Notes under the pieces: generated by a model | The model's database searches: none | The model's input: only the letters and a program-made list of their open reading frames with translations | Told to the model about the DNA's origin: nothing | Position numbers and translations under genes: made by a program | Assembly (NCBI GenBank): GCA_002794785.1 | Contig: NBBA01000011.1 | Span: forward strand, 1,550,001 to 1,614,000 | DNA: 64,000 nucleotides | Reading direction: 5' to 3' | Source: Coniferiporia sulphurascens | Lineage: Eukaryota; Basidiomycota; Agaricomycetes; Hymenochaetales; Hymenochaetaceae | In this document: positions 1 to 64,000 of the stretch, in pieces | Layout: each line of letters starts with the position of its first letter | Position numbering within the stretch: the stretch's first letter is position 1

Positions 1-2025
1 TGCTTTGCTTTCAGAGACGACTTCCTTTCGAGAGCGGAGTGGAGCGGAGCGTCGTCGCTGACTATTCTTATTAGGCCCAATTCCCGGTCCTCGTCCTCGT
101 TTCTCGTTTCTCATCCGAGTCCGCGCTTCCGGCAACTCAACACTGTGACTAAGTGTTCAACAGGGAAGAAGTTCAAGTTACAGAAATAACAACTCGACCG
201 TGACACTGGCAGCCTTGGGCTCGTCGCCATCCCTACGGCGTAAATAGCACACTTGGAGTACCTTGTTAACCCCCTCCTCCCCCCGCTCGGGTGATGCGAT
301 GTACTGTATACTGTATACTGTATACCGTGACTGTAATACTAATGCACGGCGGGAAGTTCGAGGTTCGCGGTTCGCAGTCCGCGACTGATACTACTACTAA
401 GCCCGCTCAGGCTGCGGCTCCCCCCCCGACCTCAGGCTGCTCCCCGGCCCTCATCCGAGTCCGAAGTCCCACTTGAGCCCAAAGCTCCCACAGTCCATAG
501 TTCTTCGAGTTAGCTCTCAGAGTTGAGTTGGCCCCGGGGACGGGGACGGGGGACGGGGGTGGGGGCGGCCCAAACTCAGTTAATTAAGTTTCGACCGTGA
601 CCCATCATCCTCATCCTCAGGCTCCATTAATATTCCGACTCGGAGTCCGAACCTCGGACGAGCGTCGAACCCCCGGGTTAGTTTTGATTCGGGCTCGAAA
701 GAAAGAAAGAAAAAAACTCGAACTCGAACTTAAACTCAAACTCAAACCTGAACTCATTTGGTACCGACTAAACTTGAAGTACATACATTTACATTTACGT
801 TCCCTTCCGCACTCACACCTCTGCCCTTCACCCTTCGCCCCCCCCCCGGCGCCCGCCCACACCCACGTGTAGATGCGTTCGCGTTCGCGTTTGTGGGGGG
901 AGAGAAGGGGGCCGCTGACCGGGGTGGGCAGGGACTCGGAGTGGCGTTGCGTTGCGTTGATCGACCGCGACCGCGACCGTTGCTGCCTCGAGGGTCCGAA
1001 ACGTCGGCGACCGATCGACTGCGGTATGATCAAGGTGCAATTATTAAAAGAAGAGGGTGTCGTCGAACGAGCCAATAGAGAAATAGAATACTAGATGCCG
1101 AGGTACACAGCGGGACAGCGGGCGCTCCGACCCGTCCGTGCTCGCATAATTAATCCGGATCCGAGCGATATTGCAATTGGTATTGGTATTGGGCGTTGGG
1201 CATTGGACATTATTAGTAATGGTAGTGGAGATTAATATATATATCGACCCGACCCTCCCACCCTTCCACCCGATCCGAAAGCTTCGGTGCAAGAAAATTC
1301 ATCTATGGCGGTGAGTTTTGTGGAAAACGAGAAACGCGACGAAGTAGGGATGGAGATGGGGGTGGTAGTGCGCGGAAAGATGAGCGTGTTTGTGGCTTCG
1401 ATTTGGGAAGAGGGTACGAGGGTGTGGACGTGGACGTAAACGTGGATGTTCCGGGCTGAGTATCATAAAAAAAGGCGGAACCTAAAAAAGTTCCGAGACC
1501 AAGAAAGCAAGAAAGCGATAGAGCCACAAATACTGCATCGATGAGTAAGTACTGTTCGCGGGCGTGAGCGTGGAAGTAGACGTGGACATGGAAACAAAAC
1601 AACAAAAAAAGTCGTGAATATCGTGAGAAATAAAAAAGGAAAACATGTCGATAAAGGGAATAGCAAGATGCAGATATGAAATATGAGATATGAAGGTACA
1701 TGTACACAGCGTTCGCGTCCAGTACACGGACGAAGGGGCTTGCGAATGGATGAGGAGCTGCAATTTTGAAGATGCGCGTTTGATGGACGTAAAGCGTCAG
1801 ACCACCCCACATGGGAAAGCAAGTGAAGGAATCATCATTCTCCCGCCCTAGCCGTTCTCGTCGAGCTCATGCATGGAACGCGCGAAAAGCGCCTCTCGGT
1901 AGTGACCGTGATACGGGTCATTTTCGTAGCTACTGTCCAGACCGCGCGGCCGGCGCTCGAGGCGCGTCATCTCAGTCGCCTCGCTCGTCCCTGATGCGCG
2001 CATCGGCACCGCAGGCACGGTTTCT
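1..2025. other. Left-end low-complexity, no supported gene
   Basis: No open frame here resembles a protein I know. The DNA is rich in short imperfect repeats: a heptamer array near 303, G-rich runs near 535-570, A/G-rich and AACTC-type hexamer runs near 690-750, and TTGG-type repeats near 1170-1210. The overlapping frames on both strands are arginine/serine/proline-rich and look like by-products of base composition. The right part probably holds the 3' flank of the minus-strand gene that ends at 2026. Confidence 0.5.
303..323. repeat. Short heptamer microsatellite
   Basis: Three perfect head-to-tail copies of ACTGTAT, followed by a partial fourth copy. This is seen directly. It is a minor tandem repeat with no evident role. 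Confidence 0.85.
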
Positions 2026-4526
2026 CTATAACGCTCGTCGCATCCTCCTCAACGCCATCGTCGCTGTTTCGCCCGCGAACGCGCAAATACGGCGAGTCGG
2101 GCGGGTATGGGTGCTCCTCGTCAAGAAACGGCGGTATGTATGCTGACTCAGGAGGGAGCGATGATAGACGCTGAGGGGTCCGGGCACTACGTCTGGTATC
2201 TCGCCCCCAAGTTCTTTCCGATGCAGAGGACAAAGAGTACATGGAGTGCGACCATGCGAGCTTCGATCTCCCACGCTCCTTCCCCTTCCCCCCTCTGGAA
2301 CTTTTGCCTGACTCAGATCCTGACCCGAGGCAGAGGCAGAGGCCGGTAGCGAGGCCACAATAGTCCGTGTTCTCGACGTCGAGGCATGCTCTAGGTCAGC
2401 CACCCCTGCTACAATATCAGCTCCACTATGGCCGGTCGGCGCGGTGCGCCCCGAACGCGTGCTCATCGACTGTAGCTCGTAGGACTCTGAATCATCCCCA
2501 TAATAGTAACTCTCCACACGCCCACGGCTGCTGTCGGGGCTACCGTACCCATCGAGCTCGCCAGTGAGGTTCCCGATGATGCGCGTGGTGAAGACAAGGT
2601 TCGCGTCCGTCAGGGTCTGAGAAGCTGACGCGAGCGGTCCGCTGGAGTGACGTTGGCCATACTGCATAGACTCTTCTCGGAGGTTAAGAAGAAGACGCGA
2701 GATCATCGTTACAGAGATGCTGATGGCGGGGAAGCCGGATGAGATATGAATTAGATGATTACTAGTCATGGAGGCGCTGCGGACTTACACCTGTGCAAGC
2801 AACGAGTTTGTACCAGTCGCTGAAGCGAAAAAGGAGTTGCTGATCTCCTTCGTGAAGATCAAATAATTGCAGATTAAACTATTCAATTCATGAAAGAACT
2901 CACAGAGGACAGAACAAAGTTCGCTGCATTGACAACAGACATAACGCTATCGTGATTGCTCTGATCAATCTTCTGAGAAGTACAACTCCATCATTTAAAC
3001 TCACAGGAAATATATACTGCCTGTATTTATCAAGGGAATGGTCAGTATTAGGTATAAATGATGATAGAGAACGCTGAAAGGACCATAAAATGAAAGGCTG
3101 TCAAGATGAAAGGGATTGGAAGAGATGTGCAGGGAAGATTAAATACGTAATCAATATTTTCAAATCAGACAGGAAGTGAACCCTGCCACGCAGGCACATA
3201 GTAGGACAAACAGGGGCGTGGGGAAAAGCAGAAGGATAAGAACCGCACCATCCCGCATCACAAGTGTTGCCAAATCCGATTGTACTTGCGGATTCGCCTG
3301 TGCCTTGACGAAACTATACGAACGTACTATGGTCAAGAGGAAGACAACGAAGTCGAAGACAAAGGTCGATATCCAAGCGAGCCTGAGACCTGTGAATGTT
3401 ATTACAATTTCCGTTCTCCAAACAGGCCGAAAGACTGACCTCGATTGCTAAAATCAACGTTAACAATGAATAATGAAAGCATTATTGGAGATAGATCGTG
3501 CGCTCACTCTTCCAAAAACATCGGAACACAGACTGATAGAGGTTTAAAATCAAACAATTCGCCCATCACCGAACTCGCAGACCACTATGTGTATGAAGGG
3601 GAAAGAAATAAGTAAACATGACGGACTATCGGGGACATAGTTCACGCACACCACCGATTACAATGGAGGCGGCACCTATAAGACCTGTGAGCACAAGAAC
3701 CCATGAAGCCCGACCATAAAGAGCGTATGTGCGCAAGATCAGAATGACTGTAGCAGACCATATCAGCAATAGTCCCATTTCGAGCACGAATGAAGGGCAC
3801 CCTGGACAAAAGCGGTAACATGGGATATAACAGAATGACGAACCGGCCGCTATCGCGTTACTGAATACGCTCAACGCTCCAATATATGGAGCGAATTTCC
3901 TGCATCTTCAAAAAGCAGAGATTAGCATTTTCCCGAAAGCTTCCTAGCCGGGGGCGCTGCTCACCCCTGTGAAACTGGGTCATCAGTATCTTATCTCGGA
4001 GCTGATTGAAAATACGCGACTACGCACGACTATACTGAATGGGGGGTTGAACAGGCTTAAAAGGACGGGTATATATCCAAAAAAGGGGACATATCGGTTG
4101 AGGAGGAAGAGGACAGTCGCGCCTGTGAAGCGCGTGCACCAGATTCGCTGAATTTCTGTCGGGAATGTGACCGCATGGTCGAAATACAGCAGGGCTGTAA
4201 CAAGGTTAATGTTAGTCTCCTCGGGCTTGTGATTTCCGAAATGAAATGCAATACTCACTGAACGATGCGATAGCGTAGTACTTGACAAATAATCTGAGGT
4301 AGATCACAAAGATAAAGCACATAAAAAGGAGACTATCAGCGCGTTGTCACGCATGCTAACAACGGTCGCTCATGAACCGTCATCCAGCACGAAAGAAGGT
4401 TGCAACGATGTGTACTAACATGTTCCTGATGATGCCGACGATGAAGTTGTCGCGAGCTGCGAGCTCGACGTAGGCGCTGGGGGCACGGGCAACAAAGCTG
4501 GCGCCGTCGACGCTGGCGTCGAACAT
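2026..4526 (-). CDS. DUF6533-type multi-pass membrane protein (copy 1)
   Basis: This belongs to the seven-helix-like DUF6533 family of basidiomycetes; its function is unknown. The start chosen is the ATG at 4526 (MFDASVDGAS). A first exon of about 106 nt ends at a GTTAGT donor. It joins in phase to KYYAIASF and then, after another intron, to LLYFDHAVTFPTEIQRIW at about 4100-4200, the family signature. VLFLLNRYVPFFGYIPVLL follows. The frame around 3626-3790 carries the helix with LRTYALYGRASWVL. The frame around 3250-3430 encodes WISTFVFDFVVFLLT. The last exon, below about 2790, has SVTMISRLLLNLRE and then a low-complexity hydrophilic tail ending at 2026. Intron borders in the middle are approximate. 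The gene parallels the plus-strand copy at 53757-56137 in exon order and motifs, and looks complete. Confidence 0.8.
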
Positions 4527-5485
4527 GGAGGACGTGCTAGAGGACCATGAGGGACGCTAGGCCGCCGCTGATGCGAACCTGGGAACGTCGGTACAGTCGT
4601 GGGTTCCTCGACGAGCCACGTGGGCCGCTTCAAGTTGCCACGTGCCATCAACTATTGAAAGGTATCCCTTTCCAGAGAATCTTTCTGATTTGTTCCCTTA
4701 TTCCAACTGAAGAAACATACGCGTCCGCTTTTTTTCTCTCGCTTTGCTCTCCTTCTCTATACTAGCACTCGTTTAGGACTGACGATCCGGCTTCAGTCTC
4801 GAAAGACAATTGATCTCGATATACTCTCCAGACCTTCTAGTCTCGAGATGCTTAGCCCACCGGATTCCAGAAATCTTCTCTCTGGACTCGAATTCTGGCC
4901 CGCTCTTGCGCGCAGTCGGGACACAGCAAGATCCTAGCCTAGAAGCTCTGCCATCCATTTTGAGCTATTATTGCCAATCCTTGAATCTTTTGTACATACG
5001 GTAGTAAACTTACAAGCGCAGCGTTTCTCATGTAAACTTATGTTCCATTTACGCATAGACGGATCTGCATCTTCCGTACAAGAGTGCGGCAGAGAGGTAA
5101 TGATGTCAATCATGCTTACTCTCCCGATCCACACCGAAGGTTTGGTGCAACCTACCGAAAAGCTTCCGATATGTCATTAGAAATTTTCGAAGGCCACAAA
5201 TATCGCAACTAACAGAGCAAGTCAAATGCGATATACATGACATGGTCTACCCTAGTGGGGGATCGCCTACTACACGTACTAGCCGATTTTTCAAAAAGCC
5301 AGGATTCAATAAGATTAACGGTGTGCTCTGTCAATAGGTCGAGATCGCCCCCCGCATACGTCAGTCTTAAAAAAGCAACTATACAGTACATATATTCAAT
5401 TCTAATCTATTTCCAATTTGCCCATCTCGGCTGATCCAACGAATAAGGTAAGTCCAAGAGAAAAGGGTGAACGGCTGTAGAGCAG

Positions 5486-5511
5486 TACTATCGTATGACC
5501 ACTCTTACAAA
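5486..5511 (+). repeat. Left arm of perfect 26-bp inverted repeat
   Basis: The arm begins TACTATCGTATGACC. It is the exact reverse complement, over 26 bases, of 6123-6148. The arms enclose about 610 bp. I see no convincing target-site duplication outside them, so the identity as a small DNA transposon is not established. Confidence 0.8.
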
Positions 5512-6122
5512 CGTTTTGTATTTCGACTCTGCAGCACTCAAAATTTGACCAAATCAATATTGCTTTCACGAGATGGCTATCTTTATGTATATCTATGTCT
5601 GTGGAGTTTTTCGTTATATATTTATAAGCAAAATTTCTCAGAATTATTGTGCCCCCACCTACAAACTTTTGTCACGGACTGTCACGGCCATTTCTACACT
5701 CCGCCTGATAAGCAATTATGATGGTGTTGACCTGGAAACTGTAGTTGGAACCCAAAAACAGACAGTGCACCGGATGCGTTTGGTCACCCCCTTGTCACCC
5801 TTTTAGATTGTATGCTCTTTTTCTCTGCACCACAAACCTTTTTGCACTCCGGAACAGCTCAGCAACCTACCTCAGCTTATATTATCTAAGTTCTAATAGC
5901 ATTTATGCCGATTAATACACGCATTGTGCAAGCTGGGAGTCCCGGAAAGCTTACACTCACTTAGAAGATCAGTACTTTGGCAATAGCTCCATAATAAATC
6001 ATTCGTTCAAGAGAAAACGATACTAATATCGTTAAACGCTTCCTTTGATTGTGATTGAGCATTTACAGGGCTAGTTCAGTTGTGTGGAAGCTCAGACCTG
6101 AAATTTTGTAAGGGAGGTCCCC

Positions 6123-6148
6123 TTTGTAAGAGTGGTCATACGATAGTA
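6123..6148 (-). repeat. Right arm of perfect 26-bp inverted repeat
   Basis: Exact reverse complement of 5486-5511. It ends GGTCATACGATAGTA on the plus strand. It could be the terminus of a degraded MITE or the trace of a local inversion. The sequence between the arms is AT-rich and non-coding. Confidence 0.8.
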
Positions 6149-9100
6149 GATTCAATGCTACTCAGTCGTCGTTGTAGCAAACTGTAAATCGGAGTTCGCA
6201 CCAGCTCACACGGGGAACAAACCCGAATATAGTTGCCTCCTAAACTGCAAATTTGATCAAACATTTGTGATTTGCTATGGCCTTTATTCCGCATTTTGAG
6301 TAAAGTGTACCCACTTGTCCATCAACTATATTATTTTTGAGATATAGGGGCATGTCAAATCCAGAATATAGACGACCGTCAGGGAATCACAATAAGCAGA
6401 CAATTTTACAGATATGGGAAGCGGCCATATCCGAATTTCCTCGTGTCAGGATCAAAGGTTATCAGCGGCGAGTGGAGAGAACGTGTACGTACTACGTAGA
6501 AATTTATGCTATCACACGCTCGCAAAAGCAAGGGCTCCGGCATATCAAATCCACAACCATTGAACTGAGGAAATTTATTTCGAGGTCGATGTCGTAACTC
6601 ACTCCGAGAAATTTACCGAGAATGTGTGTTGGTTCTTACCTACAAAAACCCAAGATTTAATAAGATTGATGACCCACTAAGCCCAGGCGTCGAATCCCGC
6701 GATACGGCATGTATGCTCCCGCGTACATCGATTTCTTTAAAATTCCAGACGTGAATTCAATTGATTTGATGTTCGATCCGTCTATCTCGGCTAGCGGTCT
6801 TAGCAGCTGCAATAATCGTAGTGGGCGCAATGAAAAGGGAGGGGGGCGACGGTCGCAGAGCAATAATTCGGATCAATGCTATTCGGTCATCGTCACGAAC
6901 AAGCCGAAAGGATGATCGGTACGTGGAGAGTTGGGGAATGGTAGGTCCCGCGGAAACCACAGATGGAGATAAGATAAACAAGTCTCTTGCGCGCCTACCG
7001 GATGCTTCGAAATGCATATGGAAGAGTCAGAGGTTCGTGATTGCTGAGGCGTGAAAACGTGTCAATACGAGGATACAGCTTACTCCCGAGGGATCGTCTA
7101 TCGCGTTTTAATGTCCTGACTTTCTCCGAGGGTCCGGGATTGAGGCGATAAAAAGGTCATAAAGCTCCACCAACCAAGTCGAGTGAATTTGGCGAAATAA
7201 GTGGGTCTACTTCTATGTATGTCACGGTCAACTTCTTCAACATTCTAGACACAGCTTCGATTGAGTTCGACGCCCGATTCCACTCAGGGAGCATAGTCCT
7301 TTGAATAGCTCCAGTGCGTGCAATGGGTATAAAGAACTGGATTAACAGTAGCCGGAAAATGGGGTGGGAAGTCACGTTCGCAGGTAGTAAGCAAGCCACA
7401 TAGCCACAACCGCGAAAGGTGGCCGGGAGAAAGATGAGACGAACCAGTGCTTACACACATAAAGCACGATTCTTCGGTATAATCCGCTGTGAGTGCGGCG
7501 GCCAGCGAAGCAGAAGCCGTAGTCTGGACCGTCTCTGGCGCACTATACGCCTTTATTGAGTCAGAAAACGCCCTTCTGCAGCCGTTTTTTTCGCGCGGGC
7601 AGAGGGCCTTCTGGGACAATTTTAGGACGTGGTCTTACCGATTCCCTCGGATTCGGGAGTCGGACGGATGTGGCTGCGGTGCCTCATACGAAGCGCCAGC
7701 AGGTTCGCGATAGAAGGAGAACAGCTTTCGCAAAACGGCGACCGTGATGCTACCTTCCGGGTTCGCTGCTTAGCGAGGGAAGAGAAAAATGTGAGAAAGA
7801 TCATGAGCGCTCTCCGCTCCCCCCAGTGCATACTGCGGAGGGAAGTATTATTTAAAACCGTCGCCGCTGTGTGCAAACTAAGAAGACAGCCGAGAAAAAC
7901 GAGGCGGGAAGCATGTATTCCAGACAACACCGGGGTCGTTCGCTCCTCGGATATGTTGCGACGAATTACGACCCCAACTATCCGTACATGTCCGTACATG
8001 CCACGGAGTATGAGTATTAAACACCCGTCCTTACACGAATGCAATCTGGGTTGTCCAAGTTCAACATAAATCAAGCCCGCTGAAATAATATGAACGTACG
8101 CGCATAATTTCGGATTTTCTCACCAAAGGGCGGGAGAGTGGACAGCCACTTTATACGCTGCAACGTGAGATAAGTAATTTATTTGGAGCCTCCAAATCGT
8201 GTATACTTCACAAAATCAAGGAGATACTCTTTCCAACAAATAAAAAGACAAGGCAAAAAAGGCGGAAAATATCTGACTTATGTTCCTCCAGGCGCTAGAC
8301 TCCTGACTCGACCTCGGCCTCGACGTTCGAGCACCCGGTCTTGGCAACGGCAAGAGCGGCTGAACCGGCCCGGCCCGGACACATCCCGTGAAGTGGATGG
8401 TCCCATACATCGCCGCGAGGCGTACTGAAAGGAAGGGGGGTGTGCAACAAACGTACAGATGGTTTACGGGCGGGCAGAGCTGTGGTCCCGCTTTTGTGAC
8501 GAAGCAAGGCGAGAGTTAACGTCGTCATCGGTGGGCTTGAGCTTAGATGGCAATCATCCGATTCACCGCGGAGAGGAGCATATGCCCTCAAAGCGAGGTT
8601 ACTCCGCGGGAGTTTCACTTACTGATTTATTATGTAATTTCTAGATGTGTATCTGTCTGAATTTGCTAGGGGAAAGAAATGTGACTGCAAAAAAAAGCAT
8701 GCAATAATTGAGCATCGGGCCAGTATCTTCCCGGGGGGACATGCTAAATGTTAAGTCTAGACGTGAAATAGTCCAAGTCTTTCGCGCTAGCGGCAAGATT
8801 AAGAAATGGATAAGCACGTCCCGGCTGTTTCGGAAGAACAGATTCTACCCAGAATTCTACCCAGAATCGTGACTTGATCCGTCCAGAACAAGAAAGATTG
8901 GCAGCGATACGACTTTCACTGAAGGGATGCAGGGGCTGCGAGCTGACGGACAAGAGGAAGATAGAATTTGGGGGGCGGTCTGAGGAGGGGGTGGCAACGA
9001 GAAGGCGGGCAGCAACGAGCGTGGAAATTGACCTGGCCACCACTTAGTAAAGGTGCGTGCGAGCTGTTAATAGCCTAGGACGTATTTGAGCGTCTCCGGA

Positions 9101-10621
9101 AAGTTACTCATCTGGTCTACATGATGTACACGCTCAGGAGCACAATCTGGCTCTATACGGTCCACCCATCGAAGGCCAGGTTCAAGCCATAACCATAACC
9201 TAAGACCCCCGAAAGCCCAAGCCAGGAGGCAGGCGCCGGGTGGGGCTTTGTTTCTCTTAGGGATGTATGGTCTTGCGGATGTTCGACCCCCCAAGCTGAC
9301 TTCAGGAATAGTTGATTTGAGATCGCAGACAGGGGTCCCGGAATTGAATCAGCGGCGCGAAAAGGAACAGCGGGTTAGTATTTCGGCGGAGGCCATGAGA
9401 TAAACTTACAGCACAGGTGACGCGAAGGGCCAGTGAATAATCTAGTGCCGAGGAGATATCTACATAGACATACTTCTCCAGACTGTAATGGAAATGAGGC
9501 AGTCCAGTGCCATCTTGTCATCAAGTCGGAACTTTTGGCCGCAGCAAGAAGCGGGACACGCCCCTTCATATAGCTTGAGTTCCAGCGCTCCCCCAAAGGA
9601 AGGGGGAATGATGGACTGCGTCAGGAGCGTTAACGGACTGCGATTTTTTCCCAAGGCTTGATGGAAGAGGTTCCAACAACGAATCATACGTCCTTTGCGC
9701 AACAACCCGATTTCTCGGTGATATTGACATACTAACCAGGAACACGGCGACCGGTTCTACAGGCAGATTAGGGAAAGGCGGAGATCTCTGCACACGGGCG
9801 GCAGGATAGTTCGCTGAGTGAACGAAGATGTGGCATGGGTGCCAACTCTAAAAAAAAGGAGAAGCGCTGATATGAAATGGTAGTACGGCCTGTAGAACAA
9901 ACCGGAGCGGCCATTTGCGCAGCTCAGCTAGAAACATGCCCAAATTATTGTCTTTCTTGTCTGTGTATTAAGGAGGGTGAGGGTGGGTTCAATATGTCAC
10001 TATTCATTGACCCGAGCTGATGTCCCGAACCAGCGCTTATACGATCGTTTACCTTCCAATCAATAAATTGAAAAGCAGTCGCAGAAGCGCGCTACGCCTC
10101 AAATTTCAGCATAAGATACGTGCTTCAGGGATAAATATAACTTACTTTGTATGATATAAACTTCATGAATGTCGCCTCACTTGAGATGGAAATGATTATA
10201 CAGTGCTTGCAACTATCCCAAGTATTACAGGCGGTTGCGGGTATCGATGGTCCTTACCACAATTTAATAGCGCATGCACTTATAGCTGGTTCGGGAAGAC
10301 GTTGGCGAATCTCTATAGAGACTTTCGAACTCATTGTGTGCTTTCAAGTTAACACGCAACCAAATGAGACAACTGGACAAGCCTTAGACTCACACACTAG
10401 ATCAGGGCAAAGTGGTCACAGGTCGCTTATTTGTACAAATACAGCGCATAGAAGAAACGATCATGGTTCACTGAGAATCGCTTGCATAACGTGTTATCGA
10501 ATTTATTCTTTATCTCCGCGGAGAAGAGTCCCATAAGTCACGGCAATCCACGACCAGCGTTGATGGCGTTGGCCACCTGGCTAGTGTTTGGCCTGTTGAA
10601 TGCATATCTGAAGATCACAGG

Positions 10622-11723
10622 TCAGGGGCCATGTATGAAATAATGGAAGCGAAAACTTTTGCACCGCTCGTACGAATCCATATACAAATCCTCCGTGCTG
10701 CAGGTCGCCTTGAATACCGGGTGAGAGAACAACCTCTCAATCCACCGGTCGTATCGGTCATTCGGGGGAAGCACAAAGCCACGGTAATATTTCAGGACAT
10801 TCGAGGCACGAAACAGCCCTGGAAGGGGTAGGCAGGGACTGCGTGTCGTAATTTAATTAATTAAGTTAGAGTAAAAAATGGACGTACAAGGTCCAGCCAT
10901 CACATCCGTGAGACTCAGATCGCCATCTTCGGTCCAAAGGCCGCAAGCTATGCCTCCTACTTCACGCTCCGCTCGCTGAAGTAGGGAAGCAAGATCTTGC
11001 AGGGATGCAACGAACTCCTTGGCGGTCGCGATGACCGAGTCATCATCTTGCGCCTGTAGATAACGGTAGAAAGCTGGGACGAGAGACCTATTGACATGGT
11101 CGCATTGCAACCTGACAAGCGCTCGAGCATCTCGAATAAACCGGATCAACCACTGCTCAGATCACACAGGGAAGCGTGCCTACAGGGATCACTTTTTGGA
11201 GGAAGAAGGCTTTTCCCATTGCCGATTCCAGCGGAGCTAAGCAATCCATTAAATTCAGTAAGAGATTCTAGCTGTTCTATAAGTGCAAAACTCACTCCTC
11301 CAAGAATTCAAGTATTATAGTACTTTCATTCAAACTCCTTGCAGGCTGGTAATTGTCCAGCCGTAGACCTGGCACCAGCCCCTTCGGGGAGACCTGGAGG
11401 AGTTCCGCAGGTTTCTTGTATGGATCAACCTCATCTGATCAACTCTGTCGCGTAAATTGACGCGTGTTTGCCTGCTTGTATCTGAAACTTACAGTACTGT
11501 TTAAACGACAGATTAGGCCCACGCTCGGTCACTCATTCTCATAACTCACAAAATAAGGTATTTGCAGGTGTTCAAGTGCTACCTAGACGCGCTGGACGAA
11601 GGGACAGAAACAAGCTGCAAAGAAGGTTATGTCCTGCGGCGAACTATGCCCCTTCACTGTTTCAAGGGCTTCTCCCGTGCAAGCATTGCGATATTGCTTT
11701 CCATTGTCCCTGCTTTTGGACAT
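10622..11723 (-). pseudogene. Glutathione S-transferase-like pseudogene with one nonsense codon
   Basis: The pieces of a cytosolic GST are in order on the minus strand. The N-terminal thioredoxin-fold exon from ATG 11723 includes DITFFAACFCPFVQRV. It is followed at 11583-11585 by TAG where the family has tryptophan, and then VALEHLQIPY continues in the same frame. The next exon (about 11296-11432) reads VDPYKKPAELLQVSP, GLVPGL and LNESTIILEFLEE. The helical C-terminal exon ends at 10888 and includes CDHVNRSLVPAFYRYLQAQD and LTDVMAGP. After a GTACGT intron, the last exon 10818-10622 gives LFRASNVLKYYRGF and RYDRWIERLFSHPVFKA. The splice phase PLUS sequence at the last junction restores the expected GPWLFR. 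Apart from the TAG the gene looks recent and well preserved. An intact protein would conjugate glutathione or act as a thiol transferase. A sequencing error at the TAG is the main alternative. Confidence 0.75.
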
Positions 11724-12286
11724 CGCTGAGGCGTCGCTTGTTATATGGAGATTCTGGATAGAAAGTGCGGTATTTGTAGCACTAGCAGCTCTCGGTTGAG
11801 GTCGAGAGCCAGGCCGCCCCTGAGATCTTGAATGCCTACCTGGTGTGACTGCGTGATGGTAACATACAAGTACTAAATTGGGCTTCCCCACGAGTTTAAA
11901 TTTGCCAACACCCGTCCGAGCACTGACCACAATCTGTGCCCGTGAAGTTCGGTATTGAGCCGCAAAACTCTGTGATTACCGTCACAAAGAACGAGGAAAC
12001 TTGGCGCGCATTCTCTGGGCGTGCGTCACCTGGCGAAATGCAGATTTATAGTCACATCACTCCGAGGCACTCGCATCTCCGAACCATCTCTAGAGTCCGC
12101 GGCGTTGAAGGGCGACTTATCAATTCCTACGTAGGAAATGTTACATGTTTATCGGCTCAGGGGCAGCCCTTCCGGAAATCCATATAATGCATAGACCCGA
12201 AGGACGTTAATCTACCCATTTAAAGTCGGCTGTGGAAAGCGGTTCTCTAAGCTCTGGTGCCGCTTTCCCCCTCTGATTCCCTCGTT

Positions 12287-13319
12287 ATGTCCTCCGCCGC
12301 GGTCTCTGTCAAGGTGCTCTCTGAGCATAACGCTACATGTGGGTACCCAAGTAACGTCCAATCCCAGCTGTCGATTGACTGCTTCCTTCCCTGCTGCTTT
12401 AGCCTACGACAAAGAACGGGTCGTTCAGATCTTGCTCGCTGCACTTCGAGGAGGTACGTTGGCTTCAAGAGGGGGAAGAATTGACTAAGCTGAAAGACAA
12501 GAAGATTTGCAGATATCTGCTATGACGGGGGGACAAGCTGCTCTTGAACCTGCCTTTTTCCGGTCTCAGCTTGATCTTTGCCTTAAGCAGGGTGAAGTGT
12601 ATATTGCCGGCAGAGGAGGGAGTTTCGATGGAGTTTTGCTTGTTTATGACCCTAGCTATGACTGTTACGATAAGTGAGTGCTGTCTTTTGCAGTATGCAT
12701 CTTTACGAAAAACCGACGTCCATGACCGCACCTACCCGTTGACCTACAGCTCCTCGTCGCGGGAATTCGTGGCAAAGCTCTCACCGGAGATGCAACTATG
12801 GTGGACTTCTTATGTATACATCCTTCTTCCACATCCTCCGTGCCACGTATCTTACTTCTTTCGGATCCTTTTGCATGATTTAGTTCCGACCCAAGTATGC
12901 CGAGATGACAAACACGGCTCTGGGGAGCAATGGCATGCGCAAAACTGTCAGGAAGGTGTTGTCCATCGCCGTTCATCCCGAGGTCCAACATCGCGGTATC
13001 TGTCGTCGCCTTCTGGAATCGGTATTAAATAAGGTGAGACCAACTTTTCTCGTCCGCACATGTAAGCCTCATGTCTTTACGTTTGCATTCAGGCGGACAC
13101 AGAAAAGCAAAGGATCAGTGTCGACGTGAACAACAATATCTTGGTACGCAACTAAATCTTCTTCCCCATTTTGCTCTTCGTGTTGAAGCCCTACTTTATC
13201 TGTTATTGCAGGTGGGGATCTTCTCCAAATTCGGGTTTTGGGTGCGCGTCACGAAGAACTTCGGGAGCTATCAAGGCGGATTCCCTCTTTTCAGTATGCT
13301 CAGGGAACCAGCGCTTTGA
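12287..13319 (+). CDS. GNAT-family N-acetyltransferase
   Basis: A seven-exon model fits with all phases agreeing: 12287-12338, 12403-12453, 12505-12673, 12750-12813, 12884-13033, 13093-13143 and 13212-13319. That is 645 coding bases, or 214 residues, the usual size of this fungal GNAT group. Visible family segments are YDKERVVQILLAALRG near the N-terminus, AMTGGQAALEPAFFRSQLD, EFVAKLSPEMQLWWTSY, the acetyl-CoA-binding motif A VLSIAVHPEVQHRGICRRLL (residues about 140-160, the RxxGxxxRLL loop), and the C-terminal IFSKFGFWV and GGFPLFSMLREP. It would transfer an acetyl group from acetyl-CoA; the substrate is unknown. The least certain junctions are the first donor (GTGGGT) and the acceptor before 12505. 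The gene is isolated in a gene-poor stretch. Confidence 0.8.
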
Positions 13320-16300
13320 TCGTGAACAGCCCTGATGCACCATTATGTTCTCTCACCGAGGGATCTCGGTAACTTTTTTCAAGTAAATTCTGACTAATTG
13401 CATATCCCTGTGAACACTCTTGGGGAGGCGGAGGCATAGCAGCGACCGTCTAGTTTTCTATCGTAAATAAGCTATAGTACTGTATTTCACTGAGCACTCC
13501 TGTAACTTCGGTATCGATTTTCCTTGCCCTGTATCTAAGTTAAAGCATATTGGCATTCATTTCTGGGATATGACCAAACGTTCGCTTACAAAACATGGAC
13601 GGGCAGATACATGTATGGGCACGCGCCGGTGTCAAGTGCCACTGGCAGGATGCCCCCAAGCCTTGGCGTGCGGACCCAGGCGGGAACCCTAGATTAGATC
13701 TGTATATGGAACTAACCTAAAAGCTTGTATTGTTACACGAGAAATAAGTGCCGGGTAAGCGACGAGGTTAGAAGGCTCGTGAGACTCTAAAAGCCCGAAA
13801 CATCGCAGCTCGTCTCTTGATTGGCCAGCACGTAGTGAATTATCGTAGAGACATCCCTTCCATTCTCCCCACGGTACTCGCCTGCCGATGTCTCCGCATC
13901 ATAGATTTATCACGATTCGCTCCAAAAGGATCTATGTGAGTCCTTAGACCGGACACATATGGGACGTTGAGGGTTACACTACACAAGTTAGAAGCGCGGA
14001 CCTTCACCGGGTCCATTTTTACTGAGATCGCAAGCGAAATTTACGGCAGATTGGAAAAAATATAGCACACCGGTATTTAAAAAGTAACCGGCTGTACTGA
14101 AGCCGCTCCGTGTCCTAATAAGCGTGAAAATGATACTACCAGTGCGTAAGGTCTACGTTTATGTGCTTAGAAAGATGGTTTACTCCGTGATTACTGCGTA
14201 GATTAATCATGGAAAAAGAGAAGAAAGAGAAGAAAGACCGAGATTCACACAAGCTTAGTGGCGTCAAGAATCGGGGCCGACCCGGGTGCAGTGGCGTAAA
14301 ATGATCGACAATTTCAAAAAGAATAAAAAGAGGAAGAAATACGTTACACAACGTGATACTCTTAAGCAGATGAGGATAATTGTGTTGATCGGTCAAAAAT
14401 TTGACGTGACATTACGAAGGGAATACTATTGGGACTTGGAGAGGACAATACGCCTTTTGGATTCCTGTGTAACATGGAAGCCTGGCATGTCCGGGATGTG
14501 AATTTGGCCATCCAGTTAGGACTGACAAGCATGCAACTATCGTGGGGAGTGCACAGTGTACTTGGGTAGTGGATCCCAGGGACGTCGGCGTTTTTTTTTG
14601 CCACGATTCCTCCCTTCGAAGACGTGTAGAAGACAGTGACGAAGCCTCGTCAATATCACAGATCCGAGGAATTAACAGGACTGACCTATTCTGAGCACAA
14701 GGTTTAGCACCTACATCCGCGAGGCGGTCCCTATCTCCCCACAGCGAGTAGCTCATAAGCCAGTACCCGTAAACAGTCTCGAATACAATGCGGGCGAAGT
14801 TGATATATACTCCCGAAGCAAAGGGACACGCTGGCGGCAAAAAATTTCTGAGAAAGCGACCAGGTGATCACAGTGTTCTACAAGCAGAAGTCCAGATATA
14901 GTGAGTGCTGCAGTTCGAGGGGAATTTCACAGTTTCCAATTTGAGACGACAAGCTCAGAGTTTGCGGTGAAAGTCGCGATCGAAAGGAGTCAGGGGACGA
15001 AGTACGAAAAGTGGGGCCCTGTACCGAATGCTGCTGTCTTGCAGACGTTCAGGATCCCACACGGAGTCCCTAGAAGCGGTTAGCTACGGCATCCCGTCTC
15101 TGGTCCCGTCTTCCGCGACCAATGACGCGACAGGCGACCCACATCTCTCCAGACGGTAGCCCGTCGGATATCAGATAATCAGGCTATCCGACTTCCGTGT
15201 CGACAGACGAGAGCCGTGTTACCCATGGTATAGACTTCGAAAAAGATCAAGAGTGACTCTGGGCCATTCGTAAGTTATTTTGGTTATACACGCCCTCTTG
15301 ATCCTGTGGGTTCAATCATTATACGTCCCGCGTGATTCTCGGACAGCTGGTAGAGTATACATCAATACGGTGTCGCTATTGCATCGGCGCTACGATACGG
15401 AAGTCCATGTGGCCTGCCAGCAGAAGCCGTCACACGGCTTCCAGATATTGATACCCTACACAGGTTTTTGTCGGCGGAAAACGTCGTATATTTGAAGTGC
15501 ACTTACTGGCTTACCTGGTCTCTTCGCGATCGCTTCGATCGCGGATTATACGGGAGAAGCCTGGATTTAGCAGCACGAAAAGAGGAACGTTAGCGTTGAT
15601 GTACTAGCGCACGGACTTACATGGAAGATAGAAGCCTACGTCCTGAGTTTAGCGGAAGAATATTATCCCTAATATCCACAGGCCGAATATTCTCTGAGGG
15701 GGCATCAATTCTAGAGTCATAAGTGGGCCACGTCCGGCACTGAGGAAAACCTGCTGCGCCGCGGCTGTAGACTCTAGCCCTCGCTAAACCGCTCCAATCC
15801 AGAGTTATCTGCAATATTGGGTAAGGGGCCAATAATTCCGTCTATCCCGAGAATGGATAAAGCCAGAGACGCCTATACAGCACTTCCAAAGAGTGTGTGT
15901 CTCTCCGTTGGCGAGTCTGGGACAAGTGACCTTCGTCCTCAGATACAGAGCGGATTTTACATACCAGTACTTGGGACCAGTATTTCCAAACCATGTTATT
16001 AGTTCTCCCGCAGTCTTCAGTCAACCCGTAGAGATGCACTTGTGTTCTCAAGGGTGGAAACAGAGGCCGTTTTTTAAATTCGAATTGGAGGTAAGCGATG
16101 CACACGTGGCTTCGGCACGATCACGTGTTGAGTGCGCGTTAGATCGGCAAGTCTGCGCCGCGCAAATGCTGTGCAGTGAACGCGTCGCCCGCCCCCGACG
16201 CGGCAGACCAAACCACACCCAGTTATAACCACCCCGGGGAGCGTCGTTACCCCATCACCACATGCCCCATCTCCAGCTGAGGCTCCTTACGTCGTGGCTC

Positions 16301-16455
16301 TCCTATCCAAGTGCCAGGTGCTGCTTGCAGTCATCGTCCTCTCTACAGCAGTCGTTTTTAGACTCGCATTCATACAGCAAGAACCTGTTCGATCCGGGAC
16401 ACTACTTGAAAAATCCATCTTTGAACGTAACCTCAAGTCCGCTAGTAACTCAACC
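13320..16455. other. Gene-poor interval, no supported gene
   Basis: No recognisable protein was found. Minus-strand frames around 14412-14840 and 15617-16105 are open for 70-140 codons. Some end at donor-like GTAAGT words, but reading them in all frames gave no family signature and no consistent joining. The last 200 bases or so should include the promoter of the gene starting at 16456. Confidence 0.4.
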
Positions 16456-17290
16456 ATGAAGCTCATCCTAACTGGCGCAACAGGAGCAGGTATACTATTT
16501 ATTTTCCCTTCCAGAGAATTATTTGTGAATTCTATTTTTAGCCGGACTGGCGATATTGCGAACTGCGATTGCGGACTCCGGCATTTCACAGATAACTGTG
16601 CTCTCTAGACGCGCGCTCCCTCCCTCTGTCCCACCCTCAGACAAAGTCACGTTCATTCAGCACTCTGACTTCACGTCCTATTCGCCCGACCTCCTAGAGA
16701 GACTTAAAGGCCACGGTGCATGCGTTTGGGCATTGGGAGTTAGTCAGCGAGGGATGCAAGAAGACGCATACACACGGATTACGTATGACTACCCTGTGTC
16801 TACTCTGAAGGCACTGGGCGAAGCTGGTGTGCGCGGCGAGGACGGCAAGATGAAGTTCGTGTTCGTCAGCGGCGAAGGGGCGGATCCCTCCGGGAAAAGC
16901 ATGTTTCTCTTTGGGCGAGTGAAGGTCCGTTATCATACTCCGATCATCCCCGTTTATTGCATACAAGACGCTCATACTATCAACTTCGGTTTGCAGGGAC
17001 GGGCAGAAAAGGACTTGGCTGATTATGCGGCGAGTTCCTCATCTGGCCTTGGAGTAGTCATAATGCGGCCGGGTTATTTCTTCCCTTCTAACCCGATAGA
17101 CGCTGCTGCCATTCGCAGTCGAGGGGCGCGGGTGCTTGATTGTATTGCAGGTCCGATCTATCGCACCTTTGTACCGTCTCTCTCCACCAAGATGACGGAT
17201 CTCGCGCAATTTGCCGTAGAAGCAGCCAAGGGTCGTATACCTGAAGGCACGTTCAATAATAAGGAGATGAAAGAGGCGTTGATGACATAA
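16456..17290 (+). CDS. NAD(P)-binding Rossmann-fold protein (atypical SDR/NmrA-like)
   Basis: Three exons, 16456-16489, 16542-16924 and 16997-17290, give 236 residues. The N-terminus joins to MKLILTGATGAAGLAILRTA, a dinucleotide-binding TGATGxxG motif split by the first intron. FVFVSGEGAD follows, then a region with VVIMRPGYFFPS typical of NAD(P)-binding reductases of this type. It probably acts as a soluble oxidoreductase or a redox-sensing protein; the substrate is unknown. The second intron (GTCCGT to TTGCAG) is 72 nt long and has no stop codon, so an unspliced transcript would encode a 24-residue insertion in frame. The gene converges with the aldo/keto reductase ending at 17611, with about 320 bp between the two stops. 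Confidence 0.8.
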
Positions 17291-17610
17291 GACCGCGATG
17301 CCCGTTTGTGGGCCTCATTGCTCTGCTTAATGAGATATCGTGATGTAGACTTCACACCATTAATATACACACGTGCGTTGCTAATTAATGTACATGTCGC
17401 ACATCTATCGTCCCCGATGACGGATCGGACGCTCATTGCTGGGTTATCTCCACGGGTGGCCCGTGATAATCTTGTAAGCGTATGGGGTCAATACACAAAC
17501 ACGTCCGATGATTGGAAAAATGGAGCCAATAACTCAGTGAACAGCGCTCCTGAAGGAGACATTGTAATAGCACTCACGTGGATTGCAACAACCGCGGGCC
17601 CCACCATGTT

Positions 17611-18893
<1,283 letters not shown>

Positions 18894-20492
18894 AATACGA
18901 GGAAGATGTCCGAGTGGATCTCAGTGTGCGATAGAATCAACTTGTAGATCCTAAGGCGACATCCTTCATAAGTTTATGCAGCGGGCCAACCTCGGACGAA
19001 TTCTGGCTCTTCATAGTCGCCGAAAGTCAGAAGGTCCTTCCGCATGCCTCCATATTTGTATGAATCTGCCACGATATAGGCCGCAGTTAATATAGACAGC
19101 ACGGGCTTCCTTGGGGGCGGGTCCGAAATGCGCATACATTAGACACTGAAATAGGCGGACATGAAGCGGAGGACAACTGAGCCGCATTTCTTAGGGAAGG
19201 AATATTGAGCGAGATCGCGCTTCTCTAAGTATCTGAATCAAGTAGGAATGAGACCGTCCAACGGCAATTTTCTTGAACTGCAAAGCTACCTGCCGACCCA
19301 TTTCATATTCATATGAGTGAGTTGACAATTCTTCTCCGCAAAATGCATCTATTCAAAGGATTCCCATCAAGGACGTGCTGGTATAGTAGTTAAGAAAAAG
19401 GGTAACAGACAAATGGATATACAGAGTGTAGGCCTACCTGACATACAGACGGACGCTCCCATTCGCCCCCATTCCCAGTTTGCAGTCTTCTTTGTACGAC
19501 GTGTCGAAGTAGCCTATGGCATTGGACGCAAACCTCCGCCCATTCCAGCTGCCATTGGATGTTCTATTTTTCGACGAGCCCCAATAGACCTAGGCCCTAA
19601 TCTCGACCTCCTTAAACTCGGTGACCTTGAGCTCGTCTCCTTCGCAATCAAGTAACTGGAAGTAATTCGACGCGCGCGTACGTTAGTCTGGCTCGAAGTA
19701 CGGCGGCTCGTTTAGAGCGACATCAAGCACCTTATGGCGACATCGGATGGCTCGGTCCAGACTCGTTATGGGATCGATACGAGGAGAACCTCAGTCCACT
19801 ACGGTAAGAACTTGGAAGATGCAGTCAGACCCCGTCCGCCCGGCACCGACGACTTTTTCAAAGTTCACCCAAAAGCTTGAGAATCTGAAGCGACCGTAGA
19901 ACTTCAAGGCGCCTGAACCTGCAGACCAGTTTCCGAGCATCGTGGACGGAGGTCCCGACGTCAGGGACGCGACCAAGCCTCACGTGATCAGGCACGATTG
20001 TGGAATTAGTCTCCCAGAGCGCGGACACAAAGTTAAATGTAAATCCGAATCTGCTACCGCTGGCACTACAAGATTAGTTCAACGGTTGGTATTAAGTTTT
20101 CGTCGCGCTTTCCTTTTGCTATCTCATCCCTTATATATAGCACATAATTGCAGTCGGCACCTGGGAGAATAGGTTATCTATCAGTCGCGATGACGGATAC
20201 GGGACAAGGACCAAAGTGGGCCAATGACAAAAATGGATGCGGGCGTCACTATACTAGTTGGTTAAGAGACCCGCGATAGCAGTCGCCTCCGCTCGCCCAT
20301 TCATCTGCCCTTTGATTCAAGCCTCAGCCTTAATAATGGCAGCCTCATTCAAGCGATCTACCAGGGTATATGATGGCCTTGCGGCTCTAAATAATACCCC
20401 CGCAGTCGCTTTCCTCTCTCAAGACGTTAACACGCTTGCTGTGTACACGGACTAATAAATCCAAGCAGCGACGGACTTAAAAGCCAATCAAA
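18894..20492. other. Intergenic region upstream of the AKR gene
   Basis: No supported gene. A minus-strand frame around 19680-19976 reads KFYGRFRFSSFWVNFEKVVG and continues in the same frame past one stop. I do not recognise it, and it may be a decayed gene. The interval must also hold the promoters of the divergent AKR and coiled-coil genes. Confidence 0.4.
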
Positions 20493-22990
20493 GTGCTCTT
20501 CCCATTCTCGATAACCTCCTTGATTCGCGGTATACTAGACTGGTACAACTTGCTCGCACAGAGAAAACACGGGGTGAGGCTGCTGTTCCTTGTATGTACT
20601 TGCTTATACTATACCCCGTGTTGCTACTGCCTGCTCATCTACGCATACTTTATCGCTGTCGATAAGTGCCCTTGCTTCCTTCCATCTTGGTTGCTCGTGA
20701 TGACTGTGACCGCCATTACAAATGTTCCCGTCCGTGGGGGGTTCGTCGGTCATATCCCCATCGCCAGCCACAATCCTCTCCCGCGCCCTGCGCGCCCCAC
20801 GTCCATGGCGCCTCTTGTGCAGGCGTATACCAAGCAAGCACCGCACACCAACATGTTCGGTATGACGGCGTCAGGTGCATCACGTCCCCAACCGCGGGAA
20901 GAAGGCGGGCTGCAAGAGCTGCAGCATCGAAAGGATGACAAAATTGCCAAACAGCAGCCCTTGCAAGAGTTTGAGCTTGCTGAGCAAAATGCTGAGCATG
21001 TAGTGCAGAAGCGGGAGTTCTGTGAGCTCGAAAAACAGCTGGATTACGAGCTACACCAAGAGGTGGAGGAGCCGCAGTGTCACAATCAGGAACCTGCGAA
21101 GCAGCAGCACCGGAAAGCAGCCGCCGATCCCGTGGAGCAACGACGTAGGGAAGATGAAGTGGAGCTTACCGAGACCTGGCGCCGGAAAGAGAGCGAACTA
21201 CTCCAGAAAGAGGAGGAATTGAGGGCGAAGGAGGAGGGGTTACGAAGGAAGGAAAGGGAATTATGGGCGAAGGAGAAGGAGTTGTGGGAAAAGGAGGGCG
21301 TACTCGAACGCCAACGACGCGAGTTACAGCAACGGGATGAGCTAGCGCGTAAGGATGAAGAAGGAAAGAGACGGTGCGAGGAAGAGCGTTCCAGGGAGGA
21401 AAGGGAGGGAGTAGAGCAGCAGCTACGGGAAGAGTACGAACGGAAGCGCGTGCAGCACGAGCAAAAGTACGCGGAGTACGAGCGGAAGTGCGTGGAGGAG
21501 CAGCGTCAGCGCCTGGAAGAGATCAAAAGGGAGGAGGCGCAGCGGAAGGGAGACGCTGAACTTGCTGGGTCGAAACCTGTGAAGGACGCGGAGCTCGCAG
21601 AGCAGCAGCGAAAAGAGTTTCTTCGGCTTCAACAGGAGATCAAGGTCGCTGGACAGCAACACGTGCGCGAGGTCGAGCTGCTTCACGAGCAACACAGATG
21701 GGAGGAATACGATCTGCACCGGAGGGTAGAAGATCTGGAGCACCACACACGAGAACTCGCAGAACAGCAACGCCGGCAAGTAGCCGCCGCAAAAGCGGAG
21801 CAGCATCGTATGAAGGGGGAGTTCACCGAGAACCAGTACTCAAAGGAGGAAGAACTTCGCCAGAAAGAAGAAAAACTACTACAGAAGAAGGAGGATATCA
21901 GCCGCCAGTGGTGGTTACTAAAACAGTACGAAGAAAAGTTACTGAGGCGGGGGAAGGAGGAGGAGTTCGAACGTCAGCAACGCGAGCTAGAGCAACGGGA
22001 GGAGCAGCTGGCGCGTCGGGAGGAAGAGGAGAAGAGGCGAGGTGAGGAAGAGTGGATGAGGAGGACGAAGGTGGTGGAGCAAGAAAATCTGAAAAAGGAT
22101 TTAGGTGAAGATGAGAGAAGGGAGAAAGACTTCGAGTGGAAAACGAAGGAAATGGAGAATTGGGAGTATGTGGAGTCGTTCGAGCAGGAGGAGGAGCTCC
22201 TGAAGTGCTACGAACAGAAGAATGAGACTAAAAGGTGTGGAACAATTCGTTGTCCAACCCCATCCTAAACTCTAATCCTTCATCTTCGTCTACATCCGAC
22301 TCACTTGGCGCTTCATTCACCGGCCTTAGACGCGCAGCATCAAGTGCAAACGGGTTACATACCAAACGTGATTCTAGCGGCCAATGCTCGACGAATTCCT
22401 CTAAAGCTGGAGTGGGCAATTCTCCCGCCTCTGGAGGCTCTGAATCGTATTCACACACTTCGTCGCTGTCGGAAGCGGATTGGTGGCGACGGCAGGAGGA
22501 GCAGATACGTGAGCAGCAGGAGCAGGCACATGAGCGGCAAGAGCAGGTGCACAAGCAGCAGGAGCAGCTCAGGCGGGATTCCATACGCGCCTCGTGCGAT
22601 GCCGCCACCGTCGCGTCGTTAACAGCGGGTGTGCGGGAACAAGTTCATCGTGCGTGGTCGTCGTACGAATCCGCATGGGGGATGCTGAAAGAACGACCGG
22701 TGCTGTACTTCCGCACGATGCCGTGGCCAGTACTGAAGCCACCGATGAACGTGGAGGAGCTGACGGCGGACGCGATCGTCGCGTTCCTTCTGTCGCCGGC
22801 GCATTCACCCGATAAGAGCGCACGAAAAAGGTTAAGAGAGCAGCTGCTACGTTGGCATCCGGACCGCTTTGGGAGCAAGTGGCTCTCCAGGGCAGGTATA
22901 GAGGAGGAGGCCGTGAGACTAGGGGCGAACCAGGTTGTGTGCGTCCTGAATGAACTAATGGCTATGGAGAGTAACAACTCATTCGAATAA
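20493..22990 (+). CDS. Coiled-coil protein with C-terminal WHPDRF (J-like) domain, copy 1
   Basis: One long frame (20493-22234) joins through a 95-nt intron (22235-22329, GTGTGG to CTTAG) to a second exon ending at 22990, with matching phase. The first ATG may be too early. The hydrophobic first 80 or so residues could be untranslated leader, and ATGs at 20700 or about 20804 are alternatives. From about residue 130 the protein is a continuous E/K/R/Q-rich coiled coil with patterns such as EKELWEKEGVLERQRREL. After a serine-rich linker and an EQ-rich stretch, the C-terminus carries YFRTMPWPVLKPP and LREQLLRWHPDRFGSKWL. The HPD centre and its flanking helices resemble the conserved block of NFKBIL1-like fungal proteins and a J-domain loop. 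Function is unknown; a scaffold or co-chaperone role is inference. A second, truncated copy follows downstream. Confidence 0.75.
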
Positions 22991-23896
22991 GTCGCAACTT
23001 CATGCGAGGAAAATTTACTGTGAGCCAGAGAATTTTTAGTCCTCTCTTATCCTAGACTTAATATATAGAATCATTCGATGTATGTCATTCTCCGTATATG
23101 TTGTATATATTATACTGTACGAACCCCCCAAATTCCTGGCTTCGCCAGAGGTCTGATTACATTTGAGTCTATGCATGTAATGAAGGATCGTCTCTCAAAG
23201 GCTTACGAATGAATGCTACATCTATCGTTCTTTAGATTCACGTTGGCGTAATGAAAGGCGGGGGGATGCCGTTTTACAACATTACTATAGCGAAACAACT
23301 ACTTGCATGATGCGATTCATGCCGCTTCTTATGAGATACCTACAGACAGTGAGCGACCCAGGGGGATCTTGTTAATCGCCTGCACTCCGCGGCTACCAAA
23401 CCATACAAGCTTCAGGATTATAAAGTGTCGAGTATGCCAATCGAGATGGCACAAACCTTGGGCGGTATAAGACGAGAAACGATCTGCGGACAAACAAGGG
23501 TCAATTAGTAGGTCCACCATATTCCGAAAAGGAAGAAATGGCCCACGGGCAACGAGGACACTCTCATATAGGGAGAGAATCATTGAGTAAGGAACCATGA
23601 GGCGGTAGCGTTTCAATCCTACTCGAATCGCGCGGCTCGCGTCCTGCATTGTGTCCACATTACCAACCTCGATAGTCTGTGTAGACGGGCGGTGCACCGG
23701 ACTACCTGCTCACAGCCTCACACTGAGTTGTAAACTCGAGGCCGTCGATCCATCGGCCGAAGATCCCGTTCATACTCGTTCACTTTATAAACTACACCAC
23801 TTTCACGTACGTTCTCCACATTCTATCTCCTCACTACTTCTTTGCCGTCTCGTAGCTCATACACACCTATTATTAGTCACCAGCTGCTACCGATAG
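22991..23896. other. Spacer between tandem coiled-coil genes
   Basis: AT-rich 3' flank of copy 1 followed by the 5' flank of copy 2. A 122-codon minus-strand frame (23697-23329) is open and contains VPYSMILSLYESVLVARGPF. I recognise no family and see no splice partner, so I do not call it a gene. Confidence 0.45.
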
Positions 23897-26035
23897 GTGC
23901 ATTGGTTCTGTATTTGTAACTCGGTACATCTGTTTCCATCAACGTCACGATCCTCTGGATTCTCGTCTAACCCAATGTCCATCGACTACGACCTTGTGGA
24001 AGAAGATGCTGAGGCGGCAAAGCGGAGCGGGGAGCTTCTACTTCAACAGGAGGCGAAGATTGCCGGTTATTATCTCATGCGAGAGACAGAGCTTGTGGGG
24101 CAGCACAGACAGACGGAATTCGAGCTGCGTCGGAGGGTGGAGGAACTAGAACGCCGTAATCAAGAATTCGCGGAGAAGCAGTATATGAAAGACGAAGGAG
24201 AACTCGCCGAGACGAGACTCTGGAAAGAGGACGAATTATTCCAGAAGGAGAAGGAGTTGTGGGCGAAGGAGGAGGAATTATGGGCAAAGGAAGAAGTAAT
24301 CGAACGCCAGAGACGCGAGTTGCAGCAGCGAGACGAACTAGCACATAGAGATGAAGAGGAGAGGAGACGACTCGAGGAAGAGCGGGCCAGAGAGGAAAGA
24401 GAGGGACTGGAACGGCAGCTACGGGAAGAGTACGAGCAGAAGCGTGCGGAGCACGAGCAGAAGCGCGCGGAGTACGAGAGAAAGTTCGCGGAGGAGCAGC
24501 ATCGACGCAAGGAGACTTTCGTGTGGCGGCAGGTTAGAAAGGAAATGGCAGAGCGGCAGCAAGAGGGTGAGAAGGAGAAGGAGCGAGAAAGGGAGAAGGA
24601 GCGACAGTGGCTGCCGGAGGAGGCCCTTGAGAAACAGCGTGAGGAATTACGCCACCGCGAAGAGCAGCAGCGTCGACGCGAGGAGGAACTGGAGCAGACG
24701 GAGGTGGAGGCACAGCGGAAGAAAGACGCCGAACTTGCCGAACTGCAACGGATGAAGGATATTGGGCTCGCAGAACAGCAGCACAAACTCAACGAGCTCG
24801 AGGAACAGCAGCGCAAGCTGGAGGAAGAACAGCAACGGATGGAGGATCTTCGACTTCAACAGGAGGCCAGAAGTGCCGAACAGCAACGCCTGCGAGAAGC
24901 CGAGCTTGAGGAACGACATATGCGGAAGGAGTGCGAGATGGAGGAGATGGAGGAGCAGCACGCACGGGAACTCGCGGAACTGCAAATCCAGCTGGCGGGC
25001 GCCAAAATCGAGGAGCAGCAACGTAGGAAGGTGGAGGAAGAGCTCGCCGAGAACCAGCGCCTGAAAGAGGAGGAACTTCATAAGAAGGAGGAAGAGATCA
25101 ACTGCTGGCGCGAGGAATTGCGTCAATGCGAGGAGCAGCAGCGTCGACGCGGGGAGGAACTGAAAGAAGCGGAAACGGAGGCACGGCGGAAGAGAGACGA
25201 CGAGCTTGCCGAATTGCAACGGATAAAGGATGCCGAGCTCGCAGAGAAGAAGCGGGAGCTCCATGAGCTCGAGGAACAACAGCGTAAGAGGGAGGAAGAT
25301 CAGCAGCGGAGAGAGGAGCTTCGACTTCAACAGGAGGCCAAGAACGCTGAACAGCAACGCCTGCGAGAAGCCGAATTTGAGGAACAACAAAGGCGGAAGG
25401 AGCACGAGCTGCAGCAGAGGATGGAGGAACTGAAGCGCCACAAACAGGAACTCGCGGAACATCAACGCCAGCAGGCAGCCGCCGAACTCGCGGAGAAACA
25501 ACGCAGGAAGGAAGAGGAAGAGCTCTCCGAGATCCAGCGCCGGAAAGAGGAAGAACTTCGCCTGAAGGAGGAGACCAATCGCCAGCGATGGTTGCAGAAA
25601 CAGTCCGAGGAAAAGCTACTGAGGCAGCGGGAGGAGGAGGAGTTACGAGTGAAGGAGGAGGAAATCGAACGCCAGAGACGCGAGTTAGAGCAGCGAGAAG
25701 AAGAGCTAGCACGTCGAGAGGGGGAGGAGAAGAGACGAGGCGAGGAAGAGCGAATAAGGAAGGAGAGAGAAGTGATTGAGCAGCAACAGCGAGAGGAGTA
25801 TGAGCGGAAACGCGAGGAGGAGCAAATGCTGAAGGAGAGAGAGATGAAACTGCGGAAGGAGAAAGAACGCCGAGAGCAGGAGAAAAAAGAGGCGATGGAG
25901 AGGGAAATGAGGGAGAAGGAGTTTAAGGAGGGGGAGTTGAGGGTGGCGGAGGCGAGGAAAAGAGCGGCCGCTGAGAAAGAGATAGCGGCAAGGAAAGCTT
26001 TAACGGCGGATTTAGGGATGTTGTGGAGGAGCTGA
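23897..26035 (+). CDS. Coiled-coil protein, copy 2, lacking the WHPDRF domain
   Basis: A single 712-codon frame. After about 30 N-terminal residues it is nearly all coiled coil, rich in E, R, K and Q. It matches copy 1 in many blocks, for example KELWAKEEELWAKEEVIERQ, ERQRRELQQRDELA and ERQLREEYEQKRAEHEQKR. It is longer than the copy 1 coil because of an internal repeat (see 24662-25603). The frame stops at 26035 with LGMLWRS, before the point where copy 1 reads CYEQKNETKR and splices to its C-terminal exon. Copy 2 therefore codes for a coil-only protein if it is expressed. The start may lie at the first ATG (23897) or at the second (MSIDYDLVEEDAE, about 23974), which fits the coil better. 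It arose by tandem duplication. Confidence 0.7.
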   Translation: MHWFCICNSVHLFPSTSRSSGFSSNPMSIDYDLVEEDAEAAKRSGELLLQQEAKIAGYYLMRETELVGQHRQTEFELRRRVEELERRNQEFAEKQYMKDEGELAETRLWKEDELFQKEKELWAKEEELWAKEEVIERQRRELQQRDELAHRDEEERRRLEEERAREEREGLERQLREEYEQKRAEHEQKRAEYERKFAEEQHRRKETFVWRQVRKEMAERQQEGEKEKEREREKERQWLPEEALEKQREELRHREEQQRRREEELEQTEVEAQRKKDAELAELQRMKDIGLAEQQHKLNELEEQQRKLEEEQQRMEDLRLQQEARSAEQQRLREAELEERHMRKECEMEEMEEQHARELAELQIQLAGAKIEEQQRRKVEEELAENQRLKEEELHKKEEEINCWREELRQCEEQQRRRGEELKEAETEARRKRDDELAELQRIKDAELAEKKRELHELEEQQRKREEDQQRREELRLQQEAKNAEQQRLREAEFEEQQRRKEHELQQRMEELKRHKQELAEHQRQQAAAELAEKQRRKEEEELSEIQRRKEEELRLKEETNRQRWLQKQSEEKLLRQREEEELRVKEEEIERQRRELEQREEELARREGEEKRRGEEERIRKEREVIEQQQREEYERKREEEQMLKEREMKLRKEKERREQEKKEAMEREMREKEFKEGELRVAEARKRAAAEKEIAARKALTADLGMLWRS
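24662..25603 (+). repeat. Internal tandem repeat of about 471 bp (157 codons) in copy 2
   Basis: The segment beginning EEQQRRREEELEQTEVEAQR (about 24662) recurs as EEQQRRRGEELKEAETEARR at about 25133. The same order of blocks follows in both: ELAELQRxKD, LHELEEQQRK-type, LRLQQEAxxAEQQRLREAE, RELAELQ/ELAEHQ and EEEELxExQRxKEEEL. The period is 471 bases and keeps the frame. Copy 1 has only one comparable unit. Confidence 0.7.
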
Positions 26036-26800
26036 CGAGGGAAAGTGAGGCCACAGAGAAAGAGACGAGAGGAGCACTTGTAGAAATGAGCTTTCTACGA
26101 TCATACTAATAATAATACTAATGAGCTACTTTGAACTCCATACATGTCGCATGTGCGGGCGAGTTACTATCTGCATCAGTTTATGCTTCCTGGCACGCAC
26201 ATATATTCTTCCTACAAGGAGCCCTTGAAATGCTGTGAGCAGAAGAACGAGTTTAAAAGATGCGGAACAAGCTTACCGTTTCCAATATGCGTCCCGGACT
26301 CTAATCGTTTATCTTCGCATGTATCCGAGTCATTAAATGTTTCATTCATCTGTATTAGACAAGCGCACTGGGAACGTCAAGTGCAAATAAGTTACATGCA
26401 AAATGGAGTTCAACGCCCTACCACGGGTTCTACGGTTTCTGTTTCTTCTGGTGCGTCGTCTGGGAGTTCAGCAAACCCCGCACAGACGTCGGGACCAGGT
26501 CCTGCACTTGCTAAGACCGGCAGCTCGTACACGGACGAATGATACTTACAAGGCTTCCGCGGGCGCCCGGAGATGATAAATTCCACCAAAGCCGGAGCGG
26601 GCGGCCCCCCGTCTGTAGGAGATCAGGCTCGTTCCGGCACGCAGAAGGAGAACAAGCACACAAGCAACAGGAGCAGTTCAAGCAGGAGTTCGTGCAGATG
26701 CCGTACGATTCCGCTTGGGGACACTGAAGGACCAGCCGGCTGCTGTACATCCACTCGTTTCACTGGCAAGTTACTGGTGCTGACTCGGAAGCCACCGATG
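26036..26800 (+). pseudogene. Decayed C-terminal part of coiled-coil copy 2
   Basis: Downstream of the copy 2 stop, fragments equivalent to the copy 1 linker and C-terminal exon remain. Near 26222 the DNA reads LKCCEQKNEFKRCG, against LKCYEQKNETKRCG in copy 1. Around 26570-26610 there is a counterpart of the SNSSKAGVGNSP linker. In another frame, around 26640-26727, comes EQAHKQQEQFKQEFVQMPYD followed by SAWGH, a stop, and then RTSRLLYIHSFHWQ, which corresponds to SAWGMLKERPVLYFRTMPWP. The helix and WHPDRF block that should follow are absent. Frame changes and a stop show that this part no longer codes. Confidence 0.7.
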
Positions 26801-26923
26801 AGACGTGAGAATAGTATGGTGTCATCATGTCACGTGATTCTACCTAACCATAAGTACGTAAGTACCGATTACCAAAACCTCACTCGCGCGGTTGTACCAC
26901 GGATCCTCATCAATTTTGGTAGT

Positions 26924-29031
26924 ATGCCCCAAGACCAATGCAACAACGAAGATAGCCTACTTAAATTTCTCCGTGAAAAAAATGACCCAAAAAATGTGCA
27001 AGTTTTCCCGTAACGCTTGTGCTTCTGGGCTTACGTTCTTCGTCGTCTACACTGCAGGTTGACGAATCGGAGACGGACCTATCAACCGAACTCATTGCGC
27101 TCCTTACCTCCGCCGTGCATGATGAGCATCCATTGTACTCGCTCTCAACGATACGCTATGCGGTAGCCAACTCAGGATCCTCGCATATGCTTGTAAATTT
27201 CTAGTCTACTTGACAAGAAGGTCATTTAATGTCTCGGTGATCAGGATGCGCTACACGTCGTCCCACTCCTCCTCGATTCAACTGATCCATCAGCAGGCGA
27301 AATCTTGGCCCAACTTGGCGAGTGTGGAAATGCGAAAGAAACCGTCATTGCGGTGCAAGAGTCACTCGAACGTATTCTGTACACTCTGTCTGGAACCGAA
27401 GATCTTGAAGACGAGAAGATATTTCTACGTCTAGAGCGGACCTTACTTCTATACGTCGGGGGTATCTACAGCTATTTCAGTTCTTCCCTCCTCTCCCCCT
27501 AAAACTGATATTATATTGTCGATTAAAGCAATCCCGAGATTGAGGTTGCGCAAGAAAAGTGCTTCGGAGACGTTGAAGCCTTTATTTGCCGACCTGCCTT
27601 CCATCATCGAGAAAGCTAGCCCTTCCTTCAGCAGGGTAGAAGGAGAGAGTGCCATACAGCTTATCTTGAGATTGCTGTCATGTGCGATGACATGGTCCCG
27701 CAACCAAGGGAACGAGACGGATTTGATTGCTGTACAGGTCAGTTCGTCGTGCTTATTCGTATACAGACCGGCTCATTTAGCCATTTCCCCAGGCTCTTTG
27801 CAAAAGCATGTTATATTCCGCCTTAGCGGATCTGTCACGTTTTATCGACGCAAGACTTGCACAGAGAAAATTCGCACTATGCTTCCCTCGCCTAAGTTTT
27901 GGAAAGCAAGAAAGCGTGAACACTAGAAATGACCTACTCTTGCAAGAATGTGTCGTACGTGAACTCACTTATATGCATTGCTACGCTAATGAATATGCAT
28001 AGGACACTGCAAAAGAAATGTCATGTAACCTTGAAAATCTGATGTGCGAACGCTCGACCGGTGCTCTGGTTTTGTTTGCGTTTTTACTGTCGTCCTCATC
28101 TTCGTTGGCACCTCTCTCAAACACAATTCTATCCTCTCTCTCGCCCATTCTAATCGCCTCGCTCCAATCCTCTGCTGGCGTAGACGCAAGTCTCTTCATC
28201 CTACTCAGTGGACTCTTCCCATCTGGTTCTAGTGTAAATTCACCCGTAGACCTTGATCCTGACCTGATCCCGCCGCTAATTTACGCAGTATCTCCACTGG
28301 CATGCACATCTCCGGACCCGCAGACAAGGCTTATTGCATTCCGTACGCTCGGCGCGCTCCTGTCACGCGCGCCGCCTCTCGAACACATGAGTCTTCTGCG
28401 TGAGCTGCTCACGGACAGCACCTTTCCTGCTTTACGCGTCGCAGCCGTTGGGCTCCTCAAAGATGTGGTGCTTTCAGCTCTTGCCTCTAGCGGGTCATCG
28501 ACCTCGACACGTACGACCCCGAGTCCATTTGCGTCTCCGGCATTACTGCATACATTCGGATACGTTGTCTTGCGTCCAGATCCTCCCGACCTTTTTTCTA
28601 AGCCGGCGGATCAGGTTGCGTTGAAAGCGTTTTTGGACACGCAGGAGCCGAAGAGGTTGGTCGAGTGTCTGGCTTTTTACTATGTGCTTCTGATGAGGGA
28701 TACCACCAACCTTGTGAGTGGCCAGCTTACGCTGTTGGCACCACTTCGGTCCTAATTCGAAGTTTCCCCACAACAGACGGGAGTGCGAGACTCTAGTCAG
28801 ATAAAGTCTATCAAGAAAGAGTTTCTAGATCCACTAAGGACTTCGTTGCATGCATGGTCCGAATTGGGAGATACACTAGCAGGCAAGCCGAAGTTCGCAG
28901 CATTGGCGTGTACCCATCTGACTGTGAATCTCAACTTTTTAGACGATCACGCCATGATGCCTCTCGCGGCCCTCGAGACATCGCTAGAAAGGATTGATGA
29001 TGCATATGGAAGACTGAAAGAAACAGCGTGA
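26924..29031 (+). CDS. YAP-binding/ALF4/Glomulin-like helical-repeat protein
   Basis: Seven exons with consistent phases: 26924-27001, 27058-27192, 27245-27461, 27529-27737, 27793-27954, 28003-28713 and 28777-29031. They give 588 residues. The start MPQDQCNNEDSLLKFLREKN is chosen because it joins in phase to the next exon. The protein is leucine-rich and helical throughout: DALHVVPLLLDSTDPSAGEI, LRLERTLLLYVG, IPRLRLRKKSASETLKPLF, TRLIAFRTLGALLSRAPP, and the C-terminal LTVNLNFLDDHAMMPLAALE. This pattern fits the fungal Ybp/ALF4/glomulin group, whose members bind transcription factors or cullin-RING ligases, but no short catalytic motif can confirm it. Armadillo/HEAT-like protein of unknown role is the fallback. 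It starts just after the decayed coiled-coil tail. Confidence 0.7.
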
Positions 29032-29433
29032 TGGTTGGGAGGACCGGATTCGGGGAAATAAAACCGGAGACTCGGAGATTGCCAAATTTGGGTACGACAA
29101 CCCTCCGTAGTTTACTTTGTGTATTTACATTCGCCAGTCGATCGAGTCGCGGGAGGCGGTCTGAGTAAAAAATACATTTAATTCGGAAGGAATGGCTACA
29201 TATAACTTCCTATTTTCTCACTTCCTTGGTATAGTTTCCGAGTCCGGCAAAGCGTTGTTCGCTGTTCGCTGGCACCATTCGTGGGCACGCCACTGAAAAA
29301 GGTAAGCTAGGGTTCCTAATGGGGAAGACCTTCAGCCCCTCTCCCACCGTCCACAACGACGCCTCTCTGCCTGTTTGTTACCTCGCCGTCGTAGTTGTCG
29401 TCGCCATCCCCAGCAAGTCTGAAGCTCAAGAAC

Positions 29434-30104
29434 ATGGCGGCACAGACATCTTCGGCTACATCTGCTCAAGCCAGTGGCTCTTCGTCGAACACGGGCTCGT
29501 TCGTCTCGATTCCCCAGACCGCTGCCGCAGGCGGACTCACCTTCACTCAGCCGCCGCAGACGGCGGATGCGTCCTTCTACAAAATCGCGTCTGATTCACC
29601 TATCACCTTTGGGTGGAACTTCACATCGCTCATCGTGACGCCGACGCACCTTACGGTCAGTGCCGTATGCGAAAACGGGAATACATACCCTGTCGGCCCC
29701 ACGGACGGTATCATCCCTGGAACGGCGACACAGGTCATTTGGGACGTGTATTCGTACCAGCAAGCGAACCCTAGTCAACCTCTCGCTGTTGCAACTTATA
29801 CGCTTTCAATATGGGACGATCGTGGACCGACTGCTACAATCGCAGGCGGCTACCTATCCCCGAACTCGAATCTTCGGTTTGCACTTTATACCCCGCAGCC
29901 TTACACACCACTTGCTAGCGGTATGTTGTCTTTGCCTTTCTTACGATTGCACCGTCTTACATTGAACAATCATCTGCAGGTTGGACGTGCCCGGGATGCA
30001 GCGCTGCCGAGGCAACCTTGTCGGCGCATCCAGCACTAGTCGCTTTCTTTGCTACGTTCGCTATCATGCTTCTTAGTGGCTGGGGCCTTCTCCGCCGCCC
30101 GTGA
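29434..30104 (+). CDS. DUF7137-type fungal surface/secretory protein
   Basis: A serine/alanine/threonine-rich segment is followed by a beta-rich domain with FYKIASDSPITFGWNFTSLI, TPTHLTVSAVCENGNTYPV and ATQVIWDVYSYQ. These are the conserved blocks of DUF7137 proteins. A 59-nt intron (29921-29979, GTATGT to CTGCAG) leads to WTCPGCSAAEA and a C-terminal hydrophobic helix ALVAFFATFAIMLLSGWGLL, then the stop at 30102-30104. The C-terminal helix suggests a membrane- or GPI-type anchor in the secretory pathway. The true N-terminus with its signal peptide probably lies in an upstream exon before about 29395, preceded by the acceptor GTCGTAG, and I could not place it. The start given is the first internal ATG. 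Confidence 0.7.
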
Positions 30105-30653
30105 TTCAACGTTGTCGGGTTTGTTTTCTATTTGGGTAGCTGGACGGGGTTGCCACGGTTTCGGCATCGGACTGCATAAGGACATGTACATTTCTCCATC
30201 TTTTTATTATTCCCCGCAGACATTTAGACTCTCTCTAATACTTTCGTACTCAATCGCTGCATTACGGTCTCTGCTGTGTTGCCCTCCCTTCTCCGTCTCT
30301 GCATCGTCAGATCCGGTGTCTTCGTCATGTCTTATTTCTCGTCACACTCATTATGTCCTAATCACGGTTGCTGTCCCACTTGGTTGGGAGGGATGATATG
30401 TCTTCGATAGTGTTTTGAATGATGAGCTAGCTGGAAGTCCTGTGAGTAGCAATCAGGCAGGGAAAAGAAAATACTTGCGCATGTAAGCAGAAAGTTGTGC
30501 GGTATTTGCCGAAGGCACTGATCGGGGCAGCCAGCATCCGAGCGCCGAACGGAAGTACTCAATTCTTGCCAGATCTAGAGTGAATAAAATGCAGGTCTAG
30601 TTCCTCCAGTACCTAGGAGCACTCCTTTCATCCCTCCCACTGCTATCGCGTGA
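30105..30653. other. Intergenic spacer
   Basis: 3' flank of the DUF7137 gene and 5' flank of the permease gene. Pyrimidine-rich around 30190-30320. No gene is seen. Confidence 0.4.
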
Positions 30654-32838
30654 ATGGAGGAGGAGAGAAAGATGGCGACGGATGTCGAGAAGGAGTCCAG
30701 CAGCTATCTCGAATCAGAACAGGCGTACGACCCGGTGCGAGCGCAGAGGGTCGGACTGGGAAGGCTGACGCATACGCTTTTAACTTGGGGTGTTGAGACC
30801 AGAGGCAAGTCTATAAGTTCTTGAGTTGGTTTCACTCGTTGACTGTCTGGTCCCCATGTAGGCATTTACCCCGTCCCACGAGAGCGGCGTATTGACAAGC
30901 ATTTTCACAAAATTTTCTTCATCTGGTTTGCCGCGAATTTCAATATACTCTCGTGAGTATTATTTGCATATAGTGCTTCTGGTCATGCAGGACCCCCTAA
31001 ACTGTTCCTGTTCCTGTAGGGTCTCGACCGGCACGACAGGTCCCATTGTCTATGGACTCAGCTTGCGAGACAGCTGTCTAATAATACTGTTTATAAATGT
31101 GCTCTGCTGTATTCCGCCTGCATACTTGTGAGTGGTCCTGACTCGTATTTACTGCAACGGACAGACTAAGCGTCAATTAGATCCACTTGGGGTCCAAAGC
31201 TTGGGCTGCGACAGATGTGTCAGGCACGCTACAGCTTCGGGTGGGCATTTACATGTCTCAAAAAACGTTGACCTTTGTGGCTGAATCTCAAATTGCCATA
31301 TCATAGCTTCTTTGGCGTTGTTGTTCCATGCATCTTCAACCTAGCCACGATGTGCGGGTTCATGATCTTGAATTGCATACTAGGTGGACAGACCCTCGCA
31401 GCTGTCTCAGGCGGACACCTGTCCTGGACGTAGGTCTACCCGCCATCAATTGCTTCAAAGATAAGATGCTGAGCATCCCTGATTTTATTCAGCGTGGGAA
31501 TTGTGATTATAGCCGTTGTATCACTATTGGTGCGTTCTTCCAAGCGGTCGCGCATTTACTCTATTGACTCGCATCTGTCCGAAGATTTCGTTCTGCGGAT
31601 ATAGAGTCATCATCTGGTAAGACACAAGCATAATAGCACCTTATATGTACGCTTCTTACAGTTCTTTCGGAACCCTAGGTATGAACGCCTGTCCTGGCTA
31701 CCTGTTCTCATCGTCTTTCTTGTTGCGCTTGGTGTTGGCGGCAAGAACCTCTCGAACCCTCCTGCCCTTGAGCCGACAACAGCAGCCTCGGTCTTGTCGT
31801 TCGTGTCCGTTATAGCAGGTTTCGTCCTCACATACTCTCCTCTGGGCTCAGACTTCTCGACATATTTGGATGCTAATGTATCGGGGTCAGTAGGGTTGCA
31901 TGCGGTTCCAGTACCATCTGCTTATCCATACTATTTATCACAGCTGGAAAATATTCGCGTTTTCGTACCTTGGTTTCATTGTACCCATCGTACGTCATTT
32001 TATCTCTTCCGGGTCTTCCACCTTGTTCTCATCATATCCTTGGCTCCGCAAAGGTCTCTTGCCAATGCCTGGGTGCCGCCATTGGCGCAGCTATACCACT
32101 CGTGCCTGCGTGGAATGCCGCGTATGCCGATGAATCTATTGGTGACCTCTTCGTTGCCATCCTCGCCCCAGTACATGGGTTCGGCAAGTTCCTAACCGTG
32201 CTCCTTAGCTTGAGTGTTACCGCAAACATCGCACCGACGATGTACTCGTTTGGACTCACATTCCAGGTGTTCATCCCGTTCTGTGCTCATCTGCCGCGAT
32301 ACGTATTTGCTGCACTGGCTACGGCCATGTACGTAATTTTTCCCTCGCTTCCTACATCTGGATCTAAACATCTTTTGGACTGCTTCAAACCTACAGTGTC
32401 ATCCCGCTGTCTATAGTCGGCGCGCATCGATTCTACTCAACATTGACGAACTTCGTCGGACTGATCGGTTACTGGGCCTCCTGTTTTATCGCCGTCGTCA
32501 TCGTCGAGCACCTTGTCTTCCGCAGACACGCTCGCTCGCTCGTTCCGCAGCGCGCTACTCCCGAAAGAAAAAGCGCCAACGAGTATTCCCTTGACGCTTT
32601 CGCGAACTACGATATCTCGACGTGGAACACGCCGCAGGCGTTGCCCTCAGGTGCCGCTGCACTTGGGGCGAGCGTACTTAGCTTCGCGCTTGTAGTGCCT
32701 GGCATGGACCAAGTATGGTTCGTTGGCCCAATTGCGCGGACGACTGGTGACATTGGGTTCGAGGTTGCTTTCGCTCTGACGGCGATATTGTATGTTCCGT
32801 TTCGGTATGCTGAGGTACGCTGGAGAGGAAAGCTATGA
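30654..32838 (+). CDS. NCS1-family nucleobase/purine-cytosine permease, copy 1
   Basis: A multi-exon gene for a roughly 12-helix transporter of the nucleobase:cation symporter-1 family, probably in the plasma membrane and importing purines or cytosine with protons. The N-terminus has YDPVRAQRVGLGRLTHTLLT and WGVETRGIYPVPRERR, the second spliced across intron 1. Then come FFIWFAANFNILS and STGTTGPIVYGLSLRDSCL, a family signature. Further on are GFMILNCILGGQTLAAVSGG, VLSFVSVIAGFVLTYSP, DFSTYLDANVSGWKIFAFSY, LGAAIGAAIPLVPAWNAAYA, VLLSLSVTANIAPTMYSFGL and YSLDAFANYDIS, ending with YAEVRWRGKL at 32838. All junctions I checked keep phase. Intron 1 begins GCAAGT, a GC-AG intron. ATG 30654 or the in-frame ATG at 30672 may be used. 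A decayed inverted copy lies at 39015-41261. Confidence 0.88.
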
Positions 32839-33497
32839 GCCCTTGGTGTTCCCTGGATCCAGAGCGCGTGTTAGAGATATATGCATAAGAGAGATAGACT
32901 GTATGTTTATAGTTATTTTTGGGGCTGATTTTCAGTAGTGTTCTTCTGCTCTTTTGGGACGACCTCACCTACTATCTTGCTTTGTTGTTTCCATACCACA
33001 GCAGAACCTGATCTTTTCCTTCCGACCCTGGTCGAGATAAAGAGCTAGGTACGACATGCGAATAATATGGATTCAACTGTTTTTATTTCATTCTCAATTT
33101 AAATTTTCAGATGCGTGGTACAAGTTATACACAAAATTTGTTATATCTCTGGATTGGATCATCGTGCCCGGGTGTCTGCGTACGCGACTAGTGCCAAAAA
33201 CAGGCACGATGAGTCAGTCGCTCCAGGACAATGTCAATTTCTTACGCGAACAGGTAATAGGCCATCTAGTTTGTTAATCTTGCTCCTGTCGCCTGGTTTT
33301 CCGTCAATAATGTTGTTTTGGTGTGTACAATTTTCGTTGGTGACTTACGCCATATGGATCAGTCTCGCGCGATTCTGGAGGTAATCCCTCTTTAGCTTCA
33401 AGAGAAAACGGTCGAACCTATCGAAGATATTTAAAACAGGCATTTTTAAATCACCACCAAAAGCCGAGAAATACACTTACTTCAATGCTTCGGAGGG
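32839..33497. other. Convergent intergenic region
   Basis: Lies between the 3' ends of the permease (plus) and an F-box/NTase-like gene (minus). Short plus-strand frames around 33056-33384 have no recognisable content. Confidence 0.4.
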
Positions 33498-34722
33498 CTA
33501 CTCTATCGATATGATCCCATGCATAGTAGAAAACCAATAGTTCACCATGTCTGCAAAATCGCGACAGGCAGCGTAGCGATGTTCGAAAAAGACGGGCTTC
33601 AAGAGGGAAAACGTTATTCTGGCATTGGCTTCTCCGGTCTCACCATATGTGACACTGAAGCTGTTCAAGGCGAAAGGGTCAACTGATAGTGGGAGAGACC
33701 TTTGACTTGCGTCAATGTGCTTTTGGACATTGCTAGTGTCAAGGGATATGACCCAGGTTTTCCTGTCACCGATCCAACGGTCCTCGAAGCGGAACGACGA
33801 GTCTGGATCCCTCTGATCCTTGCTTGTAATGATCGTCTCCATATCCCAGCCACGTCTCTCATACTTCGAGATTGCTTGCTCGTACCTGACCTCCCTTGTC
33901 TGACATATGAGTCCGCGTCTTTCTTCGAACGTTCCCTTGGGAAAGAGAGAGTATGCGGCACAATATGTTATAACGTTCAGTACGACCGCTGATTGTTCGT
34001 AATGGGTGAGAGGGAATGAACACAATGATTAGGATGACTTCTTAATGACGCATACTTGTGTACTTACTAGAATGGTAGGTTAAAATACAGTCTGCGGGCG
34101 AGCGCATCGAAACAATTACTTGTATATAGCGGGTGTCTGCTCCAGACTGGGTCGTCGAGCGGAAATTAAAGATATGTTGGACGTTATCCCGTTGATATTC
34201 CCCCTCTGGCCAATAGGATACTTCGTGATCTATGTCTTCCTGGGTTTCTTCCCGCAGGGAAATTCTCCTTGAAACATTCTCCATGGCGACTTCATAGGCC
34301 TCGGTATTGTACGGGTAAGGTGCTCGCACAAAGTACTCGTACCCTTTTCCGCCGGAGGTCATTATCCACTTGCAGACTCTATGAGCATGGGGCCAAGCCA
34401 CGTAGATGTCTAGGTCCGACTTGTCGTACAGCGTGTGGTCCATGAACTGCGGAGCCGTGGAGCCAGATATGACTGCTTGGGTTTGCGCCTGGAGAATACG
34501 GAACCCAAGTGGGTCGGTAAAGTAGCGGGACAAACTCTTGTTGATGCCAAAAGCGCGACTCTCATAGTCCCTCACGGAGCGACGAGCTAGTTGACAGGTC
34601 CTACCCAGACGGAAGATGGTCGCGGGTGTGCAATGTCCGAAAAGACAGTCGTACGTGGCATCTCTATCGATAATTCTGGTAAAGGCGGGCTCTTGCAGGG
34701 CGTTTTCCTTGTCGTCAGCCAT
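33498..34722 (-). CDS. F-box-like / nucleotidyltransferase-like protein A
   Basis: Two exons, 34722-34068 and 33988-33498, joined in phase 1, give 381 residues. The N-terminus (about residues 15-60) has an F-box-like helical block, YDCLFGHCTPATIFRLGRTC. Around residue 90 comes VISGSTAPQFMDHTLYDKSD followed by LDIYV. This is a GS...DxD arrangement like the active-site strand of nucleotidyltransferase folds. The second exon has VVLNVITYCAAYSLFPKGTF, FEERRGLI and WIGDRKTWVISLD. The intron sits exactly at the HS|TAVVLN junction, as in copies B and C. This family is very expanded in mushroom-forming fungi and its function is unknown; the NTase reading is inference from the motif. Alanine in the common GSTAL is kept, but the next residue is proline (GSTAP). 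Confidence 0.75.
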
Positions 34723-35164
34723 GAGAGAGGGAGCTAAGATAAAAGGTCATCAGTTCAGGGGTTCTTATATGCTCAGACCCTAGGCTGTGGCGACTGCGGC
34801 GTGGGGTCCATTAATACCTAAGGGTCCGAACCGAGCAACAGCGAAAAAAAAGAAAGAAAAAAGGGGACGAGTTTTAAATTCGGAGAAATCGCAGATGAAC
34901 GCTGCCAAGTTCACATTTATTCGAATCTGTAGATCATATTCTACAAGCCAAAACTGAAATGCAGCGGGACATGGAGCGTTCGTTGTTGTGTCTCTTCTCC
35001 CGCAAGTCTTGAGTCCTACGTTTATCTCATGTTTGAGATTCATGACATGTTGGACAATTACTCGCAATTCTGGATGAAGTCCCGCTTCAATTTTACTAGG
35101 AACAAGTCGGACCTGACGAAGGCATTTATTAGAAGTCTCCAATACACCCAAACCCCAGGAACAC
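34723..35164. other. Spacer between F-box/NTase-like genes A and B
   Basis: Upstream region of gene A and downstream region of gene B, about 440 bp. No conserved frame is seen. Confidence 0.45.
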
Positions 35165-36389
35165 CTACTTCCTCTTGTTAAAAGGCCGCTTGTATTTATG
35201 TATCATGGCGAACCAGAATTTCATCATTTCTGAGAACTCGTAGCAGGCAGTATAACGGTATTCAAAGAAGCTAGGTTTCAAAAGATAATAATCTATTTGG
35301 ATTGGAGTGTCGGTCGGGCCATTCATAACACTGAAGCTGTTTAAGGTGAAGGGGTCGACCGAAAGTAAAAACCATCTGCGAGATGAGCTAATCTGCCAAC
35401 CAACTTGGCTCATGTCAAAGGGGATGATCCAGGTCTTCCTGTCACCGACCCAACGATTCTCAAGGCGGAATGATGAGTTCGGGTCCACTTGCTCCCTATT
35501 CGTAATAGGCGTCGTATCCATCTTCCAGCCGCGATTTTCATACTTCTCGATAGCCTTTTCGTATCTTTGCCCCTTTGCGCGGCATATGAGGGAACGCCTT
35601 TCTTCAAATGAACCTTTGGGATATAGGGAGTACGCGGCACGATATGTTATGATGTTCAGTACGACAGCTATTGAACAGATGAGTTAGTCGGGACGTGGCA
35701 CTTCGGTGTGAGCTAGCGTACTCACTAGAGTGAAAAGTAAAGATAGAGTCTGCAGGAGAGCGCACTGTAACGATTACTTGTATATGGAGAGGATTCACCC
35801 CGGCCTGAGTCGCCGAGCGAAAGTTAAAAACCCAATGGATATTGTTCCATCCATACTCCAATAGTAATGGCGGCAAACCAGATACCACAGTGTCAATGTC
35901 TTCAGAGGAAGGTATATCCAGATTCGTGACTTCTTCCGCAACTTTCTCCAAATAAGATTCGTAAGTTTCCGTCCCATGTGGATCTTTAGGCACGAAGTAT
36001 TCATATCCTTTACCACCGGAAGCCATTATCCACTCGCAGACTTTGGCAGCTTGTTGCCAAGATACGTAGATATCCAAATCAGATTCTTCATACAGCGTGC
36101 GGTCCATGAATTGTAGAGCCGTAGAGCCGGATACTATCGCCTGTGTCTGCGCTTGGAGGACGCGAAATTCAAGCGCGTTGGTGAAGTAGCGAGAAAAGTG
36201 CTTGTCAATGTCGAAAGCACGACTCATGTAGTCTTTTACGGAGCGATATACGAGTCTGCAAGTCCTGCCCAGGCAGAAGATGGTCGCCGGCGTGCAATAT
36301 CCGAAGAGACAATCGTAAATGACATCTCTGTTAAAGATCCCATTAAAACCGTGTTCTTCATCAGAATCCAAGTCCATGTCTATTTCCAT
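35165..36389 (-). CDS. F-box-like / nucleotidyltransferase-like protein B
   Basis: Two exons, 36389-35726 and 35667-35165, give 388 residues. It is a tandem paralogue of gene A in the same orientation. It shares the F-box-like YDCLFGYCTPATIFCLGRTC, the NTase-like VSGSTALQFMDRTLYEESDL with DIYV, and in exon 2 YPKGSFEERRSLI and WVGDRKTWIIPFDMS. The N-terminus is more acidic (MEIDMDLDSDEEH). The intron position and phase are the same as in A, which supports both models. The ATG at 36389 is about 60 bp from the edge of a LINE insertion that may have displaced or disrupted its promoter. Function is unknown. Confidence 0.75.
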
Positions 36390-36449
36390 GTCTTTGACTG
36401 TGCTTGAGGCTGTTTGCTTAAGCTTGCTGAGAAAGGTGTAATAGTGCTA

Positions 36450-36463
36450 GTGTTAGGACGAAT
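36450..36463. repeat. Left 14-bp target-site duplication of the LINE
   Basis: GTGTTAGGACGAAT, identical to 38168-38181. The run of T that follows is the poly(A) tail of a minus-strand insertion. Confidence 0.9.
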
Positions 36464-38167
36464 TTTTTTTTTTTTTTTTTTTTTTTTAAATGCATTTCTA
36501 TAGCGCATCATGACTATCTAGTACAAAATACGCTCCAGGGGCCTTTAGGCCCCTGTATTTGTGGGAGATGGTAGTTGGTATAAATGGAACAATAGTGACG
36601 GTAAGCTATCGGCTGAGATGGGAGCTGGTAAGGACACCAGTGAATAAAGAAATGCGGTGTCTGACTCAGTTGCCAGTGGCAAAACCCTGGTCAGAAATGT
36701 GTACCACAGTAGGGCCCCCCGGGTCAAAGACGAGGATGGGCTCCGCTTCGAAGGCGGGGTGAGAGTCGAGGAAAGATGCCAAAATTGGGAGGCCATCTTT
36801 AGAAAACCATTGGGCTTCGGTGGATGGTATGGGGGTCTTCCACACCGCACGTCTGGCGGGGAGGGTATTAGGGCAGGAGAGCAAGAGGTGTGCTCGAGTC
36901 TCTGGAACATGGCAGAATGGGCACAAGGGGTCGCGTCCCGGAATGCGTCCAAAGTATGCGCCAAAGCCGGCGTGACCAAGGAGTGTCCGGAAAACTTTGC
37001 ACTTAGTGCGACGACCGATTGTGAGGTTCTGCATGAGAGCAGACGGCTTCGTAGAAGGGTTCTGTGTGGCGCCCATGGAGTGGGCGTCCGAGCTCCCTCA
37101 GGATTTTCGGCAGGCGTGAGCCCAGTCGGATTTCCATTGAGTTAATGCTGTAGAGGAGGCGGCTTCCCGGAGGAAGCGGATGGTAGGCCTGACTAAAGGG
37201 TTCTCTTGCGAGGCCCACCAAACGACTACACCTTCCTCGGGATATGGGGTTCCCACGCCCCTCCCGCTGTCCCCCAGGTTACCCCAGGGCGTGTCTGCAT
37301 GTCAAGGAATCAACTTAAGCAATGCAGTGGGAATTACCCCCACGCATACCCATGGCAGATTTAGTACTCTGCGGCCGATGAAGGGAACTACCCCCCACCG
37401 CCCCGGCTCGCCCTTTCACGACGGAGAAGCCACTACGCCCAGAAGGCCATGAGGACTAACACCCTAGCCGCTACTTAGGTTTCCCGATTCCCCGCATGCG
37501 CTTCAGACCCCGGGTTTAACCCCAGAGAATATGTGGTTAGACTTAGTCGCCCCACTTCTGGATCCGCAGCATACGGGGATTACCATGTCGCACAGGTGAC
37601 CCCAGTCCCCTATCATCGGGAAGACCAAGGAGTTTCCCGTACTAACCACCTAAGGACGCTCCCACAGGATGATCCGAAGGCCCGTGGTGACCTGTCTCTA
37701 GCCACCCTTCCACAGCGTCGGGTCAGGGGCATTGAGTCGGTTGGTTCTTACCGCTACGCCACGTGTTATGAGACCCCTATTCCTAGGCAAGATGCCGTCA
37801 TCAGAACCCTTCCGGGATTTGGGGTGGCAGTTTTTACTGTCAGTGCCAGGGACAGTGGGGTCCCCCGAAGGAGATTGCTCGGAACAAGCCGACCCCCTGG
37901 GGACAAGGATGATGTCCGCCGGACCACCTCTCCCCTGAGGACGTTAACGTCGTGTCCTCACCGACGGGCAGGCTAGTGCGCCTCTCTCGTGCCGTTGGCT
38001 AACCCGCTGGCATGCTAGAGCCGAGAACTCACACACAGACGGAGAGCCCCCCCTCCCCACCAGAGCCAACCCTCAGACGGGCCAGATAGCGAGGGACGAA
38101 CTACAAACCCCCCCAGCGCCCCTCCTAAGCGAAGGAGATGGTGGTGGTAAGAGAACAAGAAGGGATG
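36464..38167 (-). mobile_element. Short non-LTR retrotransposon (LINE) copy, minus orientation
   Basis: A 1.7-kb insertion bounded by a perfect 14-bp target-site duplication. On the minus strand it ends in a run of 25 A (plus-strand T at 36463-36487). Near this 3' end the minus strand codes (37076-36666) for KVFRTLLGHAGFGAYFGRIP and CPFCHVPETRAHLLLSCP, the zinc-finger-like CxxC...H...C block found at the C-terminus of reverse transcriptases of fungal non-LTR elements. No RT catalytic core is present. The remaining 0.9 kb or so (37230-38167) is GC-rich and has no long minus-strand frame. The copy is therefore non-autonomous: either 5'-truncated with an unusual 5' part, or internally deleted. 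Confidence 0.8.
36536..36555 (-). other. Perfect hairpin in the LINE 3' region
   Basis: Eight-base-pair stem CAGGGGCC / GGCCCCTG with a four-base loop, about 50 bp from the poly(A) run. A 3' stem-loop like this is a plausible recognition structure for reverse transcription; that role is inferred from other LINEs. Confidence 0.7.
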
Positions 38168-38181
38168 GTGTTAGGACGAAT
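38168..38181. repeat. Right 14-bp target-site duplication of the LINE
   Basis: Same 14 bases as 36450-36463. Together they define the element borders. Confidence 0.9.
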
Positions 38182-39014
38182 CCCCTGCAAAAATCAACAT
38201 GAGGGAATTTCGGAAATTGCCATATTCCAGAAATGGAAGTCGTTCTCACGGAGTGAACCCAAAATTTGCCCGTAGCCTAACAGAGATAAATATTGAACGG
38301 TGGTGCAGAAATGCACGGAGAAGCTGAGCCTAGAAAACACCATTTTACCAACGGAGTAAAAATAGGGGGGTTCTGATGACTCGTAACATCAATAGAAACC
38401 GCTGCGCGCAAAAGAGTCGATGGAGCAGTCTCCTCGGAACCAGAGGGCCAAAACTGTTCTTGGAGTTTACTTTTGTTTATTAATATTGGGATCATTCCAG
38501 GGCTATTGGTACTCAGGGGAGATGTTAAGTTTGGCACCCGTAGCATAGTGGTCTCCATTTACCATCAGCGGCTTCAACGCTTCGCAATAGTACGGTCAAC
38601 GACTCTATTCTTTCAGGCGACGGGAGCTCGTCTCACTGGTTGATATCCCTTTGTTGTACAAAGAGTACACGGAAACGGTAATTTATGAAGTGGAGCGGCA
38701 GCTGAATATTGCATCCTGGAAAAGGAGTGGTTGGTAAGAAATTGTTTTTCTGGTGCGGACTTTCGAACTTACTAGAGAAATAAATGACAATGAAATCGGC
38801 ACGAGTGTAGTCGTTACCCGTACTTGAAAGCCTGCTCCAGCATAAGTTATTTAGAGAAAAGTTGTGCATCTTCTCAACATGTGGCCGTTGTGGTGCTGGC
38901 CAAATTCCCCTTGAGAACGCGTCGCGAAAACGTCTATAGAGCATCTGGACTCATAAAACTCTATTATACCCGTTCGCAGACTCTCCACTTCCATTCTCAT
39001 ATTTTTAAGGCTCT
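38182..39014. other. Intergenic region
   Basis: Before the LINE inserted, this was continuous with the upstream region of gene B. No recognisable gene; short frames on both strands only. Confidence 0.4.
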
Positions 39015-41261
39015 TCACAGCTTCCCCCTCCAGCGCACCTCGGCATACCTGAACGGGAAGTACAACACCGCAGTCAAAGCAAGTGCTACCTCGAACCCAA
39101 TGTCTCCAGTCGTGCGCGCGACAGGACTGACGAACCACACCTGATCCATGCTTGGTATGACAAGCGCAAAGCTCAAAACGCTGGCCCCAAGCGCAGCGGC
39201 GCCAGAGGGAAGCGCACGGGGCGTGTTCCATGTCGAGATGTCGTAGTTCGCGAAAGCGTCGAGGGAATACTCTATGGCAGGGCCACCTTTTTCGGAAGGG
39301 ACACCTTTGGGGACGATCCAGCGGGCGTATCTGCGGAAGACAAGATGCTCGACGATGACGACGGAGATGAAGCATGAAGCCCAGTAGCCGATGAGGCCAA
39401 GGAAGTTCGTCAACGTTGAGTAAAAGCGGTGTGCGCCAACAATAGACAACGGGATGACGCTGTGATTGAACCGATGTCATTACTTCCACTCGAAATGATC
39501 GTCTCTCGAAAGAATGATTCTGCGGGAAATGGCTGAAGAGAAAAAGGTAATAACACTTGCATAGCAGTAGCAAGCACCGAAAACACATATCTTGGCAAGT
39601 GCGCGCAGAATGGGATGAATACCTGGAACGCAAATCCAAACGAGTACATCGTCGGTGCAATGTTTGCGGTGACGCTCAAGCTGAGGAGCACAGTCAGGAA
39701 CTTCCCAAACCCGTGAACCGGACCGAGAATAGCGACAAAGAGGTCGCCAATGGATTCATCGGCGTATGCAGTATTCCACGTAGGCACAAGTGGAGTAGCA
39801 GCCCCAATGGCGGCTCCAAGACATTGACAAGAGACCTTTTGGGTGCTTAGGACGGACTTTTGAGGACGAAGGATGAAGCAAGACGACGTACCGTAGGTAT
39901 CAAGAAGCCAAGAAAGGAATATGTGAATATCCTCCAGCTATTTTTAGCGAAGCAGTTAGGCGCTTTAAGGTCTCTCGCATGCATATACCCAGTCTCACCT
40001 CGATACGTAAGGATCCATATATGTGGCGAAGTCCGAGGCCATCGGGGAATATGTGAGCACGAAGCCCGCTATGACGGAGATGAACGACAAAACCGATGCC
40101 ACAGTCGTCGGCTCGGTCGCGGGGGATTGGACAGGTCTTTCCCGCCAACTCCAAGGGCGACGAGAAAAACAAGGAGGACGGGAAGCCAAGATAGGCGCTC
40201 ATACCTGTACACAGAAAGGGACGTTAGAGGGGAAATTGGGATGCGTTCCATATCTCGCAACTTTCCAGTTGATAACCTTATATCCGCAAAATGATATCTT
40301 GAAGCAAAGACAAATGAATACGGCGCATGGGACGAAATCGCACCGCAAGACGCACCAACAGCGATATGATCGCTATAATCACGATCCCTACGCTGCACAG
40401 ACGGACAATCAATTCTTTCTAAACGTTATTATTGATAGACTGCAAATGGAAAGACTCACGACCAAGAAAGGTGCCCGCCAGAGACGGCTGCGATCGCCTG
40501 TCCACCTAATATGCAACTCAGAATCATGAATCCACACATCGTCACCAGGCCAAAGATACATGGCACAGCGACACCATAGAATCTATAAGCAACCTAGTCA
40601 GCCACAGTCGGCTCGAGCACCTTAGGAGAAGTATGACTCGGGATGTGATGCTCACCCAAAACTGTAGCGTGCCTGGCACATCTGTCTAAGTCCGAGTTTT
40701 GGTCCCCAAGTGGACCTAATCGGTGTAGGTAAAATTTGTTGTTTTAGAGATGCGGCGGCACTTACAGGTATGCGGGAGGGCGCAACAAAGTATATTCATA
40801 AAAAGGATAAGCAGACAGCTGTCGCGCAAGCTGAGCCCGTAGACCATGGGACCCGTAGTGCCTGTCGAGACACTACAAATAATTTCGGACTGGTCAGAGA
40901 AATATACGCAATCTGAAAAACGATGACTCAAACAAAACTTACGAAAGCACATTGAAATTCGCGGCAAACCAGATAAAGAAAATTTTGTGGAAATGCGGTC
41001 GGTTCGTCGTTCGCGCGGGACAGGATATATGCCTGCACATCCCCCCAGCGATCAACAATGGATATACGAATTGGGTCTAAAAGGACTCACCCTAGTCTCG
41101 ACGCCCCAAGTCAATAGCTTATGCGTTATCCTTCCTAACCCAATCTTCTGCGCGTGAGCCGGGTCGTAGGCCAGATCCTGCTCGAAGTCCGTGTTGCTTC
41201 CATAACTTCTGTCCTCCTTTCTTCTATCCGCCGCCAGTTCAAGTTCGCGCTTGTCTGCCAT
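39015..41261 (-). pseudogene. NCS1-family permease copy 2, inverted, probably inactive
   Basis: The same exon order as copy 1 on the opposite strand. It starts at ATG 41261 (MADKRELELAADRRKED) with IGLGRITHKLLTWGVET. STGTTGPMVYGLSLRDSCL is around 40850, GFMILSCILGGQAIAAVSGG around 40500, VLSFISVIAGFVLTYSP around 40080, MPTWNTAYADESIGDLF around 39750, and the C-terminus YAEVRWRGKL ends at 39015. Lesions relative to copy 1: exon 1 ends AGG|GTGAGT, which puts exon 2 out of phase. Exon 2 has a one-base deletion in the stretch equivalent to IDKHFHK. The donor after GYKVIN-W is GAAAGT instead of GTAAGA. Most later exons are intact, so decay is recent or the models of the first exons are imperfect. 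An unrecognised alternative splice pattern is the main alternative. Confidence 0.7.
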
Positions 41262-43006
41262 CTTTGCGTAGGCAGGGCTTGGTGAGAGCCGACCAAGATG
41301 GAGCAGTAGCGAAAGGTGGGAAACTAGTTGTGAGAGCCCCAGTTCGTAGCATTTTGCCAGTGTCGGGTCGATATTAATAGCAACTCGGACTCGGGAGTCA
41401 GAGCTGGAAGAAATTTCTTTACACCAGTGGCCAGTATCATCAGTATGCCGAAATTCCGACAAGTTATCTGATATATGTCTGCGGACCGCTGGCAGCCCGT
41501 CGCGTAAAAGCTGGTCGAGCACCAAAGATAATTCACAAAAAATCCATCAGATCCTTGTGAGTCTGCCGAAAAGGTGTTGGAGTTAGCCGGCTGTGTCCGG
41601 CGGGAGGCGGCAGGGCGGCAGGGCCCAGGGTTCCGCCGGAATCTAAATTAAATCAGTTCTTCAAGATCAAACTCGTATTCTGAGTTATTTTACTCTGCGC
41701 CCTCCAGAACGTCGGCCAATGAGGGACAAGCCAGAAAAAAAGTGGGGAAAACGTGCGTGGGTTGTGCCGCAAAATGCGACAAATCCGATCGGCTAGTCCG
41801 GCGGCGTCAACTTTATGGGGAGGTGAGTCACTGAGGAACCAGGAAGTTGACGTCCAAAATGAAATGAGGTTTAATTTCCCCTTTTTTCGTGACCGTTAGA
41901 GTAACTTTTACCTGGGTCTCCTTGAGGAATGACAAATAAAGGCTACTGGAAATCCTGGAATTAGGCTGGAGATCACTGTGACAGCTGCTGGATGCACTCC
42001 GGACTTGAAAAAAAAAATAACGAAAATCTATTTCTGGGTAATTATAACCAAGTAGCGAATGCACACCTAAGCTTCTCGACCCCGGTCCGCGTATAAACAC
42101 GGAAGCTATGTCCTGACCATCAGAACACGGCCGAAAGACATGCCTCGGTTTTACAACCGCAAATCCAACATTCTCCGCTTGCTACTAGTAGACCAGCGGT
42201 GTCGAAATATAAGGCGACAATATAGGGTGGAGCGCGTTCGTACCAGTGAGTCTTCCACAGACAAAAGTCCGAAACAACAGAAATGGTATCGAAAAGGAGC
42301 CGTTCATATTTCTATATCATCCGCTCTTACCTTCCTTTCCATCGCTTTATTTATATCCACACTTGGAAATATTAGCGCACGGCCTACTTAAGGGTCGATA
42401 TCATAGTTGGGTACTGGATCGAATCGATAAGTTTGGTTGAATTAGACGGATTTGAATGCAACCGGAGAAAGAAATACCACTCTAGCTGGATCCCATAAAT
42501 AATGCTCATATTTTTGAGGCTGGTGATTAAAGGTGAAGGAGAGAAATCCCAGAGGTCCGAACTTAACCGGTGCACGAGGACAGGTAAATCGCAATTCACG
42601 ATCAGTCACCGGCTGCAACTCTCTTTCAATTTCTTCTTACTGATGTGACAGGTTGCACTGCCCCTCATACATTTAATATTGCAGGAAAACAACCCTTTGA
42701 CTGTTTGCAAATGGTCTGTGGCTGGGTATCGACAAGAGCTTCAAACAATAACAGGAACGAGAAGAGCTCCTCAAAAGACACATAAATATCGTCCCCTTAG
42801 AAACGTCTACACGCATATAATACACCGTATGGCCAGCGAGCAATATGATTAGTGACGGGACTAGCATTCCCGGTGGCTCGCCATGCATAACGTACGAAAG
42901 GGAAGAAAAATACTCCAATAAGCCTATAACACTCCAAGCCCCTCCAGGAACCACTATAGATATCGTCGGGCATCACGGCCGCGGTCAGCAAAAATGCACG
43001 CGCGGA
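41262..43006. other. Intergenic region, no supported gene
   Basis: Upstream flank of permease copy 2 and downstream flank of the MOB gene. A minus-strand frame at 42954-42673 is hydrophobic (VPSLIILLAGHTVYYMRVDV) and could be a membrane-protein remnant. I see no family match and no splice partner. Confidence 0.4.
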
Positions 43007-44413
43007 TCAATCGCGCAGCACCTTCTCGACGTCTGCAAGGTCCTCCTCAAACGTCAGGTTCGGGTCGAGCGAAGTGTCCGCCTCTCCGTCGTCTCCTCTT
43101 CCTCCTCCCGTGTGAACTCGTTAGTAGCGCCAGTATCGTCTGTCTCAGAGGTCTCGGACGATGGCACACCCACAGTACCAACGCCGCCCGATATGCTTTC
43201 CTCGGCTTCGTCAACCTTGTCCTCGGCTGCGGGGTGAGCGTCTACGTGCGTGCTTTCTGGCTCTGATTCTCTGTGCTCCGACTGTGGCTCTGTCACGACG
43301 ACCTCAGGTTCGGGCTCTCCGGACGGTTCAGGGGAACACATGTTCCCGCCTTCACCGATCATGACGAATTCGGCATCGCTTGTAGAGGGGGGAACACCCT
43401 CCACATCCGTCTCGTTGCTTTTCCCCTCGGAAGTTTCTGATTCCGACTGAGCCAGAATAGGCTCCTCGTGAGCTTCCGCATCCAGGTCCTCGTCCACAAA
43501 CGCACCCTCAGACTCCCCACCTCACTCGTACCTTCGCTGACTTTCCTCGGACACGACCGGCGAAGCTTCGGACGGCGTGAAAATAAACGGCACTGGGGCC
43601 GAGCCGCCCGCTGCGGTGTTCAGCACGTCGAGGAGCGTCGCCCTCTGCGCGTCGTACATATCCGCATTCCCTTCCTGCTCCTCATCTTGCGCGACAAAGC
43701 CTCCCTATCCCTGTCAGATGATTCGCCTTCTTCTCGGAGATCAGGTTGCGTGCGCGAGATGAGCCTATTTAGCCGATAAACGTCGATCCCATCGTTAGGT
43801 GCTTCCGTCCTCTCCGATGCTTCTCTAGCCTCTGCGGATGCGCTAGTATCTGAGTTGGGAACCTGGAAAGGTGGAAGCGCGGGATTGCCGGAGAGAGAGT
43901 TGGATGGTGAAATACCCTGTGGAGGCGAGCTCTTCATCGTGCCTGACGCGGAGAACGTCAGCGTGTATGGGCGCGCTTTCGGGTTTCTTTTCTTCCGCTT
44001 TCTCTGGTTCTGGGGAAGATTGTGTTTCCCTTATTGAGGCAACATCTTCTTCAAGCGGATCGACGCTGTGCGGCGGTTCAAACAGCCCCTGACTGATCGC
44101 ACGTCTGATGCCGCCACCGCCCCCTTGGTCGTCTTCGTGCGGTTCAGCGACTTCATTACTGTCGTCATTGTTGTCGTTATCATGATCGTCCTCATCTTCG
44201 TCTTCGTCGCGCGAGCGGCCTGCGCGGGCGGCTACATCCTTCTCCACGCTCGACAGACCAGAAGCCGACGCTGTCGGTGACCCTGCGGCACCACGAAGCT
44301 CCTCGCTGAAGGCGGCTGCGTCGCTGAAGACCATCGTGTCCGTGCGTGTACGTCCCGCCCTACGCGGACTCTCGTGAGGTTTCTCCAAAGCCAGTCCTCC
44401 TTTTTCGGGGCTC
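43007..44413 (-). pseudogene. Degenerate acidic C-terminal tail of the MOB-like gene
   Basis: Directly downstream of the MOB exons the minus strand keeps strongly biased acidic coding sequence, but in changing frames: GGLALEKPHESPRR and TDTMVFSDAAAFSEEL (about 44300-44400), an aspartate-rich run (about 44200), SSPPQGISPSNSLSGNPALP (about 43900), ADMYDAQRATLLDVLNTAAG (about 43620), a TGA near 43530 in the same frame, and DEDLDAEAHEEPILAQSESE (about 43470). It ends with LDPNLTFEEDLADVEKVLRD just before a stop at 43007-43009. Frame changes occur near 44450, 43940, 43680 and 43090. I found no introns with matching phase for them. Either introns with unusual borders are used or this tail is decaying. 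Confidence 0.6.
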
Positions 44414-45394
44414 TCAGGTAGAAGCGCCTCCCGCCTGAAAGGTAGCCCCGAGGAGCCTGGGAGCCTGCACACCGCGCACATTGTCTGCAGCCGAGTCGGA
44501 TGAAGCCCCGTTGGATTCAGGCGGGGTCATGCGCGGGGGTATGACGAGGAACTCTGCTGGTACAAGGCTGAAGCGTGCTGTAAGAGCGAGGAAGCGTGCG
44601 TATAGTGCGTTCTCGGCTTCGGCTGCTTCGAAAGCCTCGCGGTGATGGAAGAACGCGTGCGCAAAGATGCGACCGAGGCGTCGCGCGAGGGAGGAAAAGT
44701 GTCGGATGGAGGCAGACGGAATGGTGATGCTGAGTGAATACAGTTAAGACATGAGATGGGAGAGAGCAGGGAGCTAAGGTAGTGCTAACCGGGACGGGAA
44801 CGCGCGTGGTGAATTGAGGAGTGCGGTCGCGCTATCAAGCGTGTGGATTATATAGTCGATGGCGCAGCATTGCTGGGACGTTTCCGTCAGGAGTCAAAAG
44901 GGCAAAAAGCGCGAAGTCGACACACCTCCAAAGCACCGTCATTTCCATGAGCAACGCAAAGGTACAACCACTCGCCAGCCTTCATCTCTGGACACGACCC
45001 GCGCGTGCATTCTTGCTGGAGTGACGTGATGAGTGGATGCGTCAAGTCTTGAGCGAGCCGCCTGAGCGTTGCATTGCTGAGAGACCCGAAATCAGGAAAA
45101 AGTGTTAAGGATGACATACCGAAGCTGTTCGTACACCCAGCATGCCTCGTCGACGACAATTTCGTTTTTACCGTCCTTGTCCACGGCCGGGTCGTTCTGG
45201 CTCCCGATAATGACGCGCCCAGGGTTGGCAACGATAGTCTCAACGTCGTGCGGGTCCCTATGAATGAGGAGTGTGATGTATTCCTGCAGTTGAAACGCGC
45301 TGTCGAGGTCGGACAGGGAGGGCCCGTCGACAGACGCAGACGGGTAGAAGGAAGAGAGACGCGAGCCGCGCAGAGGGCGTGTTGCGATGACCAT
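44414..45394 (-). CDS. MOB4/phocein-like MOB kinase-activator protein
   Basis: Four exons on the minus strand, 45394-45120, 45076-44926, 44872-44790 and 44729-44414, give 274 residues with all phases matching. Recognisable segments are MVIATRPLRGSRLSSFYPSA, SAFQLQEYITLLIHRD, DEACWVYEQLR, LTHPLITSLQQECTRGSCPE, MKAGEWLYLCVAHG, QCCAIDYIIHTLDSATALLN, the histidine-containing RIFAHAFFHHREAFEAAEAE, and LVPAEFLVIP. The Cys/His pattern is the zinc site of MOB proteins. The family scaffolds STRIPAK or NDR/LATS kinase complexes that control polarity and septation. The frame reaches a TGA at 44414, shortly after the domain. Downstream acidic sequence suggests that the ancestral protein was longer. Confidence 0.82.
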
Positions 45395-46988
45395 GGCTTA
45401 ACGTGTCGAAAGCTAGCTTATTTTTTGAAAGAAAAGCACCAGTACAGTTATTGAGACCCTTGGGTTTGCGTGGAGGTCGTCGGGGACGGCAGCGTCAACA
45501 GCGAGAACTGGGACGGCGATGTTGAGCGCTTGAAGTTCCCTTGAGAAAATCTTGGTGACAAATAAACAGACCGCAAACGGCAGTGGACTTGCAGGCGGTG
45601 ATCGACGCGCCACCGCGAGGCAATTCGGCCTCCCCTGATCCTGTGTCAAGGCTGCTGCTGAGTGCACACTCTGATTAAATTGTGCTAAAAACTGCATTGA
45701 AGATATTATTTTATAAAGCATAGGACGAACTATACTTACCATGAGGTCCAAATCGCCCTCTATCGTACCTCCGAGATTTGTTGTAATTTTCGGGCATGTA
45801 CTAATGGGGTTCTCATGAGCTCCACAGGCTTGTGCACCTGGGAATACCCAGGACCTGTAACAGGTAGTATAATATGCATGTATAATCAGACCTGGGGTAC
45901 AGATGGACTTGCAGCATTGCTTCTTGAGAATTGAGGACTAATAATCACAAAAAGCAAAATGGTATGCGTACTACTACTATAGGACATCCGTTACAATTAG
46001 CCAGTGATTAGCCTGGAGGATTTCGACACATGACTTGCGTCGAGAAACTTGCGGGTAGATATATGCACTGTCAAATTGGCAGTAATCTGTTCAGAATATT
46101 AATGATCGCTGATTTTTCGGAAGCACAGTATCCAAGGTTACCAAATTAGTGAGGATAGAACTAGAAATGGCTTGCGTAGATCGTCGTAGTTTATCCCGAG
46201 AACGTCCCCAAAAGACGATCCTCCTCATACGACACGTCCCGCATACTCTGTAATTAATATTATGGCCGGAGAGTAGCACAGCCGCCATCGGGGCGGGGGC
46301 CGCGGGGCGGATCCCATCAACCCGGGCCTTATGGTCTTCACCGAGAACGCTAAACTGCGCCAGCCCCTCGAAACAAAGAGAGCGTTCGTCGGTTATGTAC
46401 TGTATTAATCAAGCTAAGTACTCACCGCGCCGACAGCAAATGAATACTAAAACCATGAAATAAAACACCAAGACTCACAAGGTGAATTCCTCTGCTTACA
46501 TTTTTTCAAAGTCTCGCATATACTTACCCCTAAACCTTCTGTGGCCATCAAGTGGACCAGCAGTCGTCATTCAGTAAATGTTCCCAGCCTGAATCCCAGC
46601 AGGCTCAGTGAGGCCGCCTTCTCTCTGCACCTTGGAAAAAGAAACTACCTCCCTTGCGAGGACATTAGCCCTTTCTCAGTCTGGAAAGATACATATATTT
46701 ATACCGTAAAAGATAGAGAACCTTGCTTAGATCATGCATGCCAGTATCTATTTCCCACAAAAAATGGAAGCTTGGATGGGTATCGAAGCCTACCCTAATA
46801 AGGGAATTTACGGAGTAAACACGCGCGACGTCATCAGCGTCAGATTGGGTTTTCTTCCGAGCTGACGCCACCACTGAGCTCATGCCAACTCGTCCCGCAG
46901 AAATAAGCTATAAATCCGCGATGCCTCCAGGCAGAAAGCTGCACAAAGATTTCCCCTTCCCTCATATTAGTGGCTATATCATCCCCCT
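45395..46988. other. Divergent intergenic region
   Basis: Lies between the starts of the MOB-like gene (minus) and the SDR gene (plus), so it should contain both promoters. No conserved frame is seen; short open frames at 45413-45751 and 46541-46798 have no recognisable content. Confidence 0.45.
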
Positions 46989-48115
46989 ATGTCCGATCCT
47001 AGCATCGCTGAAGTGTTCAAAAAGGGCTGGCACCCCCTCCAATCTCAGGAGGGTGCACCCGGAAAGCAACGCGGCACGCTTAACCCCCAGCCCGTAGACG
47101 ACATCACCGCAGATGGAAAACCGTACAAGCCTTCTGGAAAGCTCGAGGGAAAAGCTGCACTCATCACTGGCGCGGACAGCGGTATTGGCAGGGCCATTGC
47201 CATCTTGTTCGGTGAGGACGCATTTGTATCCTCGTTCGCCCTTTTTTGACCACGGGGCCTTACAGCACTCGAAGGAGCGGATGTCACACTCGCGTACAAA
47301 CCTGAAGAGGAAGAGGACGCTGAAGATGTCGAAAAAGCGATCCACGAAAAGACTGGTGGCAAGCGTACCGTCGCACGTGCACCTTATGACTTGCGTTATG
47401 AAGCTAATTGTCGTAAAATGGTTGATGTGCACATGCGGGCTCATAATGGCAGGCTGGACTCTCTGTGCGAAATTCGCGCTGCATTCAAAGTTTCACGCTG
47501 ACCTCCCTCTTCCTCAGGATCCTGAACCATGGCACTCAAGAATCCAATGACTCGCTCCCCACTGTGCCGTCGGATCAGTGGAAGGATGTATTTGACACGA
47601 ATATCCATTCATTCTTTTATACCGCCAAGGCTGCAATCCCGCATATGCAAGAGCAGAGCACGATCGTACTTTGCGCAAGTGTAAACCCGAGTGTTGGACA
47701 TCCGAAGCTGGTCGATTACACTGCGACCAAGGGTGCGATTGTTGGCTTCGGACGCGCGCTCAGCAACCAGCTCGTCGGGGAGAAAGGTATCCGCGTGAAC
47801 GTGGTCGCCCCAGGCCCGATCTGGACACCGCTCATGTGCGTGCTTTCCTTCTATGTCGGGAAGGACATTGTGTGTGCTAAATTGCCGCTCAGCCCGGCGA
47901 CGATGCCGAAAAGTTCTAGGGAGAGTTTCGGTGTTGGTACGCCCATCGGACGACCTGGGCAGCCCGTGGAGATTGCGACCTGCTTCGTCTTCCTTGCCAG
48001 CGCGGACTCGAGCTACATGAGGTACGTCTTTTATGAGCGCAGCGCCGATCTCCCAACTGAGATATTTTACAGCGGGCAAGTCCTCCATCCCAATGGAGGA
48101 GTCGTCATAGCCTAG
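46989..48115 (+). CDS. Short-chain dehydrogenase/reductase (YghA-like group)
   Basis: Five exons, 46989-47211, 47266-47464, 47518-47835, 47893-48021 and 48073-48115, give 303 residues with matching phases. The N-terminal extension contains LQSQEGAPGKQRGTLNPQP. It is followed by the cofactor loop LITGADSGIGRAIAILF, then the ADVTLAYKPEEEED region. Across the second intron the strand reads RLDSLILNHGTQES, so the usual NNAG motif is NHGT. DTNIHSFFYTAKAAIPHM, the catalytic serine in VLCASVNPS, YxxxK in LVDYTATKGAIVGFGRAL, and GIRVNVVAPGPIWTPL follow. The C-terminus is SGQVLHPNGGVVIA. It should be a soluble NAD(P)-dependent oxidoreductase; the substrate is unknown. The extended N-terminus and SADSSYM block fit the group that includes bacterial YghA and YhdF. 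Confidence 0.85.
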
Positions 48116-49113
48116 GGTTTGGAGGCCCTTCAGTGTGCTGAAGAGAAAACCAGCGTGTAATATGTATAATATGGCGACGTTCAAAGTGTACCAGTATAGT
48201 AATCCCGGGCCATAATGACCGAAAAGCTTTCATAATACTTAGTGAGTGTGCGTGGGGCACGAGCTTTCTGAATCCCGATTAATTGCCCCAGAATGCTTCG
48301 GATAATTGCGAAGTTGTGATTGATGAATTGTATCGACGTCGGTTAGTATGAGGGCCTTTGCGGTTTGAGTTCTGATTAATTACTCGAAAACACCCCGGAT
48401 AATCGCTTGGGTCGTCGACGCACAACTTGATTGTTGAAATTGATCCCGCCAGTACGTGGGGATCACGCGGATCAGATGCCCGGTCACGCGGAACCCCGAT
48501 TTCCGAAATAGGGACCTGTACATCCGTTTTCTTGCCATGACACGACTTTGACTTTTGAAAAACTGGAGTGGACATGGTCGTGCTTTATCCTCTGCCCACG
48601 AAGTTACTTGAACCATCTGGTACATGGACGTCTGTGTTTTCCTTCATTGCTTTGACATGCTGGCTCTGGCTTTTCTTTGATGACTGGAGACTCTGTACTG
48701 TTAAAGGAGACTTCAACTGACGCTGACGCTACTCTCGCATAAGAGGCCCGAGTATATGAAACTTGTTCGTCCACAGTACTAGAACTGAGCCCGGTGAAAG
48801 GGGAATGCCAAAGATCTCCGCCCTGCCCGAGGGAGTTTTCTTCTGTCAAACATACCTGGATATGGCAAGTTGTTGCTTTTGCCGCTGTCATCTCCGCCGT
48901 CGGAGTCAAATCTGGATTTTCGGAAAATATCAATAATAATAATACTTTGACGTATATCTGACATGGAAGGCTTACATTGGGTTCGATCTGCGCTGGACTC
49001 CTGGTGGCTGCTAAATACTAGGACGTGGTCATCGTTGAACGTGCAACGTCCCTCTCCTTCTTTCCATACCGCCATCACAGCGAACAACTCCCCCCTCCCC
49101 CTCCCCTTCCCCG
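48116..49113. other. Intergenic region
   Basis: 3' flank of the SDR gene and 5' flank of the two-RRM gene. The last 100 bases or so are pyrimidine-rich. No gene is supported. Confidence 0.45.
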
Positions 49114-52100
49114 TTGTCCGGCGACAACGATCCCAACCAAAACACTGTACATTCTCTTGCCCCTTATCCCCCGCCCCAACTTGTAAGCATGAATACATCC
49201 CCGACATACTCTTCTGCCACAACCCCACCGCGCCAACCACCGGGTGGCACAGCTGCCACTCCGCCTCAGAATGTCACATACGACGACAGATTTTCTTTTT
49301 TGTACGACCAGAGCTCTCGCGAGCAGCATCAGACTCTTTCTACTGTTTATTCTGCCACAGCTTCTCCCATCGACGACAACTTGATCCCGAACAGCCAACA
49401 TCGCCACTCGGCCACAGATTCGCCCCGTTCTTCTCGTTCTTCTCGCTCTACCCGCTCTTCGCCCCCAGTTATCTCGCCCTGCTCTTCCAGATTTTCGCCC
49501 TCTTCTGCCCGTACTGCCCCACTCAAAGGTCTTGTCGACAACTTTGCACACATGAATATTGACTCTTCCGTTATGACATCCGAGGTATGCATCCTTATTC
49601 AATCTAAAATATCCTTATGTATGCGTGCTTTTCTCTGACCTTCGGTCTGCAGCAGGCTCGTTCGGCGCAACAGGGCTCACTTATTCGCGATTTCCCTTCT
49701 CCGCTCCCATCTGCACCACCTTCGACTCCTGCTAGCACAATTATGAACCACGCTTCTTTATCGCAATCCAACAGTCTTACTCCAAATCGTGCACCTTCTG
49801 GTTCCACCCCCGGGCTGTCTCCTGCGCCGTCTTGCTCAGCTATATTCGCTTCTCCGTTGGCGCAATGCTCCGATTCAGACTTCGCTGAGCAAGATGATGA
49901 AACGAGCGACTCCAATTCTATAGAGATCATATCTGGTTACAGTGAGAATTCATTTGTGACCGGTCGTTTCGATATCAAGGAGGGTGGAAATTCCCTAGGT
50001 CTGCCCCAGAACTATATTACGTCTTTGCGCAACCGGCTCACCGAAATTCTTCGTTTTTAGGTCAATTTCAACCTGCTCGATTGTCCGGTCTTAATTCGTC
50101 TCCCCCGGCTTTGAACTTAATCGCTTCTCCCGTTGACGCAAGCTTGCTAGCTCGTCCATTTGCTTCAGCTTCTATTACGACAAGCGGCTCCCAGACTCCT
50201 ACTTCACACTTACCGACCCAATCGACTCCTTCGCCCACACACTCAGTAGGTAGCAGCAACGCCAAGGCGAGGACGGTATCTTCCAGCGGTTCCGACTCAT
50301 CAGCCCCATACCTCTCTCTGTCCAAGTCACCCTCTCCGTCTCGTGCTCAGCCTCGCAGCGGTGCTCATATCGAGAGTCTTACCCCTTCTCAGGTCTCATC
50401 TCCGATCAACCTGAGTAGCGTGGCTTGTGAATCAATTCAGGAGGTCCAGTCTATCCCGCAGGTAACGACTACTTCCGACCATGATACAGAGGACAATCTG
50501 CGAACGCCAAATGTGTACATCAACGGACTACCTCCTCACTTCCCCGATGAAAGTCTGTACATCATGACACGGGACTTCGGACATGTCTTAAGCGTGCGTA
50601 CCTTCACTCGTTGTGTTGGCGAAAAAATGAGCGGGTACGGCTTTGTACTGTAAGTGCCCTTGTCTCCACATTCTCTCGGGTTGGGAACTGAAAATTCCTA
50701 GGTTCGATTCAATCGAGTCTGCAGAACGTTGTATCGAGACCTTGAGAAAATATAGAAACTTGCACCCTTCATTTTCAAAGGTACCACAGGCTCATTTGAC
50801 GTCCCCCCCCACCGAACTAACGGAAGGATATGGCAAGCAGCAGGTACACAAGATTCCCGGAACGCCATATGCATCCGGTGTTATCACCCTCCCGCCGGCG
50901 GGTTCGCTTTCTTCACTGTCCACTCAACCTTCGCTTTCATCAATAGCATCGTTCCCGTCTATGGCAGAGACACTTATATCCTCGTCGACATTATCATCCT
51001 TGACGACTGCCTCATCTATGAACGGCCTGGGTCATAGGACTGCCGATTCGATTTCTACTACCTCGGGCTCGGAGGAGTATAAAGGCATACCCTTCCGTGA
51101 GAAGATGGAAAAACTGAAGGACGTAAAGTCGACAAATCTATACATGGAAGGGTGAATTCTTTTTTTTAGCAGACTACCTTGTGACTAATGAGTCAAAACT
51201 ATTCACCCTTAGTCTGCCCCTCACTATAGACGACGTCGTAAGTTCCCTTATTACGATATGGCTTTATTCATGTCTAAGGTGTCATATAATGCCAGTCACT
51301 AGCCGCACTCGTGTCTCCTCACAAGATAGTAAGCAGCCGCTTCTTCCAAACGAAGCTTTCGGACCCTCCGAGAATGATAGCCTTTGTCCGGTATGTGCTA
51401 AATATATTAGTTTTACTGTTTTGTCTGAATATTGTATACCATACAGACTAGAGAATCGGCCCGCAGCAGAAGAGGTAATCGAACGACTACACGGCCGAGT
51501 TGTACGTGGCTGGAATGATAATGGCTGCCGTATCTCTGTGCGTTTTGCGGATTCGAATGAGCAACGCGAACTTAGGGTGAGGAAGCTTGCAAAATCCAAC
51601 TTGCTATCTCTCATCTAACGAAATATTAAAGCGAGCAGAACGCCTCGCTCGAGGTGAAGAAGAAGATGTGGGCGATGCCACTCGCCTATCTATGGCTCAT
51701 GCCGCTTTGCTTAACCTCCGTGGGGCGGAGGCACAGGTTCAGCTAAATACTCATTCCCTTCAGCATCAGGCGCAGCTGCCTCACTTCGACCTCTCACATA
51801 CGCCTGCAGCCTTCCTAAATACAAAGCTTGCGGGCAATGTCGCTCCTACTGCCGAATTCGGAAGCGTCGGTCCCTTTCACTCTATGACTTCGGCACTTAG
51901 AAACGCCGGCATGAACTCTGAAATCCATCACGTCCATCGTGCTGCTCCTCCGTCAGGACAAAAAACACGGGCGCATGGCGTGCATACCTTGGGACGTGCG
52001 ACTACCTTGGGTGATCTTGACGCTCGTATGACAAATTTAGACGATGCTATGGCAAAAAGGACTGGATCTCCGGGCATGCATCTTCCATTGAGCGGCGGGG

Positions 52101-52923
52101 CACTCCTACCCCCTATCTCAGCAAAGTCCATAGATACGACGCGTCTCGCGCTTCTACAGCATCAGACCCAGCTTCAGCAGCTCCAGCTCTTGCAGCAGAT
52201 GCAAAATGCAGCGTCAAGACCGGAGTGGCAAAGTATCGATTCGAACTATGCCATAAATAATCACGCCCATGTTCAGTCCCAGGCGCTCATGCCTTCTGTT
52301 GATATTTTTACGACCCAGATGAACAGCCGTCAGGCTCAGGGTGGCGAAGGCCGTCACTTGGTGCAGCCGACTTCCAGAGATCAGCAATTATCTCATGCGC
52401 ACATCCAGCGTCATGCACGGCCATGTAGTAAGAGCGGCATGTCGGATCTTTCGATAACAACGGCCCCTCAACCCCCTAGCGCAGAGCAATACCGCGGGCG
52501 CCGTGCTGGTAACGAGGACTATCTAGCTCGCCATGAACATCAACGCGTGGCGAATCAGCATCCAACTTTGGTATGGTCTCGAGTACACCTCTACCCCTGA
52601 TTGACACTTATGATTTGATCCAGCGCCACTATGCATCTGGATATGCTCCCTCACAGCCTGTCCGTCTAGGCGTTGATCATCCCGAGGAGTTGATGGTTGG
52701 CGCTGGTCGCCGGCATGTCAGCATTCTTGAAGAGGGTGAGATCGTGACCGTCTCTCCTGCTCTGACGTACGCGTCCCGTACGCCGTCGACACTTAGCCCC
52801 GCTACACCGCTTTTCAATACATTCGGCACTCCGGCGTCTGCTCCGGCGGCAGTACCCCTGGGAAAAACGGGCGCTCGAGAGCGCGAACATCACCGAACGT
52901 ATAGGAACGAATTTCGCCAATGA
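49114..52923 (+). CDS. Two-RRM RNA-binding protein (RBMS/MSSP-like)
   Basis: A large multi-exon gene of roughly 1,000 residues. It starts MSGDNDPNQNTVHSLAPYPP and has a long S/P/T-rich disordered N-terminal half. RRM1 (about 50510-50780) has RNP2 NVYINGLP and RNP1 KMSGYGFVLF, the latter split by an intron. RRM2 (about 51130-51560) reads TNLYMEGLPLTIDDV, then after an intron SLAALVSPHKIVSSRFFQTK, RMIAFV|RLENRPAAEEVIERLH and CRISVRFADSNEQRELR. After another intron come RAERLARGEEEDVGDATRLS and a Q/L/H-rich C-terminal region with LQQLQLLQQMQNAA. The last exon ends YRNEFRQ at 52923. This arrangement matches fungal RBMS-type single-strand RNA/DNA-binding proteins, probably cytoplasmic regulators of mRNA. 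The internal stop-containing stretches are introns with consensus borders. Confidence 0.82.
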
Positions 52924-53756
52924 ATCACTAGAAACTTACTCTGCGACTCCTTGGGCATGAACAGTCCAGATTTTTAACATGTCAACAAGTCTCCTTCCGC
53001 AACGACGGTGCCCAATGGTAATCAAATTGCTTCATTCGGTTCTTCTCATCGGCCCGGATCTCTCGGTTATGCCAAGCCAATCACGTCTTCTAATTTCCAT
53101 CAGCTTTCGGCGCTTCGACCCTTGGCAATTCCAAGTCTATTTTTGCTCTCTGTTCGCTTTAAATGAGGCACCGGTGTTCTATTTCTTTTTTGCGATTAAG
53201 CATCGTGTGTGGCTCAGTCTGAATTGTCATTGTGACGCGGCACTGCACTGTACTTTTGTATTCATCTATTCATCTCCCGACTTGAGCGACACCGATCACC
53301 GATAACGACGTTTTTGTGGAAACGAAGACGCGCGATGACCCGCGAATCATTGCTACCACCCCCATGTATTTTAGATATTGTGTTTCCCACAGAGTACCAA
53401 AGCTGTATCCGCAGAAGAAATGGAAATACTGTAATAAAAATGAGGCTGTGGATATGAGGAGGACAGGGGCAAGGGGAGAGGGGCTAGAGCGCCGAGACCC
53501 GGCAGCCTCGACCCTGGACGGTGGATTGCCAGCAGGGATAAGATTACGTAGGCGGGGCACTGGCGTTTACGTAACGTGCGCGATGGGCGCCAGATTCCAG
53601 AAGAGCAAGGGATCTGCTCGCGGTCAGGCTTCGCACTTGTTGGTTCTGCTCTCGCTTCGGGATCCCGGCGCCGTATTATGTCGCATGGCCCTCCGTCGTA
53701 CCTCTCCTCTCTTTCCTTTCCTCCTACCCCCACCGCCTGCATGACACTATCCGCCT
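52924..53756. other. Intergenic region
   Basis: 3' flank of the RRM gene and 5' flank of the second DUF6533 gene. Open frames on both strands at 53316-53744 overlap each other and lack recognisable content. Confidence 0.45.
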
Positions 53757-56137
53757 ATGAAACTGGCCATCTCCGATGCGGCCTCCCAGCCTGTCAATGA
53801 GTCTCTCGACAGCCTCGTAACCCAAGTGTCTGTACCTTTCTTTCTCTTCCCACTCCTTTCCTTTCCTACTCATCTTGACCGACGTGCAGTAACGTCAACT
53901 ATTACGCATCCCTCGTCGCATTTGGTCCGTACCTCTCATCTGCTCTCGCAACACCTCGAGCTCGGCTGATTTTTATCTGCCACCCGACACAGCGATCTTG
54001 TATTACGACTTTCTCTTGACATTCAAGGACGAATATCGCTTCTTCTGGGGCAGGAAATTCAACTCCGTCACCGTTCTCTTCTTTCTCAACCGCTACCTGT
54101 CTCTGCTCGGGAACATCCCTGTCATCCTCCAGAGCTTCAGGAATTGGAACCCTAATGTACGTTTCGCGACTAGGCGTGGTGTGTGGAGTTGGGGCGCTGA
54201 GTTTGGTCCTTTCCTTGCCTTCTCGCGCGTGTTCATAGGAGTGCGTACAATCTCCTTTTAGGCGTGCACGACCGATGCTGATGCGCGGAGCAACTTCTTT
54301 TTCTTTTCTAGGTGCGACTCGCTACAAAAGTACCACCAATTCTTCTCAGTCATAGTCCAGATCATCGTCGGGAGTACGTTCTACCTCCTCGGAGTGCGTT
54401 TATTTTTGTTGTCTAACCCCTGTCCTGATTCCGCCTTTCGCCATCTTCTCCCTTTGTACCCCCGCCTCACCTCGCTTCGCAATCATCTCCGCGTCCATCT
54501 CGTGTTGGCTCGCGCCCCCCGCCCTGAACAGTCATAGTGATCTTGCGTACCTACGCGCTGTATGAACGCAACCGCAAGATAGGGCTTACTATGACCTTTG
54601 CCGCGTTCGTTGTCATCTGTGTCGGCGTGGTGAGTGTTGTTATCTTTGTTTAGTCTGGGCTGAGTTTGATGAGCTTTGACTGATCTTCGGTGCTTCTCTT
54701 CTTGATTGCTGATGTCTGGTTTGAGGATGCAGTGGTCTATACTTGGGCACTCAGCTACCGTCGTGTTGCCGTACGATCTGTCGTTTATGCTGGGCTGCCA
54801 CTCTCTGATCTCACATGAAACGTGCGCTGCTTTTTCCTCTTCGATTTTCTTCTATCGCCTGGGCTAGTGTTTCTGATTGATCTTGCGGGATTTAAATTTC
54901 AGTGGGCTTCGTAAGTACCTATTTCCGAAGAAAGGATTCAGAAGTTGACCAGTTCGACGGAACAGGACTGTCCGGTGCTTGGGGGGGCCTAATGCTCTTT
55001 GACTCAGTCATCTTCGTGCTTACGTTTTACAAGGCTATCCGCATATGGAGGATGGGCACTCGTCGGCTGACCCACGTTCTTCTACGTGATGGTGCGTATC
55101 TCCGCGACTTTCAATGACTAAGAGCATGGTAATTGAGCAACGGCTAAAATTATAGGAACGATCTACTATCTGTAAGAGCGATTGCTTTACTCTACCACGT
55201 AGTTTCTACGAGGCGAATACTCATTTAAACGCGCCCGATCGATTGGCGTTTTGCAGCGTCTTGGCGATGGCAAACCTTTCGAATATTCTCACGTTCGTGG
55301 TGAGTTGTCTTCCTCCTTCGCTTTTTTCCCTGATTCCGGTGCCTCGTGTGCTGATCGAATATATACGTACCTAGCTCGGAGAGGTGTGTCTTGTTTTATG
55401 CATCGGAAAGTCCCGTCGTCTCACGCGTGAGGGGTATTGCATAGCCTCTCATCAGAGGTGTCAGCACGACGTTCGCGAACGCGTTAGTTCATTTTCCTCC
55501 CATGAGCCCCCTGCTTACTAATTTATTTACTTCTATTCCCCCCTTTTCCCAATGAAACGGACGCAGCGTGTCAGTGACGATGGTCTCGCGGCTGATGCTG
55601 AACTTGCAAAACCCGGCGCTCTTCGGAGCGTATTATCACAGCAGCACGGGCGCAACGGACACGAACCTAGGTCCGTTCGTTACTACGATTTTCGGTCGCG
55701 GTAGCTCTGGGTTCGCGTCTGGTTCAGGTTCAGGCTCGGGTTATGTATATAGTTCTAGACACGGTGCAGAGACGGGGACAGGGACGGGAGCGTGGACGGG
55801 CGAGGAGGAGATGTATGATGATAATGAGGAGGAGGACAGTGTCACGCAACGGCGTGGGGCGCTCTGGTATGACCGGGCGTGGGTGACAGGTTCGCGCTCT
55901 GCTACGGGTACAGGCACGGGGACGCGCCGCGGGGTGGATGTGGAGATTGAAGAGGATCTTGGTGAGTACGCGAGCTGTTTTATTTCTTTTCTTTTTGTGC
56001 TTGCGTCTACCGCAAGTTAGAGTTATATTGACTGAGAGATGCGCGCGGTGGTCGTGACATTTCCCTTATTTACAGAGCTCACCCAGTTCTCCCCCGGTGG
56101 CGGCGCGCCTGCAGAAGAGAGTCGCGACTGGGGATGA
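53757..56137 (+). CDS. DUF6533-type multi-pass membrane protein (copy 2)
   Basis: The gene is split into many exons. The start is uncertain. ATG 53757 gives MKLAISDAASQPVNESLDSL, but the first intron phase is not resolved. VNYYASLVAFA then joins in phase across an intron to ILYYDFLLTFKDEYRFFWGR, the DUF6533 signature, and VTVLFFLNRYLSLLGNIPVI. Later exons give KYHQFFSVIVQIIVG, VIVILRTYALYERNRKIGL, AWGGLMLFDSVIFVLTFYKA, VLRDG-type LLRDGTIYYL, SVLAMANLSNILTFV, and SVSVTMVSRLMLNLQNPALF. A low-complexity G/S/T- and acid-rich cytoplasmic tail ends SPGGGAPAEESRDWG at 56137. About seven helices are expected. The function of the family is unknown. Exon order matches the minus-strand copy at 2026-4526. 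Confidence 0.8.
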
Positions 56138-57131
56138 CCATCCGACGAAGTAAGAACAATGAAACGCAACCAAAATCGAAAAGCAAAAAAGACTCCCCGA
56201 AGTAAAAAATCAAGCTGGCAGGGAGATAGATTACGCGGATAAAGAACAAACTTTCTCTTTTTCCCCCCTGCTTGGTCCTTCTTTACGCCTTTTTTAAGCT
56301 TTGCTTCCGCCTGTCTCTCCTGTTGTACGGCCCCTGTTCCTGTCTGGATTATTGTGTCCGTGTCCCGGTTCTTGAGTCTCGACTCCGATTCTGACTGTCA
56401 GCTGTAGCCATCTGTAGCACGTGATTTTTTATCTAGTCCCTTTTTTCAGTTTTCTATCTATTAGGGTATGTGATAGTGGACGGGGTGTCGGCGGGCCGTA
56501 TGGGTGGGACATGACGAGATGTTGTGGAAGTGGAAAGTAGGAGATGAAATATTTGTACACTTTACACGACCCTGGAGGCTGACCTCGGCTTACGTATTGT
56601 TAATGGCTCTTGATGTCTTTTTTCTTTTGGTTCTCTTCGAGCTACTTCTCTCTTTTTTTTGTTTGTCTCTTTTGCTATTGCGCGCACATGCGCACAGACA
56701 CACTGGTACCGGTACCTACTTACTCGCTGACACTTGGCGTTAACCCTCTTTTTCTTCTGTCTTACTTTTTACTTTTGTGCTTCGTTTGTATGTCCCTTGG
56801 TAGACCTGGGGTGGATTTTTGAGGTTGTGTTGTGTTGTGCCGTGTTGTGTTGAGATAAGGAATAAAAGATATGGGTCTTGCCATCTTGGTAGCCTAGTTC
56901 CGGATTGGTCGGTTCTTGAGCTGGGTAATCGCCTTCAAGCGCTGTTATATTCCAAACACTGGAGGACTTCGCCCTCCAATTACAACCAGAGATCGAATTA
57001 CTCAATAACCCTGTACAAGCATGACGGTGGGAAGCGGCTTATCTGGTTTTGATCCCGTCTGCCTCACCGGGAGGAAAGAAAATAACATCGTCGAGTTTCG
57101 TCCCATCCTCAGCATCCCGAATTAAAAGCTT
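56138..57131. other. Intergenic region
   Basis: T-rich stretches and short frames only. No conserved coding is seen. Confidence 0.45.
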
Positions 57132-57571
57132 CTACGTGCAAAGTTTGGACATCTTCCATCCACTACAGAGAGGGAAAGCCTTCCCTCCGAAAATATTAAT
57201 GAAGTAAACTTGCAGAGGGCCCCCGACCTTGTGGCTGTCCGAAAGGAAAATAGTAACCCTCTGCCCGTCAGGATGGAACTGGGCGGCAGTATCGTTGAAT
57301 AGACTAGATGTGAACTGCTTTGCGCTGCCCGCGGCATCCACATCGGCAAGCCAGATCGCACTGGTGTTGTGCTCGCCAGACCTTTGAGCAGGTTCTACAG
57401 TGTAGAGCACTTCGATGCATCCGGGGAAAGTTTGATGCCATCCAAGTTGCTCCGACTCGGCCACTTTTCTCGGCGTGAAGTCAGATTCCCGATCACTAGT
57501 GAATTGAGGGAGTCTGGACTCCGGACGCCATTGATGATAATTATAATCCTTCGCAGGGAACAGTACGGTTT
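57132..57571 (-). pseudogene. S9-type peptidase N-terminal propeller fragment
   Basis: One open segment on the minus strand, entered through a CTTACAG acceptor at 57571. It reads TVLFPAKDYNYQWRPESRLP, VAESEQLGWHQTFPGCIEVL, NTSAIWLADVDAAG, and then SLFNDTAAQFHPDGQRVTIF with LSDSHKVGGPLQVYFINIFG. Repeated blades of the form FHPDG...FLSD...LQVYFINIFGG are typical of the beta-propeller that precedes the alpha/beta hydrolase domain in dipeptidyl or acylaminoacyl peptidases. No Ser-Asp-His catalytic domain is present within several kilobases. It is either a relic or a fragment left by rearrangement. The family assignment is moderate. Confidence 0.5.
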
Positions 57572-58319
57572 CTGTAAGTACTGTCGGTTAGTAAGTGCTA
57601 TCCTACGGGTGTATCCTGTGTTGTGCGTTCAGTGAACTTCAGAAAGCTGAGATTAAGAATCTCGCTTGGAAGTTGGTTGAATACCACACTCCGTATATAC
57701 CAATTAATGTTCTTTAAACTGCTTTTCTGCGTCGTCAGTGAAGAAACTTATCAGCTTTAGCTTTTTAAAGACACTACAGCGATATCAGCGCTGGCATAGG
57801 TAACATTAGCGCTGAGTTCAAGTAGTTTGACCGGTCACCACAGCCTGTCCTAGTAAGTATCCTCAGAGAAGAGCCCTGTTCTACGTTATCGTTCTAATAT
57901 GCACGGCCCAGGCTGCCAGTGGTATTAATTGTCTTAAAGTACACAGGAATAAATAGTCCACGGGAAAGCCTTACGCCGTGTCAGGGATGAACTGTATATG
58001 GGGGTTTATGTGGCTGCATAGCCATGTTAGAAGCATAGCAAATAGGATACTATGAAGATAGTAAGGGGGTGTAACAGCCTCACTGTATGTGGATGCCGTG
58101 CTGACTGATTCCTACCGAGTAAAAATGGACAGGGACGTACTTGTAGCACCCGAAAATGTAATTTTTAAATCCATGCGCCCCCAAGAACGTTCCCGAGAAC
58201 CAGTAATCCCTGGCCAAGAAAAAGACATCCTAGGGCATATAAGTATCCTGCAGGCGCGGCAGACATCCCACTTCTCGTCAATCTACCTCCAGCAACTCCC
58301 CCCCCTTCCCCACCCCATC
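57572..58319. other. Intergenic region
   Basis: 5' flank of the third F-box/NTase-like gene. The frame of that gene extends upstream to 58089, but homology with genes A and B begins only after 58320, so this part is taken as leader. Confidence 0.45.
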
Positions 58320-60323
58320 ATGCCGGACGACATGGAGAGCTTGCCCTTGAGCGATAAAGAGAGCTGCCGCTTTACGGATATCATCGACAGAGACGCTATC
58401 TACGACTGTCTTTTCGGATACTGCTCACCAGCAACCATCTTCCGCTTGGGTAAAACGTGTCGACTTGCACGTCGCTCCGTACAGGACTACACTAGACGTG
58501 CTTTCGACGTTGATAAGTGCCTTTCGCGATTCTTTATTGATCCCCTTAGTTTTCGCATCCTCCAGGCGGAGACGCAGGCGGTCGTGTCTGGCTCTACGGC
58601 ACTGCAGTTCATGGTAGTGTTCTCAAGGGTCGGGTCGGGTCAGGGCATTTTTTGCCCGACCCTGACCCTGACCCGGGTCAGGAATCCCAGCTTGGGCTGA
58701 CCCCCGACCCGACCCCGGTTGGCCCGCTGCTGACCCGACCCGCAGTAACAACTGCAGTACAAAATTTTATTAGTACTAATGCTAATGCCGGGTAGTAGCA
58801 TTAATAATAACAACTAGTATTAATTCTAATGCCGATTAGTATTATTACTAATAACACTTTGTTAGAGTGTTGCACTGGTAACAGTGTCAATACATTGATG
58901 GCTAATGCTGGTTGCTAATTCTAGTACTAGTGTCAATACAAAAAACTGTACACTGGTGCTAGAGTTCTGATAGGACTAAGGCTAAATGCTGTCTTGACTT
59001 GAAGCCGAAGTATTTATGCTTTAGGGTAGGCTTCATTTTGTTCAGGGCCGGCAAAGTTTACTAAAAAGTGGGCATACTTCTACCCAATAAAGTCACGTGC
59101 CGGGTCGGGGTCGGCCAGGGTCGACCCCGGGTCAGGTAGGGTCGGGCTTTGCTGGCTGGAGCCGACCCCCGACCCGACCCACTTCTGACCCCCCTGACCC
59201 GACCCGCTGCTGGCCCGACCCGCGGGTCGGGTCAGGGGTCGACCCGGGGTCGGAGCGGGTCAGGCCCGACCTTTGAGAACACTAGTTCATGGACCGTACG
59301 CTGTATGAAGAGTCGGATCTGGATATCTACGTGCCCTTATCCCGGACCGCTGAAGTGTGCGAGTGGGTTGTGGCCTCCGGTGGCAAGGGATATACATACT
59401 TTGTTCCGGAAGCCCAGGACGATCGTACCATGACCTACGAAAACGCTTTGGAGCTTTTATCAAAGAAAAGCACTATCCTGAGCATGACCTCAATGGGCAT
59501 TGACCACCGGCAGTTCCTTTGGTCGCCAACACGGTATTGCTCGGCTAGATGGGTTTTGAACTTTCGTTCGACAACTCAGACCCCGGGTGTGGATCCTCTC
59601 CGTATACAAGTCATTGCTGCTGCACGCTCCCCTGCGGCTACTATTCTGAATTTTCATTCCAGTAAGTGCGTACATCAGCATTTCGAGGCTGCTTTCTGAC
59701 TTTTCGGCGTTTCCTCGGTCCTTTTACCCTCTTGCCGCGCACTGACAGCCGTCGTGCTGAATGCTATAACATACTGCGCCGCGTATTCCTTGTATCCCAA
59801 AGGGACATTTGTGGAAAGGCGTGGTCTCGTGTGCCGTGAATCTGACGTTGGACGTGAAGAGGCGATCACAAAATATGAGGGACGCGGTTGGGAGTTGGAG
59901 ACAGCGCCTATTAGCAATGAGGAGCGGGCTGACCTGAACTCGGCGTTCCACTTCGAAAACCGTTGGATCGGTGACAGGAAGACCTGGGTTATTCCCTTCG
60001 ATACGAGCAAAATTAATCAGCACATGAGCTTAAATCGTGGATCATTCACTCTCCCGCTCTCGTCTTTGATTGACCCCTTTACCTTGAATAGCTTCAGCGT
60101 AGAGGAAGGACCTATTGATACCTCTTTTGTGACGGCCTTCTCACTACTCAAGCCCTTCTTCTTTGAGCATTTTTATACTGCTTCTTATGAGTTCGCTGTC
60201 ACGTTACAGCCTTGGTTCACCATGATACGTAGAATGGGTATAATGAGTTGGAATAGTCCGTTTGGGGGACGAAAGTATGTCCCTTCCAGTCTTGACCGCG
60301 GTGTTGAGGCAAAAGACGTTTAA
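58320..60323 (+). CDS. F-box-like / nucleotidyltransferase-like protein C, interrupted by a MITE
   Basis: A third paralogue of genes A and B. The start MPDDMESLPLSDKE is chosen by position relative to them. The F-box-like block is IYDCLFGYCSPATIFRLGKT, and the NTase-like motif begins VSGSTALQFM (to 58613). A 670-bp transposon follows, then coding resumes at 59286 with FMDRTLYEESDLDIYVPL. A normal phase-1 intron (59662-59748) precedes VVLNAITYCAAYSLYPKGTF, WIGDRKTWVIPFDTSK and the C-terminus ending at 60323. If the transposon is spliced as an intron (58614-59285), the product is 414 residues with only two extra residues, FM, compared with its paralogues. If it is not spliced, translation stops at about 58700, before the DxD. 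No other lesion is seen. Confidence 0.7.
58607..58614. repeat. Left 8-bp target-site duplication
   Basis: GTTCATGG, identical to 59285-59292. Its final G forms the G of a GT donor with the first base of the element. Confidence 0.9.
58615..59284. mobile_element. hAT-type MITE inside a coding exon
   Basis: A 670-bp non-autonomous element. The ends are inverted repeats: left TAGTGTTCTCAAGGGTCGGG; right, read inward on the other strand, TAGTGTTCTCAAAGGTCGGG (one mismatch in 20). It is flanked by a perfect 8-bp target-site duplication, the hallmark of hAT transposons. The subterminal zones hold many GGGTCGGG/CCCGACCC motifs in both orientations and can fold back; the centre is AT-rich. There is no transposase frame. 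The ends create GT...AG splice dinucleotides with the flanking duplications. Confidence 0.9.
59285..59292. repeat. Right 8-bp target-site duplication
   Basis: GTTCATGG. Its first G completes an AG acceptor with the last base of the element. Confidence 0.9.
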
Positions 60324-62825
60324 CGCAAACAATTGCACAGGTTCGATCGGTTTCTCGTGAAATGGAAGGGGGAATTCATTAAGGATTCCACGCGGTAGCC
60401 GTAAGCAATATGATGGCGTCCTGTCAGAACGCGAAGGGCTAAAAGGGAGTCCATTATTAACGGGAAAACCAGAGAATACGAATCTCACAATTTCCAATAA
60501 AACTTTCTTTCTCTTGTTATCCGGCGTCATGGAGCTCGTCCATGTGCTTTGAATACTCCCCTTCTGTTGGTGTGGGTCAGGTTGTTTCGACAAGCACTGG
60601 CACAGTTTAAAGTGACGCTTTCGGTGAAGTTATCGGTGCTTGAAAGTGGGCCATTGACACCGTTTGACTATCTGTGTCTATACCATATATTCATCATGTG
60701 CATCAAACCTACTAAGTCCCATTCGCGCCGCGTGAACTTTCGACATACTGCGACCTCGATCGGTCGCTGTGCGTATAGGTGCAGAGGATGGAAGCCAACA
60801 GTGAGATCAGCCTAGGAAGGAGCCTGTTGACTTCAATTAGAAATCCTAGAGTTCATGTTCTAATTCGCCTGGCTGTACATATAAAATTTGTTGGAAATAA
60901 GCCATGTTTCTTCGGTGCTGCACGATCCCGGGATTCCCGGCAAGATACCCACATGGACATAGACAATTGGCGGCCGCGTCGAACTTGTTTTGCTTTCAAC
61001 CCAGGAGCGTCGTATCTTTACGTGCATATATAGCAGAAAATTTGGATAAAGTGGAGATTCCTTAGAGCAATGATGGAAATTGCAAACGAGGAATACAGTC
61101 AATCACCAGTCAATGGGACAGCACCAGTCAGTGAGACACTGGGCTAGAGAGTGCTATATCCATCCGATTTTCCTCATTATTTTTTCATTTTGCAACCAAA
61201 TGTGTACCTCTGGCCTTGAATAGAGTAAAGCAACCTAATTGAATGAGAAATGAGCAAGAAAAAGCGAAATCACCCATAAAATCCTTAAAATGGAGATTTA
61301 CCAAAAATGGTTAGCAAAACATAAAATCCAAAATATTATACATAGTCAACCCAATTCTACTGGGTTTCATCACAGCACAAAGCAGTAGCAGTTCAAAAAA
61401 ATAATCATTGTGATCAAAGAGGAAATGGTGGAGAAAAGGCCAAAATGAAAGGTGAGGGGCGGTTTCCCTGCCGCCACTGCAGATCATGTTCCTGTTTGGG
61501 AAATGAAAATTTGTCATCGCTTAACCTTTCCTTCCGTGTGTGGTAATCATTAATATTCATTTTGAAATATCGTGGGAACAGCCTGTCCCATTGAGTGGTG
61601 CAGGCTCAATTTCACCAGATTTTTCTTTTTAGCTATCTCTCTCTCAAATGTACTTTGTTTCCTCCCAAATTTTGTACAGTGATAGCCAGAATATAAATGA
61701 ACATGGATATATTTTTATTTTAAAAATATTTCTCACTGAACTGCGAGAATTAGCTTGTCTAGCTCCGGTGTCCCAATGACCGGTGATTGACTGTAGATCC
61801 TACGGCTTTGCCAGCAAGTTTCGGCACGTTCCGGTTCGGCAGCCAAAGAGCTACCTTTCTCTCTTTTTGCATTCGTTTCGGTCTGCAGTCTGCTTGCCAA
61901 ACATCCATGGAAACGTTCTCTTTTTTGTTGGGTTTCGTGCGCAATGCGGTATTCACAAGCCCAGCTGTCTGCCTTCATGTTTCTCTCGTTCGTCTGGAGG
62001 ATGAACGCTCCACGCGGTCTGATGATTGTGAAGATTCAAGAAACTGCTAATGTGTACCACCCCCTCGGATGAGAATTCTCAAGAGCAGTCCGTGGTTCAG
62101 CTGAGCTCTTCTCCGCCGTCGTCCCGAACATAGTGCCTGCTCATGTGTCGCTTCGCGATTGCTATCCAGCTTTTTCGATGCTTTGCGGACGCACATTTAC
62201 CGTGTGCACGCTTTTCATGACGGAGCTTGGGTCATGGTTCGCGCATCGATAGCAGGATCAGGTCTTCGGATGGGATAGAGAACCTCGCAAGGTTGCCTCC
62301 CCTCGTTCGCGGTGACTCGCTATTGCACAAAATTAGTGAACCTGTCGAAGTTCGCGTCGACTGTTCTCTGCACGCCGATATCTACCCGCAATGTTCGACT
62401 ATGATAAGCAGGCGTCTTAAAATCGAGGCTTCGCCCTATATGTCAAAAATCGGCTTTTAAATGCTCCCTTGTCTAAGCGTTTGCCTCGCTTAGGTTGGAA
62501 TTAAGGAAAGGGTGTCGATGCAAGGTTGAAGGACACACGTTCAACAAGGATGTAGCCCGACGTTACGGAGATTAAGTATTAAAACTGGTGTAATCAGGTG
62601 ACTCTGATGGCTGCGATACAGATTTCGGCAGATTGACGCGCGCAGCTCAGCATAAAACTTGTTGCAAGAAGGCAAGTAAAGCCCTGGTCTGTCTGCGCTG
62701 TTTGCTGATCACTACTTCATCGTGTTAGCGCTACAAATGCACCCTGCCGAGCTCGCAGGTAACCCGACTAGTTCTCTTTTCTCGAGTTATGTCTCTAAGT
62801 CTGTGTACACTTTTTTTTCGATGAA
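60324..62825. other. Gene-poor right flank
   Basis: AT-rich, short frames only. I found no conserved domain, RNA gene or repeat with clear borders. Confidence 0.4.
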
Positions 62826-63690
62826 GTGAGTTCATCACCCGCCATCAGTATCCTCGAAAGCACCAGTGGATCTACCGGGACATCAACGCTAATGAAATTG
62901 AGTGCCTACGATGAATGTGCTCAAGATCTCGAGACCCGCCGCAAAGAGAGTCTAGAGAACGCCCGCAATATGTCCGAGAGCATAGAAGCCATCAGAGGGA
63001 ACTTCAAAGCCGTCCGAGGATACTAGAAGACTTTGCATGCTGACCTTGACAAGGAGGCAATTAGCAGATATTATGCAAGATGGAGGGAACTAGACAGGGC
63101 GAGTCCGTTGCTTGTCGAACGTTACGTTCAATTTACTTTTCTTGCTTCTTTTTGATAAAGACCTTTGAAATAATTGTGTTGGAGACAAATCGGTTGGCGT
63201 CGAAAGGTGCTCGACGGATAAAAGGTTGGTTTCGTACGGTCTTCCCTCGTATTTGGACCCCATATACGAAATCGATGCTTATGAAAGTTCTGGTTTCCAG
63301 ACTTTTCCACTGATTTTTGCGACTTCATCGGAAACAAGTATAGCACTGTGTCGGCCGAAGACAAAGAACAAGAACTAGAACGATTTAAGAACGTAAACAT
63401 CAGCGCTGCGCTGTAAGGTTGTGATGACAAGTCAAACGCTTTAGGACCTCTTCTCGGAGAAAACGTCACTTTTCGGCCCCGAGTCGAAAAACCTATGCGA
63501 GCTAATGGGCAAAATAAATGGCTTGCACAAGGACGTTCAAAACTTCGGATTCGAAATTACGACTTCTGGCTTTTCGAATAAGCAGAAGGCGATCGAAGAT
63601 ATTGAGAACTTGGATAAAAATCTTAGACGGTACGTGCCTGATCTGTTTCAATAATCTATAAACTGACTGATTTATTTCCTTTAGAATGAA
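62826..63690 (+). pseudogene. Coiled-coil gene remnant
   Basis: Helical coding segments follow one another: SAYDECAQDLETRRKESLEN and SESIEAIRGNFKAVRGY, a TAG at 63024-63026, then in the same frame KTLHADLDKEAISRYYARWR. Further on are NKYSTVSAEDKEQELERFKN (about 63330-63400) and FGPESKNLCELMGKINGLHK with AIEDIENLDKNLR (about 63450-63630), the last ending at a GTACGT donor. The pieces look like one heptad-rich protein of unknown function. The stop and the lack of phase-consistent introns between pieces suggest decay, although an unresolved intron pattern is possible. Confidence 0.4.
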
Positions 63691-64000
63691 GGTCTGACCG
63701 TCTGCTTTCGTCGTGGCGTCGTTCGGAGCTTCTCATCGAGCCAATTAGATCGAGGTCTCCGATCACCGCAACTTAGAGGACAACGGACAGTGTTTAGCAA
63801 TTGCAAACATCTGGACAGTGGTGGGTTGAGCCCGTAATCGTACTAATTGGCGATGAAGTTGACTTCTAAAGCAGCTTTGCTCCGATGCAACTGAAATTAG
63901 CGTCCAAATGAACTTCATCAGGAAAAAGAAGTTGCACGAAGACGTTAGTTGTTCAGTATCCTGTCCGAGTAAACTGTTCCATTTGATCGCAATTATCCAG

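Follow-up and report, generated by a model that had tools for sequence, protein, structure and literature searches.

A 670-bp element (58615..59284, + strand) interrupts an exon of a nucleotidyltransferase-fold gene (gene C) in the window, the 64,000-nucleotide stretch of Coniferiporia sulphurascens DNA analyzed here. It most probably represents an ordinary recent hAT insertion that disrupts gene C, with the GT and AG at its borders a by-product. An earlier note on this DNA had instead read the element and its target duplication as a perfect GT-AG intron. The element itself was as that note described it. Its termini (TAGTGTTCTCAAGGGTCGGG / CCCGACCTTTGAGAACACTA) are 20-nt inverted repeats at 58615..58634 and 59265..59284 (both + strand), 95% complementary with 19 of 20 positions paired, and the 8-bp target site duplication GTTCATGG is exact on both sides (58607..58614 and 59285..59292, + strand). 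GC-rich subterminal repeats (GGGTCGGGTC / GACCCGACCC) are present and a long reading frame is not: only two frames wholly within the element reach 50 aa, at 57 and 59 aa. In being short, non-coding and bounded by DNA-transposon ends, the element is MITE-like. It also contains an AATAAA at 59086. The single mismatch between the termini need not be a post-insertion mutation because it is common to a second copy, at C2:1749857-1751641, whose end likewise reads CTTTGAGAACACTA.

A DNA search of the 39.3-Mb assembly (31 contigs) returned at least 32 matching pieces, the window copy counted in. Among the matches listed, only one other piece of at least 300 bp is at least 95% identical to the 670-bp element, and these counts are lower bounds. 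The 12-base element end has 24 exact copies in the assembly, some of them probably chance matches. By pairing ends with flanking duplications, we called seven complete copies: that of the window (58615-59284, 670 bp, duplication GTTCATGG), C8:1271909-1273473 (GGTTGGAC/GGTCGGAC), C2:1749857-1751641 (GGTGACAG), C17:378149-378939 (GCTCAGAA), C1:1067428-1068124 (GGTGGGCG), C12:45192-52735 (CTTCAGAC) and C1:4353701-4354272 (GTGGTGGA). The duplication has the 8-bp length of hAT elements and is exact in six of the seven, displaced by three extra bases at C1:4353701, while seven of its eight bases match in the C8 copy. Because six further complete copies exist in the genome, each with its own 8-bp duplication, the element is not a product of chance.

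The C12 copy spans 7,544 bp and carries a transposase-domain stretch. Its ends are the same 12 bases as those of the 670-bp element, with one base differing on one side, and between them lies a match to PF05699, the hAT dimerisation region (4.2e-6). Searching the genome for this domain gave two places, of which C12 was the better, read with one TGA inside. Because this 7.5-kb relative with the same short terminal inverted repeats carries a hAT transposase domain, the sequence comparison supports hAT membership of the 670-bp element, and the hAT origin claimed earlier is borne out. The family is like Ds-like non-autonomous hAT elements in its 8-bp duplication, short inverted ends, subterminal repeats and longer relative with a hAT dimerisation domain. 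It differs from them in having few copies among the matches listed (a lower bound) and in that the first 501 bases of the transposase-bearing C12 copy match only one other place in the DNA search, the C17 copy. An aspartyl protease match (PF00026, 1.1e-7, L052:4122-4625) was also observed between the ends of the C12 copy (loci L047, L052, L027) and may be part of a captured or nested gene.

Gene C (58320-60398, + strand) begins with coding sequence up to the predicted junction (58320..58613) and resumes after the element (59286..59661), the two parts forming a single first exon in the empty gene. An ordinary 87-bp intron (59662..59748, GTAAGT...GACAG), the next exon (59749..60274), an ordinary 66-bp intron (60275..60340, GTATGT...CACAG) and a last exon running to the stop codon (60341..60398) follow on the same strand. 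With the element spliced out, the gene model is open over 417 codons; this 417-aa model was chosen since its end agrees with the orthologue, the script having scored a longer last acceptor 'best'. Among public proteins, P0003 of Coniferiporia weirii (basidiomycete, Hymenochaetales) matched the gene family best; gene C is 79% identical to P0003 before the element (99 columns, P0003 residues 1-99) and 73% identical after it (124 columns). Two paralogues on the minus strand of the window, A (35607..36446, open frame with uninterrupted LQFMDRTLYEESDLDIYV) and B (34045..34746, open frame with uninterrupted PQFMDHTLYDKSDLDIYV), form a small cluster of related genes with gene C (33995-36446, minus strand; 58320-60398), and neither they nor P0003 have the insert.

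A Pfam search found no convincing family for gene C or its two window relatives. The P0003 structure model (mean pLDDT 86) has a strand at 89-91, a helix at 93-100 and a strand at 109-114, and G92, D108 and D110 are invariant across 39 aligned sequences. The fold search was weak, with none of its 309 matches at E 0.001 or better; among the best 50 of the 309, however, 48 are polymerases, nucleotidyltransferases or tRNA-processing enzymes, a count in which we take the FAM46 rows to belong, and the other two are complex I chains. The model thus has the strand-GS-helix-DxD-strand core of a DNA polymerase beta-like nucleotidyltransferase fold, which we assign to gene C as a predicted fold.

Homologues of the gene C family extend through other Agaricomycetes, and some are labelled F-box domain-containing by their sources. 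Among the public proteins listed by protein searches, none was similar enough to be from the same genome, the best being 57% identical to paralogue A and, with P0003 as query, the next best 55%. P0003 matches gene C and P0015, likewise of C. weirii, matches paralogue A; the two have neighbouring locus numbers and a 36,778-long contig is given for both, in keeping with a conserved neighbourhood of the two genes in that species. P0015 is a 626-aa public model that resembles two such genes in one, with a GS...SDLD motif in each, and may be an annotation join. Open frames were also observed at 36545-37141 of the window; they presumably resemble the end of a retroelement.

Because the target duplication is exact and the end mismatch is common to the C2 copy, no post-insertion mutation is visible in the duplication or the ends, and the insertion is apparently recent. 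A recent insertion would leave the gene without decay whether or not the element is spliced. The earlier observation that the rest of the gene shows no decay therefore stands, in that gene C is otherwise intact, but it is weak evidence for splicing.

We propose that the non-autonomous element was mobilised in trans, with a related copy such as C12:45192-52735 supplying the transposase, and recently entered the exon of gene C, making the 8-bp duplication on insertion. Given the ends TAGTG...CACTA, the presence of G at both ends of the target yields the border GT and AG incidentally. With the element retained, the gene C frame hits a stop at 58698. The remaining splice signals look random, so most transcripts would be expected to keep the element and stop there, or to end early, and the outcome would be a loss-of-function allele. 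Two kinds of nuclei per strain are part of the general biology of this fungal class, and the other kind of nucleus might carry an empty, working allele. This is compatible with a disrupting insertion; however, only one gene C locus was found in the assembly, and we regard a second, intact allele as possible but rather doubtful.

Host introns were inferred from chaperonin (CCT) genes by the joined length that agreed with the Pfam profile, and the +5 position was ignored in choosing. Of 33 pieces found, 24 were used, and 15 of 17 exon pairs gave an intron. Two exon pairs with gaps over 120 were excluded, as were the five pieces of the gene at C4:1615429-1617140, the genes at C14:1310095 and C1:3463744, which as single pieces offer no pair, and two further loci, C1:4909972 and C20:186097, for which an earlier round gave no sensible pair. 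One choice was a tie, between a C1 61-bp intron (GTACGT...CACTAG) and an equal-length candidate with A at +5. The two introns of gene C, picked by eye and then confirmed by P0003 (and thus not blind to +5), brought the reference set to 17 introns, from which a donor matrix was built.

Scored with this matrix, several GTs exceed the donor predicted at the element border, both inside the element (59026, 6.43 bits; 59068, 4.88; 58718, 3.11) and in the downstream exon (59296, 6.58). Weak or alternative splicing at such sites might partially remove the element and give a low level of altered product, as reported for maize Ds1, whose alternative splicing is named in the title of a paper cited by PMC3260210. 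However, those donors lie past the stop at 58698. Moreover, among the 28 GT-AG pairs listed near the borders (donors 58590-58639, acceptors 59240-59300), none restores the empty reading exactly, and all 10 pairs that are in frame add residues. We consider this kind of partial removal unlikely.

The intron proposed in the earlier note would arise de novo by removal of the 672 nt at 58614..59285 (+ strand; donor GTAGTG after ATG, acceptor CACTAG), the protein thereby gaining two residues (FM). Its sequence premises were confirmed: GT is present at 58614-58615 and AG at 59284-59285, the reading is open on both sides, and excision stays in frame and adds the codons TTC ATG. The frame is nevertheless automatic. 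Because the two duplications together hold 16 nt, two of which leave with the intron, and the empty site holds eight, any 8-bp target gains six nucleotides and keeps its frame, so the frame is no evidence for an intron. Given the ends TAGTG...CACTA, a target that both starts and finishes with G is enough to supply the GT and AG, as the earlier note had reasoned.

The other splice signals are poor. At +5 the predicted donor has T, as against G in all 15 inferred CCT introns (14 of 15 if the tie is reversed) and in both gene C introns, and its 672 nt compare with 50-87 bp in the 17 inferred host introns (50-72 for CCT). It scores -3.7 bits, ranking 82 of 129 GTs in gene C, and 62% of the 3,582 GTs on the window + strand score as high or higher, so that it is no better than a random GT; the 17 reference donors score 6.1 to 11.5 bits (2.7 to 10.9 leave-one-out). 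In favour of the intron, the contrary matrix was built on 17 introns only, and for two of these the orthologue's confirmation came after a choice made by eye. No CTRAY-type branch-site-like motif was found within 91 nt of the acceptor, the nearest being at 92 nt; in the two introns of gene C such motifs lie at 53 or 49 nt, with nearer ones at 7 or 21 nt. The acceptor itself may be acceptable, as CACTAG is used by one inferred 61-bp host intron, the tied choice. The suggestion that the ends fold to bring the splice sites together agrees with the strong pairing computed for the RNA (-331 kcal/mol, z -12.2 against 20 shuffles). In this fold the first and last G are unpaired and the adjoining bases lie in the terminal stem, and such pairing might either aid or mask the sites. 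Taken on these signals, efficient splicing of 58614..59285 is unlikely.

A spliced product would read LQFMFMDRT instead of LQFMDRT. Paralogue A and P0003 read LQFMDRT and paralogue B reads PQFMDHT, none with the repeat, and splicing would thus not restore the LQFM reading of the paralogues as had been claimed. We scanned 50 homologues (48 public proteins and the two paralogues) for the GS...SDxD motif and found it in 46, with no match in four. The spacing is 13 in 45 of the 46, a count that takes in 16 rows printed as 18 because the script started at an earlier Gly, and 12 in the remaining one; spliced gene C would have 15. In the P0003 model, the insertion point falls at the end of the helix between the Gly-Ser and the Asp pair, and even the spliced product may be impaired.

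Duplications with G at both ends on the contig + strand occur in three of the seven complete copies, and a fourth, CTTCAGAC, has them on the other strand. GT-AG borders on one strand are thus available in four of seven copies, as against 13% of window 8-mers (6.6% G...G, 6.4% C...C); the binomial P for at least four of seven is about 0.007, for a small sample whose pattern was examined after the fact. This hints at a family target preference for G...G / C...C sites, in which case, if real, the GT-AG borders would follow simply from the family's choice of sites. If splicing were true as well, every insertion of this kind would supply a ready-made intron candidate that is neutral to the frame. 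The same arithmetic calls for caution: TAG...CTA ends with a G-flanked 8-bp duplication give a GT-AG, in-frame junction without selection for splicing, and such features alone therefore do not show an introner.

The idea of transposon-made introns is already known. By the titles of papers cited in PMC3260210 (Dennis 1988, Wessler 1991, Giroux 1994), splicing as introns is reported for maize Ds and Ds1 insertions in exons. The present insertion is comparable in that a hAT element occupies an exon and its ends, or their vicinity, offer potential splice sites; however, splicing was reported for maize, whereas here it is only predicted and the signals are poor. Some introners, as described in the portion available of Gozashti et al. 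2022 (PMC9860276), have inverted ends and a duplication that contributes all or part of one splice site or of both, and they can bring in additional codons; the 670-bp element, with its predicted splice sites, resembles them in each of these features. The same portion names Pezizomycotina as the only fungal group carrying introners. Among titles and abstract openings, in a literature whose subscription papers were mostly beyond reach, we found no hAT- or MITE-made basidiomycete intron. If spliced, the element would extend transposon-made introns to basidiomycete hAT elements, with one caught near its birth, but a new intron of this origin, each splice site composed of one duplication base and an element end, seems to us quite improbable.

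Introners are also families present as introns in many genes (again as given in the available portion of that paper), whereas only one of the seven complete copies here, that of the window, lies clearly in a coding exon, as judged from open frames. The longest open frame over the empty site is 318 aa for the window copy, 139 for C8, 70 for C2, 99 for C17, 40 for C1:1067428, 60 for C12 and 104 for C1:4353701. An open frame with an F-box-like domain (1.3e-6) is found about 0.3 kb downstream of the C8 copy, which also adjoins another open frame and may sit in either a leader or a first exon. The C17 copy terminates an open frame of 95 aa that matches nothing in Pfam, and its coding-exon status is likewise undecided. 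The genome also holds partial copies that keep one end or neither, but placement in genes covered the seven complete copies. Among these seven there is no concentration in exons, the enrichment that the earlier note had proposed to look for, and no sign of a family multiplying as introns inside genes. With a +5 T, a length and a branch site unlike those of host introns, an automatic frame, a changed motif spacing and no concentration of copies in exons, the 'perfect' introner-like intron is not supported, and we judge removal of 58614-59285 as a de novo spliceosomal intron very unlikely.

Two of the complete copies, C8:1271909-1273473 and C1:1067428-1068124, each have an open frame no more than about 0.3 kb downstream, and the family may land near promoters.
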